DNA of 64,000 nt, from NCBI RefSeq assembly GCF_005404945.1, contig NZ_BJDG01000006.1, positions 62,001 to 126,000 of the forward strand, read 5' to 3'. Positions 1 through 64,000 of the stretch are shown here, piece after piece. The notes beneath the pieces were generated by a model. The model was not told the origin of the DNA. It worked only from the letters and a program-made list of their open reading frames with translations, and ran no database searches. The position numbers and the translations under genes were made by a program. Source of the DNA: Lactiplantibacillus pingfangensis (GTDB lineage Bacteria; Bacillota; Bacilli; Lactobacillales; Lactobacillaceae). The first letter of the stretch is position 1, and each line of letters begins with the position of its first letter.

Positions 1-375
1 ATGGTCAAAAATAATCGCCCCATCACAAGTATTTCCCAGCAAACTATTCATCAACGCCGTGTGGTTATTAGCTAAAGTCACACTAAGCCCATAATTTTTA
101 GCTGCCGCTGCCTGCGAAATGGTTTCAATTAATTGGTAAAAATAGGGTCCGGCAACACTGTCCGTGAAAACCCCAATCATATTCGTTTGCCCTGAACGTA
201 ACTGTTTCCCCATCAAGTTGGGCGAATAATTCAATTGATGGGCCGCGCTTAATATCCGCGCCTTGGTTTGTGGTTTAACAACATTGACCCCATTTAACGC
301 ATTCGAGACCGTTGAAATCGAGACCTTCGCCAATTGCGCAACATCTTTTATTGTTGCTTTTTTCAAATAACTCAT
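1..375 (-). CDS. LacI-family transcriptional regulator, N-terminal part (cut by the window edge)
   Basis: An ATG at 375 on the minus strand opens 125 uninterrupted codons that run off the window start, so the C-terminal part is missing. Residues about 6-27 form the LacI helix-turn-helix (VAQLAKVSISTVSNALNG), followed by the hinge and the beginning of a periplasmic-binding-like effector domain (IGVFTDSVAGPYF, then DGAIIFD near the edge). Such proteins bind operator DNA as dimers and are released by a sugar or sugar phosphate. The ATG lies 5 bp downstream of a 16-bp palindrome at 381-396, which fits autoregulation. The effector cannot be named because the controlled operon is outside the window. 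Confidence 0.9.
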   Translation of the reverse strand, partial: MSYLKKATIKDVAQLAKVSISTVSNALNGVNVVKPQTKARILSAAHQLNYSPNLMGKQLRSGQTNMIGVFTDSVAGPYFYQLIETISQAAAAKNYGLSVTLANNHTALMNSLLGNTCDGAIIFDH

Positions 376-380
376 CCTAA

Positions 381-396
381 ATAAAAACGTTTTTAT
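381..396. promoter_or_regulatory. Candidate LacI-type operator
   Basis: The sequence ATAAAAACGTTTTTAT is a perfect 16-bp palindrome with the central CG typical of LacI/CcpA-family operators. It lies directly upstream of the regulator start at 375. The role is inferred from symmetry and position only. Confidence 0.55.
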
Positions 397-514
397 AATT
401 ATCATTGTATCCGGTTCCAGCGTTAAAAACAAGGGACGAAAATCGTCGGGATGTGTCCTACCTTTCACGGCTTTCTCTAAGTTCATCATCAAGTGGGTTG
501 GTTTCCGCCTTACC

Positions 515-650
515 GGGGGCCTCGTTTGAGGCTGGAACGCCATGAACCATTTTTGAGCCAAAAATCGGTCTCAAAAGCTGGTTTTTGACTAACCGCGGAC
601 AAACCACCACACTAAGTCAAATGCCACGGCTGAGCCTCAAACGACCCCCC
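515..650. repeat. Intergenic inverted repeat, about 136 bp
   Basis: The arms at about 515-533 and 632-650 share a perfect 12-bp match (TCGTTTGAGGCT against AGCCTCAAACGA) flanked by G-run and C-run. The 376-882 gap has no convincing gene. The element could be a small mobile-element remnant or a folded RNA; no second copy was noticed in this window. Confidence 0.45.
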
Positions 651-744
651 CTCACGGCTAAAAATGGGCATTATTTTGAATAATCAGTCAGCTAAAAAGT
701 CTCGACCAGTTACCTGCCCACCGAGCTAATCAGCAGTCACAACA

Positions 745-792
745 CAAAAATACCCAGAATCAGACGTAATTTGCGTCATAATTCTGGGTATT
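745..792 (-). terminator. Rho-independent terminator of the 3422-883 operon
   Basis: A 12-bp stem (AATACCCAGAAT / ATTCTGGGTATT) with an inner GACG/CGTC stem is followed by a T-run on the minus strand, 90 bp past the stop of the transporter gene. Confidence 0.75.
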
Positions 793-882
793 AGACCCGG
801 TTAATTTCAATAACAGCACTCTGTTAAAACTGGTAGTAACAATATTCTACTATCGCTAAATCTGCGACAACTGCACTCATAT

Positions 883-2124
883 CTAAGCTTTACTCAAATG
901 TGGTAACGCTAGAAAAATCACTAATCCTATCAGGAATAGGACACTCAATGATGCCGCACCAATCGTTGATTTACCAGTCATCTGCGTCACAATGCCGACT
1001 AAAACGGGGCCCATGACCGCGGAGAATTTGCCTAAAATATTATAAAAGCCAAAGAATTCGCTTCCTGATTGCTTTGGAATCAAACGCCCAAAGTACGACC
1101 GGCTCAGCGCTTGAATGCCACCCTGACTCGTTCCGACCAAGACCGCCAGAACCCAGAAATCAGTCACTGATTCTAATTTCAAAGCGTATAAGCAAATCCC
1201 TAAATAGATCACAATCCCAATTAGAATCCCCGTCCGCGTTGACGTTTTTCGGGCAATCCAGCCGTACAAAATGGAAAACGGAAAGGCCACCAGTTGCACA
1301 ACTAATAAGACAATCATCAGCGTCGTAGTTGTAATTCCCATATCCATCCCAATCGAAGTCGCCATCGTAAAGATGGTGTCGACACCATCAATATAGAAAA
1401 AGTATGCCACTAAAAACCAAGCGGCCGCTCGATAGTTTTTAAGATGTTTCAATGTGGACCAAACCCGTTTGAAGCTATCGGTCACTGGATGCGCATTCGG
1501 CTTTAGCGCATAGACTTGATGAACATTTTTCAGTAACGGAATATAAAAGATAATCCACCAAGCAGCCGCTAACACAAAACTCCAACGCGCAACGCCATAA
1601 CTCGATAACTGACCAAAACCACTCGTCAGTTGCAACACTAGGAATAAAATAAAGGCGAGCACGCCTCCCAGATAGCCGAACCCATAACCATAAGACGAAA
1701 TGCGATCCATCTGGTCATTCGGCGCCACATCCGTCAAAAAGCTATCATAAAAGAGATTACCACCCGAATACCCGATAATCGACAAAATATAAATACCGAG
1801 CAATAATTTCCAAGCGTTCGTTGGCGCCAGGCTTAACCCTAACGTCATCAACATCCCAACGACCGAAAAAATATTCAGTAATCGTTTTTTAGCCTTAGGA
1901 TAATCTGCCAAGGCGCCAAGCACTGGTGCTAAAATCGAAACGAGCAAGGTTCCCAGACTGTTCGCATACCCCCAGTAAGCCGTCGCATTCGCCGCAGCGA
2001 CCCCGTTGCTTTGCGCAATCGCCTTGAAATAAACGGGCAAAACCGCGGTCGTGACGATAATGCCATAGCCAGAGTTCGCCCAGTCATAGAAGATCCAACC
2101 CCACTGTGATTTGTTGAACTTCAT
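883..2124 (-). CDS. MFS transporter of the UMF1 (Atg22-like) type
   Basis: 413 residues with about 12 hydrophobic membrane segments. The N-terminus (QWGWIFYDWANSGYG) and the GGNLFYDSFLTDVA segment in the first half are typical of the UMF1 branch of the major facilitator superfamily, distantly related to yeast vacuolar effluxer Atg22. Substrates of bacterial members are not established. The start codon overlaps the stop of the upstream phosphodiesterase-like gene by 4 bp (ATGA), so the two are translationally coupled and probably work together, for example moving the product or substrate of that enzyme. A strong terminator follows. Confidence 0.85.
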   Translation of the reverse strand: MKFNKSQWGWIFYDWANSGYGIIVTTAVLPVYFKAIAQSNGVAAANATAYWGYANSLGTLLVSILAPVLGALADYPKAKKRLLNIFSVVGMLMTLGLSLAPTNAWKLLLGIYILSIIGYSGGNLFYDSFLTDVAPNDQMDRISSYGYGFGYLGGVLAFILFLVLQLTSGFGQLSSYGVARWSFVLAAAWWIIFYIPLLKNVHQVYALKPNAHPVTDSFKRVWSTLKHLKNYRAAAWFLVAYFFYIDGVDTIFTMATSIGMDMGITTTTLMIVLLVVQLVAFPFSILYGWIARKTSTRTGILIGIVIYLGICLYALKLESVTDFWVLAVLVGTSQGGIQALSRSYFGRLIPKQSGSEFFGFYNILGKFSAVMGPVLVGIVTQMTGKSTIGAASLSVLFLIGLVIFLALPHLSKA

Positions 2125-3422
2125 TCGCGGTCCTCCTTAAAAATGCCATCTAAACATTTTCCAGGCATTGGGCCGTCGAAGTGTAACCCTAATAACCGCG
2201 CAAAAGTTGGCGCTTCATCAACTAAATTAGCCGCATCAATCTGGACACCGGCTTTGACCGCGGGACCATTAAATAACAAGGTTGTTTGATAATCAGGCTT
2301 GGTTGGATCGTAACCGTGCACCCCATGATACCGATCTGGCTGACCCAAGGTTGCGGGGTGAACAGGTTCAACCACTACCGGCCGGCGACTTTCATCTGTA
2401 AAGTAATAGCCAGCCTGTGCTTCAACCATCAACGCGCAATTGGCATCTGCGCCCCGTTTTCCGGCCTGTTCACCAGTAATGATCGTTTCAACGCCTTCAA
2501 CACCGGCAATCAAGTCTTTCAATTCCGCCATCTCATTGAAATTGCGGGTGTAAATATAAGTTGAGCCATCCGCAGTTTTCGCCATTACTGACCAATCATC
2601 TTCAAACGTTTGGTCAGGACGAGCCGTCAGCCAGCCTTTTTGGGCAAACAAGGTATTCAAGTGAATCATCTTGGTCACATTAATTTGATAGTGATCCCCG
2701 AGAACGACAAAGTTTGTGTCAGCAAACGTACCAGCGCGCTTCGTTGCGGCAATCAGCTGACCAACATGTTGATCCAAACGATGTAATGCCGCCATGGCTT
2801 CCTTCGAACGCACCCCATAGCGATGGCGCATACTATCCATGTCAACCAAGTGAATCATCGTTAAATTAGGCTTCTTGTGGGTTAAGGTATCAACCGCACA
2901 GGCCGTGATAAACTCATCTAATTGCGGTTGCTTAATTCCGTTGCGCAAATGACCATACTTATGATTCATTTTTAATAAGAATAAGGGCGAACTGGCCTTA
3001 ATCGAGACCAGCACCTGATTCGTCCAAATGCGATTCGGAAAAATTTCAGCCAAATTAGATGTAATCTTGCTTCCCGCAGTGACTGGCCATAAAAAGGCCG
3101 CCGTGGTCATTTTTTGCTGATGCGCCAAATCATACAAGGTCGGCACTTTGATATCTTTTTGATACCAATACCAATCTGGTGAGCGCCGCTTTGGTTGTAA
3201 CTTCGTGTTATTAATAATGCCATGGACATTTGGATATTGGCCGGTGATGATAGTCGTATGCGATGGGTAAGTCAATGTCGGATAAATACCGGTGACCGCT
3301 TTGACCCAACTGCCACCCGTCATCAAGTTGTTCAATACAGGTAACTCGCTTTGATGTTCGCGCAAATCGCGAAACCCCAGTGCATCTAACGAAATGATCA
3401 CTAAATGCTGATTTGTTGCCAT
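2121..3422 (-). CDS. Alkaline phosphatase superfamily protein (nucleotide pyrophosphatase/phosphodiesterase-like)
   Basis: 433 residues. Visible family features are the first metal ligand in VIISLDALGF (residues 8-17), the nucleophile region YPTLTYPSHT near residue 50 followed by GQYPNVHGI, a D/H pair in HLVDMDSMRHRYG near residue 192, a D-H pair in VLGDHYQIN, and a late His in YHGVHGYDP. This is the type I phosphodiesterase / nucleotide pyrophosphatase fold (PF01663-like), a two-metal phosphoryl hydrolase. No signal peptide is seen, so it is likely cytoplasmic. SD GAGGCGG precedes the ATG. It overlaps the UMF1 transporter gene by 4 bp. The substrate is not known. Confidence 0.85.
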   Translation of the reverse strand: MATNQHLVIISLDALGFRDLREHQSELPVLNNLMTGGSWVKAVTGIYPTLTYPSHTTIITGQYPNVHGIINNTKLQPKRRSPDWYWYQKDIKVPTLYDLAHQQKMTTAAFLWPVTAGSKITSNLAEIFPNRIWTNQVLVSIKASSPLFLLKMNHKYGHLRNGIKQPQLDEFITACAVDTLTHKKPNLTMIHLVDMDSMRHRYGVRSKEAMAALHRLDQHVGQLIAATKRAGTFADTNFVVLGDHYQINVTKMIHLNTLFAQKGWLTARPDQTFEDDWSVMAKTADGSTYIYTRNFNEMAELKDLIAGVEGVETIITGEQAGKRGADANCALMVEAQAGYYFTDESRRPVVVEPVHPATLGQPDRYHGVHGYDPTKPDYQTTLLFNGPAVKAGVQIDAANLVDEAPTFARLLGLHFDGPMPGKCLDGIFKEDRE

Positions 3423-3514
3423 GGTTACCGCCTCTTTTTTTATGATAGGACGTGATTTCGACCTGAAAATTGCTAAAAAAACGCCTTATTTCAGTCGTTG
3501 AAAACCCGCCACTA

Positions 3515-3579
3515 GTTTCAGACTTTTGTACTTAAAATTATACCGCAGATATTTACTGAATGTCAGCGACGTCTGAAAC
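3515..3579. repeat. 9-bp inverted repeat upstream of the phosphodiesterase-like gene
   Basis: GTTTCAGAC (3515-3523) and GTCTGAAAC (3571-3579) are perfect reverse complements with a 47-bp spacer. They lie about 90-150 bp upstream of the start at 3422, so they could be an operator pair or a stem; no function can be assigned. Confidence 0.35.
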
Positions 3580-3706
3580 TGAGAGTTGGTTAATTTAGTC
3601 GAAATCAAAGACGGTCACTAATTTTATCAGTCTTACGTTGCCCGTTTTAAGACTCAACCTAAAAGTTGAAAATGCCAGTTAATCCGGTTATCCCAATGAC
3701 AATCTG

Positions 3707-4082
3707 GAGGTTGAAAGGACAAAAGAGCTCGTAAACACTGTCATATAGGCAACTGGCACTTCCAAATTAGTCGCGATTCTGCCTAACTCCGCTAAACCCA
3801 ACCTAAGAACAGTTAAGATAGCTGGAAGTCGCCGCTGATAGCATCGGTCGTGACCGTGGCGTTGGGTCGGCATGTTTCTTGCCGGCGTTACGCCACGGAC
3901 GGTCTGGGATACTTGCGATTTTTGCAAGGATTCCAGGCGAGGGCCAAGACGTCCCTGGCTTGGCCCGGTCCCACGGCCGCATGTTATCAGTGGCGACTGG
4001 AAGCGGCACTATCAACTAATCTTCATACCTTAATCATTGACATGACAGTAATTATTAGCGATTTTGATTTTTCAACCTTTAG
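3707..4082 (+). repeat. Composite intergenic repeat, copy A (contains module 1)
   Basis: Fills most of the gap between the phosphodiesterase-like and esterase genes. Ends are inverted copies of AGGTTGAAAGGACAAAA (3708-3724 and, reversed, about 4063-4079). It contains cloverleaf module 1 at 3829-3996 flanked by CTGGAAG (3822-3828 and 3997-4003). It lacks structured module 2, but keeps the sequence CCAAATTAG that in copy C belongs to an ISL3-type transposase remnant. Short ORFs crossing it are not convincing. Confidence 0.8.
3829..3996 (+). repeat. Structured module 1, copy A (cloverleaf fold)
   Basis: 168 bp with terminal inverted repeats (TCGCCGCTGATAG / TTATCAGTGGCGA). Within the closing stem, CGGTCGTG pairs with CACGGCCG, and three hairpins follow: CCGTGGCGT/ACGCCACGG, CTTGC/GCAAG and GGGCCAAG (3941-3948)/CTTGGCCC (3959-3966). 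The third stem changes sequence but stays paired in the other copies. Confidence 0.8.
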
Positions 4083-4091
4083 AAGACAATC

Positions 4092-4119
4092 AAAAAAAGC
4101 CCGCAACATGCGCGGGCTT
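4092..4119 (-). terminator. Rho-independent terminator of the esterase gene
   Basis: AAGCCCGC / GCGGGCTT stem followed by seven T on the minus strand, just after the stop at 4130. Confidence 0.85.
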
Positions 4120-4129
4120 GGGGGTTAGA

Positions 4130-4966
4130 CTAATTTTCATCGTGCAAGTAACCTTGCAACTGTAACCAACGAACTGCCAGTGGGAGCCAATGCGCGGCTT
4201 GGTCATTGAGATACTTCGTTTTATGTGGCTTCTTCGTCACGTGATTGGCTAATGCCAACCCGTGAATGCCGGAGCCAAATAAATGGTACTCTGTCTCAAG
4301 ACCTAATTGCATTAGCGTCTGGACGTACATCATCGTATTGATCGGTGGCACTAACTCATCGGTCACCGTCTGCCAGACAAATGCTGGCTTGCTTTGCGCG
4401 TTCAACAATTTTTGGGCAGCAAATAGCGTTGGATCAGTCGTAATCTTATCACGCTCAGCCACCGTAGTTGGAAAACCAGCATCCAAATCAATCACTGGAT
4501 AGCCTAAAATGACTGCGGCATGTTGCCCCACAAATTGATTAAGCTGGTACTTGGCACGCAATGCCGGATCAGTCGCAATCCCGTTATAGTCCGCGACCAC
4601 ATGCCCACCAGCAGAAAAGCCGGCCAAAATGATTCGATCTGGATCAATATGATGTGCGCTGGCTTGCTTTGTGACCCAGTCAATCGTTTGACCAAGCTGT
4701 TGCAATGCCCACGGATAAACTTTACTTGTCGCTGTTTCCAACTGATAGTTTAAAACGACCGCATGCATCCCCTCCGCGACAAATCGCATCGCAATGGGTG
4801 CTTCCTCACGACCAGAATGATAAGTAAACCCACCACCGGGACAAATAATAATGACCGGATAATCGACCGTTTCCCCAAAATCTGAAACTTGATCTAGCCA
4901 ATAAGCCGTCACTTTAAATGGATGTTCTTGCGTGACTAATGTTTGTTGTTCTACTTGCATCTTCAT
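4130..4966 (-). CDS. Alpha/beta hydrolase, esterase/acetylesterase-like
   Basis: 278 residues, the usual size for the hormone-sensitive-lipase / acetyl esterase group. The oxyanion motif is PGGGFTYHSG (about residues 43-52), the nucleophile serine is in LAGFSAGGHV (about 114-123), the acid is in TVTDELVP, and the catalytic His is in GSGIHGLAL. No signal peptide is seen, so it acts inside the cell, probably on small acyl or phenolic esters. It is single and divergent from the GntR gene at 5166; the shared 160-bp promoter region holds a candidate GntR site also found before the PTS gene at 41.8 kb. The exact substrate cannot be read from sequence. Confidence 0.87.
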   Translation of the reverse strand: MKMQVEQQTLVTQEHPFKVTAYWLDQVSDFGETVDYPVIIICPGGGFTYHSGREEAPIAMRFVAEGMHAVVLNYQLETATSKVYPWALQQLGQTIDWVTKQASAHHIDPDRIILAGFSAGGHVVADYNGIATDPALRAKYQLNQFVGQHAAVILGYPVIDLDAGFPTTVAERDKITTDPTLFAAQKLLNAQSKPAFVWQTVTDELVPPINTMMYVQTLMQLGLETEYHLFGSGIHGLALANHVTKKPHKTKYLNDQAAHWLPLAVRWLQLQGYLHDEN

Positions 4967-5068
4967 AATCCCCCATCTTAACTTAAGTTTGTATATCCCC
5001 CGAACTGACCTGCACGATTGTTGTTTACGCTTTCATTATACGGATGAGCACTCCCATCTGTCAATTTT

Positions 5069-5099
5069 GTTCGAATAAATAATTTAATTTGTTCGGATA
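5069..5099. promoter_or_regulatory. Candidate GntR operator between esterase and gntR
   Basis: GTTCGAATAAAT (5069-5080) is followed 22 bp on by a second half GTTCGGAT (5091-5098). The same 12 bases recur exactly upstream of the PTS gene (reverse strand, 41909-41920) and nearly so at 6020-6033. The site overlaps the gntR promoter region (TTCACA, TATAAT ending near 5125). Confidence 0.55.
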
Positions 5100-5165
5100 T
5101 TTTTCACAAATTATCTAAATTTTGTTATAATGAGGCTAACAATTAAGCGTATGAAGGTGACAACT

Positions 5166-5888
5166 ATGACGAATAGTAGTTTTGAAACGATTTACCAAGC
5201 TTTAAAAGAACGCATTCTAAAAGGGACGTACAGTATCAAAATGCGCCTCCCCATTGAAGATGATTTAATTACTGAATTTGACAGTAGTCGTTATGCCGTT
5301 CGCAAGGCAATTAAAAAGTTAGCAGAGGAAGGCCTCGTCTACAGCGTTAAAGGCCGTGGCGTTGTTTTACTGGAACACACCCCACAAACACAACAATTTA
5401 ATTTAAACTTAGGCGAATTATCTGGCATTCGAACAACCAATCCAGATCGCCCCTTTGATTATGAAACCGATTTAGTCAGTTTTGAGCAAATTATCGTCGA
5501 TCAGGCGCTCAGCCAACAAACTGCATTTGAAGTCGGCATTCCAGTTTATGCGATTCAACGGGTTCGTTCCATCAACGGGACGCGGGCGGTCATTGATATT
5601 AACTATTTCAATGCCCAACTGATTCCCGGAATCACGCCAGCGATTGCCAAGGCCTCGATTTATAATTATATTCAAAAAGAACTTAAGGTTAAGATTGCCG
5701 TCGTTAAACGGTTATTACGGGTTGATTCCGTTAAATCCGTTGACACTGATAACCTTGCTTTGGGAATCAACAACTGTGTTGGGAATATGATCAGCATTGC
5801 GTTTAATGATTCTGGTCGCCAATTCGAATATACCGAATCTCACTTCATTCCGAATGAACTTGTCTTTACACAACTCATTCGTAACTAA
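5166..5888 (+). CDS. GntR-family (HutC/UTRA type) transcriptional regulator
   Basis: Winged-helix domain in residues about 5-70 (IYQALKERILKGTY, then EDDLITEFDSSRYAVRKAIK) followed by a UTRA ligand-binding domain (VYAIQRVRSINGTRAVIDIN, YNYIQKELKVK). The ATG at 5166 is preferred to an upstream ATG at 5130: AAGGTG lies six bases before it, and 5130 sits only a few bases from the promoter -10 box TATAAT. UTRA regulators usually sense phosphosugars. It is divergent from the esterase and may also control the PTS gene at 39846, since both promoters carry the same box. Confidence 0.88.
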   Translation: MTNSSFETIYQALKERILKGTYSIKMRLPIEDDLITEFDSSRYAVRKAIKKLAEEGLVYSVKGRGVVLLEHTPQTQQFNLNLGELSGIRTTNPDRPFDYETDLVSFEQIIVDQALSQQTAFEVGIPVYAIQRVRSINGTRAVIDINYFNAQLIPGITPAIAKASIYNYIQKELKVKIAVVKRLLRVDSVKSVDTDNLALGINNCVGNMISIAFNDSGRQFEYTESHFIPNELVFTQLIRN

Positions 5889-5906
5889 ACCTTACCAACT
5901 GAAATT

Positions 5907-5939
5907 AGTCCGGCCGTCAAATGATGGCCGGACTTTTTT
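5907..5939 (+). terminator. Rho-independent terminator of gntR
   Basis: AGTCCGGCC / GGCCGGACT stem followed by TTTTTT, 20 bp after the stop codon. Confidence 0.9.
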
Positions 5940-6019
5940 GGTGTTCTGGCCTAATTTTGGGCGTTTTTGAAATATTTTGTGATAAATACGTGATATTGTT
6001 TCACATCACTATCAATTAT

Positions 6020-6033
6020 ATATTCGAATAAAT
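6020..6033. promoter_or_regulatory. Third copy of the GTTCGAATAAAT-like box
   Basis: ATATTCGAATAAAT abuts the -35 of the candidate small-RNA promoter at 6035-6062 and matches 11 of 12 positions of the box at 5069. It would place the RNA under the same GntR regulator, if the box is real. Confidence 0.4.
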
Positions 6034-6034
6034 A

Positions 6035-6213
6035 TTGACTATTTAATAGTTTAGTTTATAATGATACTTATAAAAGCTAATGGGGGTTAGCCTTTGTACC
6101 GCCGGAATAAAATGCTGACGGTTCTATCGCTCGGTGCCAAAGAATTAGATGTGGTCACTAGGAGTAAACTAAAAATAGTCGTTGAACAGCTAGGTGTTCA
6201 GCGACTATTTTTG
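6035..6213 (+). ncRNA. Candidate small RNA with its own promoter and terminator
   Basis: TTGACT (6035-6040), a 16-bp spacer and TATAAT (6057-6062) form a near-consensus promoter; transcription would start near 6069. The predicted RNA holds a stem pairing CTTTGTACCG with CGGTGCCAAAG and ends in a strong hairpin (AAATAGTCG..GTTCAACG type, 6172-6210) followed by a T-run. The hairpin also has a T-run on the minus strand, so it can end the surface-protein operon. ORFs inside are short and lack ribosome binding sites. A decayed small toxin gene is an alternative. Confidence 0.5.
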
Positions 6214-6283
6214 TCATTAAAACTTAAAGCTGACTGAATTTGCCGCGCCGATTAATTAGGCGTTTTTTTAGACTAAACACCCC

Positions 6284-8908
6284 TCAGTGTTCACGCCGTA
6301 ACCGGACGGCACCAACTAATCCGATCATCGTTAAGGCTAATAAGCCCCAAATATCTGTTGGCCGTTGTTCACTGGTCTGCGGTAACTTTGCCGCAGTAGT
6401 TGACGGCGATAACGCCACGTTCGTCTGTGAGCCGCGTGGCGATAACCGTGGCTGATTGACCGCTGCTAAATGAACTTGTGAGTGAACCGGATGTGACCGA
6501 TAAGTCATCGTCACTGGTTTGGCTGACGCGCTAACCGTGCTGCTTGGCCGACTAGTAGACATCGTCGGTGTTGCCGTTGACGTGGCTGCATCGGGTGCAT
6601 AATAGAAGGCCACCGTCGTTGCCGCATTCGCGTACGCCCCCGTTGCCGAGTCATTGGAGACCAAATGATAGCCAGCAATCGTTGGGGCAGTCACATCATA
6701 TGGGCTATCAACCGCGCCGGTTAACTCAGTTGCCGGCTGCAAGGCTTTCGTCGTCTGTGCCAAATAATAGTCAACGTCAACAGTCCCCGTCTGAGGCTGA
6801 TAAGTCACCGTTTGCGTCAAATCAGGACTGTCGGCCGTAACGCTTGTTGCCGGCACTTGTGCGGTGTCAGGTTCGTAATCGGCAATAGTTGGCGCATCCA
6901 GCGCGTCAAAGCCACTAGCGCTAACTGGTTGCCAACTCGTGTATTTCGTTTCACCGGTAACGGCATCCCGAATCGCATTTCGTTGAAAGGCCACTTGGCG
7001 CGTGACGCTTGGCGCAGCTTGCTGGCCATCCGCATACTTAAAGGCAATGGTTTGCGTGACATTGTGTGTCAACGTCACCCCAGTTGGCAAAGTGTCACCA
7101 GGTTTGAGCGTGACTAACTGATGGGTAAATAGTACCCGATAAGATAAAATTGGTGCCGCCGAACGATAAGTCGAGCCATCAGTTGGATAACCATTGCTGA
7201 CTAATTGATACCCTTTCGCTTCATAACCACTAATCGCCAATGCGGTTGGGTCAGGAATCGTACCCTCATACGGAATTGTTACAGTGGTACTCCCAATATT
7301 CTTATTAGTCATCGCATCAAGATAATTGATCACCCGAGTCACTGTCACTGGGGAATACTCATAAGTAATCGTGCCTTTATCAAGTGGCAACGTCCCGCTA
7401 GTCGCTAAACTATCAGTGCCAACCTGCTTAAAGACATAATTGCCGATCGTCGGTGGCGTCTCTGTATAACTATCACCCACATCACCGTTAACTTGCTTAG
7501 CTGGCACAATCGGTTCGCCGTCAGGATCGAGGTACTCAACCGTAATCCCGCCTGCAACTACCGCGGAAGTTTGCCCAGTTGAGGCCGTTGAGCTAGCTGA
7601 AGTGGCCGTACTCGTTGCTGTGGAAGCCGCACTGGTACTAGTTGATCCGGCGGTTGACGCTGTGCTTTTGGCTGTCGATGCAGTACTGGTACTTGTCGAG
7701 CTGGCAGTTGACGCTGTGCTCGTAGCTGTTGAAGCCGCACTGGTACTAGTTGATCCGGTGGTTGATGCTGCGCTTGTGGCCGCCGAAGCTACACTAGTAC
7801 CTGTTGAGGTTGCAGCCGATGTACCTGTTGAAGTCGCGCCATCACTCATCACCATCGAATCGGCTGTTGACGCTGCACTGGTGCTGGTTGAACTAGCTGT
7901 TGACGCAACGCTTGTGGCCGTTGAAGCCGCACTTGTACTGGTTGAGCTGGCAGTTGACGCAACGCTTGTGGCTGCTGAAGTTGCACTAGTGCTGGTTGAA
8001 CTGGCGGTTGACGCCGTACTCGTGGCAGTGGAAGTTGCACCAGTGCTTGTTGAGCTAGCAGTTGAATCTGTACTAGCGGCAGTGGAAGTTGCGCTAGTGC
8101 TAGTTGAACCAGCTGTTGATGCCGCGCTTGTAGCTACCGAAGCCGCACTTGTACTGGTTGAACTGGCGGTTGAATCTGTACTAGCGGCAGTGGAAGTTGC
8201 GCTAGTGCTAGTTGAATCAGCTGTTGATGCCGTGCTTGTTGCTGCCGAAGCTGCACTAGTACTGGTTGAAGTTGCTGTCAACGTACTCGTTGAAGTAGCG
8301 CTGTTGCTCATCACCATTGAACCAGCAGTTGAAGCTGTACTTGTTGCTTCAGAGGCTGTACTCGTTACTGTTGAACTGGCGGTTGAAGCCGCACTTTTTA
8401 CTTCAGAAGTCGTGCTCGTTGCTGTTGAGGCAGTACCCATGGCCGTCGAAGTTGCACTCGTGCTTGCTGAGCTTGTCGCACTACTATTCGTCGCCATCGA
8501 GCTGGCAGTTGACGACGCACTTGTTGCTTCAGAGACCGTACTCGTTACTGTTGAACTTGCTATCGTACTCGTCGCGGCACTAGCGGGCATTGAGCTTTGT
8601 GCCGAGCTAGTACTTGTTGTGCTTTCTGAACTTGTGGCAGCTGAAGCTGTTGTCGCCGTCGACTTAGTTGTGGTCGAACTATCAGAAAGTGCAGCTGAGC
8701 CAGCTGTCGTGCCGGCAGCACTTGTCGGTGCTACGGCAGTTGTTGGTGTCGTCGCAGCACTTGCGGTGACCGGTTTAACAAGTAAAGCGGCCCCCAACGC
8801 ACTACTGCCAATCAAAACAACCATTGCCGTACACCATTTCTTGCCGGACTTATACAGCCGGTAATGCGTCCGAACAGTTTCGGATCGCTGTAATTGTTTA
8901 AAACGCAT
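6284..8908 (-). CDS. Ser/Thr/Ala-rich cell-wall-anchored protein with MucBP-like domains
   Basis: 874 residues from the ATG at 8908, chosen because AGGAGT lies seven bases upstream; the GTG at 8917 falls inside that SD. Order: KxYKxGKxW signal peptide (HYRLYKSGKKW) with cleavage near residue 50, a roughly 400-residue low-complexity stretch built from Thr-Ala-Ser units (DNA 7.56-8.76 kb), then MucBP-like beta domains (VEYLDPDGEPIVP; VINYLDAMTNKNIG; VDVDYYLAQTTK), and an LPQTSE sortase signal with hydrophobic tail and RLRREH end. It is likely O-glycosylated and adhesive. No accessory Sec or glycosyltransferase genes are nearby. It is 46 bp after the gene at 8954 with no terminator between, so probably co-transcribed. 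Confidence 0.9.
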   Translation of the reverse strand: MRFKQLQRSETVRTHYRLYKSGKKWCTAMVVLIGSSALGAALLVKPVTASAATTPTTAVAPTSAAGTTAGSAALSDSSTTTKSTATTASAATSSESTTSTSSAQSSMPASAATSTIASSTVTSTVSEATSASSTASSMATNSSATSSASTSATSTAMGTASTATSTTSEVKSAASTASSTVTSTASEATSTASTAGSMVMSNSATSTSTLTATSTSTSAASAATSTASTADSTSTSATSTAASTDSTASSTSTSAASVATSAASTAGSTSTSATSTAASTDSTASSTSTGATSTATSTASTASSTSTSATSAATSVASTASSTSTSAASTATSVASTASSTSTSAASTADSMVMSDGATSTGTSAATSTGTSVASAATSAASTTGSTSTSAASTATSTASTASSTSTSTASTAKSTASTAGSTSTSAASTATSTATSASSTASTGQTSAVVAGGITVEYLDPDGEPIVPAKQVNGDVGDSYTETPPTIGNYVFKQVGTDSLATSGTLPLDKGTITYEYSPVTVTRVINYLDAMTNKNIGSTTVTIPYEGTIPDPTALAISGYEAKGYQLVSNGYPTDGSTYRSAAPILSYRVLFTHQLVTLKPGDTLPTGVTLTHNVTQTIAFKYADGQQAAPSVTRQVAFQRNAIRDAVTGETKYTSWQPVSASGFDALDAPTIADYEPDTAQVPATSVTADSPDLTQTVTYQPQTGTVDVDYYLAQTTKALQPATELTGAVDSPYDVTAPTIAGYHLVSNDSATGAYANAATTVAFYYAPDAATSTATPTMSTSRPSSTVSASAKPVTMTYRSHPVHSQVHLAAVNQPRLSPRGSQTNVALSPSTTAAKLPQTSEQRPTDIWGLLALTMIGLVGAVRLRREH

Positions 8909-8953
8909 CCTAAACACTCCTTTTTTTTCAAAACTGATGCTAATAAAAACACG

Positions 8954-11860
8954 CTATTGACCTTTACGGTGACGCAAGCCACCAATCAACCCAATTAGTG
9001 TTAATCCTAAAATTCCCCAAATTGACCCTGACCGCCGCTCACTAGTTTGTGGTAATTGGTGCTTGCCAGCCTGATCGTGTTGCGCAACCAAACTAGTCAC
9101 CGATGTTGCTCTAGTGACTAGTGGCTTGATTGTTGGCCGAGCCACTGCCTGTTTGGCAACAGCTTTTGACGTCATTAACTGCTCTGGAACTCGGACATAA
9201 TCGAAATGAATCATTTCAGTTCCAGCTGGATAATCGCCAGTAATCATTGCTGATTGATTAGCGGCTAACTGATAACCAGCAATGATTGGCGCTGTCGCCG
9301 TAAATGGGTGATCAGCATTGCCAGTCAATAACTTAGTTGTTGCTAAAGACTGGTTCGTGCCAGCCAATTGATAATGCACGGCGACTGTACCAGACTTAGG
9401 CTGATAAATGACCGTTTCGTTAACATCTGGACTAGCGGCGTTAACTTCAATCGGCGCAATTCGGGCCAAATTAGCGCGATAATTAGCCAACTGCGGAACA
9501 GTCACTGCCGCTAACTCGGGCGCCACGGTCGCACGCCAAGGCGAATATTGAATCACGCCAGTCACCTGATCGATAACTGCTGTACGTTCAAAACTAACTT
9601 GCTGTTTAATGCTTGGCGCTAAAACTTGGCCAGTCGCCGTTTTGAAGCTAATTGTCTGTGCAATTACCCGCGTCAATGAGACGTTAGCCGGCAATTTTGC
9701 AGTTGGCTGTAGTGTCACCAGTCGATGGGCTAATTTCACTGTGTAAGTCCTAGTCAACGCCGGTGTGGCAAATGGTGACGTTGTAGCCGGAAAATCGTTA
9801 CTTACCAAGTCATAGCCAGCTGTCTGATAATGTTTAATTGCGACCAACGTCGGGTCACTCACCGTACTCTGGTAATTTCCGGTTATCGTTGCACTCGCCA
9901 AAACCCGTTGTGTCGTGGTATCTAAATAAGTAATGGTTCGTTGCAAGCTGATTGGTGCATATTGATAAATAATTTCACCGGCTTTCAACGGCAATGTGCC
10001 ACTAGCTGCCAAACTAGTTGACGCCAATTGTCGATAGACATAATTTTTCACTGCAATTGGTGTGCTTGAATAAATATCCCCCACTTGCCCTGTTAACGTC
10101 GTACTTGGCGCAATTTCTTGACCAGCTGGATCAACATAGTTCACCGTCAGCCCGCCTGCTGAAACAGGAACTTTCGCAAAATTAAATGTGAGATATTGCG
10201 GATCTTGGGTGTAGGTTCCCGTGGGTGAACTACTGGTTGCTGGCAAAAAGCGGTAATTTGCTAATTGCGTCAACTTTGTAAAATCGTAAGTGGATCCAAT
10301 CGTTGTACCAGGATTAATGGTATAGGGCTGAATGACTTGCTTCGTTGTCGGATTAATATAACGAATATAAACTTGAGGTGCCGCTTGCCAATTTGCCAGC
10401 TGATAAATCATGCTGTCATATCTTAACGTAATATTATTCGGATATTTGGCCTGAATAAAGTCCGCACGATTGCCGTTAAAATTGACCAATCCATGAAACC
10501 CATAAGTGAACCAGTCAGCATTAGGCACCGCTTGGTAGGCGGTTGGAATTTCAAAACGGCCATCCGCCAATTTGGTTAATGGTGTCTGACTCGGTCCAGC
10601 CGGTGCTGGATTGGTACCATTCCAAGTCACTTCATATTTACTCGTCAGTGACTCTCCCTGAAGCCCAATGATTGGCATTGGCGCAAATACTGCTGGTTGA
10701 CCAGTAACCAAATTGACAGGTTGTGCGACATTGACGCGTTGACCAACCGCCACAATGTAGGCCATTTTGGTAAATCCACTTAACGGTGAAAAGTCGGTGA
10801 GCGACCCTTCGTTAAAATTAAAGGACTTATTCATGTCGTTCTCATCAATCGCCGTCAACCATGGCCCCAATTCCGCCAATTGTGCATTGGTTAAGCCCTC
10901 AGCATTCTTCTGATAATCAGAATTATCGGCAATAATGGAACTAATCAATTGGATCTCATTAATCTGACTTGGATCGGTCTTTAACAATGGCGCCAGATTA
11001 ACCGCTGCCATATTTTGTATCATTATGCCAATTTCCGAAAAGTGAACTGGAATTAAGGGAGTCAAATCAATGTCTGGGCTCAAATACTTGGTGACTAACT
11101 GAACGGTGGTTTTAGCTGGCAAATATTGCAAATACTGCATCCCGCTTAAACTACCGGTAACGGTCAAAATGTTATTATCAGTCCCAATACTGAGTACCGG
11201 TTGCTGATAATTTCGTAACTCGCCCACGGTAATTGGTCCAGTAGTCCCCAGTGCCGTTTGTACTGCGCTGGCAATCCCCGCATCGCCAAACGTCACAATC
11301 GTCGTATCTGGTACCACGTTTGAACTAGTTGAGTCAGTCGAAGTCGTTGCCGCACTGCTGACCAGCGTACCGCCACTTGAAACAGCGCTAGCACTAGTCT
11401 GCTGGCTTGTATTGTTGCTAGTCAAGCTAACAGCCGAACTCGCAGTTGACACTGGTGTTGAACTCATCGCCAGACTAGTTGCTGCAGTTGAGGCTGGCAT
11501 GGTACTGTTAGTCAAATCCGGTACAGAACTCGCGGATGTCGTCGCCGCACTGGCCGCCGTTGAGGTCGCGCTAACTGCACTGGACACAGCTACGCTCGTT
11601 GCTACGGCCGAAGCGGGCATACTAGCTGACTCAGCCGATGCCGCCCCAATACTCGTGGTTGCGGTGGTTGTGGTACTTGCAGTCGTTGTTAGTGCTGGCG
11701 TTGTGGCGGCGTTCGCAGTTATCGGCTGAACTAATAGTGCCGCTCCTAAGCAACTCCCACCAACTAAAGTAACTAAGGCTGCACACCAGTTTTTACCGGA
11801 TTTATATAACCGATAATGGGTCTGTACTGGATGCATTTGTTGTAATTGTTTTAATCGCAT
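8954..11860 (-). CDS. LPQTSE-anchored adhesin with LRR-like and MucBP domains
   Basis: 968 residues from the ATG at 11860 (MRLKQLQQ), matching the starts of its neighbours; an upstream in-frame start would overlap the terminator at 11889-11929. Order: KxYKxGKxW signal (HYRLYKSGKNW), a Ser/Thr/Ala-rich linker to about residue 190, a region with degenerate leucine-rich/internalin-like units (LTVTGSLSGMQYLQYL; LTDFSPLSGFTKMAYI), then MucBP-like repeats (LTVNYVDPAGQEIAP; ITYLDTTTQRVLASA; VAVHYQLAGTNQSL), and LPQTSERR plus membrane tail. It should be attached to peptidoglycan by sortase and bind mucin or other glycans; the ligand is not known. Confidence 0.9.
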   Translation of the reverse strand: MRLKQLQQMHPVQTHYRLYKSGKNWCAALVTLVGGSCLGAALLVQPITANAATTPALTTTASTTTTATTSIGAASAESASMPASAVATSVAVSSAVSATSTAASAATTSASSVPDLTNSTMPASTAATSLAMSSTPVSTASSAVSLTSNNTSQQTSASAVSSGGTLVSSAATTSTDSTSSNVVPDTTIVTFGDAGIASAVQTALGTTGPITVGELRNYQQPVLSIGTDNNILTVTGSLSGMQYLQYLPAKTTVQLVTKYLSPDIDLTPLIPVHFSEIGIMIQNMAAVNLAPLLKTDPSQINEIQLISSIIADNSDYQKNAEGLTNAQLAELGPWLTAIDENDMNKSFNFNEGSLTDFSPLSGFTKMAYIVAVGQRVNVAQPVNLVTGQPAVFAPMPIIGLQGESLTSKYEVTWNGTNPAPAGPSQTPLTKLADGRFEIPTAYQAVPNADWFTYGFHGLVNFNGNRADFIQAKYPNNITLRYDSMIYQLANWQAAPQVYIRYINPTTKQVIQPYTINPGTTIGSTYDFTKLTQLANYRFLPATSSSPTGTYTQDPQYLTFNFAKVPVSAGGLTVNYVDPAGQEIAPSTTLTGQVGDIYSSTPIAVKNYVYRQLASTSLAASGTLPLKAGEIIYQYAPISLQRTITYLDTTTQRVLASATITGNYQSTVSDPTLVAIKHYQTAGYDLVSNDFPATTSPFATPALTRTYTVKLAHRLVTLQPTAKLPANVSLTRVIAQTISFKTATGQVLAPSIKQQVSFERTAVIDQVTGVIQYSPWRATVAPELAAVTVPQLANYRANLARIAPIEVNAASPDVNETVIYQPKSGTVAVHYQLAGTNQSLATTKLLTGNADHPFTATAPIIAGYQLAANQSAMITGDYPAGTEMIHFDYVRVPEQLMTSKAVAKQAVARPTIKPLVTRATSVTSLVAQHDQAGKHQLPQTSERRSGSIWGILGLTLIGLIGGLRHRKGQ

Positions 11861-11888
11861 CTTAAAACCCGTCCTTTTTTCTAACCTG

Positions 11889-11929
11889 AAAAACGCCGCC
11901 AAGCAGCTTTCGGTAGTTACTTGTCGGCG
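11889..11929 (-). terminator. Terminator between two surface-protein genes
   Basis: On the minus strand CGCCGACAAG pairs with CTTGGCGGCG (one mismatch), followed by TTTTT. It sits after the gene ending at 11951 and before the adhesin start at 11860, so those genes are probably separate or only partly linked transcripts. Confidence 0.65.
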
Positions 11930-11950
11930 ACTTTACTCAACTAAAACTCA

Positions 11951-13702
11951 TTAAAACCACCAGAATGGCCGCCAAAAACTACGCCTTTGAAACGTATAAT
12001 GTGGCCGACTAGTCGTCTTAGCAATCACGTGATGTGTCGCCTGTTTTGGTGTAAAGAACTGTACAATTGGTCGGAAGAACCAATTGATAATCTGCTGGAA
12101 GAATGACAACACGCGTCGAACGAATTTTACAATTTTAATCACAACTCGATGCACCGTTACTGGGTTAGTCGCCGCACTGCCAGCCGTTGAAGTTGCGGTT
12201 GACGCAGATGAGGTCGCAGCACTCGTTGATGCTGAGGTTACTGTGCTCGTTGCCGCACTAGTTGCCGTTGATGTTGGGGCCGTCGAAGCTGTAGTGCTCG
12301 TTGCAGTGCTTGTTGGCGCGGCTGAAGCCGATGATGTCGCAGCACTGGTTGCCGTGCTTTTGGCTGCACTAGTTGCCGTTGAGGCAGCAGTCGAAGCTGC
12401 CGATGTCGCCGTGCTTGTTGCGGCTGAAGTTGCAGTACTTTTTGCGACACTAGTTGACGATGACGATGCAGCCGATGATGTCACGGTACTTGTTGTCGCA
12501 GAAGTTGCCGTTGAGACTGGCGCAGTCGATGCTGTGGCGCTCGTCACTGTGCTGGTTGGCGCGGTTGAGGCAGATGATGTCGCAGCACTTGTTGCCGTAG
12601 AAGTTGCAGTACTTTTTGCTACGGTTGAGGTCGCTGCAGTTGTACTCGTTGCTGTAGACGTTGGTGCGGTTGAGGCGGCTGAAGCTGCAGTGCTTGTTAC
12701 CGCTGACGTTGCTGTACTTTTTGGCGCACTAGTTGCCGTCGATGTTGGCGCGGTTGAGGCAGTCGAAGCTGTGACGCTTGTCGCCGTGCTGGTTGGCGCG
12801 GTTGAGGCGGTCGAAGCCGATGATGTCGCAACACTTGTTGCCGCAGAAGTTCCCGTTTTTGCGGCACTAGTTGCCGTTGAGACTGGCGCAGTCGATGCTG
12901 TAGCACTCGTCACCATACTGGTTGACGCGGTTGAGGCGGCCGAAGCCGACGATGTCGCAGCACTGGTTGCGCTTGAGGTTGCAGTACTTTTTGCGGCACT
13001 AGTTACCGTTGAGCTTGCTGTTGACGTCGGTGCAGTTGAAGCTGGTGCGGTCGATGCAGCCGATGATGATGACGTCGTAGCACTTGTTGCACTCAAGGTT
13101 GCAGTATTTTTTGCGGCACTAGTTGCCGTTGAGCTTGCTGTTGACGTCGGTGCAGTTGAAGCTGGCGCGGTCGATGCAGCCGAAGCTAATGATGTCGCAG
13201 CACTGGTTGCCGTTGAGGCTGCAGTACTTTTTGCTACACTAGTTGTCGTTGAAGTTGGTGTCGTTGATGCAATAGCACTAGTTGTCGTTGACTTTGGTGC
13301 CGTTGATGTGATTGCCGCGACACTTGTCGCTGTAGATGCAGGTGCTGTTAAGCCAGTTGCAGGCGTACTTGACCCAGTCGCTGTGCTGGCTGGCGCAGAA
13401 GTCGTCACTGCCGAAATCACGGTTCCAGCATCACTTGTAACGGTTGCTGCTGGTGCTGCACTAGTCGTCGCCGTGCCAAGAATTACTGAATCAGCATGTG
13501 CCGACGACGTGCTGACAGGTGCCACCAAAGGATCAGTTGTCCCGGCAGCGCTCGCCGCATTAGCCGGATTTGCCAAGGATTGACTGCCAATTAAAAGACC
13601 ACCGAAAGCTAATACTAGTGATACAAGCCATCTCTTACCACTTTTATACAGTTTATAATGACTGTGACTGTTCTGAGATTTTTGAAGCTGTTTCAATCGC
13701 AT
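11951..13702 (-). CDS. Ser/Thr/Ala-rich secreted protein with basic, aromatic tail and no LPxTG
   Basis: 583 residues from the ATG at 13702 (a TTG lies six bases earlier). A KxYKxGKxW signal (HYKLYKSGKRW) is followed by about 430 residues of Ser/Thr/Ala repeats (TSTATSAAKSTATSAAT style). The last 65 residues differ sharply: two amphipathic or hydrophobic basic stretches (VVIKIVKFVRRVLSFFQQII, NWFFRPIVQFFTP) and an end rich in Arg, Phe and Trp (RRSFWRPFWWF). There is no LPxTG signal, so retention, if any, would be by the basic-aromatic tail binding membrane or wall polymers. The frame is open to the stop, so this is not an obvious truncation. Confidence 0.85.
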   Translation of the reverse strand: MRLKQLQKSQNSHSHYKLYKSGKRWLVSLVLAFGGLLIGSQSLANPANAASAAGTTDPLVAPVSTSSAHADSVILGTATTSAAPAATVTSDAGTVISAVTTSAPASTATGSSTPATGLTAPASTATSVAAITSTAPKSTTTSAIASTTPTSTTTSVAKSTAASTATSAATSLASAASTAPASTAPTSTASSTATSAAKNTATLSATSATTSSSSAASTAPASTAPTSTASSTVTSAAKSTATSSATSAATSSASAASTASTSMVTSATASTAPVSTATSAAKTGTSAATSVATSSASTASTAPTSTATSVTASTASTAPTSTATSAPKSTATSAVTSTAASAASTAPTSTATSTTAATSTVAKSTATSTATSAATSSASTAPTSTVTSATASTAPVSTATSATTSTVTSSAASSSSTSVAKSTATSAATSTATSAASTAASTATSAAKSTATSAATSSASAAPTSTATSTTASTAPTSTATSAATSTVTSASTSAATSSASTATSTAGSAATNPVTVHRVVIKIVKFVRRVLSFFQQIINWFFRPIVQFFTPKQATHHVIAKTTSRPHYTFQRRSFWRPFWWF

Positions 13703-14121
13703 ATGCAAGGTGCCCCTTTCTTAATCCTGCAATTTGAAATTGCACCTTAGGTTTAACACCTGACTTTTTTAACCACAATTCACATTCTCAGCACATCGCC
13801 GATTTTTCCGGCTAACTGTCCCAAATTCCGTTAGTAAATTTTACTTAGTATTTGCTCGTTTCCATCAATCTTTTTATGATGCCCAGCAATATCGCTGGCA
13901 TAAAATCGGTCTTATTTAGGGATTTTTGATAATTTAGCTAATAAAAAAACCCAGCACTGCTCTCACTTTTTGCCAGTATTTTCAATCAAATAAACCGACG
14001 ATTGGTTTAGATTATTCGGATACTTTACTTAACCGGCTCACGCTAAACTGATTTAATAAGTTTGACGATCGAACTTATTTCGCTTTTCATCAGATAAATC
14101 AAAAAATCAGCCTAATAATAC

Positions 14122-14287
14122 TTGCCGATCGTTCTAATCGTCACTATACTAATAATCGTAAAGGTGGTACATTGTAACGACTATCTATTAAGAACGAGTC
14201 TCGTTTAAGTATCATGGGGGTCAAGGAGTCACTTTACATGGGGGCTAAAAAAGCGATTGGTCAATGATTAAGACCAATCGCTTTTTA
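14122..14287 (+). ncRNA. Second candidate small RNA in the surface-protein cluster
   Basis: TTGCCG (14122-14127), 17-bp spacer and TATACT (14145-14150) form a promoter; the predicted transcript of about 130 nt ends in a 12-bp hairpin (AAGCGATTGGTC / GACCAATCGCTT, 14251-14282) with a T-run. The hairpin also serves the gene ending at 14297 on the other strand. A 17-codon ORF (14214-14267) runs into the hairpin and lacks a ribosome binding site. The rest of the 13709-14296 gap is AT-rich with nothing else recognised. Confidence 0.45.
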
Positions 14288-14296
14288 CGGTTTAAT

Positions 14297-16324
14297 TTAA
14301 TTTTGGTGTTTCCGTCGACGACTCCCCAAGCCGAAGAGTGCTAAGTTACCGGCCAAGACCAAGCCTAGTAGACTAGCAACTGACTGGGATTGCTCACCCG
14401 TTTGTGGCAAGCTTTGACCTTCAGCTACTTTTAAGGCGGCCTCAACGCGTGCTTTCAATGCTTCTAATTGCTTAACTAAGGCTGTATTGCCTTCAGCTTG
14501 TGCTTTTTCGATTGCACGATCAATCTCAGCCAACAAGGTTTGATCGTCCTCAATTTGTTCACTCGCTGGTTCATCCAAGGTTTCCTCGAAGTCAGCTTCT
14601 AGTTCTTCCTCACTAGTTTCATCAACATCGGGTTCGCCAACATTAGGTTCTTCAACGCCATCCTCGTCGTCTTCCTCGTCAATTGACGGCAATTCAGCGT
14701 CAATACCAGGTTTTCCGGGCGTTTCGACAGCTGGTAATTCGACATCAATGATTGGTGCCACCGGCTTATCCAAATCTTCCTCATCTGGTTCAGGCGTTTC
14801 GGGATCTTTTTCATTATCAACGTTATCTTGTAAATCCCAACGATGGGTTTCACCTTTAACGTTCACCTTATCAGCAATAATATTGCCATCTAAATTGTGG
14901 TTAGCGGTGACTTCAGCTGCGGGTGCTAGGACACTGCCTTGGAAAACGGCATTAAAGTCAACATTACCAGTGACTAATTTGTCAGCTGCAGTCGAATCAT
15001 AGAAATTCCAGAGCAGATGATTATCACCGAAGTATTCAGTTTCATGACTATTCCGTTCAGAACCATCATCATAAATAATCTTAATCGCTGAATTAACATC
15101 GTAATCGGTTGCGCCTTCAGTATCAACATTGATGATAATCGTATTCCCATCTTTATCTGATGACAATCCTTTAATCGTCAATGGCGTATTGCCGGCCAAA
15201 ACATCGGCAGACAAGTTAATCACAATTCGGCCATTTTCGTCCGGCTGCATGTCGCTAACATCAATGACCCGATTGTTCATATCTGGAAAATCACTAGCCG
15301 TATAGCTCGCAACTGGTTTTTGCTCACTTAAACTAGCACTGAGTTGTTCTAGCTTGGCAAATTCTTTATCAAAGTCAATGTAGACATTACCATTCTTATC
15401 TTGATAAACTTCCTCTGCTAATAAATGGTCAATATCGATACCATTAACTTTAGGCCGATTAGGATTGCTAACATCAATTTCAACGTTCTCACCAAAAATT
15501 ACTTTGTTAATCCGCGTATCACCGGCCGAAACAAATGAACTGCTAGCGATATTGGTCACATTTTGAATATACGAAATATCTTTATCTAACAATTCTTCAA
15601 TAATATTGGTCCCAAAGTTAACGTTACCAATTAGGTTACCCACAGCGACGTTCCCATTCGTATGCGTGCCAAGATCGGCTTCACGTGCAAAAATATGGAA
15701 TTGGGATGAAATGCCGAGCAAATTATGTAAGTCAGGGTAATCATCTTCAACGTAACCACCATCTTTAACCGCTTCATTGGCCGTGGCCGTCACCGCAGTA
15801 TTGGCTGAATCTAATGATAGCGCTTCGGGCACAACTTTTTGACTAGCAGCACCGGCATCGGTCGATTCATTAGTCGTGGCTGCAGGTTGTGGCGTTGTCT
15901 TATCATTGGCAGGCGTATCAGCTTTAGCTGCCGAGTCAGCGGTCAATTGTGCTTCACCGCTAGCTGGTTGATTATTAGGCTGTTCAGTAGTCCCCGACCC
16001 GTTATTCTGATCACTAGTTGGCGCTGGCGTGGTAGTCGGCGCCTTGACGTTCTCCCCTGAGCCTTGAGTGTCCCCCGTCTGTGCTTGTGTTCCTTGAGTT
16101 GACGACTTCGCTTGTGATCCAGCAGGCAAAACCGGTGTCTGACTAGTTAAATCATCACCGGTGGCCGTCTGCTCACTGGCACTAGTTCCCGTAGCCGGTG
16201 CGGGGGCAGCGTCATCCGCCCGAGCGACAACTGCGGAACTCCCCAAAGTTAACAATACGGCACAAGCAAAGGCCCAGCGACGGCCAATCTTGTACATCTT
16301 AAAATTCGTTTGTTTACTTTCCAT
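14297..16324 (-). CDS. LPQTGE-anchored protein with choice-of-anchor-A-like domain
   Basis: 675 residues. KxYKxGRxW-type signal (NFKMYKIGRRW), then a Gln/Thr/Ala-rich linker to about residue 185. From there to about 500 lies a beta-rich region resembling the choice-of-anchor-A / collagen-binding-like domain (LGISSQFHIFAREADL, THTNGNVAVGNL, ending with VLAPAAEVTANHNLDGNIIA). An acidic Glu/Asp/Pro spacer, a short predicted coiled coil (EIDRAIEKAQAEGNTALVKQ) and LPQTGEQ with a membrane tail complete it. GGGGATATT before the ATG supports the start. It is expected on the cell wall; the domain call is from motif memory and the ligand is unknown. Confidence 0.85.
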   Translation of the reverse strand: MESKQTNFKMYKIGRRWAFACAVLLTLGSSAVVARADDAAPAPATGTSASEQTATGDDLTSQTPVLPAGSQAKSSTQGTQAQTGDTQGSGENVKAPTTTPAPTSDQNNGSGTTEQPNNQPASGEAQLTADSAAKADTPANDKTTPQPAATTNESTDAGAASQKVVPEALSLDSANTAVTATANEAVKDGGYVEDDYPDLHNLLGISSQFHIFAREADLGTHTNGNVAVGNLIGNVNFGTNIIEELLDKDISYIQNVTNIASSSFVSAGDTRINKVIFGENVEIDVSNPNRPKVNGIDIDHLLAEEVYQDKNGNVYIDFDKEFAKLEQLSASLSEQKPVASYTASDFPDMNNRVIDVSDMQPDENGRIVINLSADVLAGNTPLTIKGLSSDKDGNTIIINVDTEGATDYDVNSAIKIIYDDGSERNSHETEYFGDNHLLWNFYDSTAADKLVTGNVDFNAVFQGSVLAPAAEVTANHNLDGNIIADKVNVKGETHRWDLQDNVDNEKDPETPEPDEEDLDKPVAPIIDVELPAVETPGKPGIDAELPSIDEEDDEDGVEEPNVGEPDVDETSEEELEADFEETLDEPASEQIEDDQTLLAEIDRAIEKAQAEGNTALVKQLEALKARVEAALKVAEGQSLPQTGEQSQSVASLLGLVLAGNLALFGLGSRRRKHQN

Positions 16325-16665
16325 AATATCCCCCTAAAAATTTAGTTATTTCTTAAAATTGCTTTAATTCACTTCTATTTTCACGCTTTTGATGTTAATA
16401 ATCAACACTCATTAATGAATTTATTTGTATTAAATAATAAATTTGAAAGGGGCTAAAAACGTTGCTGTTTCAATAATTCAAGCCTTTTACTAATTAGACT
16501 ACTTGACCGCAAATAACTTGATTATGATCAATTACTAATATTGACCATAATTCAAGTTTCAACTGTATTTCATTAGGCAACAAAATAAGCATTCATCCTA
16601 ATTCTCACTAATTAAGCAGCTTTAGTTGATTTTTATCACGAAACGCGCTATTGTTTTAAAAGTAG

Positions 16666-16677
16666 TTAGCTAGCTAA
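16666..16677. promoter_or_regulatory. Candidate MarR operator
   Basis: TTAGCTAGCTAA is a perfect 12-bp palindrome 24 bp upstream of the marR start, where MarR proteins commonly repress their own genes. The rest of the 16325-16701 gap is AT-rich divergent promoter DNA. Confidence 0.5.
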
Positions 16678-16701
16678 TCATTTTTAGAAAGGATTGACGC
16701 C

Positions 16702-17226
16702 ATGGTTGAATTTAAGTTTAACGATCGTCCCAATGACGGTCGACTCAATCAGACCATCAGCGAGTATGCAGATGTTGATCTGGATGCCGTTAAATTATTT
16801 TTAGATCTCCAATGGACCTATCGAGAGATGCAAAAAGCTTACGATGCAACCTTGGCTGAATACGGGCTTACCGAAACGCGTTTTATTATTTTGATGTTCC
16901 TGCTGCGTGCTGATGATCACAGCCTAACGCCGGCAGTCATTGCGGATAAACTTGGTGCCACGCGTGCGACTGTCAGCAAAATTTTGAAGCGCCTGACGGC
17001 TAATGACTGGGTAATTAAAACCAATTCCGTTCAAGACAAACGCTCCGTGCTGATCCAGTTAGCCCCCGCTGGGGAACAAGTCCTGACCGCTTTCTTACCG
17101 CATAACTTTTCGGCGGTTAAAACGATTATGGCGCCGCTATCCGCAACTGAAATCGTGACTCTTTCTAACTTATTGCACAAAATCAATATTGGTACTAAAA
17201 AACTTAACTCAGAAAAGAGCAACTAA
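16702..17226 (+). CDS. MarR-family transcriptional regulator
   Basis: 174 residues with the MarR winged helix in the middle (LTPAVIADKLGATRATVSKI, recognition helix about residues 80-100) followed by the wing (NDWVIKTNSVQDKRSVLIQL). An N-terminal extension of about 30 residues precedes the first dimerisation helix. GAAAGGATT before the ATG is a good SD. The rhodanese-like gene starts 2 bp after its stop, so they form an operon. The ligand is unknown; lack of cysteines in the protein argues against a simple thiol switch. Confidence 0.9.
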   Translation: MVEFKFNDRPNDGRLNQTISEYADVDLDAVKLFLDLQWTYREMQKAYDATLAEYGLTETRFIILMFLLRADDHSLTPAVIADKLGATRATVSKILKRLTANDWVIKTNSVQDKRSVLIQLAPAGEQVLTAFLPHNFSAVKTIMAPLSATEIVTLSNLLHKINIGTKKLNSEKSN

Positions 17227-17228
17227 TC

Positions 17229-17591
17229 ATGGAAAATACTAAAATCGACTTTTTAAAAACTTATCTAAGCTTTTATATTGATCACAACACTGTCTTGGCT
17301 GGACAACAACAACCAGATTCTGACTATGTCATCTTGGACGTCCGCAACGCCCCGGCGGCAATTAAAAAGGATCAAATTAAAGGTGCCATCGCCATGCCAG
17401 CCAAAGACTTACCCCAACGTTTAGGTGAACTCGATGCAACTAAAACTTATGTCGTCTACGATTGGACTGCCGGAACTACCCTCGGTAAAGTCGCTCTGTT
17501 AGCCTTATTAGGCGCCGGTTTTAAAGCTTATGAATTATCTTGTGCCCTCGAAGGTTGGAAAGGCATGCATTTGCCAATCGAATCCCTATAA
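17229..17591 (+). CDS. Rhodanese-like domain protein lacking the catalytic cysteine
   Basis: 120 residues covering one rhodanese fold: YVILDVRNAPAAIKKDQIKG, AIAMPAKDLPQRLGEL, then the segment VVYDWTAGTTLGKVALLALL where active enzymes carry Cys in the loop after the VVY strand, and ALEGWKGMHLPI at the end. Here that position is Asp and the loop has no Cys, so sulfur transfer is unlikely; a binding or regulatory role with the co-transcribed MarR protein is an inference. The only Cys (ELSCALEGW) is outside the active loop. A bidirectional terminator follows. Confidence 0.85.
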   Translation: MENTKIDFLKTYLSFYIDHNTVLAGQQQPDSDYVILDVRNAPAAIKKDQIKGAIAMPAKDLPQRLGELDATKTYVVYDWTAGTTLGKVALLALLGAGFKAYELSCALEGWKGMHLPIESL

Positions 17592-17606
17592 TTCTCGACC
17601 ATACTA

Positions 17607-17648
17607 AAACAAGCCCCACGGAAAGTTACGCTTCCGTGGGGCTTGTTT
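17607..17648. terminator. Bidirectional terminator between marR operon and rsgA
   Basis: A 17-bp stem (AAACAAGCCCCACGGAA and its complement) with T-runs on both strands separates the convergent genes. Confidence 0.9.
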
Positions 17649-17659
17649 GCAATATTTTT

Positions 17660-18730
17660 TTAACGCCGTCGATTCTTAGCTTTCGCCTGACGGACCACTT
17701 GCTTCATGCTATTTTTACTGCCAAACATCCGATTAATTTTTTCGTGCTCCCGCTCACGGGCGTTTAACCCATCATAAGCCAATTCCCGCTGAAGCTTGCG
17801 ATAACTCTCCAAGCGGTCGGCAGCCAATTTTCCAGATTGCAACGCCGCCTGAACTGCACAACCGGGTTCGCCCTGGTGTGTGCAATTGCTAAACTTGCAT
17901 TGCGTCGCTAATTCGGCAATATCTGCAAAGGTGCGGTCGACATCACCGGTATAGAGTTGTAGTTCCCGCATGCCCGGTGTATCAATGACTAGCCCACCTT
18001 GTGGTAACAATAATAATTGTCGTGAGGTGGTGGCGTGGCGACCTTTATCATCGTCTGCGCGAATTGTTTTCGTCGCGAGGACGTCGCTCCCCATCAGCCG
18101 ATTGATCAAAGTTGATTTACCAACACCCGATGAGCCAACAAAGGCCACAGTCTTGCCGGTTGTCACGTATTGCGCCACGTCATCATACCCAGCACCGGTT
18201 TTAGCCGAGCAGGTGATGATAGTGACGCCTAAACTAACAGTTGCCAATGCCGCAAGTTTGGCCGGCAAGTCTTCACATAAATCAGCCTTGGTTAACACAA
18301 TCACTGGCATGGCGTTGCTATCCCAAGCCATGGTCAAATAGCGCTCAATACGCCGCACATTGAAGTCAGCGTTCAGTGACATACAAATGAAAATGGTATC
18401 AATGTTGGCAGCAATCAGCTGGCCATCACTACGATTACCGACTGTTTCACGGGCTAAAACACTCTGCCGTGGTAAAACTTGGTTAATCACCGCATTATCA
18501 GTCGTCATCGTCACCATGACCCAGTCACCAACCGCTGGGAAACGCGTTGACTCAATATTTTCATACATGAATTTACCGGACAACGTTGCCGCTTGTTCGC
18601 CGTTAGTTGTCATAATTTGATATAAGTTGCGATGTTGCGCAGTGATTCGCGCAAGTTGTTGATTGTTAAAAGTGCTTGCTGCTTGTTTAAAATTGGGCGT
18701 TAACCCGTAATCTGCTAAATTAATTGTCAA
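17660..18730 (-). CDS. rsgA: Ribosome small subunit-dependent GTPase A (RsgA/YloQ-type)
   Basis: 356 residues. An N-terminal OB-fold region (FPAVGDWVMVTM) is followed by the circularly permuted GTPase domain: G4 LTKADL, G5 CSAKTG, G1 GSSGVGKST, G3 DTPGMREL, then the zinc knuckle CKFSNCTHQGEPGC and a basic C-terminus (KAKNRRR). RsgA checks maturation of the 30S subunit. The start appears to be TTG at 18730 with GAAGGGA ten bases upstream, which implies modest translation. The leader of about 200 nt contains a terminator-like hairpin (18773-18803) and a five-codon ORF. It may be a second RsgA-like protein, as lactobacilli can carry two. Confidence 0.9.
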   Translation of the reverse strand: MTINLADYGLTPNFKQAASTFNNQQLARITAQHRNLYQIMTTNGEQAATLSGKFMYENIESTRFPAVGDWVMVTMTTDNAVINQVLPRQSVLARETVGNRSDGQLIAANIDTIFICMSLNADFNVRRIERYLTMAWDSNAMPVIVLTKADLCEDLPAKLAALATVSLGVTIITCSAKTGAGYDDVAQYVTTGKTVAFVGSSGVGKSTLINRLMGSDVLATKTIRADDDKGRHATTSRQLLLLPQGGLVIDTPGMRELQLYTGDVDRTFADIAELATQCKFSNCTHQGEPGCAVQAALQSGKLAADRLESYRKLQRELAYDGLNAREREHEKINRMFGSKNSMKQVVRQAKAKNRRR

Positions 18731-18772
18731 TTTAATTAAATCCCTTCGTGAGTCGATCCGTCAGCTGGTGAA

Positions 18773-18803
18773 CAAAAAAGCGTCCAGCACCACGGCTGCA
18801 CGC
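18773..18803 (-). terminator. Candidate attenuator in the rsgA leader
   Basis: On the minus strand GCGTGCAGC pairs with GCTGGACGC (one bulged pair) followed by TTTTTT, about 45 bp before the rsgA start. GCACG at 18832-18836 could pair with CGTGC in the first arm as a competing fold. Confidence 0.55.
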
Positions 18804-18907
18804 GAAACAAACTGGGACGATTGCCCTAGTCGTGCGTTCAACCAGCATTTGAGTACACTAAATAAAACTGAATGATTCCAGTTATTTTTAGGTCTAAAAT
18901 ATGATGA

Positions 18908-18925
18908 TTATTGAACGGCCGACAT
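18908..18925 (-). CDS. Possible five-codon leader peptide of rsgA (MSAVQ)
   Basis: ATG TCG GCC GTT CAA TAA on the minus strand, preceded by AGGAGT with ideal five-base spacing. It lies upstream of the hairpin at 18773-18803 and the rsgA start. A strong SD on so short an ORF suggests ribosome-dependent control, but chance cannot be excluded. Confidence 0.35.
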   Translation of the reverse strand: MSAVQ

Positions 18926-19008
18926 AGGCGACTCCTCTAAGATTTAATAACTTCAAACTAACATGTGTGTGCGGGGCTGTCAACTGTTAAGGTTTTGACT
19001 AAAACGCC

Positions 19009-19040
19009 AAAAAAGTGCCAGCCGCAACAGCGACTGACAC
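19009..19040 (-). terminator. Terminator of the GH1/ROK operon
   Basis: GTGTCAGTCGC / GCGGCTGGCAC stem followed by TTTTTT on the minus strand, eight bases after the GH1 stop. Confidence 0.85.
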
Positions 19041-19047
19041 CAACTAA

Positions 19048-20439
19048 CTAATCTTCAAACAAACTACTTTCACTCAACTGTTTAAACCACGCCGCCGACT
19101 TCTTCAGTGTCTTCTCCTGCGTATGAATATCATCACGAATCAACCCATACCGATTGTGGTAAGCATGATTCCAGGACCAGCAGTCAATCGCCGTCCAGAC
19201 AAAATACCCGATACAGTTCGAACCAGCGTCAATTCCTTGCTTCAACGCTTGCAAGTGAGCCTTCATGAAATCAATCCGGTAGTCATCTTGCACGATCCCA
19301 TCTGCATCCATGAAACGTTCTTCACCGGCTACGCCCATCCCGTTCTCGGAAATAAACCACGGAATGTTGCCATAGTTTTCACGCATGTTATTGGCAATAT
19401 CGGTCATTGCTTCAGGGTAAATTTCCCAACCACGATCGACATTCATAATCCGACCAGGCATCTGATATTCCTTGAAATAAATATCCGGCATCCACGGCTG
19501 CAAGCTTTTTGGCGAAATATCCGGTCGTTGCACGCGCAATGGCTGATAATAGTTCACGCCGAGATAATCAACGGTATTTTCAGCAATCAATGCAAGCTCT
19601 TCTGAGGTCGCATCCCATAACACGCCATCTGCCGTTAACCTTGCCACCAGTTTTGCTGGAAAATGCCCCAGAACGGCTGGCTGTAAATACATTTCATTCG
19701 ACCAGGCCTCGGCAAAATCCGCAGCCGCCACATCGGCAGGATCATCGGTCGCTGGATAGGCTGGGGTAAGATTTAAAATAATCCCAATCTTTTTTTCTGG
19801 TTGTGGACAAACGTCTCTAAACTTGGCAATCACTTTCGCTGATGCCAGATTCATATTGTAGGCGACTTGTACTGCCTTGGGACCATCCACAATCTGTGGA
19901 TAATGCCAGCCATACAAATATTGGCCGTCAACGACAACTTTAGGTTCATTAAAGGTGAACCAATTATCAACGCGATCGCCGAACAACTTGAAACATTGGC
20001 CCGCAAATTTTACAAAGAGGTCAACCACGTGCTTCGAGGTCCAACCGCCGTAACGATCATACAGCTCAACTGGCAAATCAAAGTGATGCAAGTTGATATA
20101 CGGCGTTATATGGTGTGCGAGCATCGCATCAATCACATGATTATAATAAGCCACGCCATCCGCATTCAAACTCGCCGTCTCAAAGTCATCGATCAGGCGT
20201 GTCCATTGAATCGAGGTCCGCAAGGCTTTGATCCCAGCTTGCGACATCAGCGCCAAATCGGCGTCATAATCATGATAAAAATCCGAAGCGGTATCTGGAC
20301 CCACGCCATTGTCAAATGCAGTCGGTTCGGTTTCAAACCAATAATCGAACACATTTTGATGTTGCTTATGGAAATTACCTTCTGTTTGAGGACCGGATGT
20401 CGCGGCTCCCCAGATAAAATCTTTGGAAAAAGTTGTCAT
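19048..20439 (-). CDS. Glycoside hydrolase family 1 (beta-glucosidase / 6-phospho-beta-glucosidase)
   Basis: 463 residues from the ATG at 20439, chosen for GGAGGG five bases before it. The GH1 barrel shows the start motif FIWGAATSGPQTEG, the acid/base glutamate in TFNEP (about residue 170), and the nucleophile in FISENGMG (about 370). The C-terminal WTAIDCWSWNHAYHNRYGLI matches GH1 substrate-site residues. It cleaves beta-glucosides, phosphorylated or not. It is 26 bp after the ROK kinase in the same operon, without a PTS component, so the kinase may act on the released sugar or on the disaccharide. Cytoplasmic. Confidence 0.9.
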   Translation of the reverse strand: MTTFSKDFIWGAATSGPQTEGNFHKQHQNVFDYWFETEPTAFDNGVGPDTASDFYHDYDADLALMSQAGIKALRTSIQWTRLIDDFETASLNADGVAYYNHVIDAMLAHHITPYINLHHFDLPVELYDRYGGWTSKHVVDLFVKFAGQCFKLFGDRVDNWFTFNEPKVVVDGQYLYGWHYPQIVDGPKAVQVAYNMNLASAKVIAKFRDVCPQPEKKIGIILNLTPAYPATDDPADVAAADFAEAWSNEMYLQPAVLGHFPAKLVARLTADGVLWDATSEELALIAENTVDYLGVNYYQPLRVQRPDISPKSLQPWMPDIYFKEYQMPGRIMNVDRGWEIYPEAMTDIANNMRENYGNIPWFISENGMGVAGEERFMDADGIVQDDYRIDFMKAHLQALKQGIDAGSNCIGYFVWTAIDCWSWNHAYHNRYGLIRDDIHTQEKTLKKSAAWFKQLSESSLFED

Positions 20440-20465
20440 AGCACCCTCCATTTGGTTGAACTGAC

Positions 20466-21350
20466 CTAAACTAGCTCAGGATAAGTTTGCGAAAAATCAA
20501 CTGCTGCGCCACGTAAATTAGCTTCATCCGTATAAACACAAGAGACAATTACCGGCTTGATTGACGCAATCTTGACTTGTTGCCGAATCTTGTCAATTTC
20601 TGCCTCGATTCCTGGAATGAGCGCCGGATTATTAGAAACCCCACCACCAATGACGATCTTTTCAGGATCAAAACTGTATTGAATATTATAAATCGCGGTC
20701 GCTAAGGTCCGATAAATTGTCTGCACCTCTCGAGCTGCGGTAACTTCACCAGCTGCCGCCAATTCGAATAACCGTTTACCGTCGATTGGTGCCGCCTCTG
20801 GATTAGCTGCCTGATAACGACGCAAGGCATTCGGCACAGTTCCTAACTCACTCACGGTGTTAGTAGCTGTTGCCATGATGTAGCCGAACTCACCACCAAA
20901 TAAGTGGGCGCCATGCCAGATGCGATGATTAACGATCAACGCGCCACCAACACCAGTCCCGACGACGAGAAAGGCCAAACTATCCGTGCCAATCCCCGCC
21001 CCACTGTCTAATTCCGCTAATGCGGCACAATTTGCATCATTTTCCATGCTGACTGGTAGCCCAAACTTTTCCGCTAACGCCTGTTGAATTTCAAAATGAT
21101 GAATGTATGGCACGGCACTCGCGCCACCAACAATCCCGGTCCGCTTATCGACCGCCCCCGGTGAACTGATGCCGACGCCGACAATGGGTGCTTTCGTCTT
21201 CATCGTTTCAACTTCTGTTGTTAACAAGTCAAAAAATTCCGCCAACGTTTTCGGTGTGGCAACTGCGTGATGTGCTTGCAAATTTTGGCCGTCCCAAATC
21301 GCAAACTTAATCGTTGTCCCACCAATATCCACTAATCCTAAAGGTTGCAT
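20466..21350 (-). CDS. ROK-family sugar kinase
   Basis: 294 residues with the ATP-binding loop LVDIGGTTIKFAIW at the N-terminus, sugar-site ENDANCAALAE (about residue 103) and GTGVGGALIVNHRIWHGAH (about 133). The Cys-rich zinc motif of many ROK glucokinases and repressors is absent; there is no helix-turn-helix, so it is an enzyme. Beta-glucoside kinases (BglK type) that phosphorylate disaccharides have this form and pair with GH1 enzymes, as here. A glucokinase-like role is the alternative. It is first in the operon, next to the repeat-filled gap at 21351-22202. Confidence 0.85.
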   Translation of the reverse strand: MQPLGLVDIGGTTIKFAIWDGQNLQAHHAVATPKTLAEFFDLLTTEVETMKTKAPIVGVGISSPGAVDKRTGIVGGASAVPYIHHFEIQQALAEKFGLPVSMENDANCAALAELDSGAGIGTDSLAFLVVGTGVGGALIVNHRIWHGAHLFGGEFGYIMATATNTVSELGTVPNALRRYQAANPEAAPIDGKRLFELAAAGEVTAAREVQTIYRTLATAIYNIQYSFDPEKIVIGGGVSNNPALIPGIEAEIDKIRQQVKIASIKPVIVSCVYTDEANLRGAAVDFSQTYPELV

Positions 21351-21690
21351 TGCTCATTCCTCCATGCTGTTCTCTTTAAGCAGTACCACTCACTGACACC
21401 GCTTTCTTAATTGAAATTGTATCATTAATTCAGACGTAATTTACCCCTTTCAACCTAAAAGAAATTACCTAACCAAATTCATCACGCGACTGTGATTAGT
21501 TTCAGTCAGTTTCCAAGGTGAAAATAATTTGCGAGTAGCCAAATAAAAAATCGCTCAAACTTTCTCAAGTTGTGATAGCTATCGTACTTTTGACGCTTTC
21601 ACTGAAGGTTGAAAGAACAAAAGGACTCGTAAATATTGTCATATAGACAACAGGCACTGCCAAATTAGTGGTGATCCTGCTCCGACATGC

Positions 21691-21844
21691 AAAATCGCTG
21701 TGTTATATGGGATAGCCGCAGCCATAGTACGGTCTGCGACTTCGATTTAAAGCCGATAATCCACGTCTTTGGATCGCCCTGTAAGATTAGGCGGTCAAAA
21801 CCCACTGACCAATCTTACCGACACAGCACAACAATTCTGCCTGC
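21691..21844 (-). repeat. Structured module 2, copy B
   Basis: Related to 26836-26999 and 49963-50119. Stems seen: GTAAGATT / AATCTTAC and AGTCGCAG / CTGCGGCT (one wobble pair), inside terminal inverted repeats (AATTGTTGTGCTG-like). The inner CGAT/AATCG stem of the other copies is weakened here. Confidence 0.7.
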
Positions 21845-21885
21845 TTCCGCTAAAACTAGCCTAAAATAATTAAATTAGCTGGAAG

Positions 21886-22049
21886 TCACCGCTGATAGTA
21901 TCGGTCGTGAGGGTGGTGTTGGGTCGGCATGTTTCTTGCCGACGTTACACCGCGGACTGTCCGGGACACTTGCGATTTGTGCGAGGGTCGAGACGTTAGA
22001 CGTTCCTCAGGCTTGACCCGGTCCCACGGCCGAATGCTATCAGTGGCGA
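21886..22049 (+). repeat. Structured module 1, copy B
   Basis: 164 bp; terminal repeats TCACCGCTGATAG / CTATCAGTGGCGA. Compared with copy A, the third stem changes to GGGTCGAG (21985-21992) / CTTGACCC (22012-22019) and the first stem to GTGGTGT / ACACCGC, both still paired. Confidence 0.8.
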
Positions 22050-22142
22050 CTGGAAGCGGTCATGTCAACTAATCTTCATGCCTTAATCATTGACATGGCA
22101 GTAGTTACTAGCGATTTTGACCTTTAAACCTTCACTCATAAC

Positions 22143-22170
22143 CAAAAGGACACCCCAACGGATGCCCTTT
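22143..22170 (-). terminator. Terminator of the cellobiose-type operon
   Basis: AAAGGGCATCC pairs with GGGGTGTCCTTT (wobbles included), T-run after it on the minus strand. Confidence 0.6.
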
Positions 22171-22202
22171 CGCGAATAATCATACAAATTAGGTCAGCAA
22201 CC

Positions 22203-22433
22203 CTAATTGGCAGCCAAGGCCGCTTGTAATTCCGTGTCACAAGCTAACGCTAAACTCATCTTGAACTGCCCATCAATCGTGATGCCCTTGGGAAAGCGCA
22301 CTTCGCCTCCCAGATAATAGCCCTTTGATGGCTGAGCACCATCCACGGCGACATGCACTTTACTTTCCTCATCAATTTGAACATCAAAATGATGTCCATC
22401 TTGATCATAAGTTGCTACTGGTTTTAATGCCAT
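22203..22433 (-). CDS. Small hypothetical protein of the PTS/GH1 operon
   Basis: 76 residues, family not recognised. It reads as a small soluble beta-rich protein (HHFDVQIDEESKVHVAVDG, then GGEVRFPKGITIDGQFKMSL) with no membrane segment or signal. It starts 12 bp after the IIB stop, in the same operon as the PTS IIC/IIB and GH1 genes, and a terminator follows, so a helper role in beta-glucoside use is likely only by context. Confidence 0.75.
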   Translation of the reverse strand: MALKPVATYDQDGHHFDVQIDEESKVHVAVDGAQPSKGYYLGGEVRFPKGITIDGQFKMSLALACDTELQAALAAN

Positions 22434-22445
22434 CGTATTCCCTTC

Positions 22446-22772
22446 TTACTTAGATTTCATTAACTTTTCGGCGGCACTCAAGACACCAGCACCATTCATC
22501 ATGCCGTAGTCTTGCATGTTGATAATCGCCATTGGAATGCCCGCCTGATCCGCTTGTTTTTGCATATCAGCTTTCATGTAGGCAATTTGTGGGCCGAGCA
22601 TCAAGACATCGGGCTTTGCCGCTGAGGTCAGTTGGTTCGGCACATCGGAAGCCGCCGTAGCAAAGATTTTGTAATCGACCCCCGTCTTTTTTGCGGCGGC
22701 CTGCATTTTTGACACTAATAGTGACGTTGACATTCCGGCAGAACATGCCAACATAATTGTTTTGGTTTCCAT
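22446..22772 (-). CDS. PTS lactose/cellobiose-type IIB component
   Basis: 108 residues, standard IIB length. The phosphorylated cysteine is Cys10 in MLACSAGMSTSLLV. The motif PDVLMLGPQIAYM later in the chain is typical of the Lac/Cel family. It passes phosphate from IIA to the sugar held by IIC. It lies between the IIC gene and the small hypothetical gene. No IIA gene is in this operon, so a IIA from elsewhere must serve it. Confidence 0.93.
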   Translation of the reverse strand: METKTIMLACSAGMSTSLLVSKMQAAAKKTGVDYKIFATAASDVPNQLTSAAKPDVLMLGPQIAYMKADMQKQADQAGIPMAIINMQDYGMMNGAGVLSAAEKLMKSK

Positions 22773-22798
22773 GATTAAAATTCCTTTCTCAATTCAGT

Positions 22799-24253
22799 TT
22801 ATTGCGCGTCGGCCGTTTCACCAGCAGCTTCGGCGGCTTCTTTAGCATTTTCTTGTTTTAATAAGTAAGCATCATACTTCTTGGCAAATGGGAAATAGAT
22901 CCCAGTTGAAATCAGCAATGTGCAAGCTTGCCAAATCGCCATCTTCCAGCCACCGATTAAGAATCCTGAGATAATCGCGGGTGTCGTCCATGGTGCGGCA
23001 ACCCCATTTAACGGTGGCACAATGCCAAAGTAAATAACCAAGTAGGTTGAAATCGCGATAACTACTGGTGTCAAGAAGAATGGAATGGCCAACAATGGGT
23101 TCATAACTAATGGCAATCCAAACAAGAATGGTTCATTAATATTGAAGATCGCAGGAACTAATTCAATTTTTCCTAACGTCTTAACTTGCGCTGATTTTGC
23201 CGCAAAGAGAGCAAACACCACCAGGCCAATCGTAATCCCAGAACCAGTCAAGTTGATAAAGTTGTTATAAAATTCGTTGGTTACAATGTGCGCGCCATTT
23301 GCTAACGATAATCTACCAGCATGGTATAACGCAGCGTTGGCCGCCGTGTTTGGCATTAAGAAGACCCCGGCAATGGTCCCGACGATTAAGCCACCATGGA
23401 CCCCAAAGAACCAGAAGAAGGAAACGGCGAACCCAATAACGATTGCGCCACCTAATGAATCTGATAAGCCTTGCATTGGTAATTCCAATAAGTTATAAAC
23501 ATATTGCAATAAATCAGTATTAAAGTGTTTGAAAATTGCGAAGACAAACATTGCGACGGTAATAATAATCCCAGCAGGAATCATCGCAGTAAATTGCTTA
23601 GCCACACTGGCTGGCACTTGTTCAGGCAAGGTGATCTTCCAGCCTTTACGAATCATGGCAGAATATGACCAACCAACTAAGAGCCCAACAATGATGGCGC
23701 CAACCATCCCTTGACCACCAAGCCAAGTGATGTTGAAGACCCCAGTGACTGGTGACGTGACAAATGCTTGTAGCGCTGATGGTAATTTGTCGATATTAGC
23801 AGTGACCGCTTTACCCGTCATCGCAATATTACCAGCACTATTCGTTAGTCCGGAACTCATAATCCCTTTTAAGGGGTTATCAATTTGCATCATTTGAATT
23901 AGTAAGAAGGTTGCTAATGACGTCAATCCGGCTGGTAAAGCTTCATAGCCTTCATTGCGAACATACACATAGGCCATCCCAATGACCGCCCAAATTGATA
24001 AGACTCCGAAAGTTGCCGTATAGGCTTGCGTAAAGAACGCTGACCAACCGGTAGCCGTTAACCAAGCCGCGACTGCTGGAATTGGAATATTTGATAAAAT
24101 TAAGAAAACCGACCCAATAATGATAAATGGCAGTGAATAAATCATCCCATCTTGTAAGGCTTTAATTGCTTTTGTGTTCACGAACTTCATAATTGGTGGC
24201 ATCAGCTTGTTATTAACGAACTCGCTAAAACCATGTTGCTTCGTATTTTCCAT
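22799..24253 (-). CDS. PTS cellobiose-type IIC permease
   Basis: 484 residues with about ten membrane segments. The amphipathic N-terminus (FSEFVNNKLMPPIMKFVN), LQDGMIYSLPFIIIGSVF, and INEPFLFGLPLVMNPLLAIP are family marks of CelB-type IIC proteins. The C-terminus has an Ala/Glu-rich cytoplasmic extension. Its ATG overlaps the stop of the upstream GH1 gene by one base, showing tight coupling of uptake and hydrolysis. The sugar is a beta-glucoside such as cellobiose by context; the exact one cannot be told. Confidence 0.92.
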   Translation of the reverse strand: MENTKQHGFSEFVNNKLMPPIMKFVNTKAIKALQDGMIYSLPFIIIGSVFLILSNIPIPAVAAWLTATGWSAFFTQAYTATFGVLSIWAVIGMAYVYVRNEGYEALPAGLTSLATFLLIQMMQIDNPLKGIMSSGLTNSAGNIAMTGKAVTANIDKLPSALQAFVTSPVTGVFNITWLGGQGMVGAIIVGLLVGWSYSAMIRKGWKITLPEQVPASVAKQFTAMIPAGIIITVAMFVFAIFKHFNTDLLQYVYNLLELPMQGLSDSLGGAIVIGFAVSFFWFFGVHGGLIVGTIAGVFLMPNTAANAALYHAGRLSLANGAHIVTNEFYNNFINLTGSGITIGLVVFALFAAKSAQVKTLGKIELVPAIFNINEPFLFGLPLVMNPLLAIPFFLTPVVIAISTYLVIYFGIVPPLNGVAAPWTTPAIISGFLIGGWKMAIWQACTLLISTGIYFPFAKKYDAYLLKQENAKEAAEAAGETADAQ

Positions 24254-25635
24254 TACAATTCATCTCCATTTTTAGCTAAAACGGCCTTAAGCCAGTAAAA
24301 CGATTGCTTAGGGACGCGTCGCAAATCCTTCAAGTCATGATTACTCCGATTAACGTAAACCACCCCATAACGCTTTTCGACATCCGCATGCGAACTTGGA
24401 ATATCGATCAATCCCCAGCCAAGGTACCCTAACACCTTGGCGCCATCAATAAACATCGCATCCTTCATCGCTTTAATGTGATCCGCATGATACTTAATTC
24501 GTAAATCATCTTGAATCGGATGCTCACCATCCCACTGTTCACGACAACCAATCCCATTTTCAATGGGGAAAACTGGAACTTGATACCGATTATATAAATC
24601 AGTAATCAACCGCCGAAAACCAATCGAATCAATGCCCCAACCCCATTCACTCGTTGCTAAGTAGCGGTTGGCTTCACCACCATAATTTAAATAGTCATTC
24701 GGGGCGGCGTTGGCTGGCAACTTGTCGGCATTGATCGTCAGCGTTTGATAATAGCTAAATGCTAAGAAATCCGCATGCATCTGGGCCAAAATTTCATCAT
24801 CGCCAGCTTGGTGATCATAGTCAATGCCGTGTTGCGCGACATAAGTTAAGACTTGATGATCGTAATGACCTTGCACAAAAGCTTCATTCAAATTTTGATA
24901 TAAAAATTGATCAAGCTGTTGCGCTGCTAACACATCATTCGGTTTGGACGTCGCCGGATAAACGGGCGTCGCCGCCACCATGCCACCAATTTTCAGCTGT
25001 GCATAATTAGCATGAACATAAGCGTCTAATTGCGCATGCGCCAGCATTGTGTGATGAAAAATCGTGTACAGATCATTCAACGACTTTTCGCCGGTCTCAT
25101 AACCTGAAATATTAAAAACTTCATCCGTAAAATATAAATTATGTTCGTTAAACGTAATCCAATAAGGCACCCGATCCGCAAAATGATCAATGACTAATTT
25201 GCCAAACCGAACAAATGCCTCAACGGTGTGACGCGACATGAAGCCGTTTTCATTTTGAGCAAGCGCCAACGGCATATCAAAGTGATACAAACAAATCATC
25301 GGTGTAATGCCCCGTTTGAGCATCGCATCAACCAGTCGATCGTAAAATGCTAACCCTTGCGCATTGACTGCGCCATCACCGTCCGGAATGACCCGCGACC
25401 ATGAAACCTGAATGCGATACATATTCATGTGCATGGCCTGCATCAGATCTAAATCCTCGTCATAGCGGTGATACTCATCAATTGCGTCATGCCAATCCGA
25501 ACTGGTCGCCGTTGCCGGGCGGACATCATAAACGGATGGCCCTTTACCATCAATATTCCACGCACCTTCAGTTTGCATGCTAGAAACTGAATTTCCCCAA
25601 AAGAATGTTTGGGGCATTTTTCGTGTTGCTGCCAT
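24253..25635 (-). CDS. GH1 6-phospho-beta-glucosidase
   Basis: 460 residues from the ATG at 25635 (GGAGGT four bases upstream; an earlier in-frame ATG lies in that SD region). GH1 motifs: FFWGNSVSSMQTEGAW, acid/base glutamate in ITFNEHNLY (TFNEH where most relatives have TFNEP), nucleophile in FPIENGIG (about residue 360). The C-terminal LGWGLIDIPSSHADVEKRYG contains the Ser and Lys/Tyr type residues that bind a 6-phosphate in phospho-glucosidases. First gene of the operon with PTS IIC and IIB, so it should cleave the phosphorylated disaccharide inside the cell. A cre-like site precedes it and a GntR gene diverges. Confidence 0.92.
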   Translation of the reverse strand: MAATRKMPQTFFWGNSVSSMQTEGAWNIDGKGPSVYDVRPATATSSDWHDAIDEYHRYDEDLDLMQAMHMNMYRIQVSWSRVIPDGDGAVNAQGLAFYDRLVDAMLKRGITPMICLYHFDMPLALAQNENGFMSRHTVEAFVRFGKLVIDHFADRVPYWITFNEHNLYFTDEVFNISGYETGEKSLNDLYTIFHHTMLAHAQLDAYVHANYAQLKIGGMVAATPVYPATSKPNDVLAAQQLDQFLYQNLNEAFVQGHYDHQVLTYVAQHGIDYDHQAGDDEILAQMHADFLAFSYYQTLTINADKLPANAAPNDYLNYGGEANRYLATSEWGWGIDSIGFRRLITDLYNRYQVPVFPIENGIGCREQWDGEHPIQDDLRIKYHADHIKAMKDAMFIDGAKVLGYLGWGLIDIPSSHADVEKRYGVVYVNRSNHDLKDLRRVPKQSFYWLKAVLAKNGDEL

Positions 25636-25658
25636 TGTGACCTCCATCAACAAGTTTT

Positions 25659-25672
25659 AGAAAACGTTTTCT
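25659..25672. promoter_or_regulatory. Candidate cre site / operator before the GH1-PTS operon
   Basis: AGAAAACGTTTTCT is a 14-bp palindrome with the central CG of CcpA cre boxes, 24 bp upstream of the GH1 start. The adjacent AT-rich stretch to 25745 repeats CTTTTTGT / TCTTTTGT and may hold the GntR site. Confidence 0.6.
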
Positions 25673-25848
25673 CAATTAGTAAGTTTAAGCTTTTTATTTT
25701 TAAAAACAAGTCTTTTTGTTAAAAAACATATCTTTTGTGTAAATCTGGTGATTACTTTCGCATATGTTATACTTTTAGAGAAGTGACAGCACAACCGTTA
25801 GCCTAACGCTGACCTAACTGAATTTAACGAATGAATGTGAAGAAGCCT

Positions 25849-26571
25849 ATGACGAAAAAAAAATATCAACAAGTGGCTGATACGATTAAGCAACGCATTT
25901 TCACGCACGCTTATCCGCCGAAAATGTTATTACCGAAACAAAGTGAATTTGCTGAAGAGTTTGGTGTCAGCAAAATTACCATCAAAAAAGCCCTCGACGG
26001 GATTGCCCGCGAAGGCTTAATTTACAAAAAATCGGGACTAGGAACTTATGTCTTAGGTAACACACTAATCAATAGTCGACAAGATGCTCCTGCCAACGCC
26101 TTTGACGGTCTATATAATCAACAGGGCGCCAACCACGTCACCAGTAAAGTGATTAAGTTCAAGATCGAATTTCCGACTGAGGCTATTCAAGCCAAACTAG
26201 GCATTGAAGCCAATGAACCAGTCTATGATATCTTACGATTACGACTATTGGATGATCAGCCTTTCATTTTAGAACACACCTATATGCCGATTAAACTCGT
26301 ACCTGATTTATCGACTGAAATTCTCGAAAAATCAATTTATGATTATATTCATCGCATCTTAAAGCTCCAATTCGGTGGCGCGTATCGTAAAATTCATGCT
26401 AATTTACCGGATGCCGATGATGTGAAATACTTGCAGGCTGGCGAAAACACGCCAATTTTGGAAGTTGAACAAATTGTCTGGTTGACGAATGGTAAGAATA
26501 TCGAATACTCAACTAGTCGTAATCTTTATGACGCCCGTTCCTATACCGTTGTTGATTTGAACGACCTTTAG
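25849..26571 (+). CDS. GntR-family (UTRA) regulator of the GH1-PTS operon
   Basis: 240 residues from ATG 25849 (MTKKKYQQVADTIKQRIF); an ATG at 25831 would add six residues and neither has a strong SD. Winged helix in the first 70 residues (LPKQSEFAEEFGVSKITIKK), then a UTRA domain (VYDILRLRLLDDQPFILEHT, SIYDYIHRILKLQFGGAYRK). Such proteins repress beta-glucoside genes and respond to phosphosugars. It diverges from the GH1-IIC-IIB operon, which is its probable target. It ends at a clear terminator. Confidence 0.88.
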   Translation: MTKKKYQQVADTIKQRIFTHAYPPKMLLPKQSEFAEEFGVSKITIKKALDGIAREGLIYKKSGLGTYVLGNTLINSRQDAPANAFDGLYNQQGANHVTSKVIKFKIEFPTEAIQAKLGIEANEPVYDILRLRLLDDQPFILEHTYMPIKLVPDLSTEILEKSIYDYIHRILKLQFGGAYRKIHANLPDADDVKYLQAGENTPILEVEQIVWLTNGKNIEYSTSRNLYDARSYTVVDLNDL

Positions 26572-26660
26572 ACGCCGTAGTTATTAGCTTTTCGAGTTTG
26601 AACAAGCCAGGTTTCTCCGCGACTACTGGTAATTCGGTAAAATTGCAATCAACTCTCATT

Positions 26661-26693
26661 AGCGTCCAGCCGCCCGATGGCTGGGCGCTTTCT
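26661..26693 (+). terminator. Terminator of the second gntR
   Basis: GCGTCCAGCC / GGCTGGGCGC stem (one T-G pair) followed by a short T-rich tail. Confidence 0.7.
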
Positions 26694-26716
26694 GTACACT
26701 AACTATCAAATGAACT

Positions 26717-27025
26717 AAAGGTTGAAAGATCAAAATTCCTAATCATTGCCGCCATGTCAATGATTAGGTCATGAAGACTAGTTGCCATGACCGCTTCCAG
26801 CTAATTTAACTGTTTTTAGGTTAGGTTTAGTGGAAGCAGGCAGAAATCGTTGTGCTGTGTCGGTAAGATTGGCCGGCGGGTCTTGGCCGCCTAATCTTAC
26901 AGGTCGATTTAAAGACGTGGGTTATCGGCTTTGAATCGAAGTCGCAGACCGCACTATGGCTGCGACTGTCCCACCATAGCACAGCAATTTCTGCCTGCTG
27001 AAGCGGAATTACCACTAATTTGGAT
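26717..27025 (-). repeat. Composite intergenic repeat, copy C (module 2 only, empty module-1 site)
   Basis: Begins with AAAGGTTGAAAGATCAAAA (26717-26735), runs opposite to copies A and B and contains module 2 at 26836-26999. At the place where A, B, D and E carry module 1 it has a single CTTCCAG (26794-26800), that is, an unoccupied target. Its far end passes into the ISL3-type transposase remnant. Confidence 0.8.
26836..26999 (+). repeat. Structured module 2, copy C
   Basis: Terminal inverted repeats GCAGGCAGAAATCGTTGTGC and its near complement. Internal stems: GTAAGATT / AATCTTAC, CGATTTAAAG / CTTTGAATCG and AGTCGCAG / CTGCGACT. GTGGG in a loop can pair with CCCAC outside it, a possible pseudoknot. 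Confidence 0.75.
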
Positions 27026-27198
27026 CTGAAGTTTACAAAGCAACCAAAATTATAAGTGACGCGTTTGAGCACTTTGAGTTTGTTAGTCGTTTCTTCTAGC
27101 GGATTCGGGTTCGATTAAAGCCAACAATGACGGTATTAACGATATGAAAACGATCAATCACAAGGTGAAAATAATTTGCGAGTAGCCAAATAAAAAAA
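27004..27198 (-). pseudogene. ISL3-family transposase remnant
   Basis: The minus strand reads NYFHLVIDRFHIVNTVIVG, matching the second catalytic Asp region of ISL3 transposases, then after a deletion and frame change NPLEETTNKLKVLKRVTYNF and GCFVNFRSKLVVIP, matching the C-terminal end (EATNNKIKxIKR type). No start, and most of the protein is missing, so it is a dead fragment. It joins composite repeat copy C without a gap. Confidence 0.7.
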
Positions 27199-27246
27199 CT
27201 GGCTAGCACCGACTTTCAGCATTGCAAGTCATGACTAACCAGTTTA
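27192..27246 (-). terminator. Terminator of the DUF2798 gene
   Basis: AAACTGGTTAG pairs with CTAGCCAGTTT across a 30-nt loop, followed by a T-run on the minus strand; the T-run coincides with the edge of the IS remnant. Confidence 0.6.
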
Positions 27247-27248
27247 TC

Positions 27249-27755
27249 TTATTCTTTGTCTTCAACTGCTGAAGGTTCATCTTGTTTAGCAGTAGCTTGT
27301 TGCATCTTACCTAACACCCCGCGAGCGATTGGGCCTACGATGATGAGCTGTAATGGTAGCGCAACAATCAAGTTAAAAATCCAAGTATGACCATAGGTGG
27401 CTAAAACGTGTGCCCCGGCCAACTTACCTTCCACCGCAATCCCAAATAGGGACATGCAAGTTACCATGCCAAGCACCATTAAAACTGAGATGGTAATCCC
27501 AATTAAAACCATGTTTTTCCGCATGTAATCATTAATGATATATTTGAAAGCTAATCCTTTTGCAATTGGCCCAACGACCAACAGATCTAAAATGATTGCT
27601 ACAACTAAACCAAGAGGATACCCGCTTAAAATTGCAAGGACTAAGCCATTGCTGAAGCCTTGCGCCATCGCGACATTGTACGCAGTCATGACAAATACCA
27701 TCAGACCGGCCATAATCGCCGTGAACACAACTTCTTCTTTTAAATTACGTGGCAT
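27249..27755 (-). CDS. DUF2798-type membrane protein (duplicated unit)
   Basis: 168 residues with four hydrophobic segments. It is made of two similar halves: FTAIMAGLMVFVMTAYNVAM with LLVVGPIAKGLAFKYI in the first, and ISVLMVLGMVTCMSLFGIAV with LIIVGPIARGVLGKM in the second. DUF2798 proteins are usually a single half of about 75 residues, so this is a fused pair. Function unknown; membrane location is clear. Monocistronic, with a terminator on its 3' side. Confidence 0.85.
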   Translation of the reverse strand: MPRNLKEEVVFTAIMAGLMVFVMTAYNVAMAQGFSNGLVLAILSGYPLGLVVAIILDLLVVGPIAKGLAFKYIINDYMRKNMVLIGITISVLMVLGMVTCMSLFGIAVEGKLAGAHVLATYGHTWIFNLIVALPLQLIIVGPIARGVLGKMQQATAKQDEPSAVEDKE

Positions 27756-27871
27756 GATCTAAACACACTCCTAGTTTTAGTTTCGAGTGTTCACTATAGC
27801 ACGCCAAATCCTCACGTCGTAAGTAACAATTGCATGACAAATTATTGAGCGCTTACATTTCAGACCAAAAT

Positions 27872-27902
27872 AAAAGATCAGAACCTGTTTGCGCCCTGAT
27901 CC
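27872..27902 (-). terminator. Probable terminator of the cytochrome b5-like gene
   Basis: GGATCAG / CTGATC(T) stem followed by a T-rich tail on the minus strand, about 50 bp past the stop codon. Confidence 0.5.
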
Positions 27903-27948
27903 ATCAGTGAATTATTGTGTTAGTTTTGGCGGGAGACCCACAGTGAGG

Positions 27949-28188
27949 TTATTCCACGTATTTCCCAACAACTGGCAACTTCTTCAAAACGCTGCGTCCG
28001 TGTGGCGAACGCGTGTCAATAATTGTCGTTAATTCTTGGCCAGCTAAATTGCCATGGTGCTTACCGCCAGCCCATGCGTCAACCCCAGTCACATCGTAAA
28101 CGACCCCATCAACAGCGACATAAGCTGGTTGACCATTCTGACCATCAAATTTTGCCAATTCGGCTTGGTTAAAAGTTGCTTCACTCAT
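27949..28188 (-). CDS. Stand-alone cytochrome b5-like heme/steroid-binding domain protein
   Basis: 79 residues from the ATG at 28188 (GGAGTG seven bases before it). The whole protein is one cytochrome b5-type fold: FNQAELAKFDGQNGQPAYVA, VDGVVYDVTGVDAWAGGKHH, and TRSPHGRSVLKKLPVVGKYV. Of the His positions, HH in GGKHHGN and the His in SPHGR could be heme ligands, but lactobacilli often cannot make heme, so ligand and role are uncertain. No membrane anchor. It lies alone. Confidence 0.85.
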   Translation of the reverse strand: MSEATFNQAELAKFDGQNGQPAYVAVDGVVYDVTGVDAWAGGKHHGNLAGQELTTIIDTRSPHGRSVLKKLPVVGKYVE

Positions 28189-28542
28189 CACGAATCACTC
28201 CTCTTCAATTTATGCTAATAGTAAACTGAACTGCCAAATAAAAGCAAGTAATCCGCTTTCAATTTTCGCTCTCCGCAGCCATGGTTAACCGAAAAATCAC
28301 CAGTTGTGACCAAGACTCCCCGTCCCCAAGTCGGCTCGTCTAATGTAACTAGTGCCTCTCGGCTGATCTCGTTAACCCCGGTTTTCGAGACCATTTGGTT
28401 GGTGACCTAACCTTTTGACCGCAATCACTGAACGACCTGACTAATGACATCCGCTTAATGCTGCCACATTAAGCCCTCTAACTTGAGATTCGGTTAAAGC
28501 CGAATGATGGTTTAGCCACTCGTTTTGCTCACAAAACATGAC

Positions 28543-28716
28543 CGAGTCTGGGACAGCCCTCCAGACTCTTTTGTCGCTCCAAATAGTTATCCTCGAAACG
28601 TGGAACAAGAGGCTGCGACCTCCGCTTAGTCTAGGGAACCAAACGATTGCAAGCCCCAATCATCCGGTTTCCTAGGCTATGCTCGGTAGCAACCCGCCTT
28701 TTGTCCCACTCTTGCC
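28543..28716 (-). repeat. Repeat family 3, copy 1
   Basis: The reverse complement matches 37508-37684 over about 175 bp, with an almost identical first 80 bases (GTGGGACAAAAGGCGGGTTG and onward). It folds as one long hairpin closed by GTGGGACAA / TTGTTCCAC followed by a second hairpin GAGTCTGG / CCCAGACTC. No promoter is obvious before this copy and no ORF is convincing. The rest of 28190-28540 shows nothing recognisable. Confidence 0.75.
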
Positions 28717-28785
28717 CCAAACCTGCGCTATTACTAACGCAAAACCCTCAGCCACCTTATCCAATCATCAACTGCATCGACCACT

Positions 28786-28823
28786 AACTGGGTCAATCGA
28801 GACACCCCGTTCGATTCCCAGTT
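28786..28823. repeat. Long imperfect palindrome
   Basis: AACTGGG + AATCGA (28786-28800) pairs with TCGATT + CCCAGTT (28811-28823), leaving a two-base bulge and a 10-nt loop. It has no T-run, so it is not a typical terminator. It contains GTTCGATTCCC, which imitates a tRNA T-loop but is not part of a tRNA. Confidence 0.5.
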
Positions 28824-28915
28824 GGCTGATTAGCTTAACTGGTTGATATCGCTATCTTCCAAGCGCTTCATTGATCTCATGACATCATATTGGTCACCCA
28901 AATACGTGGGTCAAC

Positions 28916-29113
28916 TCAGTTGAGATCAACTGGTGGTGGCCCCATCGCCGCAATCCGATGATTGGCTACCAAGTTTAAGGTGAGTACCGTCCTTTTAGCA
29001 ACAACTTGGTGTTTCCTACACAAAAAAGCCGTGTCGCCAAATGCTGTCAAACCAGTCTTTTGACCGGCGACAGTTGCCACGACTGGAATTAACTTACTCG
29101 TCGTATTTGTCAT
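28916..29113 (-). CDS. Possible small hypothetical protein
   Basis: 65 residues from the ATG at 29113, which has AAGGGAG nine bases upstream. The sequence (TSKLIPVVATVAGQKTGLTA) resembles nothing I know and has no domain, signal or membrane segment. The upstream RNA includes a 32-nt near-perfect palindrome (29149-29180) and a possible promoter near 29260-29280. It is kept because of the good SD, but coding is unproven. Confidence 0.35.
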   Translation of the reverse strand: MTNTTSKLIPVVATVAGQKTGLTAFGDTAFLCRKHQVVAKRTVLTLNLVANHRIAAMGPPPVDLN

Positions 29114-29148
29114 GGTGCACACTCCCTTAGTTCCTTGAACCCAGGTCC

Positions 29149-29180
29149 GTTCTCAGGGTGCTTGCAAGCGCCTTGAGAAC
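29149..29180. promoter_or_regulatory. 32-nt palindromic stem in a leader region
   Basis: GTTCTCAGGGTGCTTG and the following 16 bases pair along the full length with only two G-T wobbles. It lies 35 bp upstream of the small ORF at 29113. It could be a folded leader or a dimeric protein site. Confidence 0.45.
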
Positions 29181-29421
29181 TTCTTCACAAATCGTTTGAC
29201 ATGACTTTCCCGCACCCATTAGTTAAACACGTTGACTGTTGCCTTTTACAACATCGACTTTATCATATTTTACACAAAATATCCTGATTATTTTACTGAT
29301 TCGATAAGATTTGCACTCATTATCATTGGTTCATAAAAAAAATTAACAAACGATGCTCAAACAAAGCGCGTAATGGTGTAAGTTATCCCCCTGAACACAA
29401 CTGACCTCAAAAAACGATCTG

Positions 29422-29442
29422 TTTTTAAGGTATCCCTAAAAA
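29422..29442. promoter_or_regulatory. Candidate MntR operator before mntH
   Basis: TTTTTAAGG-TAT-CCCTAAAAA is a 9-3-9 palindrome with one mismatch, in the spacing and style of DtxR/MntR boxes, 70 bp upstream of the mntH start and next to its promoter (TACAAT near 29470). Confidence 0.6.
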
Positions 29443-29511
29443 ATTATATTATTTCTCCTAATCACAGCGTACAATGAAGCTGTTTTTAGAGCTAGAAAGG
29501 TGGTCGACATC

Positions 29512-31074
29512 GTGGGAAAATTGAAACGGCAACACAAATTGATTGAATATGCCAATGGGCCGTCACTTGAGGAAATCAACGGCAAAATTGATGTGCCAAA
29601 GAATATCGGCTTCTGGCGCACTTTATTCGCCTATTCAGGGCCGGGTGCCTTGGTTGCCGTGGGTTACATGGATCCCGGGAATTGGTCAACGTCAATTACT
29701 GGTGGCCAAAATTTTCAATATTTGTTAATGTCTGTCATCTTGATGTCAAGTTTGATCGCGATGCTATTACAATACATGGCGGCCAAACTTGGCATCGTGA
29801 CACAGATGGATTTGGCGCAAGCCATTCGTGCACGCACCGGCAAATCGCTGGGCATCGTGCTATGGATTTTGACTGAATTTGCCATCATGGCGACCGATAT
29901 TGCAGAAGTCATCGGCGCCGCAATTGCGTTATATTTATTATTTCATATCCCATTAGTCATCGCGGTCTTCATTACCGTCTTTGACGTGCTATTACTGTTA
30001 TTGTTAACCAAAATTGGCTTCCGTAAAATCGAAGCCATCGTCGTCTGCTTAATTTTAGTCATCTTGCTAGTTTTCGTTTATCAAGTGGCACTCTCAAATC
30101 CGAACTGGGGACAAGTCTTCGCGGGGTTGGTGCCAACTGGCGAAACCTTTTCAAATAGCAAGACCGTTGCCGGCATGACCCCAATGAGCGGTGCGTTAGG
30201 TATTATCGGTGCCACCGTCATGCCACACAATTTGTATCTACACTCTGCGATTTCGCAAACACGGAAAATTGACCATAGTGATTCCGATGACGTGGCACGC
30301 ACCGTTAAATTCGCTAGCTTAGATTCCAACATCCAACTGACCGCGGCTTTCTTCGTTAACGCCCTCCTGCTCATTATGGGCGTGGCGGTTTTCAAGACCG
30401 GTGCCGTCAAAGATCCGTCATTCTTCGGACTATACCAAGCACTCTCAAATACATCAACACTGAGCAATGGCTTATTAATTGATGTTGCCCGCTCCGGCGT
30501 GCTGTCGGCATTATTCGCAGTCGCCCTGCTCGCTTCTGGACAAAATTCAACGATTACTGGAACGTTAACCGGCCAAGTCATTATGGAAGGGTTCGTTCAT
30601 ATGCGTATGCCACTGTGGCTGCGGCGGTTAGTCACCCGACTCTTATCCGTGATTCCCGTGCTAATCTGCGTCATGTTAACGAGCAGTAAATCCGCCATTG
30701 CGGAACATGAGGCCTTGAATGATTTGATGAATAACTCCCAAGTCTTCTTAGCCTTTGCGCTGCCATTCTCGATGCTCCCGCTATTGATGATGACCGACAG
30801 TGCCGCTGAAATGGGCAAACGCTTCAAAAACACCCTCTGGATCAAGGGACTCGGTTGGTTATCTGTGATTGGTCTTACCGGTTTAAACTTGATTGGACTG
30901 CCATCACAAGTAGAAGGCTTCTTTGGCAATAATCCTAGCAAGGGCCAACTCGGCATCGCCGATACCATCGCCTGGATTTTGATTGGTGCAATTCTCGCCC
31001 TCTTAACTTGGACCGTGATCGAACTACGCCGCGGCAACCAACGCTACATTGCCCAACAGGCTGCCAAAGACTAA
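29512..31074 (+). CDS. mntH: NRAMP-family Mn2+/Fe2+:H+ symporter MntH
   Basis: 520 residues from a GTG at 29512, with GAAAGGTGG eight bases upstream; the GTG at 29500 lies inside that SD. Eleven or so membrane segments. Metal-site motifs are present: GYMDPGNWSTS in TM1 and MPHNLYLHS in TM6, and the conserved GPGALVAVGYMDPGN block. It imports Mn2+ (and Fe2+) with protons, which matters in lactobacilli that rely on manganese against oxidative stress. Single gene with an MntR-like palindrome upstream and a terminator downstream. Several MntH paralogs are common in this genus. Confidence 0.95.
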   Translation: MGKLKRQHKLIEYANGPSLEEINGKIDVPKNIGFWRTLFAYSGPGALVAVGYMDPGNWSTSITGGQNFQYLLMSVILMSSLIAMLLQYMAAKLGIVTQMDLAQAIRARTGKSLGIVLWILTEFAIMATDIAEVIGAAIALYLLFHIPLVIAVFITVFDVLLLLLLTKIGFRKIEAIVVCLILVILLVFVYQVALSNPNWGQVFAGLVPTGETFSNSKTVAGMTPMSGALGIIGATVMPHNLYLHSAISQTRKIDHSDSDDVARTVKFASLDSNIQLTAAFFVNALLLIMGVAVFKTGAVKDPSFFGLYQALSNTSTLSNGLLIDVARSGVLSALFAVALLASGQNSTITGTLTGQVIMEGFVHMRMPLWLRRLVTRLLSVIPVLICVMLTSSKSAIAEHEALNDLMNNSQVFLAFALPFSMLPLLMMTDSAAEMGKRFKNTLWIKGLGWLSVIGLTGLNLIGLPSQVEGFFGNNPSKGQLGIADTIAWILIGAILALLTWTVIELRRGNQRYIAQQAAKD

Positions 31075-31128
31075 ACACTTCATCGTTATGACTGAAATGA
31101 CACACCTATTTTTCTAAATCACAACCCA

Positions 31129-31166
31129 AACAACGCCGACACAATTTTACGTGTCGGCGCTGTTTG
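31129..31166 (+). terminator. Terminator of mntH
   Basis: CGCCGACAC / GTGTCGGCG stem extended by AAACA/TGTTT, 55 bp past the stop. Confidence 0.75.
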
Positions 31167-31323
31167 GTCTGCCGTTTAAGATGGTTTAATTCTTATCCTT
31201 TTACTAAGGTGACCAAGAAAGGTTAAAGCTCTTGCTCAAACCAACCACAATCCCGCTTTATGTTGTAATCTAATAACCAGTTACTTAATTATTAATGACT
31301 CAACTTTTCACGGAGGTGGTTAT

Positions 31324-31836
31324 ATGCGTTGGGAACCTTTACTATTTATTATGCTAGTGGCTGGTTTTAGCGCCCTAGCCATTGTCCTATTCGGTGGCAA
31401 ACACCGCTGGTTCGCTAGTCTTATTCTCGTTTACTGTGCGGGCCTAGCAACCATTCTTTTCACCCCCATTTCCATTGATGGCACGGCTCCCTATCTCATG
31501 CCGGCTGGAATTGGACGCGTTAACCTCACGCGTTTGGCCTTCTTCAATTTAGGCTTTTTAGAGAATGTCATTTTAACCGTACCCCTCGGTTTGCTCATGA
31601 AAGCCGTATTACCCAAGCTTCCCATCCTCGGAGTTGGTTTTGTCGGCTTGATTGTGGGGAGTAGCATTGAAACCGGACAATACATCTTGTCACATCAATT
31701 TTTGATCAACCGTAGCAGTGATATTAACGACGTTTTAGCTAATGCCCTCGGAATTTTAATTGGTGGCATTGTGATGGCAACCGTTCACTATTTTCAACGA
31801 TCACAACAAAAACAGAAGGCCCGACAATTGGCATAA
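31324..31836 (+). CDS. VanZ-like membrane protein
   Basis: 170 residues with four to five membrane segments. Family marks: LILVYCAGLATILFTP (second segment), NVILTVPLGLLMKAVLP (third) and the acidic end SSDINDVLANALGILIGG, which is the most conserved VanZ motif. VanZ proteins give slight teicoplanin resistance in enterococci, but most relatives are of unknown function. CGGAGGTGG before the ATG is a strong SD. An IS1182-type element begins 40 bp after its stop, so its natural terminator may be displaced. Confidence 0.85.
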   Translation: MRWEPLLFIMLVAGFSALAIVLFGGKHRWFASLILVYCAGLATILFTPISIDGTAPYLMPAGIGRVNLTRLAFFNLGFLENVILTVPLGLLMKAVLPKLPILGVGFVGLIVGSSIETGQYILSHQFLINRSSDINDVLANALGILIGGIVMATVHYFQRSQQKQKARQLA

Positions 31837-31946
31837 TGCCTTTAACGGAAAGCCTACATTTTAAACGAGAACGCAAAAAGGACGCTGGCTCAAGCGAGGC
31901 TGCTGACAAAGTGGCCTTTTAGCTAATCTTCCAAATCTCGAAAAAT

Positions 31947-31994
31947 AAATAGTGTCCCAACCGGCGATTTATTCCGGTTGGGACACTATTTTTT
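31947..31994 (-). terminator. Terminator inside the insertion sequence
   Basis: AATAGTGTCCCAACCGG and its exact complement form a 17-bp stem; T-runs occur on both sides. It ends the transposase transcript and can block read-through from the VanZ-like gene. Confidence 0.8.
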
Positions 31995-32016
31995 AGCTAT
32001 TTACTTGTCTTCTTCA

Positions 32017-33487
32017 TTATTTTTTATCTTTTTCATCGATCAATTTCCGTATCCGTTTCATATTCACACAAAAGAGCGTAATTGCCCCTTGGAGCGTCAT
32101 GGCCTGAATATCGTTCGAATAGCTACGATCGATCATACCCATGTTCGTGTTTTAATTCGGCGTTCTTAGCCTCTATCTTGTAACGAGTTTTGACTCGTTC
32201 ATTGAAATAGTCAGTCGCTTCGAAGGCCATTTGTGCCTTATGTTCATTTGATTTGATTGATACATTGTAACTTTTAGATTTCGCTCCCGCTTTATAACAT
32301 CCTTCTCGTAGTGGGCAATGCTGACACTGTTCCACATCAAAGAAGTACGTCATACATTGATTCGTTCCTTGGTCTTTTTTACCAGTCCTGGCTTTGCGAA
32401 TCGCCATATGACCTGCTGGACAGACAAACATACCGGCATCTTTATTATAATCCCATTTATCCTCGGCCTTACGTTGACCATTGGTGATTACTGGTGTTAG
32501 GCGTGAAACTAGTTTTATCTTATTTTTGGCGGTATATTTTAAATTTTTCTTGCCGGAATACGCGTGATCACCGATGACTTCGGTGACCGTCATGCCGTTT
32601 TCAACTGAATCTTCAATCAATCTTGGTAAATATTGACCATCACCTTTTTCACCACTAGTGACCACGGCGGCGGTGATAATCTGATTTTCTGTCATGCTTA
32701 AGTGAGTCTTGTAACCAAAAAATGAGGTATCTTTGCTTTTGTGACCAGTTTTGGCATCGTGATCTGCGGAATAACGTTCATATGACTTTACGTCACCTTG
32801 AATTTCTTCAAGATTATTCAAAGCCTCGAAAATACCGTTTTGAGGGAATAATTGAGGCTTGGCTTTGACCTCGTCAATCAATTTTGTAACGTATTGTTGT
32901 TCATTTAATAGATCGTTGGAAGTATTCTTTACCGGCAATTGTTCCTTGATTTTAGGATTAACACCATAAAGATGTTTTCTCAATATTTTACTTGCTTGCC
33001 GAAGTGTTTCGACTGGTGATTTTTGATTGTATCTAGCCACTGTATGAGTCGCGTCGACAATAATTGTATCAGGTGCTAAGACATCATTTTTGATCGCGAT
33101 TTCGACCGTTTTGCCGATCAACTTTTTAAGCAAATTGACGTCTTTAAGCCGTTGCCGGCGAAACTTGGCTAATAAGCTGGGATGAATAACGTCGTCTTCA
33201 GGGTTAAGTCCTAGGAAGAATTTCATTGCTAAATCCGTCTTCGCTCGGACAACCAAATCACGATCAGAAAGGTTATATCGTACTTTCAGATAGAGATACT
33301 TAAACATTTGAATCGGGTCGACAGCGGTTCTCCCCATATCAATTGAATATTTGTCAGATAATTCATCATAGATAAACGAAAAGTCAACGAGCTCGGTTAG
33401 TTTCCGTAGTTCATTGTCTGCCGGAATTAAAATATCATAAAGCTCCGCATACTTGCTGAGACCCAATGTTGTTTGTTTTTGAAGCAT
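32017..33487 (-). pseudogene. IS1182-type transposase, frameshifted near the C-terminus
   Basis: Start ATG 33487 with GAGGTG upstream. The N-terminal domain (DPIQMFKYLYLKVRYNLSDR) and catalytic residues are visible: Asp in IIVDATHTV, Asp in VIGDHAYSG, Glu in KIEAKNAELKHEHG. The open frame stops at 32123, right after HGYDRS. In the DNA the stop follows a duplicated four-base unit (GATCGATCG); removing four bases restores a frame reading SYSNDIQAMTLQGAITLF to a stop at 32017, the expected family ending. So about 35 residues are lost. The DDE residues survive, but activity is doubtful. Confidence 0.85.
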
Positions 33488-33637
33488 CTCAATCACCTCG
33501 ATGCCTAATTATATCAAAAAGAAAGCGCTATCTAAATGTTTACAGAACATTTAGGTGCACTTCCTAAAACCGAACTACTTTTTCAGCAGCCCCAGCTCAA
33601 GCTGGCGTCCTTTCAATTTGTCTCGGCAATTGCGCGT

Positions 33638-34222
33638 TTAAGCCGCCACTTGACCGCCCAATAACAAGCCTACCAAATAGGTGATCAGGGCCGTTGCAAT
33701 CCCGACCATGACATTTCTAAAAATAACTTTTGGTAACGAAGCCGTCGCCCTTTTGGCGCTGACGGTGGCATTCAAACTCAAGGCAACGACCATCGCCAAA
33801 ATTGTATTGATGAGCCGCCAAGCTGGGGTGGACAAACTAATCGCCAATAACGGGATCAACGCCCCCAGCATGAATGACACAAATGACGTTCCAGCCGCAT
33901 GAATGGGGTTCAACAAATCAATTTCACGAAGTCGGGTCGCATCGACCGTGGCTACTTGGTTTAGCTTACTCAATTGCACCTCTTTTTGAGCGCTGACAGA
34001 GACGTATTCGCCACCAGCCATCGAACAGGCCCCCGCGATCATTCCAGAAATCCCACTGATAAATAGTGTCGTATTACTCAAATCAGCGCCGACAGCGCCT
34101 AGAACGATCCCAGAAACCGAGATAATCCCATCATTTGCGCCCAGAATACCGGCACGTAGGATGTTCAAGCAATCCCAAAAATGAAAGTAACGATTCTGCC
34201 AAATTTTAATTGTGTTTAACAT
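33638..34222 (-). CDS. VIT/CCC1-type transporter with a shortened cytoplasmic domain
   Basis: 194 residues, where relatives usually have about 225-240. The first segment LRAGILGANDGIISVSGIVL and GACSMAGGEYVSVSAQKEV are typical of the VIT1/CCC1 (Mn2+/Fe2+) family. The metal-binding helices that normally separate TM2 and TM3 are reduced to about 20 residues (LSKLNQVATVDATRLREIDL). Three more membrane segments follow. AAGGGAG nine bases before the ATG supports the start. The IS end lies 25 bp past its stop and has probably removed the native 3' region. Metal export is expected but may be altered. Confidence 0.88.
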   Translation of the reverse strand: MLNTIKIWQNRYFHFWDCLNILRAGILGANDGIISVSGIVLGAVGADLSNTTLFISGISGMIAGACSMAGGEYVSVSAQKEVQLSKLNQVATVDATRLREIDLLNPIHAAGTSFVSFMLGALIPLLAISLSTPAWRLINTILAMVVALSLNATVSAKRATASLPKVIFRNVMVGIATALITYLVGLLLGGQVAA

Positions 34223-34256
34223 GTTCCAAAACTCCCTTATGACCTAATTTTCGGCG

Positions 34257-34291
34257 AAAAAAACAGCACATGGCGTTAATTGCCACGCGCT
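34257..34291 (-). terminator. Terminator of nrdDG
   Basis: CAGCGCGTGGC / GCCATGTGCTG stem followed by seven T on the minus strand. Confidence 0.85.
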
Positions 34292-34310
34292 GCGGTTGGT
34301 CTAAGCTGAC

Positions 34311-34892
34311 TTAACGTTTCAATTTATCCCAAATCACGACTTCACCAGTTGCGAGTGATTTAGGCACATCAATAATCCGTTGATTGGCGCTCCCACGAAA
34401 TTGCAGCGTCAAATCTTTCTGTTCTTCCAAAAAGCGGCCATCCACTAAAATATCAATTAGTGATAATAATTTCAACTTGTCATCAGAATCCTGTTGTAAT
34501 TCATCCCAGCTATACCCTGACCAAGACCAGATATCCTTAGTATGACCAAATTCTGCTCTGATTCGTTCACAAATCCGAATCGCAACTTGGGTATTCAAAA
34601 ATGGTTCACCACCAAGCAACGTCAGGCCTTGCACGTAATCCTGACTCAAATCGGTCATAATCTGATCTTCTAAATCTTGCGTATAGGGCTGCCCATAATG
34701 GAAATTCTGAGCGGCGACATTGTAGCAGCCAGGGCAATGAAACGGGCAGCCACTGAGATATAGACTGCAGCGGACGCCTTCCCCATCAACAAAGTTAAAC
34801 GCCTTGTAGTCAGCGACGTATTGTTCACTTAAGTCCTCTGCCAGCCATTCTTTGGGCATCGGATTGTTTGGTCCTTTCATAGCGCGCGGCAT
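34311..34892 (-). CDS. nrdG: Anaerobic ribonucleotide reductase activating protein NrdG
   Basis: 193 residues. The radical-SAM iron-sulfur motif is CPFHCPGC (CX3CX2C, about residues 49-56), preceded by VDGEGVRCSLYLSG, and TLLGGEPFLN is the SAM-binding GGEP motif. It generates the glycyl radical on NrdD using S-adenosylmethionine. Its ATG with GGAG ten bases upstream lies inside the end of nrdD (68-bp overlap); internal ATGs at 34880 and 34859 are alternatives. The N-terminal extension before the motif is longer than in many relatives. Confidence 0.95.
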   Translation of the reverse strand: MPRAMKGPNNPMPKEWLAEDLSEQYVADYKAFNFVDGEGVRCSLYLSGCPFHCPGCYNVAAQNFHYGQPYTQDLEDQIMTDLSQDYVQGLTLLGGEPFLNTQVAIRICERIRAEFGHTKDIWSWSGYSWDELQQDSDDKLKLLSLIDILVDGRFLEEQKDLTLQFRGSANQRIIDVPKSLATGEVVIWDKLKR

Positions 34893-37047
34893 TTTTAATC
34901 ATCTCCGGAGACATATTTTTTTGACGTGACGCAATTTCCACATGGCGGCCATGGACCATCGGCCGTTGTTGTGGATTTCCTAAATAACCACAGGTCCGTT
35001 TAACAACATCGCAATATTTCGGATCGTGGTTGCCACATTGTGGACAAACAAAGCCACGCGCGGTTGCCTTAAATTCACCTTTGAAGCCACACTTGAAACA
35101 TTGGTCGATGGCCGTATTTGTCCCTAAATAACCGACATGATCGTAGGCCCAGTCCCAAACTGCTTCCAAGGCCTTGGGATTCTGGGTTAAGTTTGGATAT
35201 TCACAGTAGTGGATAAACCCACCCGATGCATACTGTGGAAAACGTTCTTCCATCGTTAATTTTTCAAATGGTGTTGGATGTTTCCGGACATCAAAGTGGA
35301 AACTGTTCGTATAATATTCTTTGTCAGTAATATCTGGAATCCGACCAAATTTTTCAATATCGTCGCGACAGAACGTATCAGTCAACGATTCAGCTGGTGT
35401 GGAATAGAGGCTATAATGGTAGCCACTCTCGGCTGCCCACGCCGCACACTTATCCCGCAACGTCTTAACAACCGTTTCAGCGAAATCAAGTGCTTCAGCA
35501 TCATGTTCCCAGTTTGGACCAAAGAACGTCGTGCAGACTTCGTAAATCCCAATATAGCCAAGTGAAATCGTCGCCCGCTGATTTTTGAACAACTCGTCAA
35601 CATTGCCACCAGCTGGTAGTCGTTTGCCAAAGGCGCCATACATATAAAGCAAGGGCGCATTTTCTGGTTGTGCTTCCTTAGTTCGTTCAATGCGGTAAGC
35701 AAGTGCTTGGTGACAAGTCGCCATCCGTTCCTCGAAAATTTCCCAGAATAGCTTGCGATCGCCGTGGGCCGACAAAGCGATCCGCGGTAAATTGACAGTC
35801 ACAACCCCCAAATTCATGCGGCCAGAATTGACTTCAACGCCATTATCGTCACGCCAGCCTTGTAAGAAGGAACGACAACCCATCGGCGTTTTAAAACTAC
35901 CCGTGAGTGCCTTGATTTTATCGTACATTAAAAGATCCGGGTACATCCGCTTGGTTGAGCAGTCGATGGCTAATTCTTTAATATCATAATTGGGATCATC
36001 TGGCGCTAAGTTTAGACCACGTTTGATCGTGAAAATTAACTTTGGAAAAATCGCTGTCCGTCGTTCTTTACCTAAGCCTTTTATGCGAATCTGTAAAATT
36101 GCCCGCTGGATTTCACGTTCAATCCAACTCGTTCCTAAGCCAAAGTTAACCGTCGTAAATGGTGTTTGACCTTGAGATGAATACAAGGTATTGATTTCAT
36201 ATTCCAACGCTTGCATGGCATCATAAATATCTTTTTTTGTCTTAGTCTTGGCGTAAGCCTTACGTTTATCGGCTGCGACCCACTTTTCAGCATCTGCCAA
36301 ATGTTTTTGATAATTAATCTCAGCATATGGTGCCAATAATTGGTCCACCCGATTAGCGGAGCAACCGCCATACTGCAATGAAGCGACATTCGCGATAATT
36401 TGCGCCATTTGTGCCGTGGCGGTCTGAATTGACCGTGGTGAAGCCACTTCGGCGTTCCCAATTTTATAACCGTTCTTAAACATGCCATCAAAATCAATGA
36501 GGCAACAATTGGTTTCTGGGGTGACCGGTGAATAGTCCAAGTCATGCCAATGAATATCACCGCGCAAATGCGCTTTCGCCACTAAATCAGGCAACATTTT
36601 TAAGCCAATGGCCCGACTCGCCGCCCCAGCTTCAAGATCCCGCTGGGTATTAAAAACGTTACTATCCTTATTAGCATTTTCGTGAACCACACTCGCGTCC
36701 TTATTGAATAACTTTTCAATTCGTTCACGAACATTGGTTGCGGCTGAAAATCGGCCTTGTTCCGCGACAAAATAAGCTTGATACCGATCCGCGGCGTCAG
36801 TTTCAGCCAAATCAATTAAAATTTGGCGCAATGCTGGCCGCAATTCACGTGTTTCAATCACGGTCGTTTGTTGATAATGTTCAACTAGCGCCCGCTTGAC
36901 TGCCGTTTGAGCCGCCTCATCTAACCCAAGTTGATCTAAAACAAAATTAAGTTTATATGGATGAAATTTCGTCTGTGTCCCACCACGCTTGATGACTGGC
37001 AATGGTCGCAATTGATCTAAAATTTCCGTTGTGTTTGTTGTTAACAT
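34825..37047 (-). CDS. nrdD: Anaerobic ribonucleoside-triphosphate reductase NrdD
   Basis: 740 residues from the ATG at 37047 (AGTGAGG six bases upstream); an upstream in-frame start has no SD. An N-terminal ATP-cone regulatory domain (VIKRGGTQTKFHPYKLNFVL) leads into the ten-stranded barrel (NVASLQYGGCSANRVDQL; MGCRSFLQGW). At the C-terminus are the zinc site (CFKCGFKG and CPQCGNHD) and the glycyl radical motif RTCGYLG. It makes deoxynucleotides without oxygen. Operon with nrdG; two NrdR-type boxes lie upstream. Confidence 0.96.
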   Translation of the reverse strand: MLTTNTTEILDQLRPLPVIKRGGTQTKFHPYKLNFVLDQLGLDEAAQTAVKRALVEHYQQTTVIETRELRPALRQILIDLAETDAADRYQAYFVAEQGRFSAATNVRERIEKLFNKDASVVHENANKDSNVFNTQRDLEAGAASRAIGLKMLPDLVAKAHLRGDIHWHDLDYSPVTPETNCCLIDFDGMFKNGYKIGNAEVASPRSIQTATAQMAQIIANVASLQYGGCSANRVDQLLAPYAEINYQKHLADAEKWVAADKRKAYAKTKTKKDIYDAMQALEYEINTLYSSQGQTPFTTVNFGLGTSWIEREIQRAILQIRIKGLGKERRTAIFPKLIFTIKRGLNLAPDDPNYDIKELAIDCSTKRMYPDLLMYDKIKALTGSFKTPMGCRSFLQGWRDDNGVEVNSGRMNLGVVTVNLPRIALSAHGDRKLFWEIFEERMATCHQALAYRIERTKEAQPENAPLLYMYGAFGKRLPAGGNVDELFKNQRATISLGYIGIYEVCTTFFGPNWEHDAEALDFAETVVKTLRDKCAAWAAESGYHYSLYSTPAESLTDTFCRDDIEKFGRIPDITDKEYYTNSFHFDVRKHPTPFEKLTMEERFPQYASGGFIHYCEYPNLTQNPKALEAVWDWAYDHVGYLGTNTAIDQCFKCGFKGEFKATARGFVCPQCGNHDPKYCDVVKRTCGYLGNPQQRPMVHGRHVEIASRQKNMSPEMIKNAARYERTKQSDAQRMAGRGLK

Positions 37048-37125
37048 GTGCATCCTCACTTTTCCGTCACTTTGGCACAAAAGGTACAGCGGCACAACCA
37101 ATTGTGCTACTCATCCGTTTTCGAT

Positions 37126-37169
37126 ACTATATATAGTAGCTCATTTTTGAGGAACTGCCTATATGGTGT
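37126..37169. promoter_or_regulatory. Pair of candidate NrdR boxes
   Basis: ACTATATATAGT (37126-37137) is a perfect palindrome matching the NrdR consensus core. A weaker second box, ACTGCCTATATGGTGT (37154-37169), is centred 30 bp away, the three-turn spacing usual for NrdR. Both precede nrdD. Confidence 0.65.
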
Positions 37170-37489
37170 TATTGACTGCTTCTCAAGCAAAAAGCATAAT
37201 TCGCGCGGTTTGCCATCAATATAACTCATCAAAAAATTTGTTTTATATCATTTGATTGATAGATTTGGAATAATTAATATAGGTCTTGAACGACCCTGAT
37301 ACGGGCCAACTACCCGCGGTTTCATTAAAATTTTCACGATGACTTTAGTCGTAACCAATCGTTCAAAATTGATTTTCAAACAATACACTCGTAAACGTTA
37401 ATAATTAATTTGGTCTTAAATTATCAATCCTAAAATTAAATTTATTGCTAAAGAGACGCGTTTTGGTTTCGATTATGATAATGGTCATC

Positions 37490-37697
37490 TATAATAGAAC
37501 TCTGAGAGAGCAAGCGTGGGACAAAAGGCGGGTTGCTACCGAGCATAGCCTAGGAAACCGGATGATTGGGGCTTGCAATCGTTCGGTTTCCGTAGCTCTG
37601 TTGCATCCGTGCCTCTTGTTCCACGTTTCGAGGATAAATATTCGGAGTTACAAACGAGTCTGGGGTTTTGTCCCAGACTCGTCGGAGGAGAGATTAG
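37490..37697 (+). promoter_or_regulatory. Promoter and structured leader of the lipoprotein gene
   Basis: TATAAT (37490-37495) with a weak -35 places the transcript start near 37502, almost exactly where repeat family 3 begins. The repeat therefore forms a leader of about 195 nt whose last hairpin (GAGTCTGGGG / CCCAGACTC) ends just before the SD GGAGGAG. The 37102-37489 stretch is AT-rich with nothing but the NrdR boxes. Confidence 0.5.
37508..37684 (+). repeat. Repeat family 3, copy 2
   Basis: Same family as 28543-28716, opposite strand. Terminal stem GTGGGACAA / TTGTTCCAC, inner stem GGAAACCG / CGGTTTCC and apical GATTG / CAATC, then hairpin GAGTCTGGGG / CCCAGACTC. Confidence 0.75.
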
Positions 37698-38195
37698 ATG
37701 AAAAAAATACGGGGCGTCTTGGGCTTGGTACTAATCCTGAGTATTGGATTAGCCGGGTGCCAGTCAACGGCCACCGGGGATGACAGTGCCAACCAGCAAA
37801 TTAGTTCGGCAGCCCCGACCGTGACCGCTGTTAGTAAGGTCCATTCGACCGACTATTTGGGCCGTTGGGTCAGTCAGTCTGAACAATTAGTTTTATATTT
37901 AAATGCTAATCAACAGTTAGCCTTATTTCAATCGGGACACGCAACAATTAAAGGCAACTTCAACTTAAAATTAGTCAACAATAGTCGCGCCACAATTACC
38001 CAACTAGACTTGGGTACGGCGACCTTAACTTTGAATGATGCCAATGACATGACGTTGAAAACAAGTCAACAAACGACTCAACTCAACAAAGACACCGGCT
38101 GGAGTCCTAAACACAGTGATATGCCAACGACTACCGCAGCTGCCTTAAAGGGCGCTTCCCTCACTTCAGGGACGCCATTAAAACCAGATTATTAA
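37698..38195 (+). CDS. Small secreted lipoprotein
   Basis: 165 residues with a lipoprotein signal peptide (KKIRGVLGLVLILSIGLAGC; lipobox LAGC, modified Cys21). The mature part has a Ser/Thr linker and a small beta-rich domain (YLGRWVSQSEQLVLYLNANQ; GNFNLKLVNNSRATITQLDL) like small lactobacillar lipoproteins of unknown function. SD GGAGGAG lies directly after the repeat-3 hairpin. It is single, ends at a strong bidirectional terminator, and should sit on the outer face of the membrane. Confidence 0.88.
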   Translation: MKKIRGVLGLVLILSIGLAGCQSTATGDDSANQQISSAAPTVTAVSKVHSTDYLGRWVSQSEQLVLYLNANQQLALFQSGHATIKGNFNLKLVNNSRATITQLDLGTATLTLNDANDMTLKTSQQTTQLNKDTGWSPKHSDMPTTTAAALKGASLTSGTPLKPDY

Positions 38196-38211
38196 TCTAC
38201 AGAAGACCATT

Positions 38212-38255
38212 AAAGGACAACACTTAGTGCAAGTTGCACTAAACGTTGTCCTTTT
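38212..38255. terminator. Bidirectional terminator between lipoprotein and dapE
   Basis: AAAGGACAAC..TTAGTGCAA pairs almost perfectly with TTGCACTAA..GTTGTCCTTT, T-runs on both sides. Confidence 0.9.
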
Positions 38256-38287
38256 AATTTGGCTAAACTATCAATCATGTGTTTCGT

Positions 38288-39433
38288 TTATTTCAAATAA
38301 TCAACAAACAATTCTTCATATAAGTTAATGAAGTCAAGATACATCTGCTTATCAATACTTTCATTGACCTGATGCGGGGTGTCATTACCGGGACCAAACA
38401 TGATAAATGGAAAATCACTCGGCTTCCCTTTCAACAAATTCGAGGCATCCGTCACCGCTGGAATAGCTACCTTCGGAATTGGTTGTCCGGCAAAGCTTTC
38501 GCCAATCTTAGCTGCCAGATTACTTAACTTAGTGTCCTTGGGCGACTGCACTGGATTTTGTGACATGAAGACTGACATGTCTAGCTTAGCGCCTTTCGCA
38601 TTCTGTTCATCAACGAGCTTTTGTAGCGTTTCAATCGCAGCCACATTATCATATTCAGGAATTGACCGAATATTCATTTCAGTTTTCGCCTGAGCGGGAA
38701 TCGAATTGACCTGATTGCCACCTTGTAAAATTGTGGCGTTAAACACTAAATCACCAAGTAAGGCATTGTGCCGGTCACTTTCACGAAAATCATGGTTAGC
38801 TTGATTGAGTAATTCAATCAGTGGATCAAGCGCATTATAGCCCTGTTCTGGCATTGAACTGTGCGCGGCCTTCCCAGTCGACTTAATGCGAACATCAATC
38901 GACCCCTTATGTGCAAACGCAATGTTATACCCCGACGGCTCACCGATCAGCAAAGCGTCGACGTCTTTCATGGTCCCAGCGGTATGAAACTGTTGCGACC
39001 CAGTCTCGCCAATTTCTTCAGCCACGGTTGCCATCAATCGAATCCGGCCATGGGTCAGCGTCTTGGCAGCCTTGATTTCAATCATCGCAATTGCCATTGC
39101 CGCTAAGCCAGACTTCATATCGGTTGCACCACGACCATACAACTTGCCCGCTTTCTCTGTCAGGACAAATGGGTCAGTGTCCCACTGCTCAAGATCCCCC
39201 GGCGTCACAACATCCATGTGTCCAGAAATCCCTAAAACTGGCCCGTTTGTTCCAATTTCGGCCACCAGATTACTCCGTGTCGCGCTTAGTGGCATCAACG
39301 TTGCCTTAATCCCGTGATCCGCGAACAATCGCTGCAAATATTGAGCGACTTCAATTTCATGATCATTAACCGATTTGATTTTAACTAAATCGGCAAAAAT
39401 TTGAATTTTTTCGGCTTCACTAAATACTGACAT
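38288..39433 (-). CDS. dapE: M20 metallopeptidase, succinyl-diaminopimelate desuccinylase-like
   Basis: 381 residues. Zinc-site motifs in order: GISGHMDVVTPGD (about 69-81), GRGATDMKSGLAA (about 100), the catalytic glutamates in VAEEIGETG (about 136), and a late His in GPGNDTPHQVNE. The lid or dimer domain carries GKAAHSSMPEQGYNALD. This fits the ArgE/DapE group; DapE is the usual annotation in lactobacilli but a dipeptidase or acetylornithine deacetylase is possible. AAAGGATGATGG before the ATG is the SD. Single gene. Confidence 0.85.
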   Translation of the reverse strand: MSVFSEAEKIQIFADLVKIKSVNDHEIEVAQYLQRLFADHGIKATLMPLSATRSNLVAEIGTNGPVLGISGHMDVVTPGDLEQWDTDPFVLTEKAGKLYGRGATDMKSGLAAMAIAMIEIKAAKTLTHGRIRLMATVAEEIGETGSQQFHTAGTMKDVDALLIGEPSGYNIAFAHKGSIDVRIKSTGKAAHSSMPEQGYNALDPLIELLNQANHDFRESDRHNALLGDLVFNATILQGGNQVNSIPAQAKTEMNIRSIPEYDNVAAIETLQKLVDEQNAKGAKLDMSVFMSQNPVQSPKDTKLSNLAAKIGESFAGQPIPKVAIPAVTDASNLLKGKPSDFPFIMFGPGNDTPHQVNESIDKQMYLDFINLYEELFVDYLK

Positions 39434-39564
39434 TCAACCATCATCCTTTCAACATAAGTTTATCTTAACGCAGAATAACTAGTGACAGGGTCAATCAGGT
39501 TCCAACAAAAAGAATCAGCGTCAGATTTAAACGCTGATTCTTCATATTAAGAAAGTTCTAACTC

Positions 39565-39845
39565 AAGGTTGCAAGTCTCAAAAGAAACGTGAACAGAACC
39601 ATATCAGCAAACAGTCGCTCCTAAACTTGACTCATGGTGAGCAACTCCGTTAGCTGTAGGTTGGGACTGATCTCATCGGTCGTGCTGGTGGCGTTAATCG
39701 GCCGTTTTTGCCGATTTTACACCACGGACGGTCCGGGACACTTGTGGTTTTGGCAAGGGTTCCGGGCGAGGACCAAGACGTGCTTGGCTTGGTCCAGTCC
39801 CACGACCGCATGTTATCAGTCCCAACCGAAAGTGGCAATCTTGAC
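39565..39845 (+). repeat. Composite intergenic repeat, copy E (module 1)
   Basis: Left part begins AAGGTTGCAAGTCTCAAAAG, a diverged form of the outer repeat. Module 1 is at 39661-39825 with flanks CTGTAGG (39654-39660) and CCGAAAG (39826-39832), which are altered copies of the CTGGAAG duplication. The repeat ends against the stop codon of the PTS gene at 39846, leaving no room for a separate terminator. Confidence 0.7.
39661..39825 (+). repeat. Structured module 1, copy E
   Basis: 165 bp; terminal repeats TTGGGACTGAT / ATCAGTCCCAA. The third stem is GGACCAAG (39770-39777) / CTTGGTCC (39788-39795) and the first hairpin AATCGGC / GCCGATT. It could also end transcription of the convergent-side PTS gene. 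Confidence 0.8.
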
Positions 39846-41843
39846 TTATTCTGTCACAGTTTCAAGCTTGTTTGCCTTCGCTTTGGCTTTCTTTTGACCT
39901 AACATTTTATCCGAGAAACCAAATAAGAAGACTAAGACAGTGGAAATGAGCAAGGTCCCATAGTGTGAAATCAGATAACCATAAAAGTTGCTGCCAATTC
40001 CGACACCTGGTGTAATGAACGCTGGGAACCCAATTAATGACCCGGATAACGCGTAGTTGTTAACTCGCAATAACCCAGTGATTAACCCACCAAAGGCACT
40101 CCCAATACTGGCCCAGATGAAGACCCGTTTATACTTCAAGTTGACCCCGTATAGTGCGGGTTCCGTGACCCCACAAAAGGCCGAAACCGCAGCTGCTAAC
40201 GAAATTTCTTTAAGTTTCTTATCTTTAGATTTGAGGAAGACCGCTAAGACCGCCCCACCTTGTGCAACCATCGTGATCGATAAGATGGCATTTAAATAAC
40301 TATGACCATTGGTGGCAATGTCGTTGATAACGATTGGAATGAGTCCCCAATGCAACCCGAAGATGACCATCGTTTGATACAGCCCGCCGATAACAAAACC
40401 AGACAATGCGGGACTAAAGTTGTAAATCGCAACGATTCCATCGGCCAAGCCTTTACTGATCATTGTGATAACGGGACCAACACCAACTAAGACGATCACA
40501 CTCAAAATCAATGCTTCTAAGATTGGAATAAAGACGCTTCGTAGATACAGCGGCACCACTTTTTTCAAGAATTTTTCAACATAAGCCCCGAGCCAGGCTG
40601 CGACGATAATTGGAAAAACAGAGGCCGAGTATGAGACGAGATGGGTTGGAATGCCAAAGAAGGAAATTTGCGCTGTTGCCGCTTTGCCAGCCGCCGTAAT
40701 AATTTGCGGATAAATGAGTATCCCACCGACAATCGCCATTACAATCGGATCAGAACCAAGTTTTTTGGCGGCGGTGAACCCTAGTATCACTGGTAAGAAG
40801 TAGAACGTGGCATCTCCGATGGCATTGAGTACCATATAAGTGCCGCTAGTCGCACTTAATACCTTAAAACCAGTTAAAGCCGCCAGAATCCCTTTTAGAA
40901 TCCCAGAACCAGCTAAAATTCCGATGACTGGGATCATGGAAGCGGTCATGACGCCGATAATCCCGCTAAACCCATGTTGAATCGTGCCCCAAACGCCGTA
41001 ATGTTGCTTATTAGCTGCGGCACTAGTTTCAGCAACCGCTTTTTTAGTCGCCGCATCATCACTGAACTGGGGGCCAAGTTGCGCAATCACCGCATCATAG
41101 ACATCGTTAACGGCGGGACCAATCACGACTTGATACTGGCCGCTCCCTTTGGTGACATCAATCACGCCATCTAAGTCACTGATGACTGACGTCTTCGCAA
41201 TACTTTCGTCCTTCAAATAAAAACGTAAACGGGTAATACAATGAATTAAACTATTGACGTTTTCTGGCCCACCCACATTTTCAATGATGTCATTGGCAAG
41301 TTGATCATACTTGCCGTCACCAACTTTTACACTTGGCTTAGCCGAAGACACGGTAGCGGCGACACCATCCCCGGTCACCATCGCAACCGAGTCGCCTGCC
41401 GCAACCAATTGATCAAGCTCATTTAAAAAAAGTTGATAGTTGTTAGCGGCACTATTCGTAATCACCGTCATGACGGTGGCCGGTTTACCGGCCTTTTTGA
41501 TTTCGGCCAAATCCATGCTGGCCAAATCCTGACCTGCGATGACCTTGGTTCCCATCTTAACGCGTAATTGATACGGCTTGCCACCCAACTCGACAGTATC
41601 AATCCCCAAATGTAAGAGGACTTCCATCCCGTTGATGGTCTTCAAGCCAATTGCGTGCTTAGTCGTCGCAATCATCGTCACTTCACCACTCACCGGGGCA
41701 ACGATTTTACCGTCGCTTGGTTCAATGCCGAAGCCTTTACCCATTAATCCTTTTGAAAAAACTGGATCATGAATTGCACTAAGCGGCAATAACTCCCCAG
41801 CAACCGGCGCGGTCACAGTTGTTTGAACTAACTTTGCTGCCAT
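39846..41843 (-). CDS. PTS beta-glucoside-type permease, fused IIA-IIB-IIC
   Basis: 665 residues from the ATG at 41843 (GGGAGGGTG seven bases upstream). Domain order is IIA first (TVTAPVAGELLPL; phospho-His in EVLLHLGIDTVEL, about residue 70), then IIB (phospho-Cys in LIHCITRLRFYL, about 220), then IIC with about ten membrane segments (FSGIIGVMTASMIPVIGILA; FCGVTEPALYGVNLKYKRVF). Most beta-glucoside/sucrose/trehalose permeases are B-C-A or B-C, so this order is uncommon. The sugar is unknown and no hydrolase is adjacent. Its upstream region shares a box with the gntR/esterase promoter at 5.07 kb, suggesting one regulator. Confidence 0.92.
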   Translation of the reverse strand: MAAKLVQTTVTAPVAGELLPLSAIHDPVFSKGLMGKGFGIEPSDGKIVAPVSGEVTMIATTKHAIGLKTINGMEVLLHLGIDTVELGGKPYQLRVKMGTKVIAGQDLASMDLAEIKKAGKPATVMTVITNSAANNYQLFLNELDQLVAAGDSVAMVTGDGVAATVSSAKPSVKVGDGKYDQLANDIIENVGGPENVNSLIHCITRLRFYLKDESIAKTSVISDLDGVIDVTKGSGQYQVVIGPAVNDVYDAVIAQLGPQFSDDAATKKAVAETSAAANKQHYGVWGTIQHGFSGIIGVMTASMIPVIGILAGSGILKGILAALTGFKVLSATSGTYMVLNAIGDATFYFLPVILGFTAAKKLGSDPIVMAIVGGILIYPQIITAAGKAATAQISFFGIPTHLVSYSASVFPIIVAAWLGAYVEKFLKKVVPLYLRSVFIPILEALILSVIVLVGVGPVITMISKGLADGIVAIYNFSPALSGFVIGGLYQTMVIFGLHWGLIPIVINDIATNGHSYLNAILSITMVAQGGAVLAVFLKSKDKKLKEISLAAAVSAFCGVTEPALYGVNLKYKRVFIWASIGSAFGGLITGLLRVNNYALSGSLIGFPAFITPGVGIGSNFYGYLISHYGTLLISTVLVFLFGFSDKMLGQKKAKAKANKLETVTE

Positions 41844-41889
41844 TTTTTTACACCCTCCCCATTGCTTATGTTGGCGCTTACAATTATTA

Positions 41890-41920
41890 GAACGAACAAA
41901 CAATCAAAATTTATTCGAAC
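41890..41920. promoter_or_regulatory. Candidate GntR operator before the PTS gene
   Basis: On the minus strand GTTCGAATAAAT (41920-41909) and a second GTTCG half 23 bp on. The 12-bp box is identical to that at 5069-5080, with nearly the same spacing to the second half. The remaining 41925-42170 stretch is AT-rich and shows no gene. Confidence 0.55.
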
Positions 41921-42217
41921 TTATTTCTACAACCATATTTTAACTGCCCACGCGACGAAAAGAAAGCAAAAACAAATTTATTTTATTAAAATAAAAATTC
42001 ACACTTATGATAAACCTAAATTAACCATGGTTAAACCGCTACCTGACCCTATTTTATCGAATGACCGCAGATTCGCGACCAACAGGGACATTCTTGAATG
42101 GACGGTTAACTAACATTTAAATCGTCGGAACCCAAAACTGACCACCAAGACACTTGCGTCTAGCAACTAACGGTCGCTATAATAAGCCTATCAAGCAATC
42201 CTACTGGAGGAATTTTC

Positions 42218-42628
42218 ATGATTAAACCTGTGGTCCACGATCCTGCAATTCTGAGTCAAGTGGCGCTTCCCGCAACTAATCGAGACGCCGGCACGGTGAC
42301 CGACTTGCTCGACACGTTACAAGCCAATGCCGACAATTGTGTTGGCATAGCCGCCAATATGATTGGGGTTAACCAACAAATTATCGTCGTTCAAATGGGC
42401 CCGATTGCCGTCCCGATGCTTAATCCTAAAATTGTCGCTCATCAAAATCCCTACCAAACTAATGAAGGTTGTCTCTCTTTAACTGGTGAACGACCAACCC
42501 AACGTTATCAGCGGATTACCGTGACCTATTTAGATCGCAACTTCAAACCACAACGACAATCGTTTGACGGCTTTATTGCCCAAATTATCCAGCACGAAGT
42601 CGACCATCTCGCCGGCATTTTAATTTAA
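42218..42628 (+). CDS. Peptide deformylase-like protein
   Basis: 136 residues, shorter than the main Def enzymes. Metal-binding motifs 2 and 3 are intact: EGCLSL (about 85-90) and QHEVDHLAG (about 126-134). Motif 1, normally GxGxAAxQ, reads VGIAANMIG, so the conserved Gln that helps polarise the formyl group is Met. Family: short PDF-like proteins common in lactobacilli; activity on formyl-Met peptides is therefore doubtful. Promoter TTGCGT..TATAAT and SD GGAGG precede it. The apbE gene starts 16 bp after its stop, so the two are co-transcribed. Confidence 0.87.
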   Translation: MIKPVVHDPAILSQVALPATNRDAGTVTDLLDTLQANADNCVGIAANMIGVNQQIIVVQMGPIAVPMLNPKIVAHQNPYQTNEGCLSLTGERPTQRYQRITVTYLDRNFKPQRQSFDGFIAQIIQHEVDHLAGILI

Positions 42629-42644
42629 CTTAGGACTGATATTA

Positions 42645-43646
42645 ATGACAACACTAAATTTCAACGGTCAAGCAGCGACGGCTGACTTGGCAACCCAACG
42701 GCGACATGCGTCACATTATGGCTTAGGGACCGACATTGATCTGACCTTATTTGGCAGTGACAGTGACGCTTATTTAAACCAAGCTTGCGACTTAATTGAC
42801 CAGTATGAAGACCGGCTGACGGTCAATCGAACCAATTCTGAGGTCATGGCTATCAACCATGCTGCGGGAATCGCTCCCATTCAAGTCAGTGCCGCAACTT
42901 ATACCCTCGTTAAACAGGCCATCGTCCTGAGCCAGCAACACTTCGGCTTCAACGCGCTAATTGGCCCATTAGTAAAACTATGGCGCATTGGCTTTAGCGA
43001 TGCCCAAGTCCCAACCCAAGCGGAAATTGATGAGCGCCTATTATTAGTCGACCCTGAACAAGTGGCTTGCGATGACCAAAATTTGAGCGTTTATTTGAAG
43101 CGTCCTGGCATGGAACTGGATCTTGGTGGCATTGCGAAGGGCTACATCGCTGATCGCATTCAAGATTACTGGGAAGCGTTCGGACAGCGCGCCGGGATGA
43201 TTAATCTTGGTGGTAATCTGCTGATGGTCGGGGACTCGCCGTTACATGACGACCATCAATGGCGCGTTGGCGTGCAAAACCCACTTTCACCACGTGGCAA
43301 TGCCATCGCCAGTGTCAAAATTGGCCCTTGTTCTGCGGTCACTAGTGGTATTTACGAACGACACTTAGAAGTTAACGGCAAATCATACCATCATATTTTG
43401 GATGCCAAGACTGGCTACCCGCGACAAAATGACCTATTGAGTGTCACGATTTTTTCAAAAGCTTCCATTGATGGGGAGATTGAAACGACACGATTATTTT
43501 TTGCCGGTGAACCAGAAGCGGGCTGGGGCATTGATCGTGCTGACCTCTATGGCGCCATCTTTGTGACCAAAGAAAAACACCTTCAGATTGTTGGGCTGCC
43601 TCGCGAGTCAGTGACTTTGTTAGATAACGACTATACGATTGACTAA
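42645..43646 (+). CDS. apbE: ApbE-type FAD:protein FMN transferase
   Basis: 333 residues. Motifs include the flavin-binding ELDLGGIAKGYIADRIQ (about 163-179), GMINLGGNLLMVG, and the Mg2+/product region HHILDAKTGYPRQ (about 252). ApbE proteins attach FMN to Thr or Ser of target flavoproteins, in lactobacilli mostly in electron-transfer proteins of the cell surface. No lipobox or signal peptide is present, so this copy is cytoplasmic. It ends at a bidirectional terminator shared with the adhesin gene on the other strand. Confidence 0.93.
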   Translation: MTTLNFNGQAATADLATQRRHASHYGLGTDIDLTLFGSDSDAYLNQACDLIDQYEDRLTVNRTNSEVMAINHAAGIAPIQVSAATYTLVKQAIVLSQQHFGFNALIGPLVKLWRIGFSDAQVPTQAEIDERLLLVDPEQVACDDQNLSVYLKRPGMELDLGGIAKGYIADRIQDYWEAFGQRAGMINLGGNLLMVGDSPLHDDHQWRVGVQNPLSPRGNAIASVKIGPCSAVTSGIYERHLEVNGKSYHHILDAKTGYPRQNDLLSVTIFSKASIDGEIETTRLFFAGEPEAGWGIDRADLYGAIFVTKEKHLQIVGLPRESVTLLDNDYTID

Positions 43647-43683
43647 AAACTTTTAACAGTGCTTATAACCCAATTCTGAACCT

Positions 43684-43727
43684 AAAAACAGATCAATGCC
43701 GTGCAAAATGGCATTGATCTGCTTTTA
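43684..43727. terminator. Bidirectional terminator between apbE and the adhesin
   Basis: CAGATCAATGCC / GGCATTGATCTG stem with T-rich tails on both strands. Confidence 0.9.
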
Positions 43728-43737
43728 GTTGTGCGCA

Positions 43738-46700
43738 TTAAACGCGTTTTCGACCAGCAACATAGGCCACTAATCCCAACAAACAAGTCCCAAGAACGGC
43801 TGGCCAACTCAACCGTTGCTCACCAGTTTGTGGTAATTCGGTAGCATCGCTTTTGTGACTAAGCGATGCTAGCTTAGTGGTTTCGGCGGTGCTAACCGGC
43901 GCAACCGTTGGATGAGTCACCGGTTTCACAGACTGTCCAGCATGATCTCCGGTCACTTTAGCTTGGGCCTCATTTTCATCATCTGTTTTATCGGTTGCTG
44001 GTTGGTCCAAACCGGGCATAGTAAGGACGGGCTTGCTAGTGCCTTGTTGACCCACGTCCGGGCCTTGACCTGAATCAGTGCCCAAGTCGATTGGCTCATA
44101 AATAAAGTGCAAGTCCACCGCATCTTCATTAAATTGACCACTTGCCTGTCCGACAGTCCGTTTGAGCCGATACCCGTCAATCAACAGCGCCTCAATTTGA
44201 TAGCCATGACCAACTTCACCAGTCAACACAGTTTCCTTCACGATTTCGCGGCCATGCGTATCAACGTAGTGGACGGTCACCGTTCCTTGCTTGACGGCAA
44301 CTTGCCGATAAACAAACTTGATTGTCTTGGCCTGATCACTAAAAGTCCCAGCTTGATTACCGCTAACTTCAACAAAGTCATAACCTGAAATGACCTTGGC
44401 CGTCACCAAATACTTGTCGCCGATTTTACCAGTCAACTGGTCTGCGGACGCGACTGGCTGACCAGTTTCATCAACATATTGTACCGTGATGGGCCGCCCA
44501 TCTTCAGCGACAACAACTGTCTTCACATACTGATAGACAACGGTCGTCGGTTGTTTAGAAAACTGACCATGCTGATTTTGTGGTTGTTTCACCAAGTGAT
44601 ACCCGGCAATTTCTTTGGGCTGGGTCTGATAATCCGTGCCCACTTTGCCACTGAGATCTTCTATCGGGCTAACTTGGTTGCCAGTCTCATCGACATATTG
44701 CACCGTGACTTTGCCGGCTTTTCGGTAAACGACCGTGTAGTCGTTATCCCCATCTTGAAAGTAAGCGGTTGGCAAGTCATCCGCGAAATAACCTGGAATC
44801 TCAGGTTTCGTTGGAAATTTGATTGGGTCGCCGTGCTTACCGGTCAACTGCACGTCATCACCGACCGAAGTCCCATCTTCATATTCGAAATGAATCGTCG
44901 CGTTTTGTGATTTGACACGATAAGTCAGTTGAATCGTTTGATCACCGACAAACTTGCCGCTTAATTGATTGTCCGTCACCGTTAGACCTTGCCCGTTTTC
45001 AGTCGCCCGAACAAACTCGTATCCTGGAATCGTCGGTAAGGTTGCCTGCCATTCCTCATCAAAGTCACCTTGCTGATTTGGCAGCGTCACATTAGGAATC
45101 GCCTGACCATTCTCATCGACGACTTGAAAATCAACCGTGGGACGAATTGGTGCTAAGACGTAGGTCAAATGCCCCAGCTCCTTACTGGCCGTCCAATTTG
45201 GGGACCCTTTGATTTCTTTAATCCCAAGTTGTTTCCCCTTCAACGCTTGTAACCGCTCAATCACTTTAGCATCCGTACCAACATCGTACGTGGTATCTAA
45301 CCCATGATTAAGATAAATGTCTGAACTCAGATGATTCCCTTGCTCATCCACAAATTCAATTTGAATTGTGCCACTATCGTCATTTTGGATGCAGAATGGT
45401 ATCCAGACAAAGCCATTACAATCAAAGCCGTGTGCGGCCAGCCACTCATCATGCCATTGATATTTTAAATAGCCACTTTGTTTAAAATTAGTCCATTCAA
45501 TCGTCGTTTCAGTCAAATTGCTGCCAGCCGCATCTGAACCGTCAACCGGTGTAATGGCCAGATTGTGCGTCTTGTCTTTACCAAATGCAAAGGAGGACGT
45601 CACTAATTTCCCAGTGTTAGGATCAATATTTAAAGTCACAGTATCTTTCAACACAATCTTCTGATTGGCCATCGTACCCGACTTTGCGAGTGTCGTCAAT
45701 GAACTTTCCAACGGCGTAAAATCAGAAATATGATTATATGACAAACTGAAAATCGTTAAATGCAGCCCCGCCAACGCCGTAATATCATCAATATCATTCA
45801 ATTGTAGATTAAGTTCAGTTAAGTTATTGAGCCCCTTCAACGCACTAATATCTTTCAGCTTGCCATAAACCACGAACTTATCTTGCCATTTCTCATTTGC
45901 TTCCAAGTTCGGCGTAAACCAGAGCCTTTCAACATTAGTCGCATATTCAAAGCCTTTTAAACTCACCGTATTCATGACGGCAAAATAAAATTCCCGGTCT
46001 TCTTCTTGATGCTTCGTCGTAATGAAGTACTTCTTTAGCTGACCCATCATAGCCTGTGTAATCTGATTAACATCCGTTAAGCCTAGCCCTAATTCATCAT
46101 TAATGACCCACAATGTCACTAATTGAAAATTCTTATCCGGCATCCAAGTGTTGATATCGACATCTGCCTGCGGATAAGATCGCGCTGCCACCGTTGCCGG
46201 GGCGAGGTTAGTCGTAACTTGGTCTGCAATTTCAGCATCGGCCTCACTTGACGCTGATACCGCAGTAAGCTCAGTTTCGCTGGCTGAGGTTGAACTTGCT
46301 TGTAACTCACCTTCGTTCGTTGCTTGATCACCGCTGGACTGCTCATCTGCTGGTTTCTCAACGATAGCCGCCGTCGAATCCTTTGTCTCTGCCACTGATT
46401 GTGCAGCACTTCCCGCATTTAATGGTGCATCGCTACCGCTTTCCGGGTCCTCAGCCACAGTCAGCGCCGTACTATTCTCAGTTGCATTCGACTCAAGTTG
46501 CGGCTCATCGTCCTCACTCTTGTTAGCGCTGTCATTTTTAATATTAGCTACTGAGCTATCAGTAGCCGATTCCGTCACGGCCGTCCCGATCGGTAAAATA
46601 GCGGTTACATTTTCACTCGCAATGATCTGATCTTGGCTATCCCCATTAGCTGCCAACACTTCAATCTGCGTTCCCATGAGTAACGCCGTCGCCGTAATCC

Positions 46701-46767
46701 CCGTTATTATCCAAGATTTACCACTCTTGTACATTTTATAATGACGCTTAGTTTCTGATAATTGCAT
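43738..46767 (-). CDS. Large LPQTGE-anchored MucBP/LRR adhesin
   Basis: 1009 residues. KxYKxGKxW signal (HYKMYKSGKSW), then a Ser/Glu/Ala-rich linker to about 190, an internalin-like leucine-rich region about 205-370 (DISALKGLNNLTELNLQLND, ISDFTPLESSLTTL), and from about 550 five or so MucBP-type units (VDFQVVDENGQAIP; IHFEYEDGTSVGDD; VTVQYVDETGNQVSP; ITVQYVDETGQPVAS; VTVHYVDTHGREIVK). LPQTGEQ, a membrane tail and RKRV end it. SD GGGGGAG and a promoter TTGAAC..TATACT near 46820-46850 precede it. It is expected on the wall and to bind mucin glycans. The 46768-47176 gap holds only this promoter and the dus terminator. Confidence 0.93.
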   Translation of the reverse strand: MQLSETKRHYKMYKSGKSWIITGITATALLMGTQIEVLAANGDSQDQIIASENVTAILPIGTAVTESATDSSVANIKNDSANKSEDDEPQLESNATENSTALTVAEDPESGSDAPLNAGSAAQSVAETKDSTAAIVEKPADEQSSGDQATNEGELQASSTSASETELTAVSASSEADAEIADQVTTNLAPATVAARSYPQADVDINTWMPDKNFQLVTLWVINDELGLGLTDVNQITQAMMGQLKKYFITTKHQEEDREFYFAVMNTVSLKGFEYATNVERLWFTPNLEANEKWQDKFVVYGKLKDISALKGLNNLTELNLQLNDIDDITALAGLHLTIFSLSYNHISDFTPLESSLTTLAKSGTMANQKIVLKDTVTLNIDPNTGKLVTSSFAFGKDKTHNLAITPVDGSDAAGSNLTETTIEWTNFKQSGYLKYQWHDEWLAAHGFDCNGFVWIPFCIQNDDSGTIQIEFVDEQGNHLSSDIYLNHGLDTTYDVGTDAKVIERLQALKGKQLGIKEIKGSPNWTASKELGHLTYVLAPIRPTVDFQVVDENGQAIPNVTLPNQQGDFDEEWQATLPTIPGYEFVRATENGQGLTVTDNQLSGKFVGDQTIQLTYRVKSQNATIHFEYEDGTSVGDDVQLTGKHGDPIKFPTKPEIPGYFADDLPTAYFQDGDNDYTVVYRKAGKVTVQYVDETGNQVSPIEDLSGKVGTDYQTQPKEIAGYHLVKQPQNQHGQFSKQPTTVVYQYVKTVVVAEDGRPITVQYVDETGQPVASADQLTGKIGDKYLVTAKVISGYDFVEVSGNQAGTFSDQAKTIKFVYRQVAVKQGTVTVHYVDTHGREIVKETVLTGEVGHGYQIEALLIDGYRLKRTVGQASGQFNEDAVDLHFIYEPIDLGTDSGQGPDVGQQGTSKPVLTMPGLDQPATDKTDDENEAQAKVTGDHAGQSVKPVTHPTVAPVSTAETTKLASLSHKSDATELPQTGEQRLSWPAVLGTCLLGLVAYVAGRKRV

Positions 46768-47137
46768 CGCTTTACTCCCCCTGTTTTCGCTTATCGTTAT
46801 TACTCAACTGCTATAGTATACATTAGGCAAATTAAATTGTTCAAGTCTTATTTGTGCACCATTAAGTTTCTGACTAACGGATGTTAAGCGGTTACAGGAT
46901 TTTCGCAGAACTAAAAAAATATATTTTTTTATCTTAATAAAGAACTAAAACAGAAAGAATTACGTTATTTATCACTCGTTTTTGCACCCAAAAAGCGCAC
47001 TGCACCAGCATCTTCAATCCAGATTATAACTAAATCATATATAAAGCTTGTACCTTTGGCTTCGCTTTCATAATTTTAAAAACAAGTCAAATCGAAAATA
47101 ACGCTTTTTCTTATTGTTCCAGTATTTTTTTGCAAAT

Positions 47138-47172
47138 AAAAACGACCATCCTATTGCTAGTCTGATCGTTTT
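47138..47172 (-). terminator. Terminator of the dihydrouridine synthase gene
   Basis: AACGATCA / TGGTCGTT stem with T-run on the minus strand. Confidence 0.7.
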
Positions 47173-47176
47173 GTCG

Positions 47177-48187
47177 TTAATTTTCAGCTTCTAACTGATC
47201 GATAATTGTGCGCACTTCGGCCGTCGTTTGTGTTTGCATCAAGGCATTGCGAATCTCCGCGGCGCCACGCATGCCACGAACATAAATTTTAAAGAAACGT
47301 TGTAATGGTGCAAAGTGTCCTTGAATTCCCATTGCCACAAATTGGTCATATAGATCAAGTTGATAACGAAGTAATTCCAATAAATCATGGCTCGTGTGCG
47401 CTTGTGGCACTTTTTCGAACGCATAGGGATTCGTAAAAATACCACGCCCAATCATGATGCCGTCCACACCGGGATGTTCAGTCGCCAACTTAATGCCAGC
47501 CTGATAGTCTGGAATATCTCCGTTTATTTGCAGTAACGTGTCAGGTGCAAGCGTGTCACGCATTTGGACTAACTGGTCAATCAAGTCATAGTGCGCCGGT
47601 ACCTTACTCATTTCAGCGCGCGTTCGCACATGCACGGTCAAAACGGGAACTTGTTGTTTCAGCAAAAATGGGATCCACGTCTCATACTCTTCCAAGTGAT
47701 CGAAACCTAACCGCGTCTTCACACTAACTGGTAAGTCCGCTTGACGGGCACCATCAATGACCGCTTTTGCCGTATCAAAATGGCGGATCAAGTCACTCCC
47801 ACTATGATTCTTGATGACTGCCATGTCCGGACAGCCCATATTAATATCAATTGCTTCATAGCCTTGTCGCTGAACTTCTTTAGCCGCTTTCGCGAAATCT
47901 TCGCCAGAATTACCCCAAAGTTGCACGATTGGCTTGGGCGTTTCACTCGGATCAATATAGAGCCGTCCACGCGTTGTGACTTTTGCTTTAGGATGCGTGA
48001 TGCTTAACGCATTCGTGAATTCGGTATAAAAATTATCTGGTGCAGCTGCACGCATCACAACGCGTCGAAAAACGGAACCCGTCACAGCTTCCATCGGTGC
48101 TAAACTAAAAAACGGCCGGTCTTCCGCCTGGGCCTGCGCGGCAATCCGGTTCCAATATGCTGACTGGGTCACCCCGATCATCTCCAT
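47177..48187 (-). CDS. tRNA-dihydrouridine synthase (Dus)
   Basis: 336 residues. FMN-barrel motifs: FFSLAPMEAVTGSVFRR (about 26-42), the region with the catalytic Cys DINMGCPDMAVIKNHSGSDL (about 114-133), VKTRLGF, THVRTRAEMS-like HVRTRAEMSKV and MIGRGIFTNP. It reduces uridines in tRNA D-loops. NHSGSDL differs from the more usual NGAGSAL, placing it in a side branch of the family common in lactobacilli. The first or third codon (ATG at 48187 or 48181) may be the start; GGAG lies just before the second. Single gene. Confidence 0.9.
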   Translation of the reverse strand: MEMIGVTQSAYWNRIAAQAQAEDRPFFSLAPMEAVTGSVFRRVVMRAAAPDNFYTEFTNALSITHPKAKVTTRGRLYIDPSETPKPIVQLWGNSGEDFAKAAKEVQRQGYEAIDINMGCPDMAVIKNHSGSDLIRHFDTAKAVIDGARQADLPVSVKTRLGFDHLEEYETWIPFLLKQQVPVLTVHVRTRAEMSKVPAHYDLIDQLVQMRDTLAPDTLLQINGDIPDYQAGIKLATEHPGVDGIMIGRGIFTNPYAFEKVPQAHTSHDLLELLRYQLDLYDQFVAMGIQGHFAPLQRFFKIYVRGMRGAAEIRNALMQTQTTAEVRTIIDQLEAEN

Positions 48188-48263
48188 TCGCCTATTTTAC
48201 AAAGTTAATAACACTATAGCGATTATCACCGGCTTAACGCAAGTATTTCGCGTGAAAAGGCGC

Positions 48264-48298
48264 AAAAAAAAGCCATCGTCCGTTAATTGACGACAGCT
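48264..48298 (-). terminator. Terminator of the small membrane-protein gene
   Basis: AGCTGTCGTC pairs with GGACGATGGCT (one bulge), followed by eight T on the minus strand. Confidence 0.75.
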
Positions 48299-48312
48299 CA
48301 CTCATAATCAGA

Positions 48313-48507
48313 TTAATGAATTAGTACTAAAGCCCATGCTAAAATTGCTAGCATCAGCAAAATATTAATGAATTCAAGCCGATAGTCGGATAACTTGATT
48401 GAGCCAAACGAGACGCCCGCACTCGCATCCATATATCGGAAGAAAATCCCACTTAATAAAATCCCTACCAGCAACAAAACTAGGAAAACAATCCCGGTCA
48501 TCATCAT
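48313..48507 (-). CDS. Small two-segment membrane protein of unknown function
   Basis: 64 residues from the ATG at 48507, which has AAGGGG nine bases upstream; a longer reading to 48558 adds a hydrophilic N-terminus without SD. Two membrane segments: GIVFLVLLLVGILLSGIFF and INILLMLAILAWALVLIH. Between them is a short loop (YMDASAGVSFGSIKLSDYRL). I do not recognise the family. It is alone between dus and the divergent LysR gene. Confidence 0.7.
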   Translation of the reverse strand: MMMTGIVFLVLLLVGILLSGIFFRYMDASAGVSFGSIKLSDYRLEFINILLMLAILAWALVLIH

Positions 48508-48738
48508 TGAACTCAACCCCTTATTAGCTTGATTTGGCACTTGTGAGCGTTCCCTCAAAGGCCAGTTATATTGTCGTTCTCAGGTCTTAGACTTGCAAGT
48601 GATTTTGGCTGAAAGCAGCGAGTTCTTAGTATTTTTTTATTAAGTAATTCGTTAATAAGACAACGATTAACCGCTTTATCTGAGCGGCCGTGTTAAACTT
48701 AAGATAAGCCTTTCGAACAACAGAAAGCGGTGACAAAA

Positions 48739-49650
48739 TTGACGATTAACGATATTCAAGCTTATATCATGGTCTATGAATTGCGACACATTTCCAACGC
48801 GGCAGTCGAACTCCATATGTCACAATCTGAACTATCCAAACGGATTCGGGTGGTTGAAAACGAGTTAAATATCAAACTAATTGATACTTATAATAAACGG
48901 CATTTGCAAATTACACCCGCTGGCGAAACCTTTTACCATCACGCTTTAAAGATGATTCGTGATTACGAGGCGATGATGCATGATCTTGCCCCTGAACGGC
49001 CGACCACGCGACATCAATTTAAAATTGGCTCAGTTCCGATTTCTGGTCAGTATAACATCGCCCAGAAAATCGCCAGTTATGACGCTAATCAATCAGATGT
49101 TGGGTTGCAATTAATTGAAGACGAAGGTAACCGCGTCTTACAGCGCCTGTTGGCTGGCGAATTTCAAGCCGCAATTATTCGTGATACGCAAACCCAAGGC
49201 TTACAGCCAACTGAGTTTCAAAAGCAGCCCTTACTTTCAGATGAACTAAAAATCATTTTACCGGCCGATCACCCACTGACGCGCCAAACAGTGATTCGTG
49301 TCCAAGACCTCGTGAATGTCCAGATTGCGACGTTGCCACCCGGTTCTGGCGTTTATGAACCAATCATGGCCCTATTTGCCCGCCAAAGTTTGAAACCGCA
49401 TGTTTTCTTTGAAAGTACTCACATCGAAACCCTCTTGGGCATGTTGCCTGGGACTAATCATGTGACCTTCCTATTTAAACAATCAGTTGCGCCATTTATG
49501 ACCGATGAATTTGTCATGCGTTCGTTTGCAATTCCATTTATGAGTCAACTGAACTTTGTTTATCCACAACGCGACGGCAACCAGCTCATGACAAATTTAA
49601 TTGATTACTTAATGACCAATGCCAAAACAGCAATGCCTGCCAATTTCTGA
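48739..49650 (+). CDS. LysR-family regulator, probably of the gallate/tannin genes (TanR-like)
   Basis: About 303 residues from TTG 48739 (GCGGTG six bases upstream); a GTG at 48730 is possible but too close to its SD. LysR helix-turn-helix at residues about 15-40 (ISNAAVELHMSQSELSKRIR), followed by the two-lobed ligand domain (DELKIILPADHPLTRQ; GSGVYEPIMALFA). In L. plantarum a LysR gene stands next to the gallate transporter and decarboxylase genes, the same arrangement as here (convergent, with composite repeat D between). Control of gacP-lpdC by phenolic acids is inferred from this synteny. Confidence 0.88.
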   Translation: MTINDIQAYIMVYELRHISNAAVELHMSQSELSKRIRVVENELNIKLIDTYNKRHLQITPAGETFYHHALKMIRDYEAMMHDLAPERPTTRHQFKIGSVPISGQYNIAQKIASYDANQSDVGLQLIEDEGNRVLQRLLAGEFQAAIIRDTQTQGLQPTEFQKQPLLSDELKIILPADHPLTRQTVIRVQDLVNVQIATLPPGSGVYEPIMALFARQSLKPHVFFESTHIETLLGMLPGTNHVTFLFKQSVAPFMTDEFVMRSFAIPFMSQLNFVYPQRDGNQLMTNLIDYLMTNAKTAMPANF

Positions 49651-49770
49651 CAGCGTTGCTGTTTTTAATTACTTTGACTTAATGATTAGTGTTTGAAAAC
49701 ATAAAATTCGCAAACACCCCACCGTATCACTAATCGGCTATACAAATTAGTTGAAGATTGCCGCTTCCGG

Positions 49771-49935
49771 TTGGGACTGATAACATGCGGTCGCGGGACC
49801 AGTCCAAGCCAAGGTCGTCTTGGACTTCGCCCGAAACCCTTGCAAAATACACAAGTGTCCCGGACCGTCCGTGGCGTAAAATCGGCAAGAACAGCCGATT
49901 AACGCCACCATCACGACCGATGCTATCAGTCCCAG
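49771..49935 (-). repeat. Structured module 1, copy D
   Basis: 165 bp; terminal repeats TTGGGACTGATA / TATCAGTCCCAG. Third stem AGTCCAAG (49801-49808) / CTTGGACT (49819-49826); first hairpin GTGGCGT..AATCGGC / GCCGATT..ACGCCAC on the minus strand. Confidence 0.8.
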
Positions 49936-49962
49936 CCTTCAGCTAATCGGGCTTAGCGAAGA

Positions 49963-50119
49963 CAGCTAGAATCATTGTGCTGTGACAGTATGATTGGTCG
50001 GCGTTCTTGGCCGCCTAATCTTACTGGGCGATTCTAAGACGTGGGTTATCGGCTTGGAATCGAAGTCACAGACCGTACTTTGGCTGGGACTGTCCCACAT
50101 AGCACAACGATTCTGGCTG
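49963..50119 (+). repeat. Structured module 2, copy D
   Basis: Terminal inverted repeats CAGCTAGAATCATTGTGC and its near complement. Stem CGATTCTAAG / CTTGGAATCG stays fully paired although two positions differ from copy C. Confidence 0.75.
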
Positions 50120-50223
50120 ACGTAGCGCTCACCACAATCACTGATTTAGAAATGTCCGTTGTCAACATGACAGCTTGGCAAGTAGAAACACTAGTGAATG
50201 CGATTTAAAAAATCCCCAACATG

Positions 50224-51603
50224 TTAAGCTAAACCAACTAAATGGAACCAGAACATTTCAACAATGGCGACGACAAATACGACAGCGGTCAATGGAATCC
50301 CTAAACGCATGACATCTTTTTGCGTGTAGCCACCACCGGTATCTGGGTCACTCCCAACTAAAATTGCCAAGTTATGGAACGGCAAAATATAGTGTAAGTT
50401 CGTCACTGAGAAAACTAATAACGAAACGGCTAATGGGCTAATTCCCATGTGCGCGGTTGCGGCCACAAATGCTGGAATCGTAATTCCCATGACTGCAATC
50501 ACTGAACCCATAAACATGTGAATAATCATGGCAAACAACGTAATGACAATCGCCAACAAGTAGATATTTGTTGGGAGATTATTTGGAATAAGCGTTTTTG
50601 CAATCCAACTGTTCATGCCGGTCACTTTACCAACATTCCCGATGGCGATAGCGGAAGTTAAGAAGACGAGCACATTAACGGGCACACCTTCCCAGGACTT
50701 GGCGGTTAAAATGCCACCCACGACTGGTAAACTCATCATCAAGGCCACAATCAAAGTCAACCAACCAACATCCAAACCAGTAATCCCACTCGTTAACCAC
50801 AAGCCGATCGCAATGATCAACCAAATAATGGTCCGAATTTCTTTAGCGGTAATGCCACCTAGTTGTGCTTGTTGCTTTTTCAAAGCATCGACGTCAATAT
50901 GCACTTCTTGCGTTGGTTTGAACAAAAATAAGAACAAGAACATCGTCAACAGTGCCGCAATAATCATCGGCACACCCATATAGACAAAATATGACACGAA
51001 GTTGACCGTTTGCCCTGAAGCTGCGACTGCTAAAGGATTTAGCGACGTATCGCCAGTATAGAATACCCCAGATAATGGACATGATGCGGCAAAGACCGCT
51101 AAACCTAATTTAGCTAAATCGCGCTTAGGCATATGCGCCGTTTCCGCGACCACGGTAATCACCGACATAATCATGAAAGCTCGCGGCCATGGATGTGGAA
51201 TGAGTAACGCCAAGATAAAAGTCAACGCGAAGATCGAAATAACGATCCCTTTCCAACTTCGGACAAATTTAATAATAAAGGCATATGCAATCCGCTGGCC
51301 CAAACCAGATTCGTTGACGGCACCGGCAATCAAATAGGCCCCAATCACGAGCCACATAATTGATCCTGTCCAAGCGGAAGAAAAGACTTGGACGGGTGTT
51401 GCCACGTTCATAATTATTAGTAACATTAAATAAATCCCACCGACGAAAGCTGGTTGGGCAATTTGCATGGCCCACCAAACGACGGTCATGAGACTTAAGG
51501 CTAAATCCATCTTTCCTTTGGCAGACAGACCTGGAATTGGAATGAGATAGATGAGTGCAAATACGACAATCCCGCTAAAAAAACCAATCGTCTTTTTATT
51601 CAT
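50224..51603 (-). CDS. gacP: DASS-family anion transporter, probable gallate permease
   Basis: 459 residues with about 12 membrane segments. The start is ATG 51603 or a TTG six bases upstream that is better spaced from GAAAGGGG. The family (SLC13/divalent anion:Na+ or citrate-type) is shown by SSAWTGSIMWLVIGAYLIAG, ASCPLSGVFYTGDTSLNPLA and the C-terminal repeat-like FLTSAIAIGNVGKVTGMNSW. It follows the UbiD-type decarboxylase gene on the same strand, as gacP follows lpdC in L. plantarum, so uptake of gallate or protocatechuate is the best guess. A hairpin at 51635-51684 separates the two genes. Confidence 0.88.
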   Translation of the reverse strand: MNKKTIGFFSGIVVFALIYLIPIPGLSAKGKMDLALSLMTVVWWAMQIAQPAFVGGIYLMLLIIMNVATPVQVFSSAWTGSIMWLVIGAYLIAGAVNESGLGQRIAYAFIIKFVRSWKGIVISIFALTFILALLIPHPWPRAFMIMSVITVVAETAHMPKRDLAKLGLAVFAASCPLSGVFYTGDTSLNPLAVAASGQTVNFVSYFVYMGVPMIIAALLTMFLFLFLFKPTQEVHIDVDALKKQQAQLGGITAKEIRTIIWLIIAIGLWLTSGITGLDVGWLTLIVALMMSLPVVGGILTAKSWEGVPVNVLVFLTSAIAIGNVGKVTGMNSWIAKTLIPNNLPTNIYLLAIVITLFAMIIHMFMGSVIAVMGITIPAFVAATAHMGISPLAVSLLVFSVTNLHYILPFHNLAILVGSDPDTGGGYTQKDVMRLGIPLTAVVFVVAIVEMFWFHLVGLA

Positions 51604-51634
51604 GAGCAAAAACTGCCCCTTTCAATTAAGTCAT

Positions 51635-51684
51635 AGAAAATCCGCTATCCCAGCGCAGTTTTTGACCTTGTCGGACTAGCGGAT
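51635..51684 (-). terminator. Hairpin between lpdC and gacP
   Basis: ATCCGCTA pairs with TAGCGGAT across about 30 nt, followed by TTTTCT on the minus strand. It may limit read-through from lpdC into gacP. Confidence 0.5.
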
Positions 51685-51806
51685 CCTATGAATCGTTTTT
51701 ATTTTTATTTTCACAACTTTGGCTGAATCAGTGTCCCGTTTGACGGATTGGGGCTGATTAAGCTTAATTGTCGAAACGTGCTCACCAGCGCTGGTTCACA
51801 CTCTGA

Positions 51807-53279
51807 TTACTTCAAATACTTCTCCCAATCATCGACCTTCATAAATTGGGCACGTTCGAATTGGTCCTTCATATCAAATGGCACGGTGCCATCAATGACT
51901 AACTTCGAGCTCATTCCGCGGAAACGAATTGATTTGGGATCGTACTCTGGCCGTTCTGATGGATCTAACGGATGATTACGCATGCCGGATAAGACCATTA
52001 AGTCTTGATCGGCTTGGAAACGCGTATTCATCGTCCAAATTACATCATTCATATCAAAGATATCAACATCTTCATCAACTAAGATAACGGTCTTCAATTC
52101 CTTGAATGCTGAGAAAGCTAATAACGCAGCTTGGCGTTGAATCCCTTCATCGGCTTCATTTTCCTTGTGAATTTGCATGATGGTCATTAACTTCCCACCA
52201 CCAGCTGGCGGATTGTAGACGTTTTTCACTTTACCAGGAATGGCGCGGTCAACCAGTTGTAAGATACTTGCTTCAGTCGGAATTCCGGCCATGCTGACGT
52301 GTTCTTCAGACGGTCCAATCACCGATTGCATGATCGCATTTTTACGATGCGTAACTGCGGTTACTTTAATCACTTGTAAGGCCGGATTAGCATCACCATC
52401 ATAACCAGGAAATTCGGGCATTGCTTTACCAGTATGCGTATTGATGTCTTCTTGAATTCGCTCGTTAGGCATGATGTAGCCTTCCAAGGTGTATTCAGAA
52501 CGCGCAATGGCTTTTTCATCAACCGTCAAGCCATCGACTAATTGCACGGCTTGTTTCCGAATCGCGCCAGCAACGCCTAATTCGTTATAGCCGAATGGCG
52601 TGGTCGGTGGCTCAAAGGTTGCGCCAATTGTGACGGCCGGGTCTAACCCAATATTAATTGTGATAGGCATTGGCTTGTTGGCTTTTTCATATTCTTCCGC
52701 AAACGCGCCAATATGACGACCACCAGGCATGATGTAAATGCCTAATCTATCCTTGTCTTCCAAGACCATCCGGTGAATCGTGACATCGCTCTTCGATTTA
52801 TCCATATTAGAGCCGAAGACTACCCCAACGGTAATATATGGCCCGGCATCTTGCGGTGTATTGGTCGGTGCCGCAACCAACTTGCGAATATCAAAATCGG
52901 CGTCAGTTGCCTTGTGAACAACTTCGTGTGTTGGTGCGTCGGCTTCTTTTATCGTCACCGGTGCGATTGGATTAGAAACGGACTCGTTTAAAAATTGACC
53001 AAGCGTTTGATAATCGTGATGAAACATCTTACCAACTCGGCGTCGACTGGCCATTAAGCCGATTAAGACGCGGGTATCAGGAAAACCTTTCACATTATTA
53101 AACATCATCGCGGGACCTTCTTTAGTTGGTCGCTCAACGGTACCACCAGCACCGATATAACGATAAACACCAGAAAGTTCAGCGTTAGGATCAACGGGAA
53201 CATCGGTTTCATGATAGTTCTTCGGATCATCCTTGAGCTCGTCAAGCACACGACGTAAGTCCCATGGTTCTTCTGCCAT
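51807..53279 (-). CDS. lpdC: UbiD-type decarboxylase, gallate decarboxylase large subunit
   Basis: 490 residues from the ATG at 53279 (GGGAG nine bases upstream), the length known for L. plantarum LpdC. UbiD features: SDVTIHRMVLEDKDRLGIYI, GRHIGAFAEEYE, FEPPTTPFGYNELGVAGAIR and EEHVSMAGIPTEASILQLVD. These enzymes use prenylated FMN; the prenyltransferase subunit (LpdB, UbiX-like) and LpdD are not next to it, and in L. plantarum they lie elsewhere. It removes CO2 from gallate or protocatechuate. Phenylphosphate or vanillate decarboxylases are related alternatives. Confidence 0.9.
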   Translation of the reverse strand: MAEEPWDLRRVLDELKDDPKNYHETDVPVDPNAELSGVYRYIGAGGTVERPTKEGPAMMFNNVKGFPDTRVLIGLMASRRRVGKMFHHDYQTLGQFLNESVSNPIAPVTIKEADAPTHEVVHKATDADFDIRKLVAAPTNTPQDAGPYITVGVVFGSNMDKSKSDVTIHRMVLEDKDRLGIYIMPGGRHIGAFAEEYEKANKPMPITINIGLDPAVTIGATFEPPTTPFGYNELGVAGAIRKQAVQLVDGLTVDEKAIARSEYTLEGYIMPNERIQEDINTHTGKAMPEFPGYDGDANPALQVIKVTAVTHRKNAIMQSVIGPSEEHVSMAGIPTEASILQLVDRAIPGKVKNVYNPPAGGGKLMTIMQIHKENEADEGIQRQAALLAFSAFKELKTVILVDEDVDIFDMNDVIWTMNTRFQADQDLMVLSGMRNHPLDPSERPEYDPKSIRFRGMSSKLVIDGTVPFDMKDQFERAQFMKVDDWEKYLK

Positions 53280-53430
53280 ACTTGTCATCTCCCTTAAAAT
53301 TTACAGCTTAATCATACGGCCGGTGGAAAACGTTATCAATTCGAAATCGGCGGGCCTGTTATTCCGTATTTGAATATTAAAATATTGCTTGATTAAATTC
53401 GATAACTAAGCAACAAAGGTTCATAACGAC

Positions 53431-53458
53431 AAAAAAAGGGACAATTTACTGTCCCTCA
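53431..53458 (-). terminator. Terminator of the arsR-CDF operon
   Basis: AGGGACA / TGTCCCT stem with seven T on the minus strand. Confidence 0.85.
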
Positions 53459-53510
53459 ACAAGATGAATTTAATTATTTAGCTGTTGCCAATCGTGTCCA
53501 AAGCTAACGA

Positions 53511-54131
53511 CTAGTCGGTCTTCCCCCGTCCAGCTTGAAATGATTCCCAGCCTTCACTGGCAATAAAGTAAACTAAAATTAAGGCCGCGACCGAATCGGC
53601 CCACCACCAATTAAGCCAGGCGGTGACAATCGCGCCAATCAAAACCGTTCCGGCCATATAAGCACAGGTAATATTACACATGCCATCTTCAACCAATGCT
53701 GGCGACGCTAACGCATGACCCAACTTGCGTTTGCGCCAAGTTAAGACCGGCATGAGAATAACCGAGGCAATCGCGATGGCCATTCCCATCGGGCTCTCAC
53801 TCGCAACTTGATGGGTGATCAAATTGTAACTAGAGACAGCCGTCACATAAATTGCTAAGGCTAATAAAACGGTCCCAACGACTAGTGATGAGCTTCGTTC
53901 GGCTTGTTCAATATCTGTCTCAGACGCACCATTCGCCTCTTTGCGTAATCGCCAGATTAGTGTTGATCCCGCAATAATCTCTAAAAAGCTATCCAGGCCA
54001 AAGGCAATCAACAAGATAGAGCCCGCCTGCAACCCCGCAGTCAACCCAACGATAAATTCAAATGCCATCCAAGCAGTCGAAAAGATTTCAGTTCGAATAC
54101 TTTGTTGTACCAATTTTGTTTTAGTTACCAT
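53511..54131 (-). CDS. Cation diffusion facilitator family metal transporter
   Basis: 206 residues from ATG 54131, with GGGGGG close upstream; longer readings enter the regulator gene. Six membrane segments. The second carries [15 protein letters not shown], the fifth [17 protein letters not shown], the Asp pair positions used for Zn2+/Co2+ in CDF proteins. The usual long cytoplasmic C-terminal domain is absent, so it is a short CDF form. The gene overlaps arsR by 11 bp and is coupled to it. Efflux of Zn2+, Co2+ or similar is inferred. Confidence 0.88.
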
Positions 54132-54468
54132 GCTTAACCCCCCGGACAACATGATCCGCGTGAGCAAGCATTTCGTTAATAACGTCCAAAATATGTGGAT
54201 CATCTAAGCGATAATAACTCGCCTTACCGACTTTGTGAGCACTCACTAACTGATGTTTGCGCAACAATGCCAATTGGTGCGAAATTACTGATTGCTCCAA
54301 CTGTAGTAGTGCCCCCAGTTCACCGACATTTAAGTCCTGTTGCTCTAACACGTACAGTAATTGCAGTCGTGTCGGATTGCTCAATAATTTAAAAATGCGA
54401 TCCGACTCCTGCAACTTTTTAGGCTCAATTAAAATTGGTGTCCCCATTTCACATGTCATCCCTTTCAT
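54121..54468 (-). CDS. ArsR/SmtB-family metal sensor (CzrA-like)
   Basis: 115 residues if the ATG at 54468 is used; that codon lies inside the operator, and the in-frame ATGs at 54459 and 54447 may be the true starts. Winged helix with recognition helix [20 protein letters not shown] (about 58-77). The last helix has [18 protein letters not shown], giving the Asp-x-His and His-x2-His pattern of the alpha-5 zinc/cobalt site of CzrA and SmtB, with no Cys-based site. It should repress its own operon with the CDF exporter until metal binds. Confidence 0.9.
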
Positions 54469-54493
54469 ATGTTGATATTAACATATGAAAGGG
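54460..54493. promoter_or_regulatory. Large ArsR operator palindrome
   Basis: CCCTTTCATATGTT, a six-base spacer and AACATATGAAAGGG make a perfect 14-6-14 palindrome. It overlaps the likely -10 (TAATAT, minus strand) and the first ATG of arsR. The ATATG..CATAT style matches CzrA-type sites. Confidence 0.75.
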
Positions 54494-54548
54494 TTAGTTG
54501 TAAACTAAACCCGTGCTCATGGTTAGCCACAAGCACGGGTTCAGAAAT

Positions 54549-54650
54549 TTATTTAAGTGTTTTTAAAACAGTTCGATAAATACAAAGCATTGCGACCATT
54601 AACGTCCCAGCCGTTAATACGGTTTTAAAAAATGCTTTTAATTGCTGCAC
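54549..54650 (-). CDS. 33-residue cationic hydrophobic peptide
   Basis: GTG start at 54650 with AAGGTGG eight bases upstream. The peptide MQQLKAFFKTVLTAG.. has one hydrophobic segment (TVLTAGTLMVAMLCIY) and five basic residues with no acidic one, net charge about +5. It begins 39 bp after the stop of the immunity-like gene at 54690, on the same strand. It could be a leaderless bacteriocin-like peptide, a small membrane peptide or a type I toxin. Coding is supported by SD, size and context only. Confidence 0.5.
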   Translation of the reverse strand: MQQLKAFFKTVLTAGTLMVAMLCIYRTVLKTLK

Positions 54651-54689
54651 GCTAACCACCACCTTAATCGTTTCAATTAGATTGACACG

Positions 54690-54998
54690 CTACTCAAATT
54701 TTGAGGCATCAAACCGATGTTCCCGAAAACTACCTTCAATACTGCTAGTTCGGCCAATGCTCATCAACTGACTTAACAATAAATTTTGTGTTCGTGTTAA
54801 CCGAATTTTATTAATAAATACCGTATAAGTAATATAGTTTGCCAATCGATCCACTAAGACTAAGTCAACCTCTTTTTGCGTAGCTAGACGTTCAGCAACC
54901 TGTTGTAGTGCCGCCTTGATTTCAGCGCTACCGGTAACTTTCGATCCCATAAAATCTTGGGTTAACTCTGAAACAATTCCTTTAACTTCATTCTGCAT
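54690..54998 (-). CDS. Small helical protein, possible bacteriocin immunity protein
   Basis: 102 residues, SD GGGGG five bases before the ATG. Predicted all-helical: ELTQDFMGSKVTGSAEIKAA, LQQVAERLATQKEVDLVLVD, YITYTVFINKIRLTRTQNLL, LSQLMSIGRTSSIEGSF. This pattern, with a conserved-looking helix pair and basic end, resembles the EntA-type bacteriocin immunity family (PF08951) that forms four-helix bundles inside the cell. The match is by eye and not strong. A 33-residue cationic peptide gene follows. Confidence 0.6.
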   Translation of the reverse strand: MQNEVKGIVSELTQDFMGSKVTGSAEIKAALQQVAERLATQKEVDLVLVDRLANYITYTVFINKIRLTRTQNLLLSQLMSIGRTSSIEGSFREHRFDASKFE

Positions 54999-55136
54999 AA
55001 AATCCCCCGCTCCTACATCTTCTAGTATAACAAGCTTGGCAAGGTATTAAAAATTGTACACGACCTAATTCATTAATCGGCAAAACAAAAAAAGCATTGT
55101 AACCTAATTATAAAAATGTTAATTGTCCCTGAACGC

Positions 55137-55169
55137 AAAAAAACGTACGCCACAATGCGTACGCTTTTT
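55137..55169 (-). terminator. Terminator of the EIIC-like gene
   Basis: AACGTACGC / GCGTACG(c)TT stem with T-run on the minus strand, two bases after the stop. Confidence 0.85.
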
Positions 55170-55172
55170 AAA

Positions 55173-56264
55173 CTAAACAATTTCCAATTGAAGCTGTTGT
55201 GACTCAACCCATTTGGCCGCGATTAAGACGCGATACAATACTACCGTAATTACGGCGGGAATCAGAACTCCCGTCAACAGGTAGACGAGAAAGCTCGTCA
55301 TGTTCGTTGAAGCCAGTGTAATCGGTGCAATTAATGAATTCAGCCCCAACCCCGCCAACTTGTATGACGTCGAGAAATTAAACACAATGGTCGCAATTGG
55401 TGCCGACACGATTGCGGCGACCATTGGTGGAATCGCTAACCGCGGATTCACGAGCAAATTTGGAAATTGGACTTTTGGCGTGATAATCCCTTGGGCAATG
55501 TTTGCCCCAATATTATTTTGCCGAAATGACATTACGGTAAACCCAACGAATTGCGCGGTCGTCCCAATCAACGCGGCACCTGATGAAACGGGATCCAACA
55601 TGACCGCCACCGCTAAAGCGGCCGACGACGCTGGTGTCATTAGAAACAGCGCCCATGCTAAGGAAACTGCCATCGACCCAATCAATGGATTGACTTTCAT
55701 GGATGCGGCGATAAAATGACTTAGCCAAACCAAGGCGGGTGTCGTCACTGCTGCTAAACCTAAACCAACGACCGCCCCAACAAACGTCGCCGCTAGCGGC
55801 ACCAGCATCATGTCAAGTGGGGTCTTACCAGTTAAGTAATTGCCAACCAAAACGGCAACTAAACCCGCTGCAACCGCCGAAATCGGCTGACCCGTTGAAA
55901 ACATCGGACTTTGGGCAAGCTGGACTAATGTATGACCGGTCGCAGTCACCCCAGTCGTACTGCTCTGAGAGAAGAAGACGGCATTCGCACCGATCGTTGA
56001 AGAAATCATCGCGCTAAACGTCACTAAAGTATTACTATTTAACATCGTGGCGATGGCAACGCCAAAAGCCGGTCCGAGCAAAACTTGCGCAATCCCACCA
56101 ATTTGATACAATGCCTGCCAATGGACAAAATTAGCTAATGATTGCAGTAACAAGCCGATTCCCAAACAAACCAGAATGGCATTGGAAACTCCGGCAGAAA
56201 CTTTATAGACGTAATCCATCGTCGTCATGCTATGTGTTGATGTTGCATCAGTTGATTGTGACAT
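55173..56264 (-). CDS. PTS_EIIC_2-type membrane protein
   Basis: 363 residues from ATG 56264 (GGAGG eight bases upstream). Ten or so membrane segments rich in Ala, Thr and Gly. QLAQSPMFSTGQPISAVAAG, FVGFTVMSFRQNNIGANIAQ and GLNSLIAPITLASTNMTSFL are typical of the PF13303 group of IIC-like permeases found in Firmicutes, which lack linked IIA or IIB and have no known substrate. It is single, with its own terminator, and sits next to the Rrf2 gene without being coupled to it. Confidence 0.82.
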   Translation of the reverse strand: MSQSTDATSTHSMTTMDYVYKVSAGVSNAILVCLGIGLLLQSLANFVHWQALYQIGGIAQVLLGPAFGVAIATMLNSNTLVTFSAMISSTIGANAVFFSQSSTTGVTATGHTLVQLAQSPMFSTGQPISAVAAGLVAVLVGNYLTGKTPLDMMLVPLAATFVGAVVGLGLAAVTTPALVWLSHFIAASMKVNPLIGSMAVSLAWALFLMTPASSAALAVAVMLDPVSSGAALIGTTAQFVGFTVMSFRQNNIGANIAQGIITPKVQFPNLLVNPRLAIPPMVAAIVSAPIATIVFNFSTSYKLAGLGLNSLIAPITLASTNMTSFLVYLLTGVLIPAVITVVLYRVLIAAKWVESQQLQLEIV

Positions 56265-56459
56265 ATGTATGGCCTCCACTTAATTAATAAAAATTAGATT
56301 AGAGCTATGTGAGAATGTCTTTAATTTAACCATTGATCTTTGCAACTGTCAACCGTTTTAGCTGTTCTTTTTCATGAAAGCGTCGTCACAACTAAAAAAT
56401 AGCCAAACACCAGTGGCAAACTGGCATTTGACCATTTTATATGACAGGTAATGCTTATC

Positions 56460-56939
56460 TTAATCCTTCGCCACAGCTAAACTCGCCCAATCAACGACCC
56501 CATTTTGATAACTATTCTGTTCCAATAGTTGGCTTAGCGGCACGGTTGCCAGTGTTTGGTCGAAGGCCGTCGCTGCCTTTTCAAAGGCAGCCTTGGCCGT
56601 CGCCTCACTATGTTCGATATGACTGGGACGTCCCGGGAATAGTTTTGCTGCCAAATGACGGGTCGGCATTTGGAGTGTTCCTAATTGTTCAACAGCTTGA
56701 CCGACATCTAACAAACTAATTTCTTCAACGGATCGCTTTAAGACAAACCCACCGTCCTTGCTGGCGCTTGAATCAATGAGTCCCGCAATTACTAATTTTC
56801 GTAAAATCTTTTTCAAATATGAATCTGAGACACCTAATTGCTGACTCAACAGTTGACTCTTCAACGGCGTATGATCTTTTTGTAATGCGAGCATCAGCAC
56901 GACATAGATGCCTTGTTCCACACTTTTACTAATCTTCAA
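56460..56939 (-). CDS. Rrf2-family transcriptional regulator
   Basis: About 160 residues from TTG 56939 (KISKSVEQGIYVVLMLA); a GTG at 56948 is the alternative. Winged helix with LLSQQLGVSDSYLKKILRKL (about 30-49) and wing IDSSASKDGGFVLKRS. The three-Cys cluster that binds iron-sulfur in IscR/NsrR is absent, so it senses something else, as do other lactobacillar members. It follows the NAD-binding gene by about 50 bp on the same strand; two palindromes upstream of that gene are likely its operators. Confidence 0.88.
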   Translation of the reverse strand: MKISKSVEQGIYVVLMLALQKDHTPLKSQLLSQQLGVSDSYLKKILRKLVIAGLIDSSASKDGGFVLKRSVEEISLLDVGQAVEQLGTLQMPTRHLAAKLFPGRPSHIEHSEATAKAAFEKAATAFDQTLATVPLSQLLEQNSYQNGVVDWASLAVAKD

Positions 56940-56989
56940 GCTAAACACTTCCCAATTCTTCGTTTTAACTCCTAATTATTCGCAGTGAC

Positions 56990-57580
56990 TTAGTCTTTCT
57001 GGCTCCCGACTTCCTGCAACTTAGCCAATAATTGTGCGGCAACTGTCGCCACCATGACCGGTTTCAAATTAGCGTTAAATAGACCACCAATTTTCAACAA
57101 CGGTACTAGCCGACTCATCGAATCATGCCGACCTGCGCCATAAACTAGCGTCGGTTCAACGACAGCCAATGGCAGCTCACTGGTCCTCAAGCGTTGAATA
57201 ATGCTTGCTTTCAACGCAACAAATGATTTCGGTCCCAGCTTACCACCCACGAATCCCATCGCTCGAACATGATAATCTTCTGCCAACTGCTGCATCACAA
57301 GTGCCGGTGCTTGATTTATCGCCAATTGTTGCCTTGTATCGGCGTCTGGCCGGCCAATTAAATCAACTATATAATCAATTTTAGTTGGCAGCGCTGCTTT
57401 CACGGCTGCTAAATCAGTCAAATCTAAAGCCAAATTATGCACATTGGTCGCTTGCAAGTCATTATGACCTGAGCGCGAAACAATCCAAAACTCAGCTTGA
57501 GCCTCTACTTGTTGCCACTGCCGCGTTAGTTCACGACCAATATAACCATTACCACCGAATAACACAACTGTTGTTTTCAT
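56990..57580 (-). CDS. NAD(P)-binding Rossmann-fold protein (NmrA/epimerase-like)
   Basis: 196 residues from ATG 57580, chosen for GAAAGCGAG upstream; longer readings have no SD. The dinucleotide motif is VVLFGGNGYIGREL (GxxGxxG, residues 5-18). An acidic or neutral strand end (LALDLTDLAAVKAALP) and VVEPTLVYGAGRHD follow, as in atypical short-chain reductases and NADH-ubiquinone-subunit-like epimerases. Such small proteins often act as redox sensors or quinone reductases. It is probably co-transcribed with the Rrf2 gene, which suggests stress-regulated expression. Confidence 0.82.
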   Translation of the reverse strand: MKTTVVLFGGNGYIGRELTRQWQQVEAQAEFWIVSRSGHNDLQATNVHNLALDLTDLAAVKAALPTKIDYIVDLIGRPDADTRQQLAINQAPALVMQQLAEDYHVRAMGFVGGKLGPKSFVALKASIIQRLRTSELPLAVVEPTLVYGAGRHDSMSRLVPLLKIGGLFNANLKPVMVATVAAQLLAKLQEVGSQKD

Positions 57581-57610
57581 TTTGCCAGCTCGCTTTCTAA
57601 AGACATTTAA

Positions 57611-57640
57611 TATCCATGGATACATAATATCTTTAGATAT
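57611..57640. promoter_or_regulatory. Two adjacent palindromes, candidate Rrf2 operators
   Basis: TATCCATGGATA (57611-57622) and ATATCTTTAGATAT (57627-57640) are palindromes whose centres are 17 bp apart, 30-60 bp upstream of the NAD-binding gene. Confidence 0.5.
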
Positions 57641-57668
57641 GGCCACTGTCAATTAAAAACATTAGCGA

Positions 57669-57706
57669 CAAAAAAACTAGCGTTCAATTTTTATGAACGC
57701 TAGTTG
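57669..57706 (-). terminator. Terminator of the first tetR
   Basis: ACTAGCGTTCA / TGAACGCTAGT stem with seven T-equivalent bases on the minus strand. Confidence 0.85.
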
Positions 57707-57715
57707 TCTTAAAGT

Positions 57716-58369
57716 TTATTTTTCAGGCGCCAAACCGCGGGCTAAAAAGTGTGCAGCATCGCGGCTAGCTTGTTCAATATCGAAGTTTTTATCGACACCC
57801 AGTAACATTTGTGGCACCACATAACTCGCTAGTGTGCCAATAATGTAACGAGCAATTCGGGCTACTGGCCAATCCACAATCTGGCCGGTCTGTTGAAAAT
57901 AACTAAAATACTCGCCAACTTTACCTTCAATTAATAGTTGTAACTTCCCCGATAAATTTTGAATAATTTCCGGTTTGCGCACAATCTCTTGTGCAAACAC
58001 CTTCAATAATTTTTGATTTGCTAACGCAAAGGTCATCCGATCCTGAATCGCATAAGTAATGAAACCCTCGAAATCTTGAATCTGTGACGTCTTGATTTCC
58101 GTCAAAAATTCCGCCGCGGCCATTGGAACCACTTGATCCAACATCGGGTCCATTAGTGCCTTTAGAATGCCATCCTTAGTTTTGAACTGTTTAAAAACAG
58201 TGCCTTCAGAAACACCAGCACCCTTGGCAATTTCACTCGTACTCGTCCGGTCAAAGCCTTGCTCTGCAAATAAATTGAGGCTAACACTTAAGACCGCTTG
58301 CTGTTTTTGAGTCAGTTCTGACTCCTGGAGGGTCTTTTCAAAAAGCTCCTCGACATTATTAACTTGCAT
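57716..58369 (-). CDS. TetR-family regulator
   Basis: 217 residues. Helix-turn-helix at about residues 40-62 (TSEIAKGAGVSEGTVFKQFK), followed by a helical ligand domain. It resembles the neighbour at 58544 in the N-terminal third (LFAEQGFDRTSTSEIAKGAG against LFAERGFDGTATSDIAKQAG), so the two are likely paralogs. It is 174 bp beyond that gene, on the same strand; a weak hairpin lies between. TetR proteins of this kind usually control exporters, here probably the ABC-2 system upstream. Confidence 0.88.
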   Translation of the reverse strand: MQVNNVEELFEKTLQESELTQKQQAVLSVSLNLFAEQGFDRTSTSEIAKGAGVSEGTVFKQFKTKDGILKALMDPMLDQVVPMAAAEFLTEIKTSQIQDFEGFITYAIQDRMTFALANQKLLKVFAQEIVRKPEIIQNLSGKLQLLIEGKVGEYFSYFQQTGQIVDWPVARIARYIIGTLASYVVPQMLLGVDKNFDIEQASRDAAHFLARGLAPEK

Positions 58370-58543
58370 GCTAATCCCTCACAATTTTATAAAAACGCTC
58401 ATTATAGTATAGAACATCCGCGTCATCCGCGCCAACCAACAATACCGCTCGCCACAGTTATGGGCTGGCAAAGATTACTGGACCGTCAGTTTATGACCTT
58501 CTAATCAACTTTAATTTTGACCATAACCAGCTGATTATGCTGG

Positions 58544-59209
58544 TCAAACCGGCTCACTGTCGGGCAACTCGACTTGACTGATTTCTCGGACAATTTGCGC
58601 TACCAGCTTTGAAAGATCCTGCTGTTCACCTTGTAACAGTCCTGGCACATAATGGGCTTGAACAATATAACAAATTAACTGACCGGCGATAATCCGTAAG
58701 AGGTCAACTGCATTAATGTCCGCTCGTAACGCTGGCATTCGCCGGAACAATTCAAGCAATTTCGCTAAAAAGTCAGTATCATCCGTCAGCAGCAACGCTT
58801 TTAATAACTGTCGAATATCACTGCTAGTCAATAGTTCAACGACAATAATTTTTACCGCCTCGAGGTTAGCCATGATAAAGTGGTAACGGTCAGTCACGAT
58901 AAAATGGACCATCGCTTCCAACGTTGAACAGCTGGCTAAACCAGCAAAGAACTGATCCCGATATTTTGGAAAAAAGTGTGACATTACTGGTTTAACTACC
59001 GCCACGAGCAAATCTTGTTTCGTATGATAGTATTTAAAAATAGTTGCTTGACTAATCCCGGCTTGTTTCGCAATATCACTCGTCGCAGTTCCATCAAAGC
59101 CCCGCTCAGCAAATAAGGTCATCGCCGCCACTAACGCTGCTTTTTGTCCCTTGGGCATCGTCTGCTGATCAAGCCAATCCTGATAATTCACAAAGATATC
59201 AACTGCCAC
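58544..59209 (-). CDS. TetR-family regulator of the ABC-2 operon
   Basis: 221 residues, GTG start at 59209 with GGAGGTG six bases before it. Helix-turn-helix at about 43-62 (TSDIAKQAGISQATIFKYYH). It is the third gene of the ABC operon, 32 bp after the permease, so the exporter and its regulator are made together. The operon promoter carries the palindrome GTGAGTAA-GTGG-TTACTCAC, its likely operator. The inducer would be a compound pumped by the exporter. Confidence 0.88.
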   Translation of the reverse strand: MAVDIFVNYQDWLDQQTMPKGQKAALVAAMTLFAERGFDGTATSDIAKQAGISQATIFKYYHTKQDLLVAVVKPVMSHFFPKYRDQFFAGLASCSTLEAMVHFIVTDRYHFIMANLEAVKIIVVELLTSSDIRQLLKALLLTDDTDFLAKLLELFRRMPALRADINAVDLLRIIAGQLICYIVQAHYVPGLLQGEQQDLSKLVAQIVREISQVELPDSEPV

Positions 59210-59241
59210 TAGTCACACCTCCACTCGCTAGTCATCAGTGC

Positions 59242-60462
59242 TTAAACTTTCCGATAACGCTTCAAACCAACGATATTTAGTACCGTTAGGACGACTAAGA
59301 AAATCAGTAAAATTCCAATATCGAAGCCTAAATGCCAAATTGACGTTCCGCGCATGATAATGTCAGTAACGGCATCCCCAGCATACTTAATTGGAATAAT
59401 GTAGGAAATGTCCTTAACCCAAGCAGCCATCGAATCCAATGGAATAATGCCTGAGAAGAAGACCTGTGGCACAATGACTAGTGGAATGAATTGCATCATT
59501 TGGAACTCAGAGTTTGCAAACGTTGAGAGCAAAATTCCGAAAGCTAACGCGACTAATGCCAAAATTAAATTAATGACAATCACGCTCGCCATATTCCCAA
59601 CGACTTCAATTCCGAGCAGCCAAACGGTCACAAGCACAATTAAGATGGTTTGAATCACGGCTAACACACCGTAGCTTAACATGTAGCCAAAGACGATTGA
59701 CGACCGTTTAACTGGCGTTGCCAACAAGCGATCCAAAGTTCCCGTCGTCCGTTCTTTTAATAGTGCCATCCCAGAAATCAAGAAGACGAAGAAGAAGACG
59801 AAAAAGCCCATCAGAATTGGCAACATCTTAGCAAAATAGCCAGTATCCTTATCGCCATAAACGTAGTGATTAGTAATTTTAGGCGTCTTTTGACTCGTAC
59901 TCTTGGTCGCCATCGTCGTCGAAGTAGCTTTGGTTGACGTTGCCTGTTGTGCCGCTGTGGCAGCACTGCCAGCTTTAGCACTAGCCGTCGCCGCAGCCTG
60001 TTGCTTTTGAATCGCTTGCAGTTGTGCTTGTAACTTCACGGTTGCCTTAGTGCTCTTCGTCAACGCAGACTTCAACTGATTAATGCTCGTGGCCGTCAAC
60101 GCATTCTTAAAGGCTAATTTGACGGTAGCGGTTTTCGTTGAATCCGTGTTCGCGTACGTCAAACTGTAATTACTGCCATTTTTCTTAACAATGGCATCAA
60201 TTTTTTCATTCTTTAACGCTTTTTTAGCAGCGCTTTTGGTGTCGTAAGTTTTGACTGTCACATGCTTAATATCGGCCATTTGTTGGTTTAGCTTATGACT
60301 GACCGAAATGGTTCCAATCGACACATCCGTTGACGAATTTGTATTAAAAATGACGCTCATCAGTAACATAATTAAAATTGGTGCGAGGAACATCAGGGCT
60401 AGCGTCCGTTTATCCCGAAATAGTTCTTTGAGCACCCGGTTCATAATTCCAATTGTTCGCAT
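59242..60462 (-). CDS. ABC-2 type multidrug exporter permease
   Basis: 406 residues. One N-terminal segment (LFRDKRTLALMFLAPILIML), a long extracytoplasmic loop of about 190 residues containing a Lys/Ala/Thr-rich stretch (about 145-190), then five membrane segments. GMALLKERTTGTLDRLLATP and IIPLDSMAAWVKDISYIIPI are marks of the YhgE/ABC2 membrane family. Its ATG overlaps the stop of the ATPase gene by one base. With the ATPase it forms an exporter; the substrate is unknown. Confidence 0.9.
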   Translation of the reverse strand: MRTIGIMNRVLKELFRDKRTLALMFLAPILIMLLMSVIFNTNSSTDVSIGTISVSHKLNQQMADIKHVTVKTYDTKSAAKKALKNEKIDAIVKKNGSNYSLTYANTDSTKTATVKLAFKNALTATSINQLKSALTKSTKATVKLQAQLQAIQKQQAAATASAKAGSAATAAQQATSTKATSTTMATKSTSQKTPKITNHYVYGDKDTGYFAKMLPILMGFFVFFFVFLISGMALLKERTTGTLDRLLATPVKRSSIVFGYMLSYGVLAVIQTILIVLVTVWLLGIEVVGNMASVIVINLILALVALAFGILLSTFANSEFQMMQFIPLVIVPQVFFSGIIPLDSMAAWVKDISYIIPIKYAGDAVTDIIMRGTSIWHLGFDIGILLIFLVVLTVLNIVGLKRYRKV

Positions 60463-61184
60463 TATTCAACACCCTCCGCCTTCAAAAAGACATCTTCAAT
60501 CGTCTTCACTTGATATTGTTGTTCCAGGGCGGCTGGCGCATCAAACGCCATCACTTTGCCGTCGAGTAATAAGGCGACCCGTCCGCACAACTCTGCTTCA
60601 TCCATGACATGGGTGGTAATTAAAATACTGCGGCCCTCATCACGAATGCGACCAAGCTCAGCCCAAATTTGGCGGCGTAAGGCCGGATCAATCCCAACAG
60701 TTGGTTCATCCAAAATCAATAAATCGGGTTTGCCAAGTAAGGCAATGGCTAAGGATAATCGCCGCATCATCCCGCCAGAATAGCCGGAAACGCGTTTGTT
60801 CAAATCAGCTGTTAAATCAACGACTTTAGCGACATAATCAACTTCTCGGGTCATATCCGCCTTCGCGATGCCCTTCATCAAGCCATAAAACTTTAAATTT
60901 TCACGGCCAGTTAAGGTGTCATACAAGGCATCGGTTTGTGCCATGTACCCGATTCGCCCTAATAATTGGCGATTAGGCATCACCGTGCCAAAAACCTTGG
61001 CTGAACCCCCACTAGTCACTTCCATGCCCAGTGTAACTTTAATGACCGTTGACTTGCCGGCCCCTGATGGTCCGATTAACCCAACAATTTCACCCGGATT
61101 AACGGTTAAATTAATATCTTTCAACACCGTCTGATTGCCAAACTTCTTGGCCAGATGTTGTAAATCAATAATTGCCTGACTCAT
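60462..61184 (-). CDS. ABC-2 type exporter ATP-binding protein
   Basis: 240 residues from ATG 61184 (AGGAGG seven bases upstream). Walker A GPSGAGKST (about 38-46), Q-loop YMAQTDALYDTLTGRENL, signature SGYSGGMMRRLSLA, Walker B LLILDEPTVGID and H-loop ITTHVMDEAEL are all present. First gene of the operon with permease and TetR regulator. It powers export of drugs or similar compounds. A consensus promoter and operators lie just upstream. Confidence 0.94.
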   Translation of the reverse strand: MSQAIIDLQHLAKKFGNQTVLKDINLTVNPGEIVGLIGPSGAGKSTVIKVTLGMEVTSGGSAKVFGTVMPNRQLLGRIGYMAQTDALYDTLTGRENLKFYGLMKGIAKADMTREVDYVAKVVDLTADLNKRVSGYSGGMMRRLSLAIALLGKPDLLILDEPTVGIDPALRRQIWAELGRIRDEGRSILITTHVMDEAELCGRVALLLDGKVMAFDAPAALEQQYQVKTIEDVFLKAEGVE

Positions 61185-61230
61185 GAGTATGCCTCCTAAT
61201 AAATTCAATCTTTTTCACTTTCATCAATTA

Positions 61231-61335
61231 GTGAGTAAGTGGTTACTCACCTAACAAAAACTATTATACGCAGCCTTAAGTGAGTGTCAACTCATTTTAG
61301 CGTTTTTAGTCAAAAAAAGCGAGTGACTACTCACT
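61231..61335 (-). promoter_or_regulatory. Consensus promoter with TetR operators for the ABC operon
   Basis: On the minus strand TTGACA (61290-61285), a 16-bp spacer and TATAAT (61268-61263) match consensus exactly. Downstream lies the perfect palindrome GTGAGTAA-GTGG-TTACTCAC (61231-61250); upstream is AGTGACTACTCACT (61322-61335), a related site. Repression by the operon's TetR protein is the simplest reading. Confidence 0.75.
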
Positions 61336-61411
61336 TAAATCCTACTCGTCGCAGTCGTTTAATGACTTTAGAATAATTTACGTACTTGGGCTGAGCCTTG
61401 CTGAAATTAGA

Positions 61412-61475
61412 CAAAAAAACTAACGGTCAAGTCGTGCTTGATTTTCTCAGCAGGATTTGACCGTTAGTTTTTTTG
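61412..61475 (-). terminator. Terminator of the EamA-arsC genes
   Basis: ACTAACGGTCAA and TTTGACCGTTAGT form a 12-bp stem with a large loop and T-runs on both strands. Confidence 0.75.
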
Positions 61476-61509
61476 TTTTTTGAGCACTAGTCCCATTTCT
61501 CTGGCTAAC

Positions 61510-61938
61510 TTAATTAATTTGTTGAGCTGGCACCAAGGTCAGTACCCGTCGTTTAATCTCATCGCGCACTTGCCGAAAGACTGCCAATTGTGCGGCCGGA
61601 GTACCGGTTGCCTGGGCGGGATCGGGTAACGGCCAATGCAATTTTTGCACTGTGGCCGGGGTTACCGGGCAACGATCACGGGCATCACCACATAAGGTAA
61701 TCACCAAGTCACATTGTTGTAAATAAGTCGGTTCAATCAATTTAGACTGTTGACCTGAAATATCGATTCCCACTTCTGCCATGACTTTAACCGCGGTTGG
61801 ATTCAAGCCATGGGTCTCCACACCGGCGGATTGAATTGTCCAATTTGCCGGTAATAGCTGCTTGGCAAATCCTTCTGCCATTTGACTGCGGCAAGCATTA
61901 CCGGTACATAGAAAGTAAAGTTGTTTTGATTTAACCAT
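61510..61938 (-). CDS. arsC: Arsenate reductase, thioredoxin-coupled type (ArsC)
   Basis: 142 residues of the low-molecular-weight phosphatase fold. The P-loop is CTGNACRSQ with the first Cys at residue 11; Cys83 and Cys90 in [10 protein letters not shown] form the redox pair used by the Bacillus type enzyme, and LPDPAQATG supplies the general acid Asp. It reduces arsenate to arsenite with thioredoxin. No arsenite pump or ArsR of the arsenic type is adjacent; the upstream gene is an EamA transporter 47 bp away. Protein tyrosine phosphatase activity is the alternative. Confidence 0.9.
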
Positions 61939-61985
61939 TTTAATAACCTCTTTTTAGTTGTGTCCAATACTGTTTTCAAGCCAAG

Positions 61986-62888
61986 TTAGTCACTAAAACC
62001 GGCCTTTTTCGCAACCATGAATTGTAACATCGTAACCCCAACAATCATGATAGCTCCCAAAATACCATAAAAGTTAAAGGTCACGTTTAGGAACAACACA
62101 CTCAAAATGGTCGCCGCCAACGGTTCAATTGCACCAAGGACGCTGGCGGTCGTCGGCATAATGGCTTCCAAACTTTGCAAGAAAAATAAATAGGCCAACA
62201 TCGTTCCAAATATGACGACAAACGCGACTTCCAACCAAGAAAATGGTGACAGGCTCGGGAAGTGACGCCAGGCCTGAGTTGCCACGGAAACAATCAGCCC
62301 ACCAATCAGCATGGACCAGCCGACGATGGCAATCGACCCGTAAGTCTTCAGCAACGTTTGGGGCATCAACGTATACACTGCCGCCCCAACTGCGGCAAGC
62401 AATCCCCAGACAACCGCCGCGACCGGTAATGCCAGCGAATTTAAGTGTCCCTCCGTTACGATCAAAATGGTTCCAAGAATCGCCGAGACGACTGAAATCA
62501 CATCAACCTTACTGGGCCAAGCCCAATTAACACAAGCTAAGAAGAGAATAATAATGACCGGCGATAGAAATTGTAGGATTGCCGCGGTGGCCGCATTCCC
62601 CGTGCTAATCGCCATAAAATAGGTCAATTGCACGGATGCCATGCCCAGTAAACTAAAGGCCACTAATTTCACAGTCGCCCGTGGTTGCTGGAACACTGCA
62701 AACACCGGCGCCCGACGACTTAACCCATACAAAATCAATAAAATTCCCGAGATGAGCATTCGAATCGAGACTAACCACAGCGGTGAAATCGCAGTCGTAT
62801 TAAATAAATGTTGGGCAACGGTCCCGGAACTTCCCCATAAAAATGGGCCAGCACTCGCTAAGATGAGCCCCATTGTCTTTTTTTGCAC
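61986..62888 (-). CDS. EamA/DMT-superfamily transporter
   Basis: 300 residues with ten membrane segments in two EamA halves (GLILASAGPFLWGSSGTVAQ in the first; VVWGLLAAVGAAVYTLMPQT in the second; ending with EPLAATILSVLFLNVTFNFY). GTG start at 62888 with GGAGGGG seven bases before it. Members export amino acids or other small metabolites; the substrate is not predictable. It lies just upstream of arsC on the same strand, probably one transcript. Confidence 0.9.
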   Translation of the reverse strand: MQKKTMGLILASAGPFLWGSSGTVAQHLFNTTAISPLWLVSIRMLISGILLILYGLSRRAPVFAVFQQPRATVKLVAFSLLGMASVQLTYFMAISTGNAATAAILQFLSPVIIILFLACVNWAWPSKVDVISVVSAILGTILIVTEGHLNSLALPVAAVVWGLLAAVGAAVYTLMPQTLLKTYGSIAIVGWSMLIGGLIVSVATQAWRHFPSLSPFSWLEVAFVVIFGTMLAYLFFLQSLEAIMPTTASVLGAIEPLAATILSVLFLNVTFNFYGILGAIMIVGVTMLQFMVAKKAGFSD

Positions 62889-63090
62889 GTAACCACCCCT
62901 CCAAGTCGCTTTCAGTTTAGTCTAACAAGACTTGGCTAACTTTCCAAGGGACGTCTGTAAAACAGCTCGGTAAGTCACCTAACAAAGCCCTTTTTCAAGC
63001 CAGTAGTGCCTTACTGTTAACCAAGTTCACTACTGGCAATTGACAGGTCTTGACCACTAGGCTAATCTAAGAACGTCCAAGGAGGTTCTT

Positions 63091-63789
63091 ATGAAACATC
63101 AAAAATTAATTTACGGGTTAATTGCCCTTTTTGCGATCATCTTTATTGGCGGTGCGCTGATCATTCCGACCCCGGCCATTAAAAGTCGCGTCATCACCAT
63201 TAGTAACTTTATTACTGGTCATCCTAAAACTAAGGATGACAGCCGCGACGTAGCCAATTCTAAACTGGGACAAAAGTATCAGCTTTCAACGGCACAACTT
63301 AAAAAGCTCAATCAGCTCAAAGTCACGGGAATTGGCGATTCCATTATGGTTCGTACTACCGGTGACTTAAAACAAGTTATCGGATCGTTTAACGTCAATG
63401 CCAAAATTGGTCGTCAAGTCGCTGCCGCGCCGGCGATCATTACCCAGCTGCAAACTGATCAAGCGATGGCTAAGAATGTCCTGATTAATTTAGGCACAAA
63501 TGGCCCCACTGATACCACCACGATTGACGGCATTATTGATCAAATTGGGGCTAGCCATGAAATCTTTTGGGTCAACACCCGAGTTCCCGGCAAAGCTTGG
63601 CAAGATCCGAACAATCAGCTGATTGCCGCGGCGGCCAAAAAATACACGAATGTCCATCTCGTCGACTGGCTTTATGTCAGTCAAGACAATGATAACTGGT
63701 TTGCCGACGACAACTTGCATCCGAACACGCTCGGCGATCGCGAGTATGTCGCGACGGTTGGCCCAGTCCTCGCCAAATATGGTAAATAA
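63091..63789 (+). CDS. Membrane-anchored SGNH/GDSL-type hydrolase
   Basis: 232 residues. An N-terminal membrane anchor (LIYGLIALFAIIFIGGALII) is followed by a linker and an SGNH fold: block I VTGIGDSIMVRT (Ser near residue 84), Asn in VLINLGTNGPTD (block III-like) and the Asp/His pair in DDNLHPNTLGD near residue 210. It resembles the C-terminal domain of OatA-type O-acetyltransferases without the acyltransferase-3 membrane part. It faces the outside, so wall or lipoteichoic acid O-acylation or de-acylation is likely. SD AGGAGG precedes ATG. Confidence 0.87.
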   Translation: MKHQKLIYGLIALFAIIFIGGALIIPTPAIKSRVITISNFITGHPKTKDDSRDVANSKLGQKYQLSTAQLKKLNQLKVTGIGDSIMVRTTGDLKQVIGSFNVNAKIGRQVAAAPAIITQLQTDQAMAKNVLINLGTNGPTDTTTIDGIIDQIGASHEIFWVNTRVPGKAWQDPNNQLIAAAAKKYTNVHLVDWLYVSQDNDNWFADDNLHPNTLGDREYVATVGPVLAKYGK

Positions 63790-63792
63790 GTC

Positions 63793-63840
63793 AAAAACAC
63801 GATTTGATCGGCATAACGCCAAGTCAAATCGTGTTTTTTA
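63793..63840 (+). terminator. Terminator of the SGNH hydrolase gene
   Basis: AAAACACGATTTGA and TCAAATCGTGTTTT form a 14-bp stem with T-run; A-rich on the other side, so it can act in both directions. Confidence 0.85.
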
Positions 63841-63874
63841 AACTGGAACGATGTAACTTTTAACCTCTTTGTGC

Positions 63875-64000
63875 CTAGGCCATTTCGGTAATCACCCGGT
63901 CGCCCCATGCTTCTAAATGGGCCAAATCATGTTGTAAGACCAGACCTTCAGCCGTTAATCCGTAGGCATATGCCGGTGTCGAAACCACTAAGCCCAGTTG
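63875..64000 (-). CDS. C-terminal end of an unidentified protein (cut by the window edge)
   Basis: The minus strand is open for 41 codons from the window end to a TAG at 63875 (LGLVVSTPAYAYGLTAEGLV, then QHDLAHLEAWGDRVITEMA). The last helix with W and basic residues could fit a flavodoxin-like reductase, but the fragment is too short to name the family. Confidence 0.6.
   Translation of the reverse strand, partial: QLGLVVSTPAYAYGLTAEGLVLQHDLAHLEAWGDRVITEMA

Follow-up and report, generated by a model that had tools for sequence, protein, structure and literature searches.

A dispersed, covarying multibranched fold of Lactobacillaceae, carried in Lactiplantibacillus by an IS4-type MITE

BOX repeats have a modular build. 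The BOX and RUP repeats of Streptococcus pneumoniae have been described as interspersed and presumed to be moved in trans (PMC3049150), and REPINs and BIMEs as doublets of REP sequences that go with RAYT transposases (PMC3116915). The MRSC-65-2 motif forms a single long stem with a UYCCGG repeat and occurs in diverse phyla (PMC11109978). In Lactobacillales, the RNA motifs lactis-plasmid, Lacto-rpoB, Lacto-usp, and Lacto-int have been reported by Weinberg et al. 2010 (PMC2864571).

The repeat described here lies in a stretch of 64,000 nucleotides of Lactiplantibacillus pingfangensis (NZ_BJDG01000006.1, positions 62,001 to 126,000), referred to below as the window. An earlier sequence-only reading had noticed four copies of a cloverleaf-like module with compensatory base changes and knew of no Rfam family like it. 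The latter point is borne out: at the gathering thresholds of Rfam 15, no family was found in the window or in 8 further loci, and the best-placed sub-threshold match around the first copy was rli42, with 14.5 bits against a threshold of 80. Searches of the open-licence PMC literature turned up no description of the repeat. The fold is real, covaries strongly, is mobile and occurs in pairs; it is new within the reach of these searches, and apparently represents an undescribed family of non-coding many-copy repeats that keep their shape while the letters change. Large, strongly covarying and without an Rfam match, it recurs many times over in the genomes of a bacterial family known from food and gut. 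It provides a clean case for asking whether bacterial dispersed repeats are selected as folded strands, and by which enzyme they are moved.

Fold, copies and covariation

Copies in the window and beyond share a topology of two stacked three-way junctions. The closing helix is long, is interrupted by a GGA/GGA internal loop, and leads to hairpin P2 and then to P5, a 4-bp helix (GGAC/GTCC) that encloses hairpins P3 and P4. In copy 1 (3818..4007, plus strand, 206.8 bits by cmsearch, supported also by fold and covariation), the helices lie on the plus strand at 3821-3823/4002-4004 (P0), 3827-3852/3972-3998 (P1), 3856-3871/3881-3896 (P2), 3897-3900/3968-3971 (P5), 3902-3916/3924-3938 (P3), and 3941-3948/3959-3966 (P4); P0 reads GCT/AGC in the majority of copies of the same genome. 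The closing stem with three hairpins proposed earlier stands as a branched fold with three hairpins, but P5 encloses two of them, and the simple cloverleaf gives way to the stacked junctions. For copy 1, the folding energy is -120.7 kcal/mol on the plus strand (z = -12.2 relative to dinucleotide shuffles) and -88.7 kcal/mol on the minus strand. Conservation extends to unpaired bases, 18 of 51 such positions being conserved at 85% or more. Near-invariant positions occur in the GGA/GNA loop, at T bases of P2, and at A.G mismatches in P3 and P4; the loop and the mismatches are kept across genera.

A cmsearch of the window recovered the four copies where they had been noticed, the fourth on the minus strand. 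Copy 2 (21875..22060, plus strand) scores 155.5 bits and its P3 is damaged by a 6-base deletion; copy 3 (39650..39836, plus strand, 183.8 bits) is solitary and has a second type of closing stem, GGTTGGGACTGAT/ATCAGTCCCAACC; copy 4 (49760..49946, minus strand) scores 188.3 bits. The third stem had been considered paired in all four. In copy 2, the stem GGGTCGAG is built from bases brought together by the deletion, so that one of those four comparisons is non-homologous. This stem is also broken in some other copies of the genome, where column pair 127/150 is unpaired in 9 of 33.

The module is a dispersed repeat and not a single-locus RNA gene. The 41 matches listed for its own genome, the best of 133 candidates, comprise one 43-base fragment and none of window copies 2-4, so the genome holds at least 43 copies (40 among the matches listed, together with these three). 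As a DNA query, copy 1 found matches in 11 of 60 genomes, its own included. The covariance model R1, considering the best 8 matches per genome, placed the module in 52 of 301 Lactobacillaceae genomes and 10 of 40 genera, again with its own included. An order-wide draw of 345 genomes gave R1 matches in 9, and the sole one outside the family was a single copy in genome G592 (L292:958-1126, 51.6 bits). That copy lacks P2, keeps the P3-P4 motifs and the long closing helix, and is located between convergent ORFs. No model match was obtained at 35 loci of other bacteria that contain a chance-common 17-base word. Carriage by plasmids or phages was rejected, as copy 1 was unmatched in both collections.

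The sequence-only reading had proposed that more copies be aligned with a covariance model and tested for covariation. The test applied was a home-made equivalent of R-scape, consisting of a G-test with APC and a null that moves substitutions along the tree. The first alignment, on which R1 is based, contains 71 copies from six Lactiplantibacillus genomes. In it, 93.4% of the cells are paired, both sides change in 38 of 68 pairs, none of 500 shuffles reaches the observed pairing, and slid registers give 31-43%. Within the structure set, 9 of the 68 pairs are significant (E<0.05); when all column pairs were tested in a slightly different alignment of the genus, only 4 passed at E<0.05, all of them structural. 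A second set comprises 38 modules from 26 loci in five genera (22 loci from four other genera and 4 from distant congeners). In its model-fitted alignment, 45 of 68 pairs covary significantly (E<0.05, structure set), and 24 pass against all column pairs, 24/24 of them structural. The same modules in a structure-blind MAFFT alignment gave 36 significant pairs of 67, and 16/16 structural pairs against all column pairs. Covariation in the 71 copies and in the 38 modules thus upholds the view that a folded nucleic acid is under selection, beyond what terminal repeats need.

Other repeats are also present in the window. Another intergenic repeat occurs in inverted copies at 28543-28715 and 37510-37681 (…GAAACGTG…CACTCT), with stem-like arms; by eye, sequences resembling this repeat were seen in the prs intergenic region of several genomes of another genus (for example at L164-L166, L176, L180, and L183-L185). 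Repeats of 54 bp and longer at 7533-8323 and 12147-13314 fall in the long minus-strand ORFs 6284-8917 and 11951-13708, which perhaps encode repeat-rich surface proteins.

Divergent pairs and their carrier element

The unit of the repeat is a divergent pair (<- ->), in which the sequence beside the module (B) is a diverged, inverted module copy (A). In Lactiplantibacillus, all 22 A modules tested, from 21 loci, are detected by R1 on the strand opposite to B, with 58-91 bits; a B module read on the wrong strand scores 18-51 bits. A and B are therefore inverted paralogues, and the idea that A is an unrelated neighbor was rejected. The isolated module of the earlier description holds as a folded unit, but that description missed its inverted, divergent counterpart and the IS4-type MITE in which the pair is placed in this genus. 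Pairs are not confined to the genus: in 11 of the 26 loci of the 38-module set, with matches accepted up to E 0.001, two modules stand back to back and read outward, 16 to 266 bp apart; distant congeners account for two of these loci. At one further locus, L134, both modules are in the same orientation. Many modules bear TTAG or CTAG at the 5' foot. An autonomous gene between distant modules was considered in genome G158, where they are 4 kb apart, and was rejected, since the ORFs look ordinary by eye.

In the window, the partner of copy 2 lies at 21675..21854 on the minus strand (covariance model, 48.6 bits, E 1.9e-10) and that of copy 4 at 49952..50130 on the plus strand, 5 bp from copy 4 (62.8 bits, E 5.9e-14). 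A third A module (26826..27008, plus strand) has no B module; it is contained in a MITE at about 26715-27023 (TIR 26715-26727), in which TTAGCTGGAAG runs straight into CGGTC where B is missing. The MITE around copy 1 (3708..4082, plus strand) has an exact right TIR at 4070-4082 and the left TIR AGGTTGAAAG, and a covariance-model search of the window gave no partner module in it. Around the pair of copy 2, the MITE spans 21605..22133 (plus strand), with decayed TIRs and ends set by eye; the TIRs of the window copies are partly decayed in general. The same 37-bp sequence is found at 21514-21550 and 27161-27197, close to the outer side of two MITEs. In genome G013, a B module without recognisable MITE ends (L083) adjoins apparently the same terminator and gene as window 3818-4130, which looks like either an inherited site or repeated targeting.

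The carrier is best seen in genome G020, where the pair sits in an element of about 540 bp with the ends CTAAAGGTTGAAAG...CTTTCAACCTTTAG. Its TIRs of 13-14 bp, CTAAAGGTTGAAA, are common to the MITE copies and to a 1567-bp IS that is flanked by duplicated ATAGGAG and encodes a 457-aa IS4-family transposase (NF049925, E 5.9e-138). Ends could be placed by script for 17 elements, namely 16 composites and the IS, and 2 of 19 loci gave none. Exact target duplications of 7-10 bp border 11 of the 17, and the other 6 have none that is exact (up to 2 bp offset); read by eye, the duplications are 7-9 bp long. The B modules of TIR-bounded G020 copies are 96-100% alike, and 8/17 composites carry internal deletions of more than 15 bp. 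This anatomy shows that the Lactiplantibacillus pair is the cargo of a MITE, putatively moved in trans by an IS4-family transposase. Related transposases occur in 5 of 21 genomes of the genus, and the only relative in the own genome is broken (G000:C2:121278-122437, 58-59% identity). It was also considered that B is itself an insertion with a CTGGAAG duplication, the copy at 26715 resembling the empty site. This was not upheld, because the GGA/GGA foot accounts for the CTGGAAG direct repeats and the parts lost differ among G020 copies. Loci L061 and L065 have the same 69-bp deletion, which may reflect transposition after the deletion, but no shared variants.

IS4 as a general partner is not supported. 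Across the family, an IS4 relative occurs in 28 of 301 genomes, and 8 of these 28 also carry the module, little above the roughly 4.8 expected. Of 26 units, 4 have near-TIRs (at most 4 mismatches in 13 positions) at either end, 2 of them among the 22 units outside the genus, and 191 of 520 random stretches match one side; in these 22 units, IS4 TIRs thus do not flank the modules beyond chance, with L174, whose ends are near-TIR-like by eye, as an exception. A Y1 transposase was rejected as a general partner too: of 16 module-rich genomes, 8 have one and 8 lack it. The surroundings of the Y1 genes and IS4 relatives that were retrieved contain a single partial match to the module, at the edge of L281. 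Beside the modules, no recurrent protein was seen except reading frames that cross the module and paralogues, for instance of transporters, and none of these neighborhoods yielded a partner enzyme other than IS4.

Strand bias, gene context and the level of selection

The strand that reads outward folds better in all 100 distinct B copies from six Lactiplantibacillus genomes (means -105.8 vs -87.4), in every one of 27 primary modules sampled from distant congeners or other genera, and in 33 of 35 distinct partner modules, the strand of which was set with a B-trained model that may favor the better-folding strand. On a tree of the 100 B copies, single changes from a Watson-Crick pair to G-U were compared with those to A-C. 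Internal branches gave a ratio of 33:13 (p = 0.005), terminal branches one of 93:66 (p = 0.04), and the pooled tree one of 126:79. Without strand-specific selection 1:1 would be expected, and the G-U excess makes such selection on the fold likely; it also favors RNA over single-stranded DNA as the folded strand. In one composite scanned for promoters, 1 site was predicted where 0.6 were expected. Divided by length, terminal branches gave 35:31 (up to 8 changes), 47:29 (9-15), and 11:6 (more). Internal branches differ from the short terminal ones at p = 0.05 and from all terminal ones at p = 0.12; as the tree covers a minority of the copies of each genome, terminal branches may include older history. 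A weaker bias in the youngest resident copies is suggestive, and its confinement to older branches is suggestive only; this borderline contrast hints that selection on the fold acts when copies propagate.

Evidence on resident copies comes also from the prs locus of another genus. Between genomes G322 and G174, 25 positions differ but only 4 pairs are broken, against 10.4 when the substitutions are placed at random (minimum 5 in 200 placements); between G322 and G197, 9 pairs are broken against 18.1 at random (minimum 12). At the latter two sites (L157/L158), the partner module is 95% alike and the flanks 90-97%, whereas the spacer (63%) and B (74%) are far less alike than the partner module, so that this segment was probably exchanged with another copy by recombination; compensatory change in place was rejected for this comparison. 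Selection in resident copies and at propagation may both act.

Gene context was assessed for 101 copies in six genomes with a strict ORF rule, chosen lest frames within the element pass for genes, which classified 79 and left 22 unclassified. Among the 79, 32 lie between convergent genes, 42 between tandem genes (28 with B against the genes and 14 with them), and 5 between divergent genes. For gene pairs of the window with gaps of at least 60 bp, a similar ORF rule gave 18 tandem, 8 divergent, and 7 convergent. The classified copies lie at a median of 68 bp from 3' ends, compared with 156 bp from 5' ends. The majority of classified copies being at gene ends, mRNA ends in industrial strains may be affected.

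A tentative reading, to which we give well under even confidence, is that the fold is selected as an outward-reading single strand and takes part in a folded-strand step of element propagation. It builds on the covariation, the better folding of the outward strand, the G-U bias, the A/B pairs, the MITE with its matching IS, and the conserved unpaired positions. Multibranched non-coding folds of about 190 nt are dispersed in Lactobacillaceae, often as divergent inverted pairs, and in Lactiplantibacillus the pair rides a MITE putatively moved in trans by an IS4-family transposase. The selected strand, most likely RNA, would read outward from each module. Copies destined to propagate would be the target of selection, at least in part, and those that stay resident would drift and decay; the folded-strand step, either recognition by a protein or protection and tolerance in transcripts, would help decide which copies multiply. 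We infer the RNA nature of the strand, its binder, and the step of action. Several results sit uneasily with this propagation reading: the difference between internal and all terminal branches (p = 0.12), the G-U excess on intermediate and long terminal branches, about 69 Watson-Crick compensated double changes on terminal branches of the tree, the keeping of pairs at the prs locus, which speaks for selection in resident copies, the lack of IS4 TIRs beyond chance outside the genus, and a co-occurrence of module and IS4 relatives in the family that is little above expectation. IS4 cut-and-paste transposition, besides, needs no internal fold. A rather doubtful SINE-like scheme would have the element multiply only if its transcript or excised single strand takes on a paired, multibranched, outward-reading fold and is recognised by an enzyme acting in trans, with capture by an IS4-type MITE in Lactiplantibacillus. 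The distal, outward module in read-through transcripts from either side could instead be useful to the host by stabilising mRNA 3' ends or limiting read-through, as REP elements do. This is a real, though improbable, competitor, which draws on the placement of the classified copies (74 of 79 lie beyond the 3' end of one gene or more), their closeness to 3' ends, the few broken pairs at prs, and the G-U excess on pooled terminal branches. The placement, however, is partly explained by insertion next to terminators, since a terminator-like T-tract lies within 25 bp of 8 of 17 TIR insertions in G020 against 54 of 575 random flank positions (coding DNA included); moreover, the youngest copies show little G-U bias, internal parts have been lost from 8 of 17 G020 copies, and the prs site of genome G283 holds only an apparent remnant without a model match.

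Inverted doublets, strand-specific imperfect folds, the TTAG/CTAG foot, and many intergenic copies recall REPINs, in which case the folded DNA strand of the doublet would be the substrate of an HUH/Y1 or other single-strand transposase acting in trans. We consider this unlikely: G020, with its very similar copies, is among the genomes without Y1, and those copies bear DDE-type TIRs and duplications, while the fetched Y1 genes adjoin only that one partial match. A mutational origin, by palindrome-templated repair or template switching between arms, would yield compensatory changes without selection and accords with near-perfect arms, whole stems that change together, and double changes on terminal branches too. 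It predicts no strand bias, though, against the 33:13 on internal branches and 126:79 overall, and arm repair should erase the GGA/GNA loop and the P3/P4 A.G mismatches conserved across genera; this makes it quite improbable. Least probable, and only slightly credible, is a pure IS4-type MITE in which the fold is an inert ancestral passenger. The close likeness of TIR-bounded B modules and the tolerance of internal deletions after insertion agree with a passenger. Covariation across five genera contradicts it, and units in other genera have no recognisable IS4 TIRs. The propagation reading is the one favored, in its tentative form, beside these competitors.

Comparison with described repeats

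The motifs of Weinberg et al. resemble the module as candidate structured RNAs of the same order. Three of them carry Rfam numbers, and no Rfam family matches the window; Lacto-int is given without a number in the passage concerned of PMC2864571. BOX and RUP are similar, by description only, as modular interspersed repeats in a related order. MRSC-65-2 is likewise a covarying repeat with many copies per genome, and many antisense modules carry TTCCGG or CTCCGG at their foot; the module differs from it in being branched and, within the order searched, almost restricted to Lactobacillaceae.

REPINs and BIMEs come closer, with inverted doublets, intergenic sites, strand-specific folds, and a lack of autonomy. 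Their unit is a short palindrome, whereas here it is a module of about 190 nt with two three-way junctions, and Y1 is absent from half of the 16 module-rich genomes (8/16). The Lactiplantibacillus element agrees with IS4-family MITEs in being short, non-coding and present in many copies, in having target duplications, and in having the TIRs of an autonomous IS. What is added here is its cargo, two conserved multibranched folds in inverted arrangement, and modules of this type occur in other genera without recognisable TIRs of this kind.
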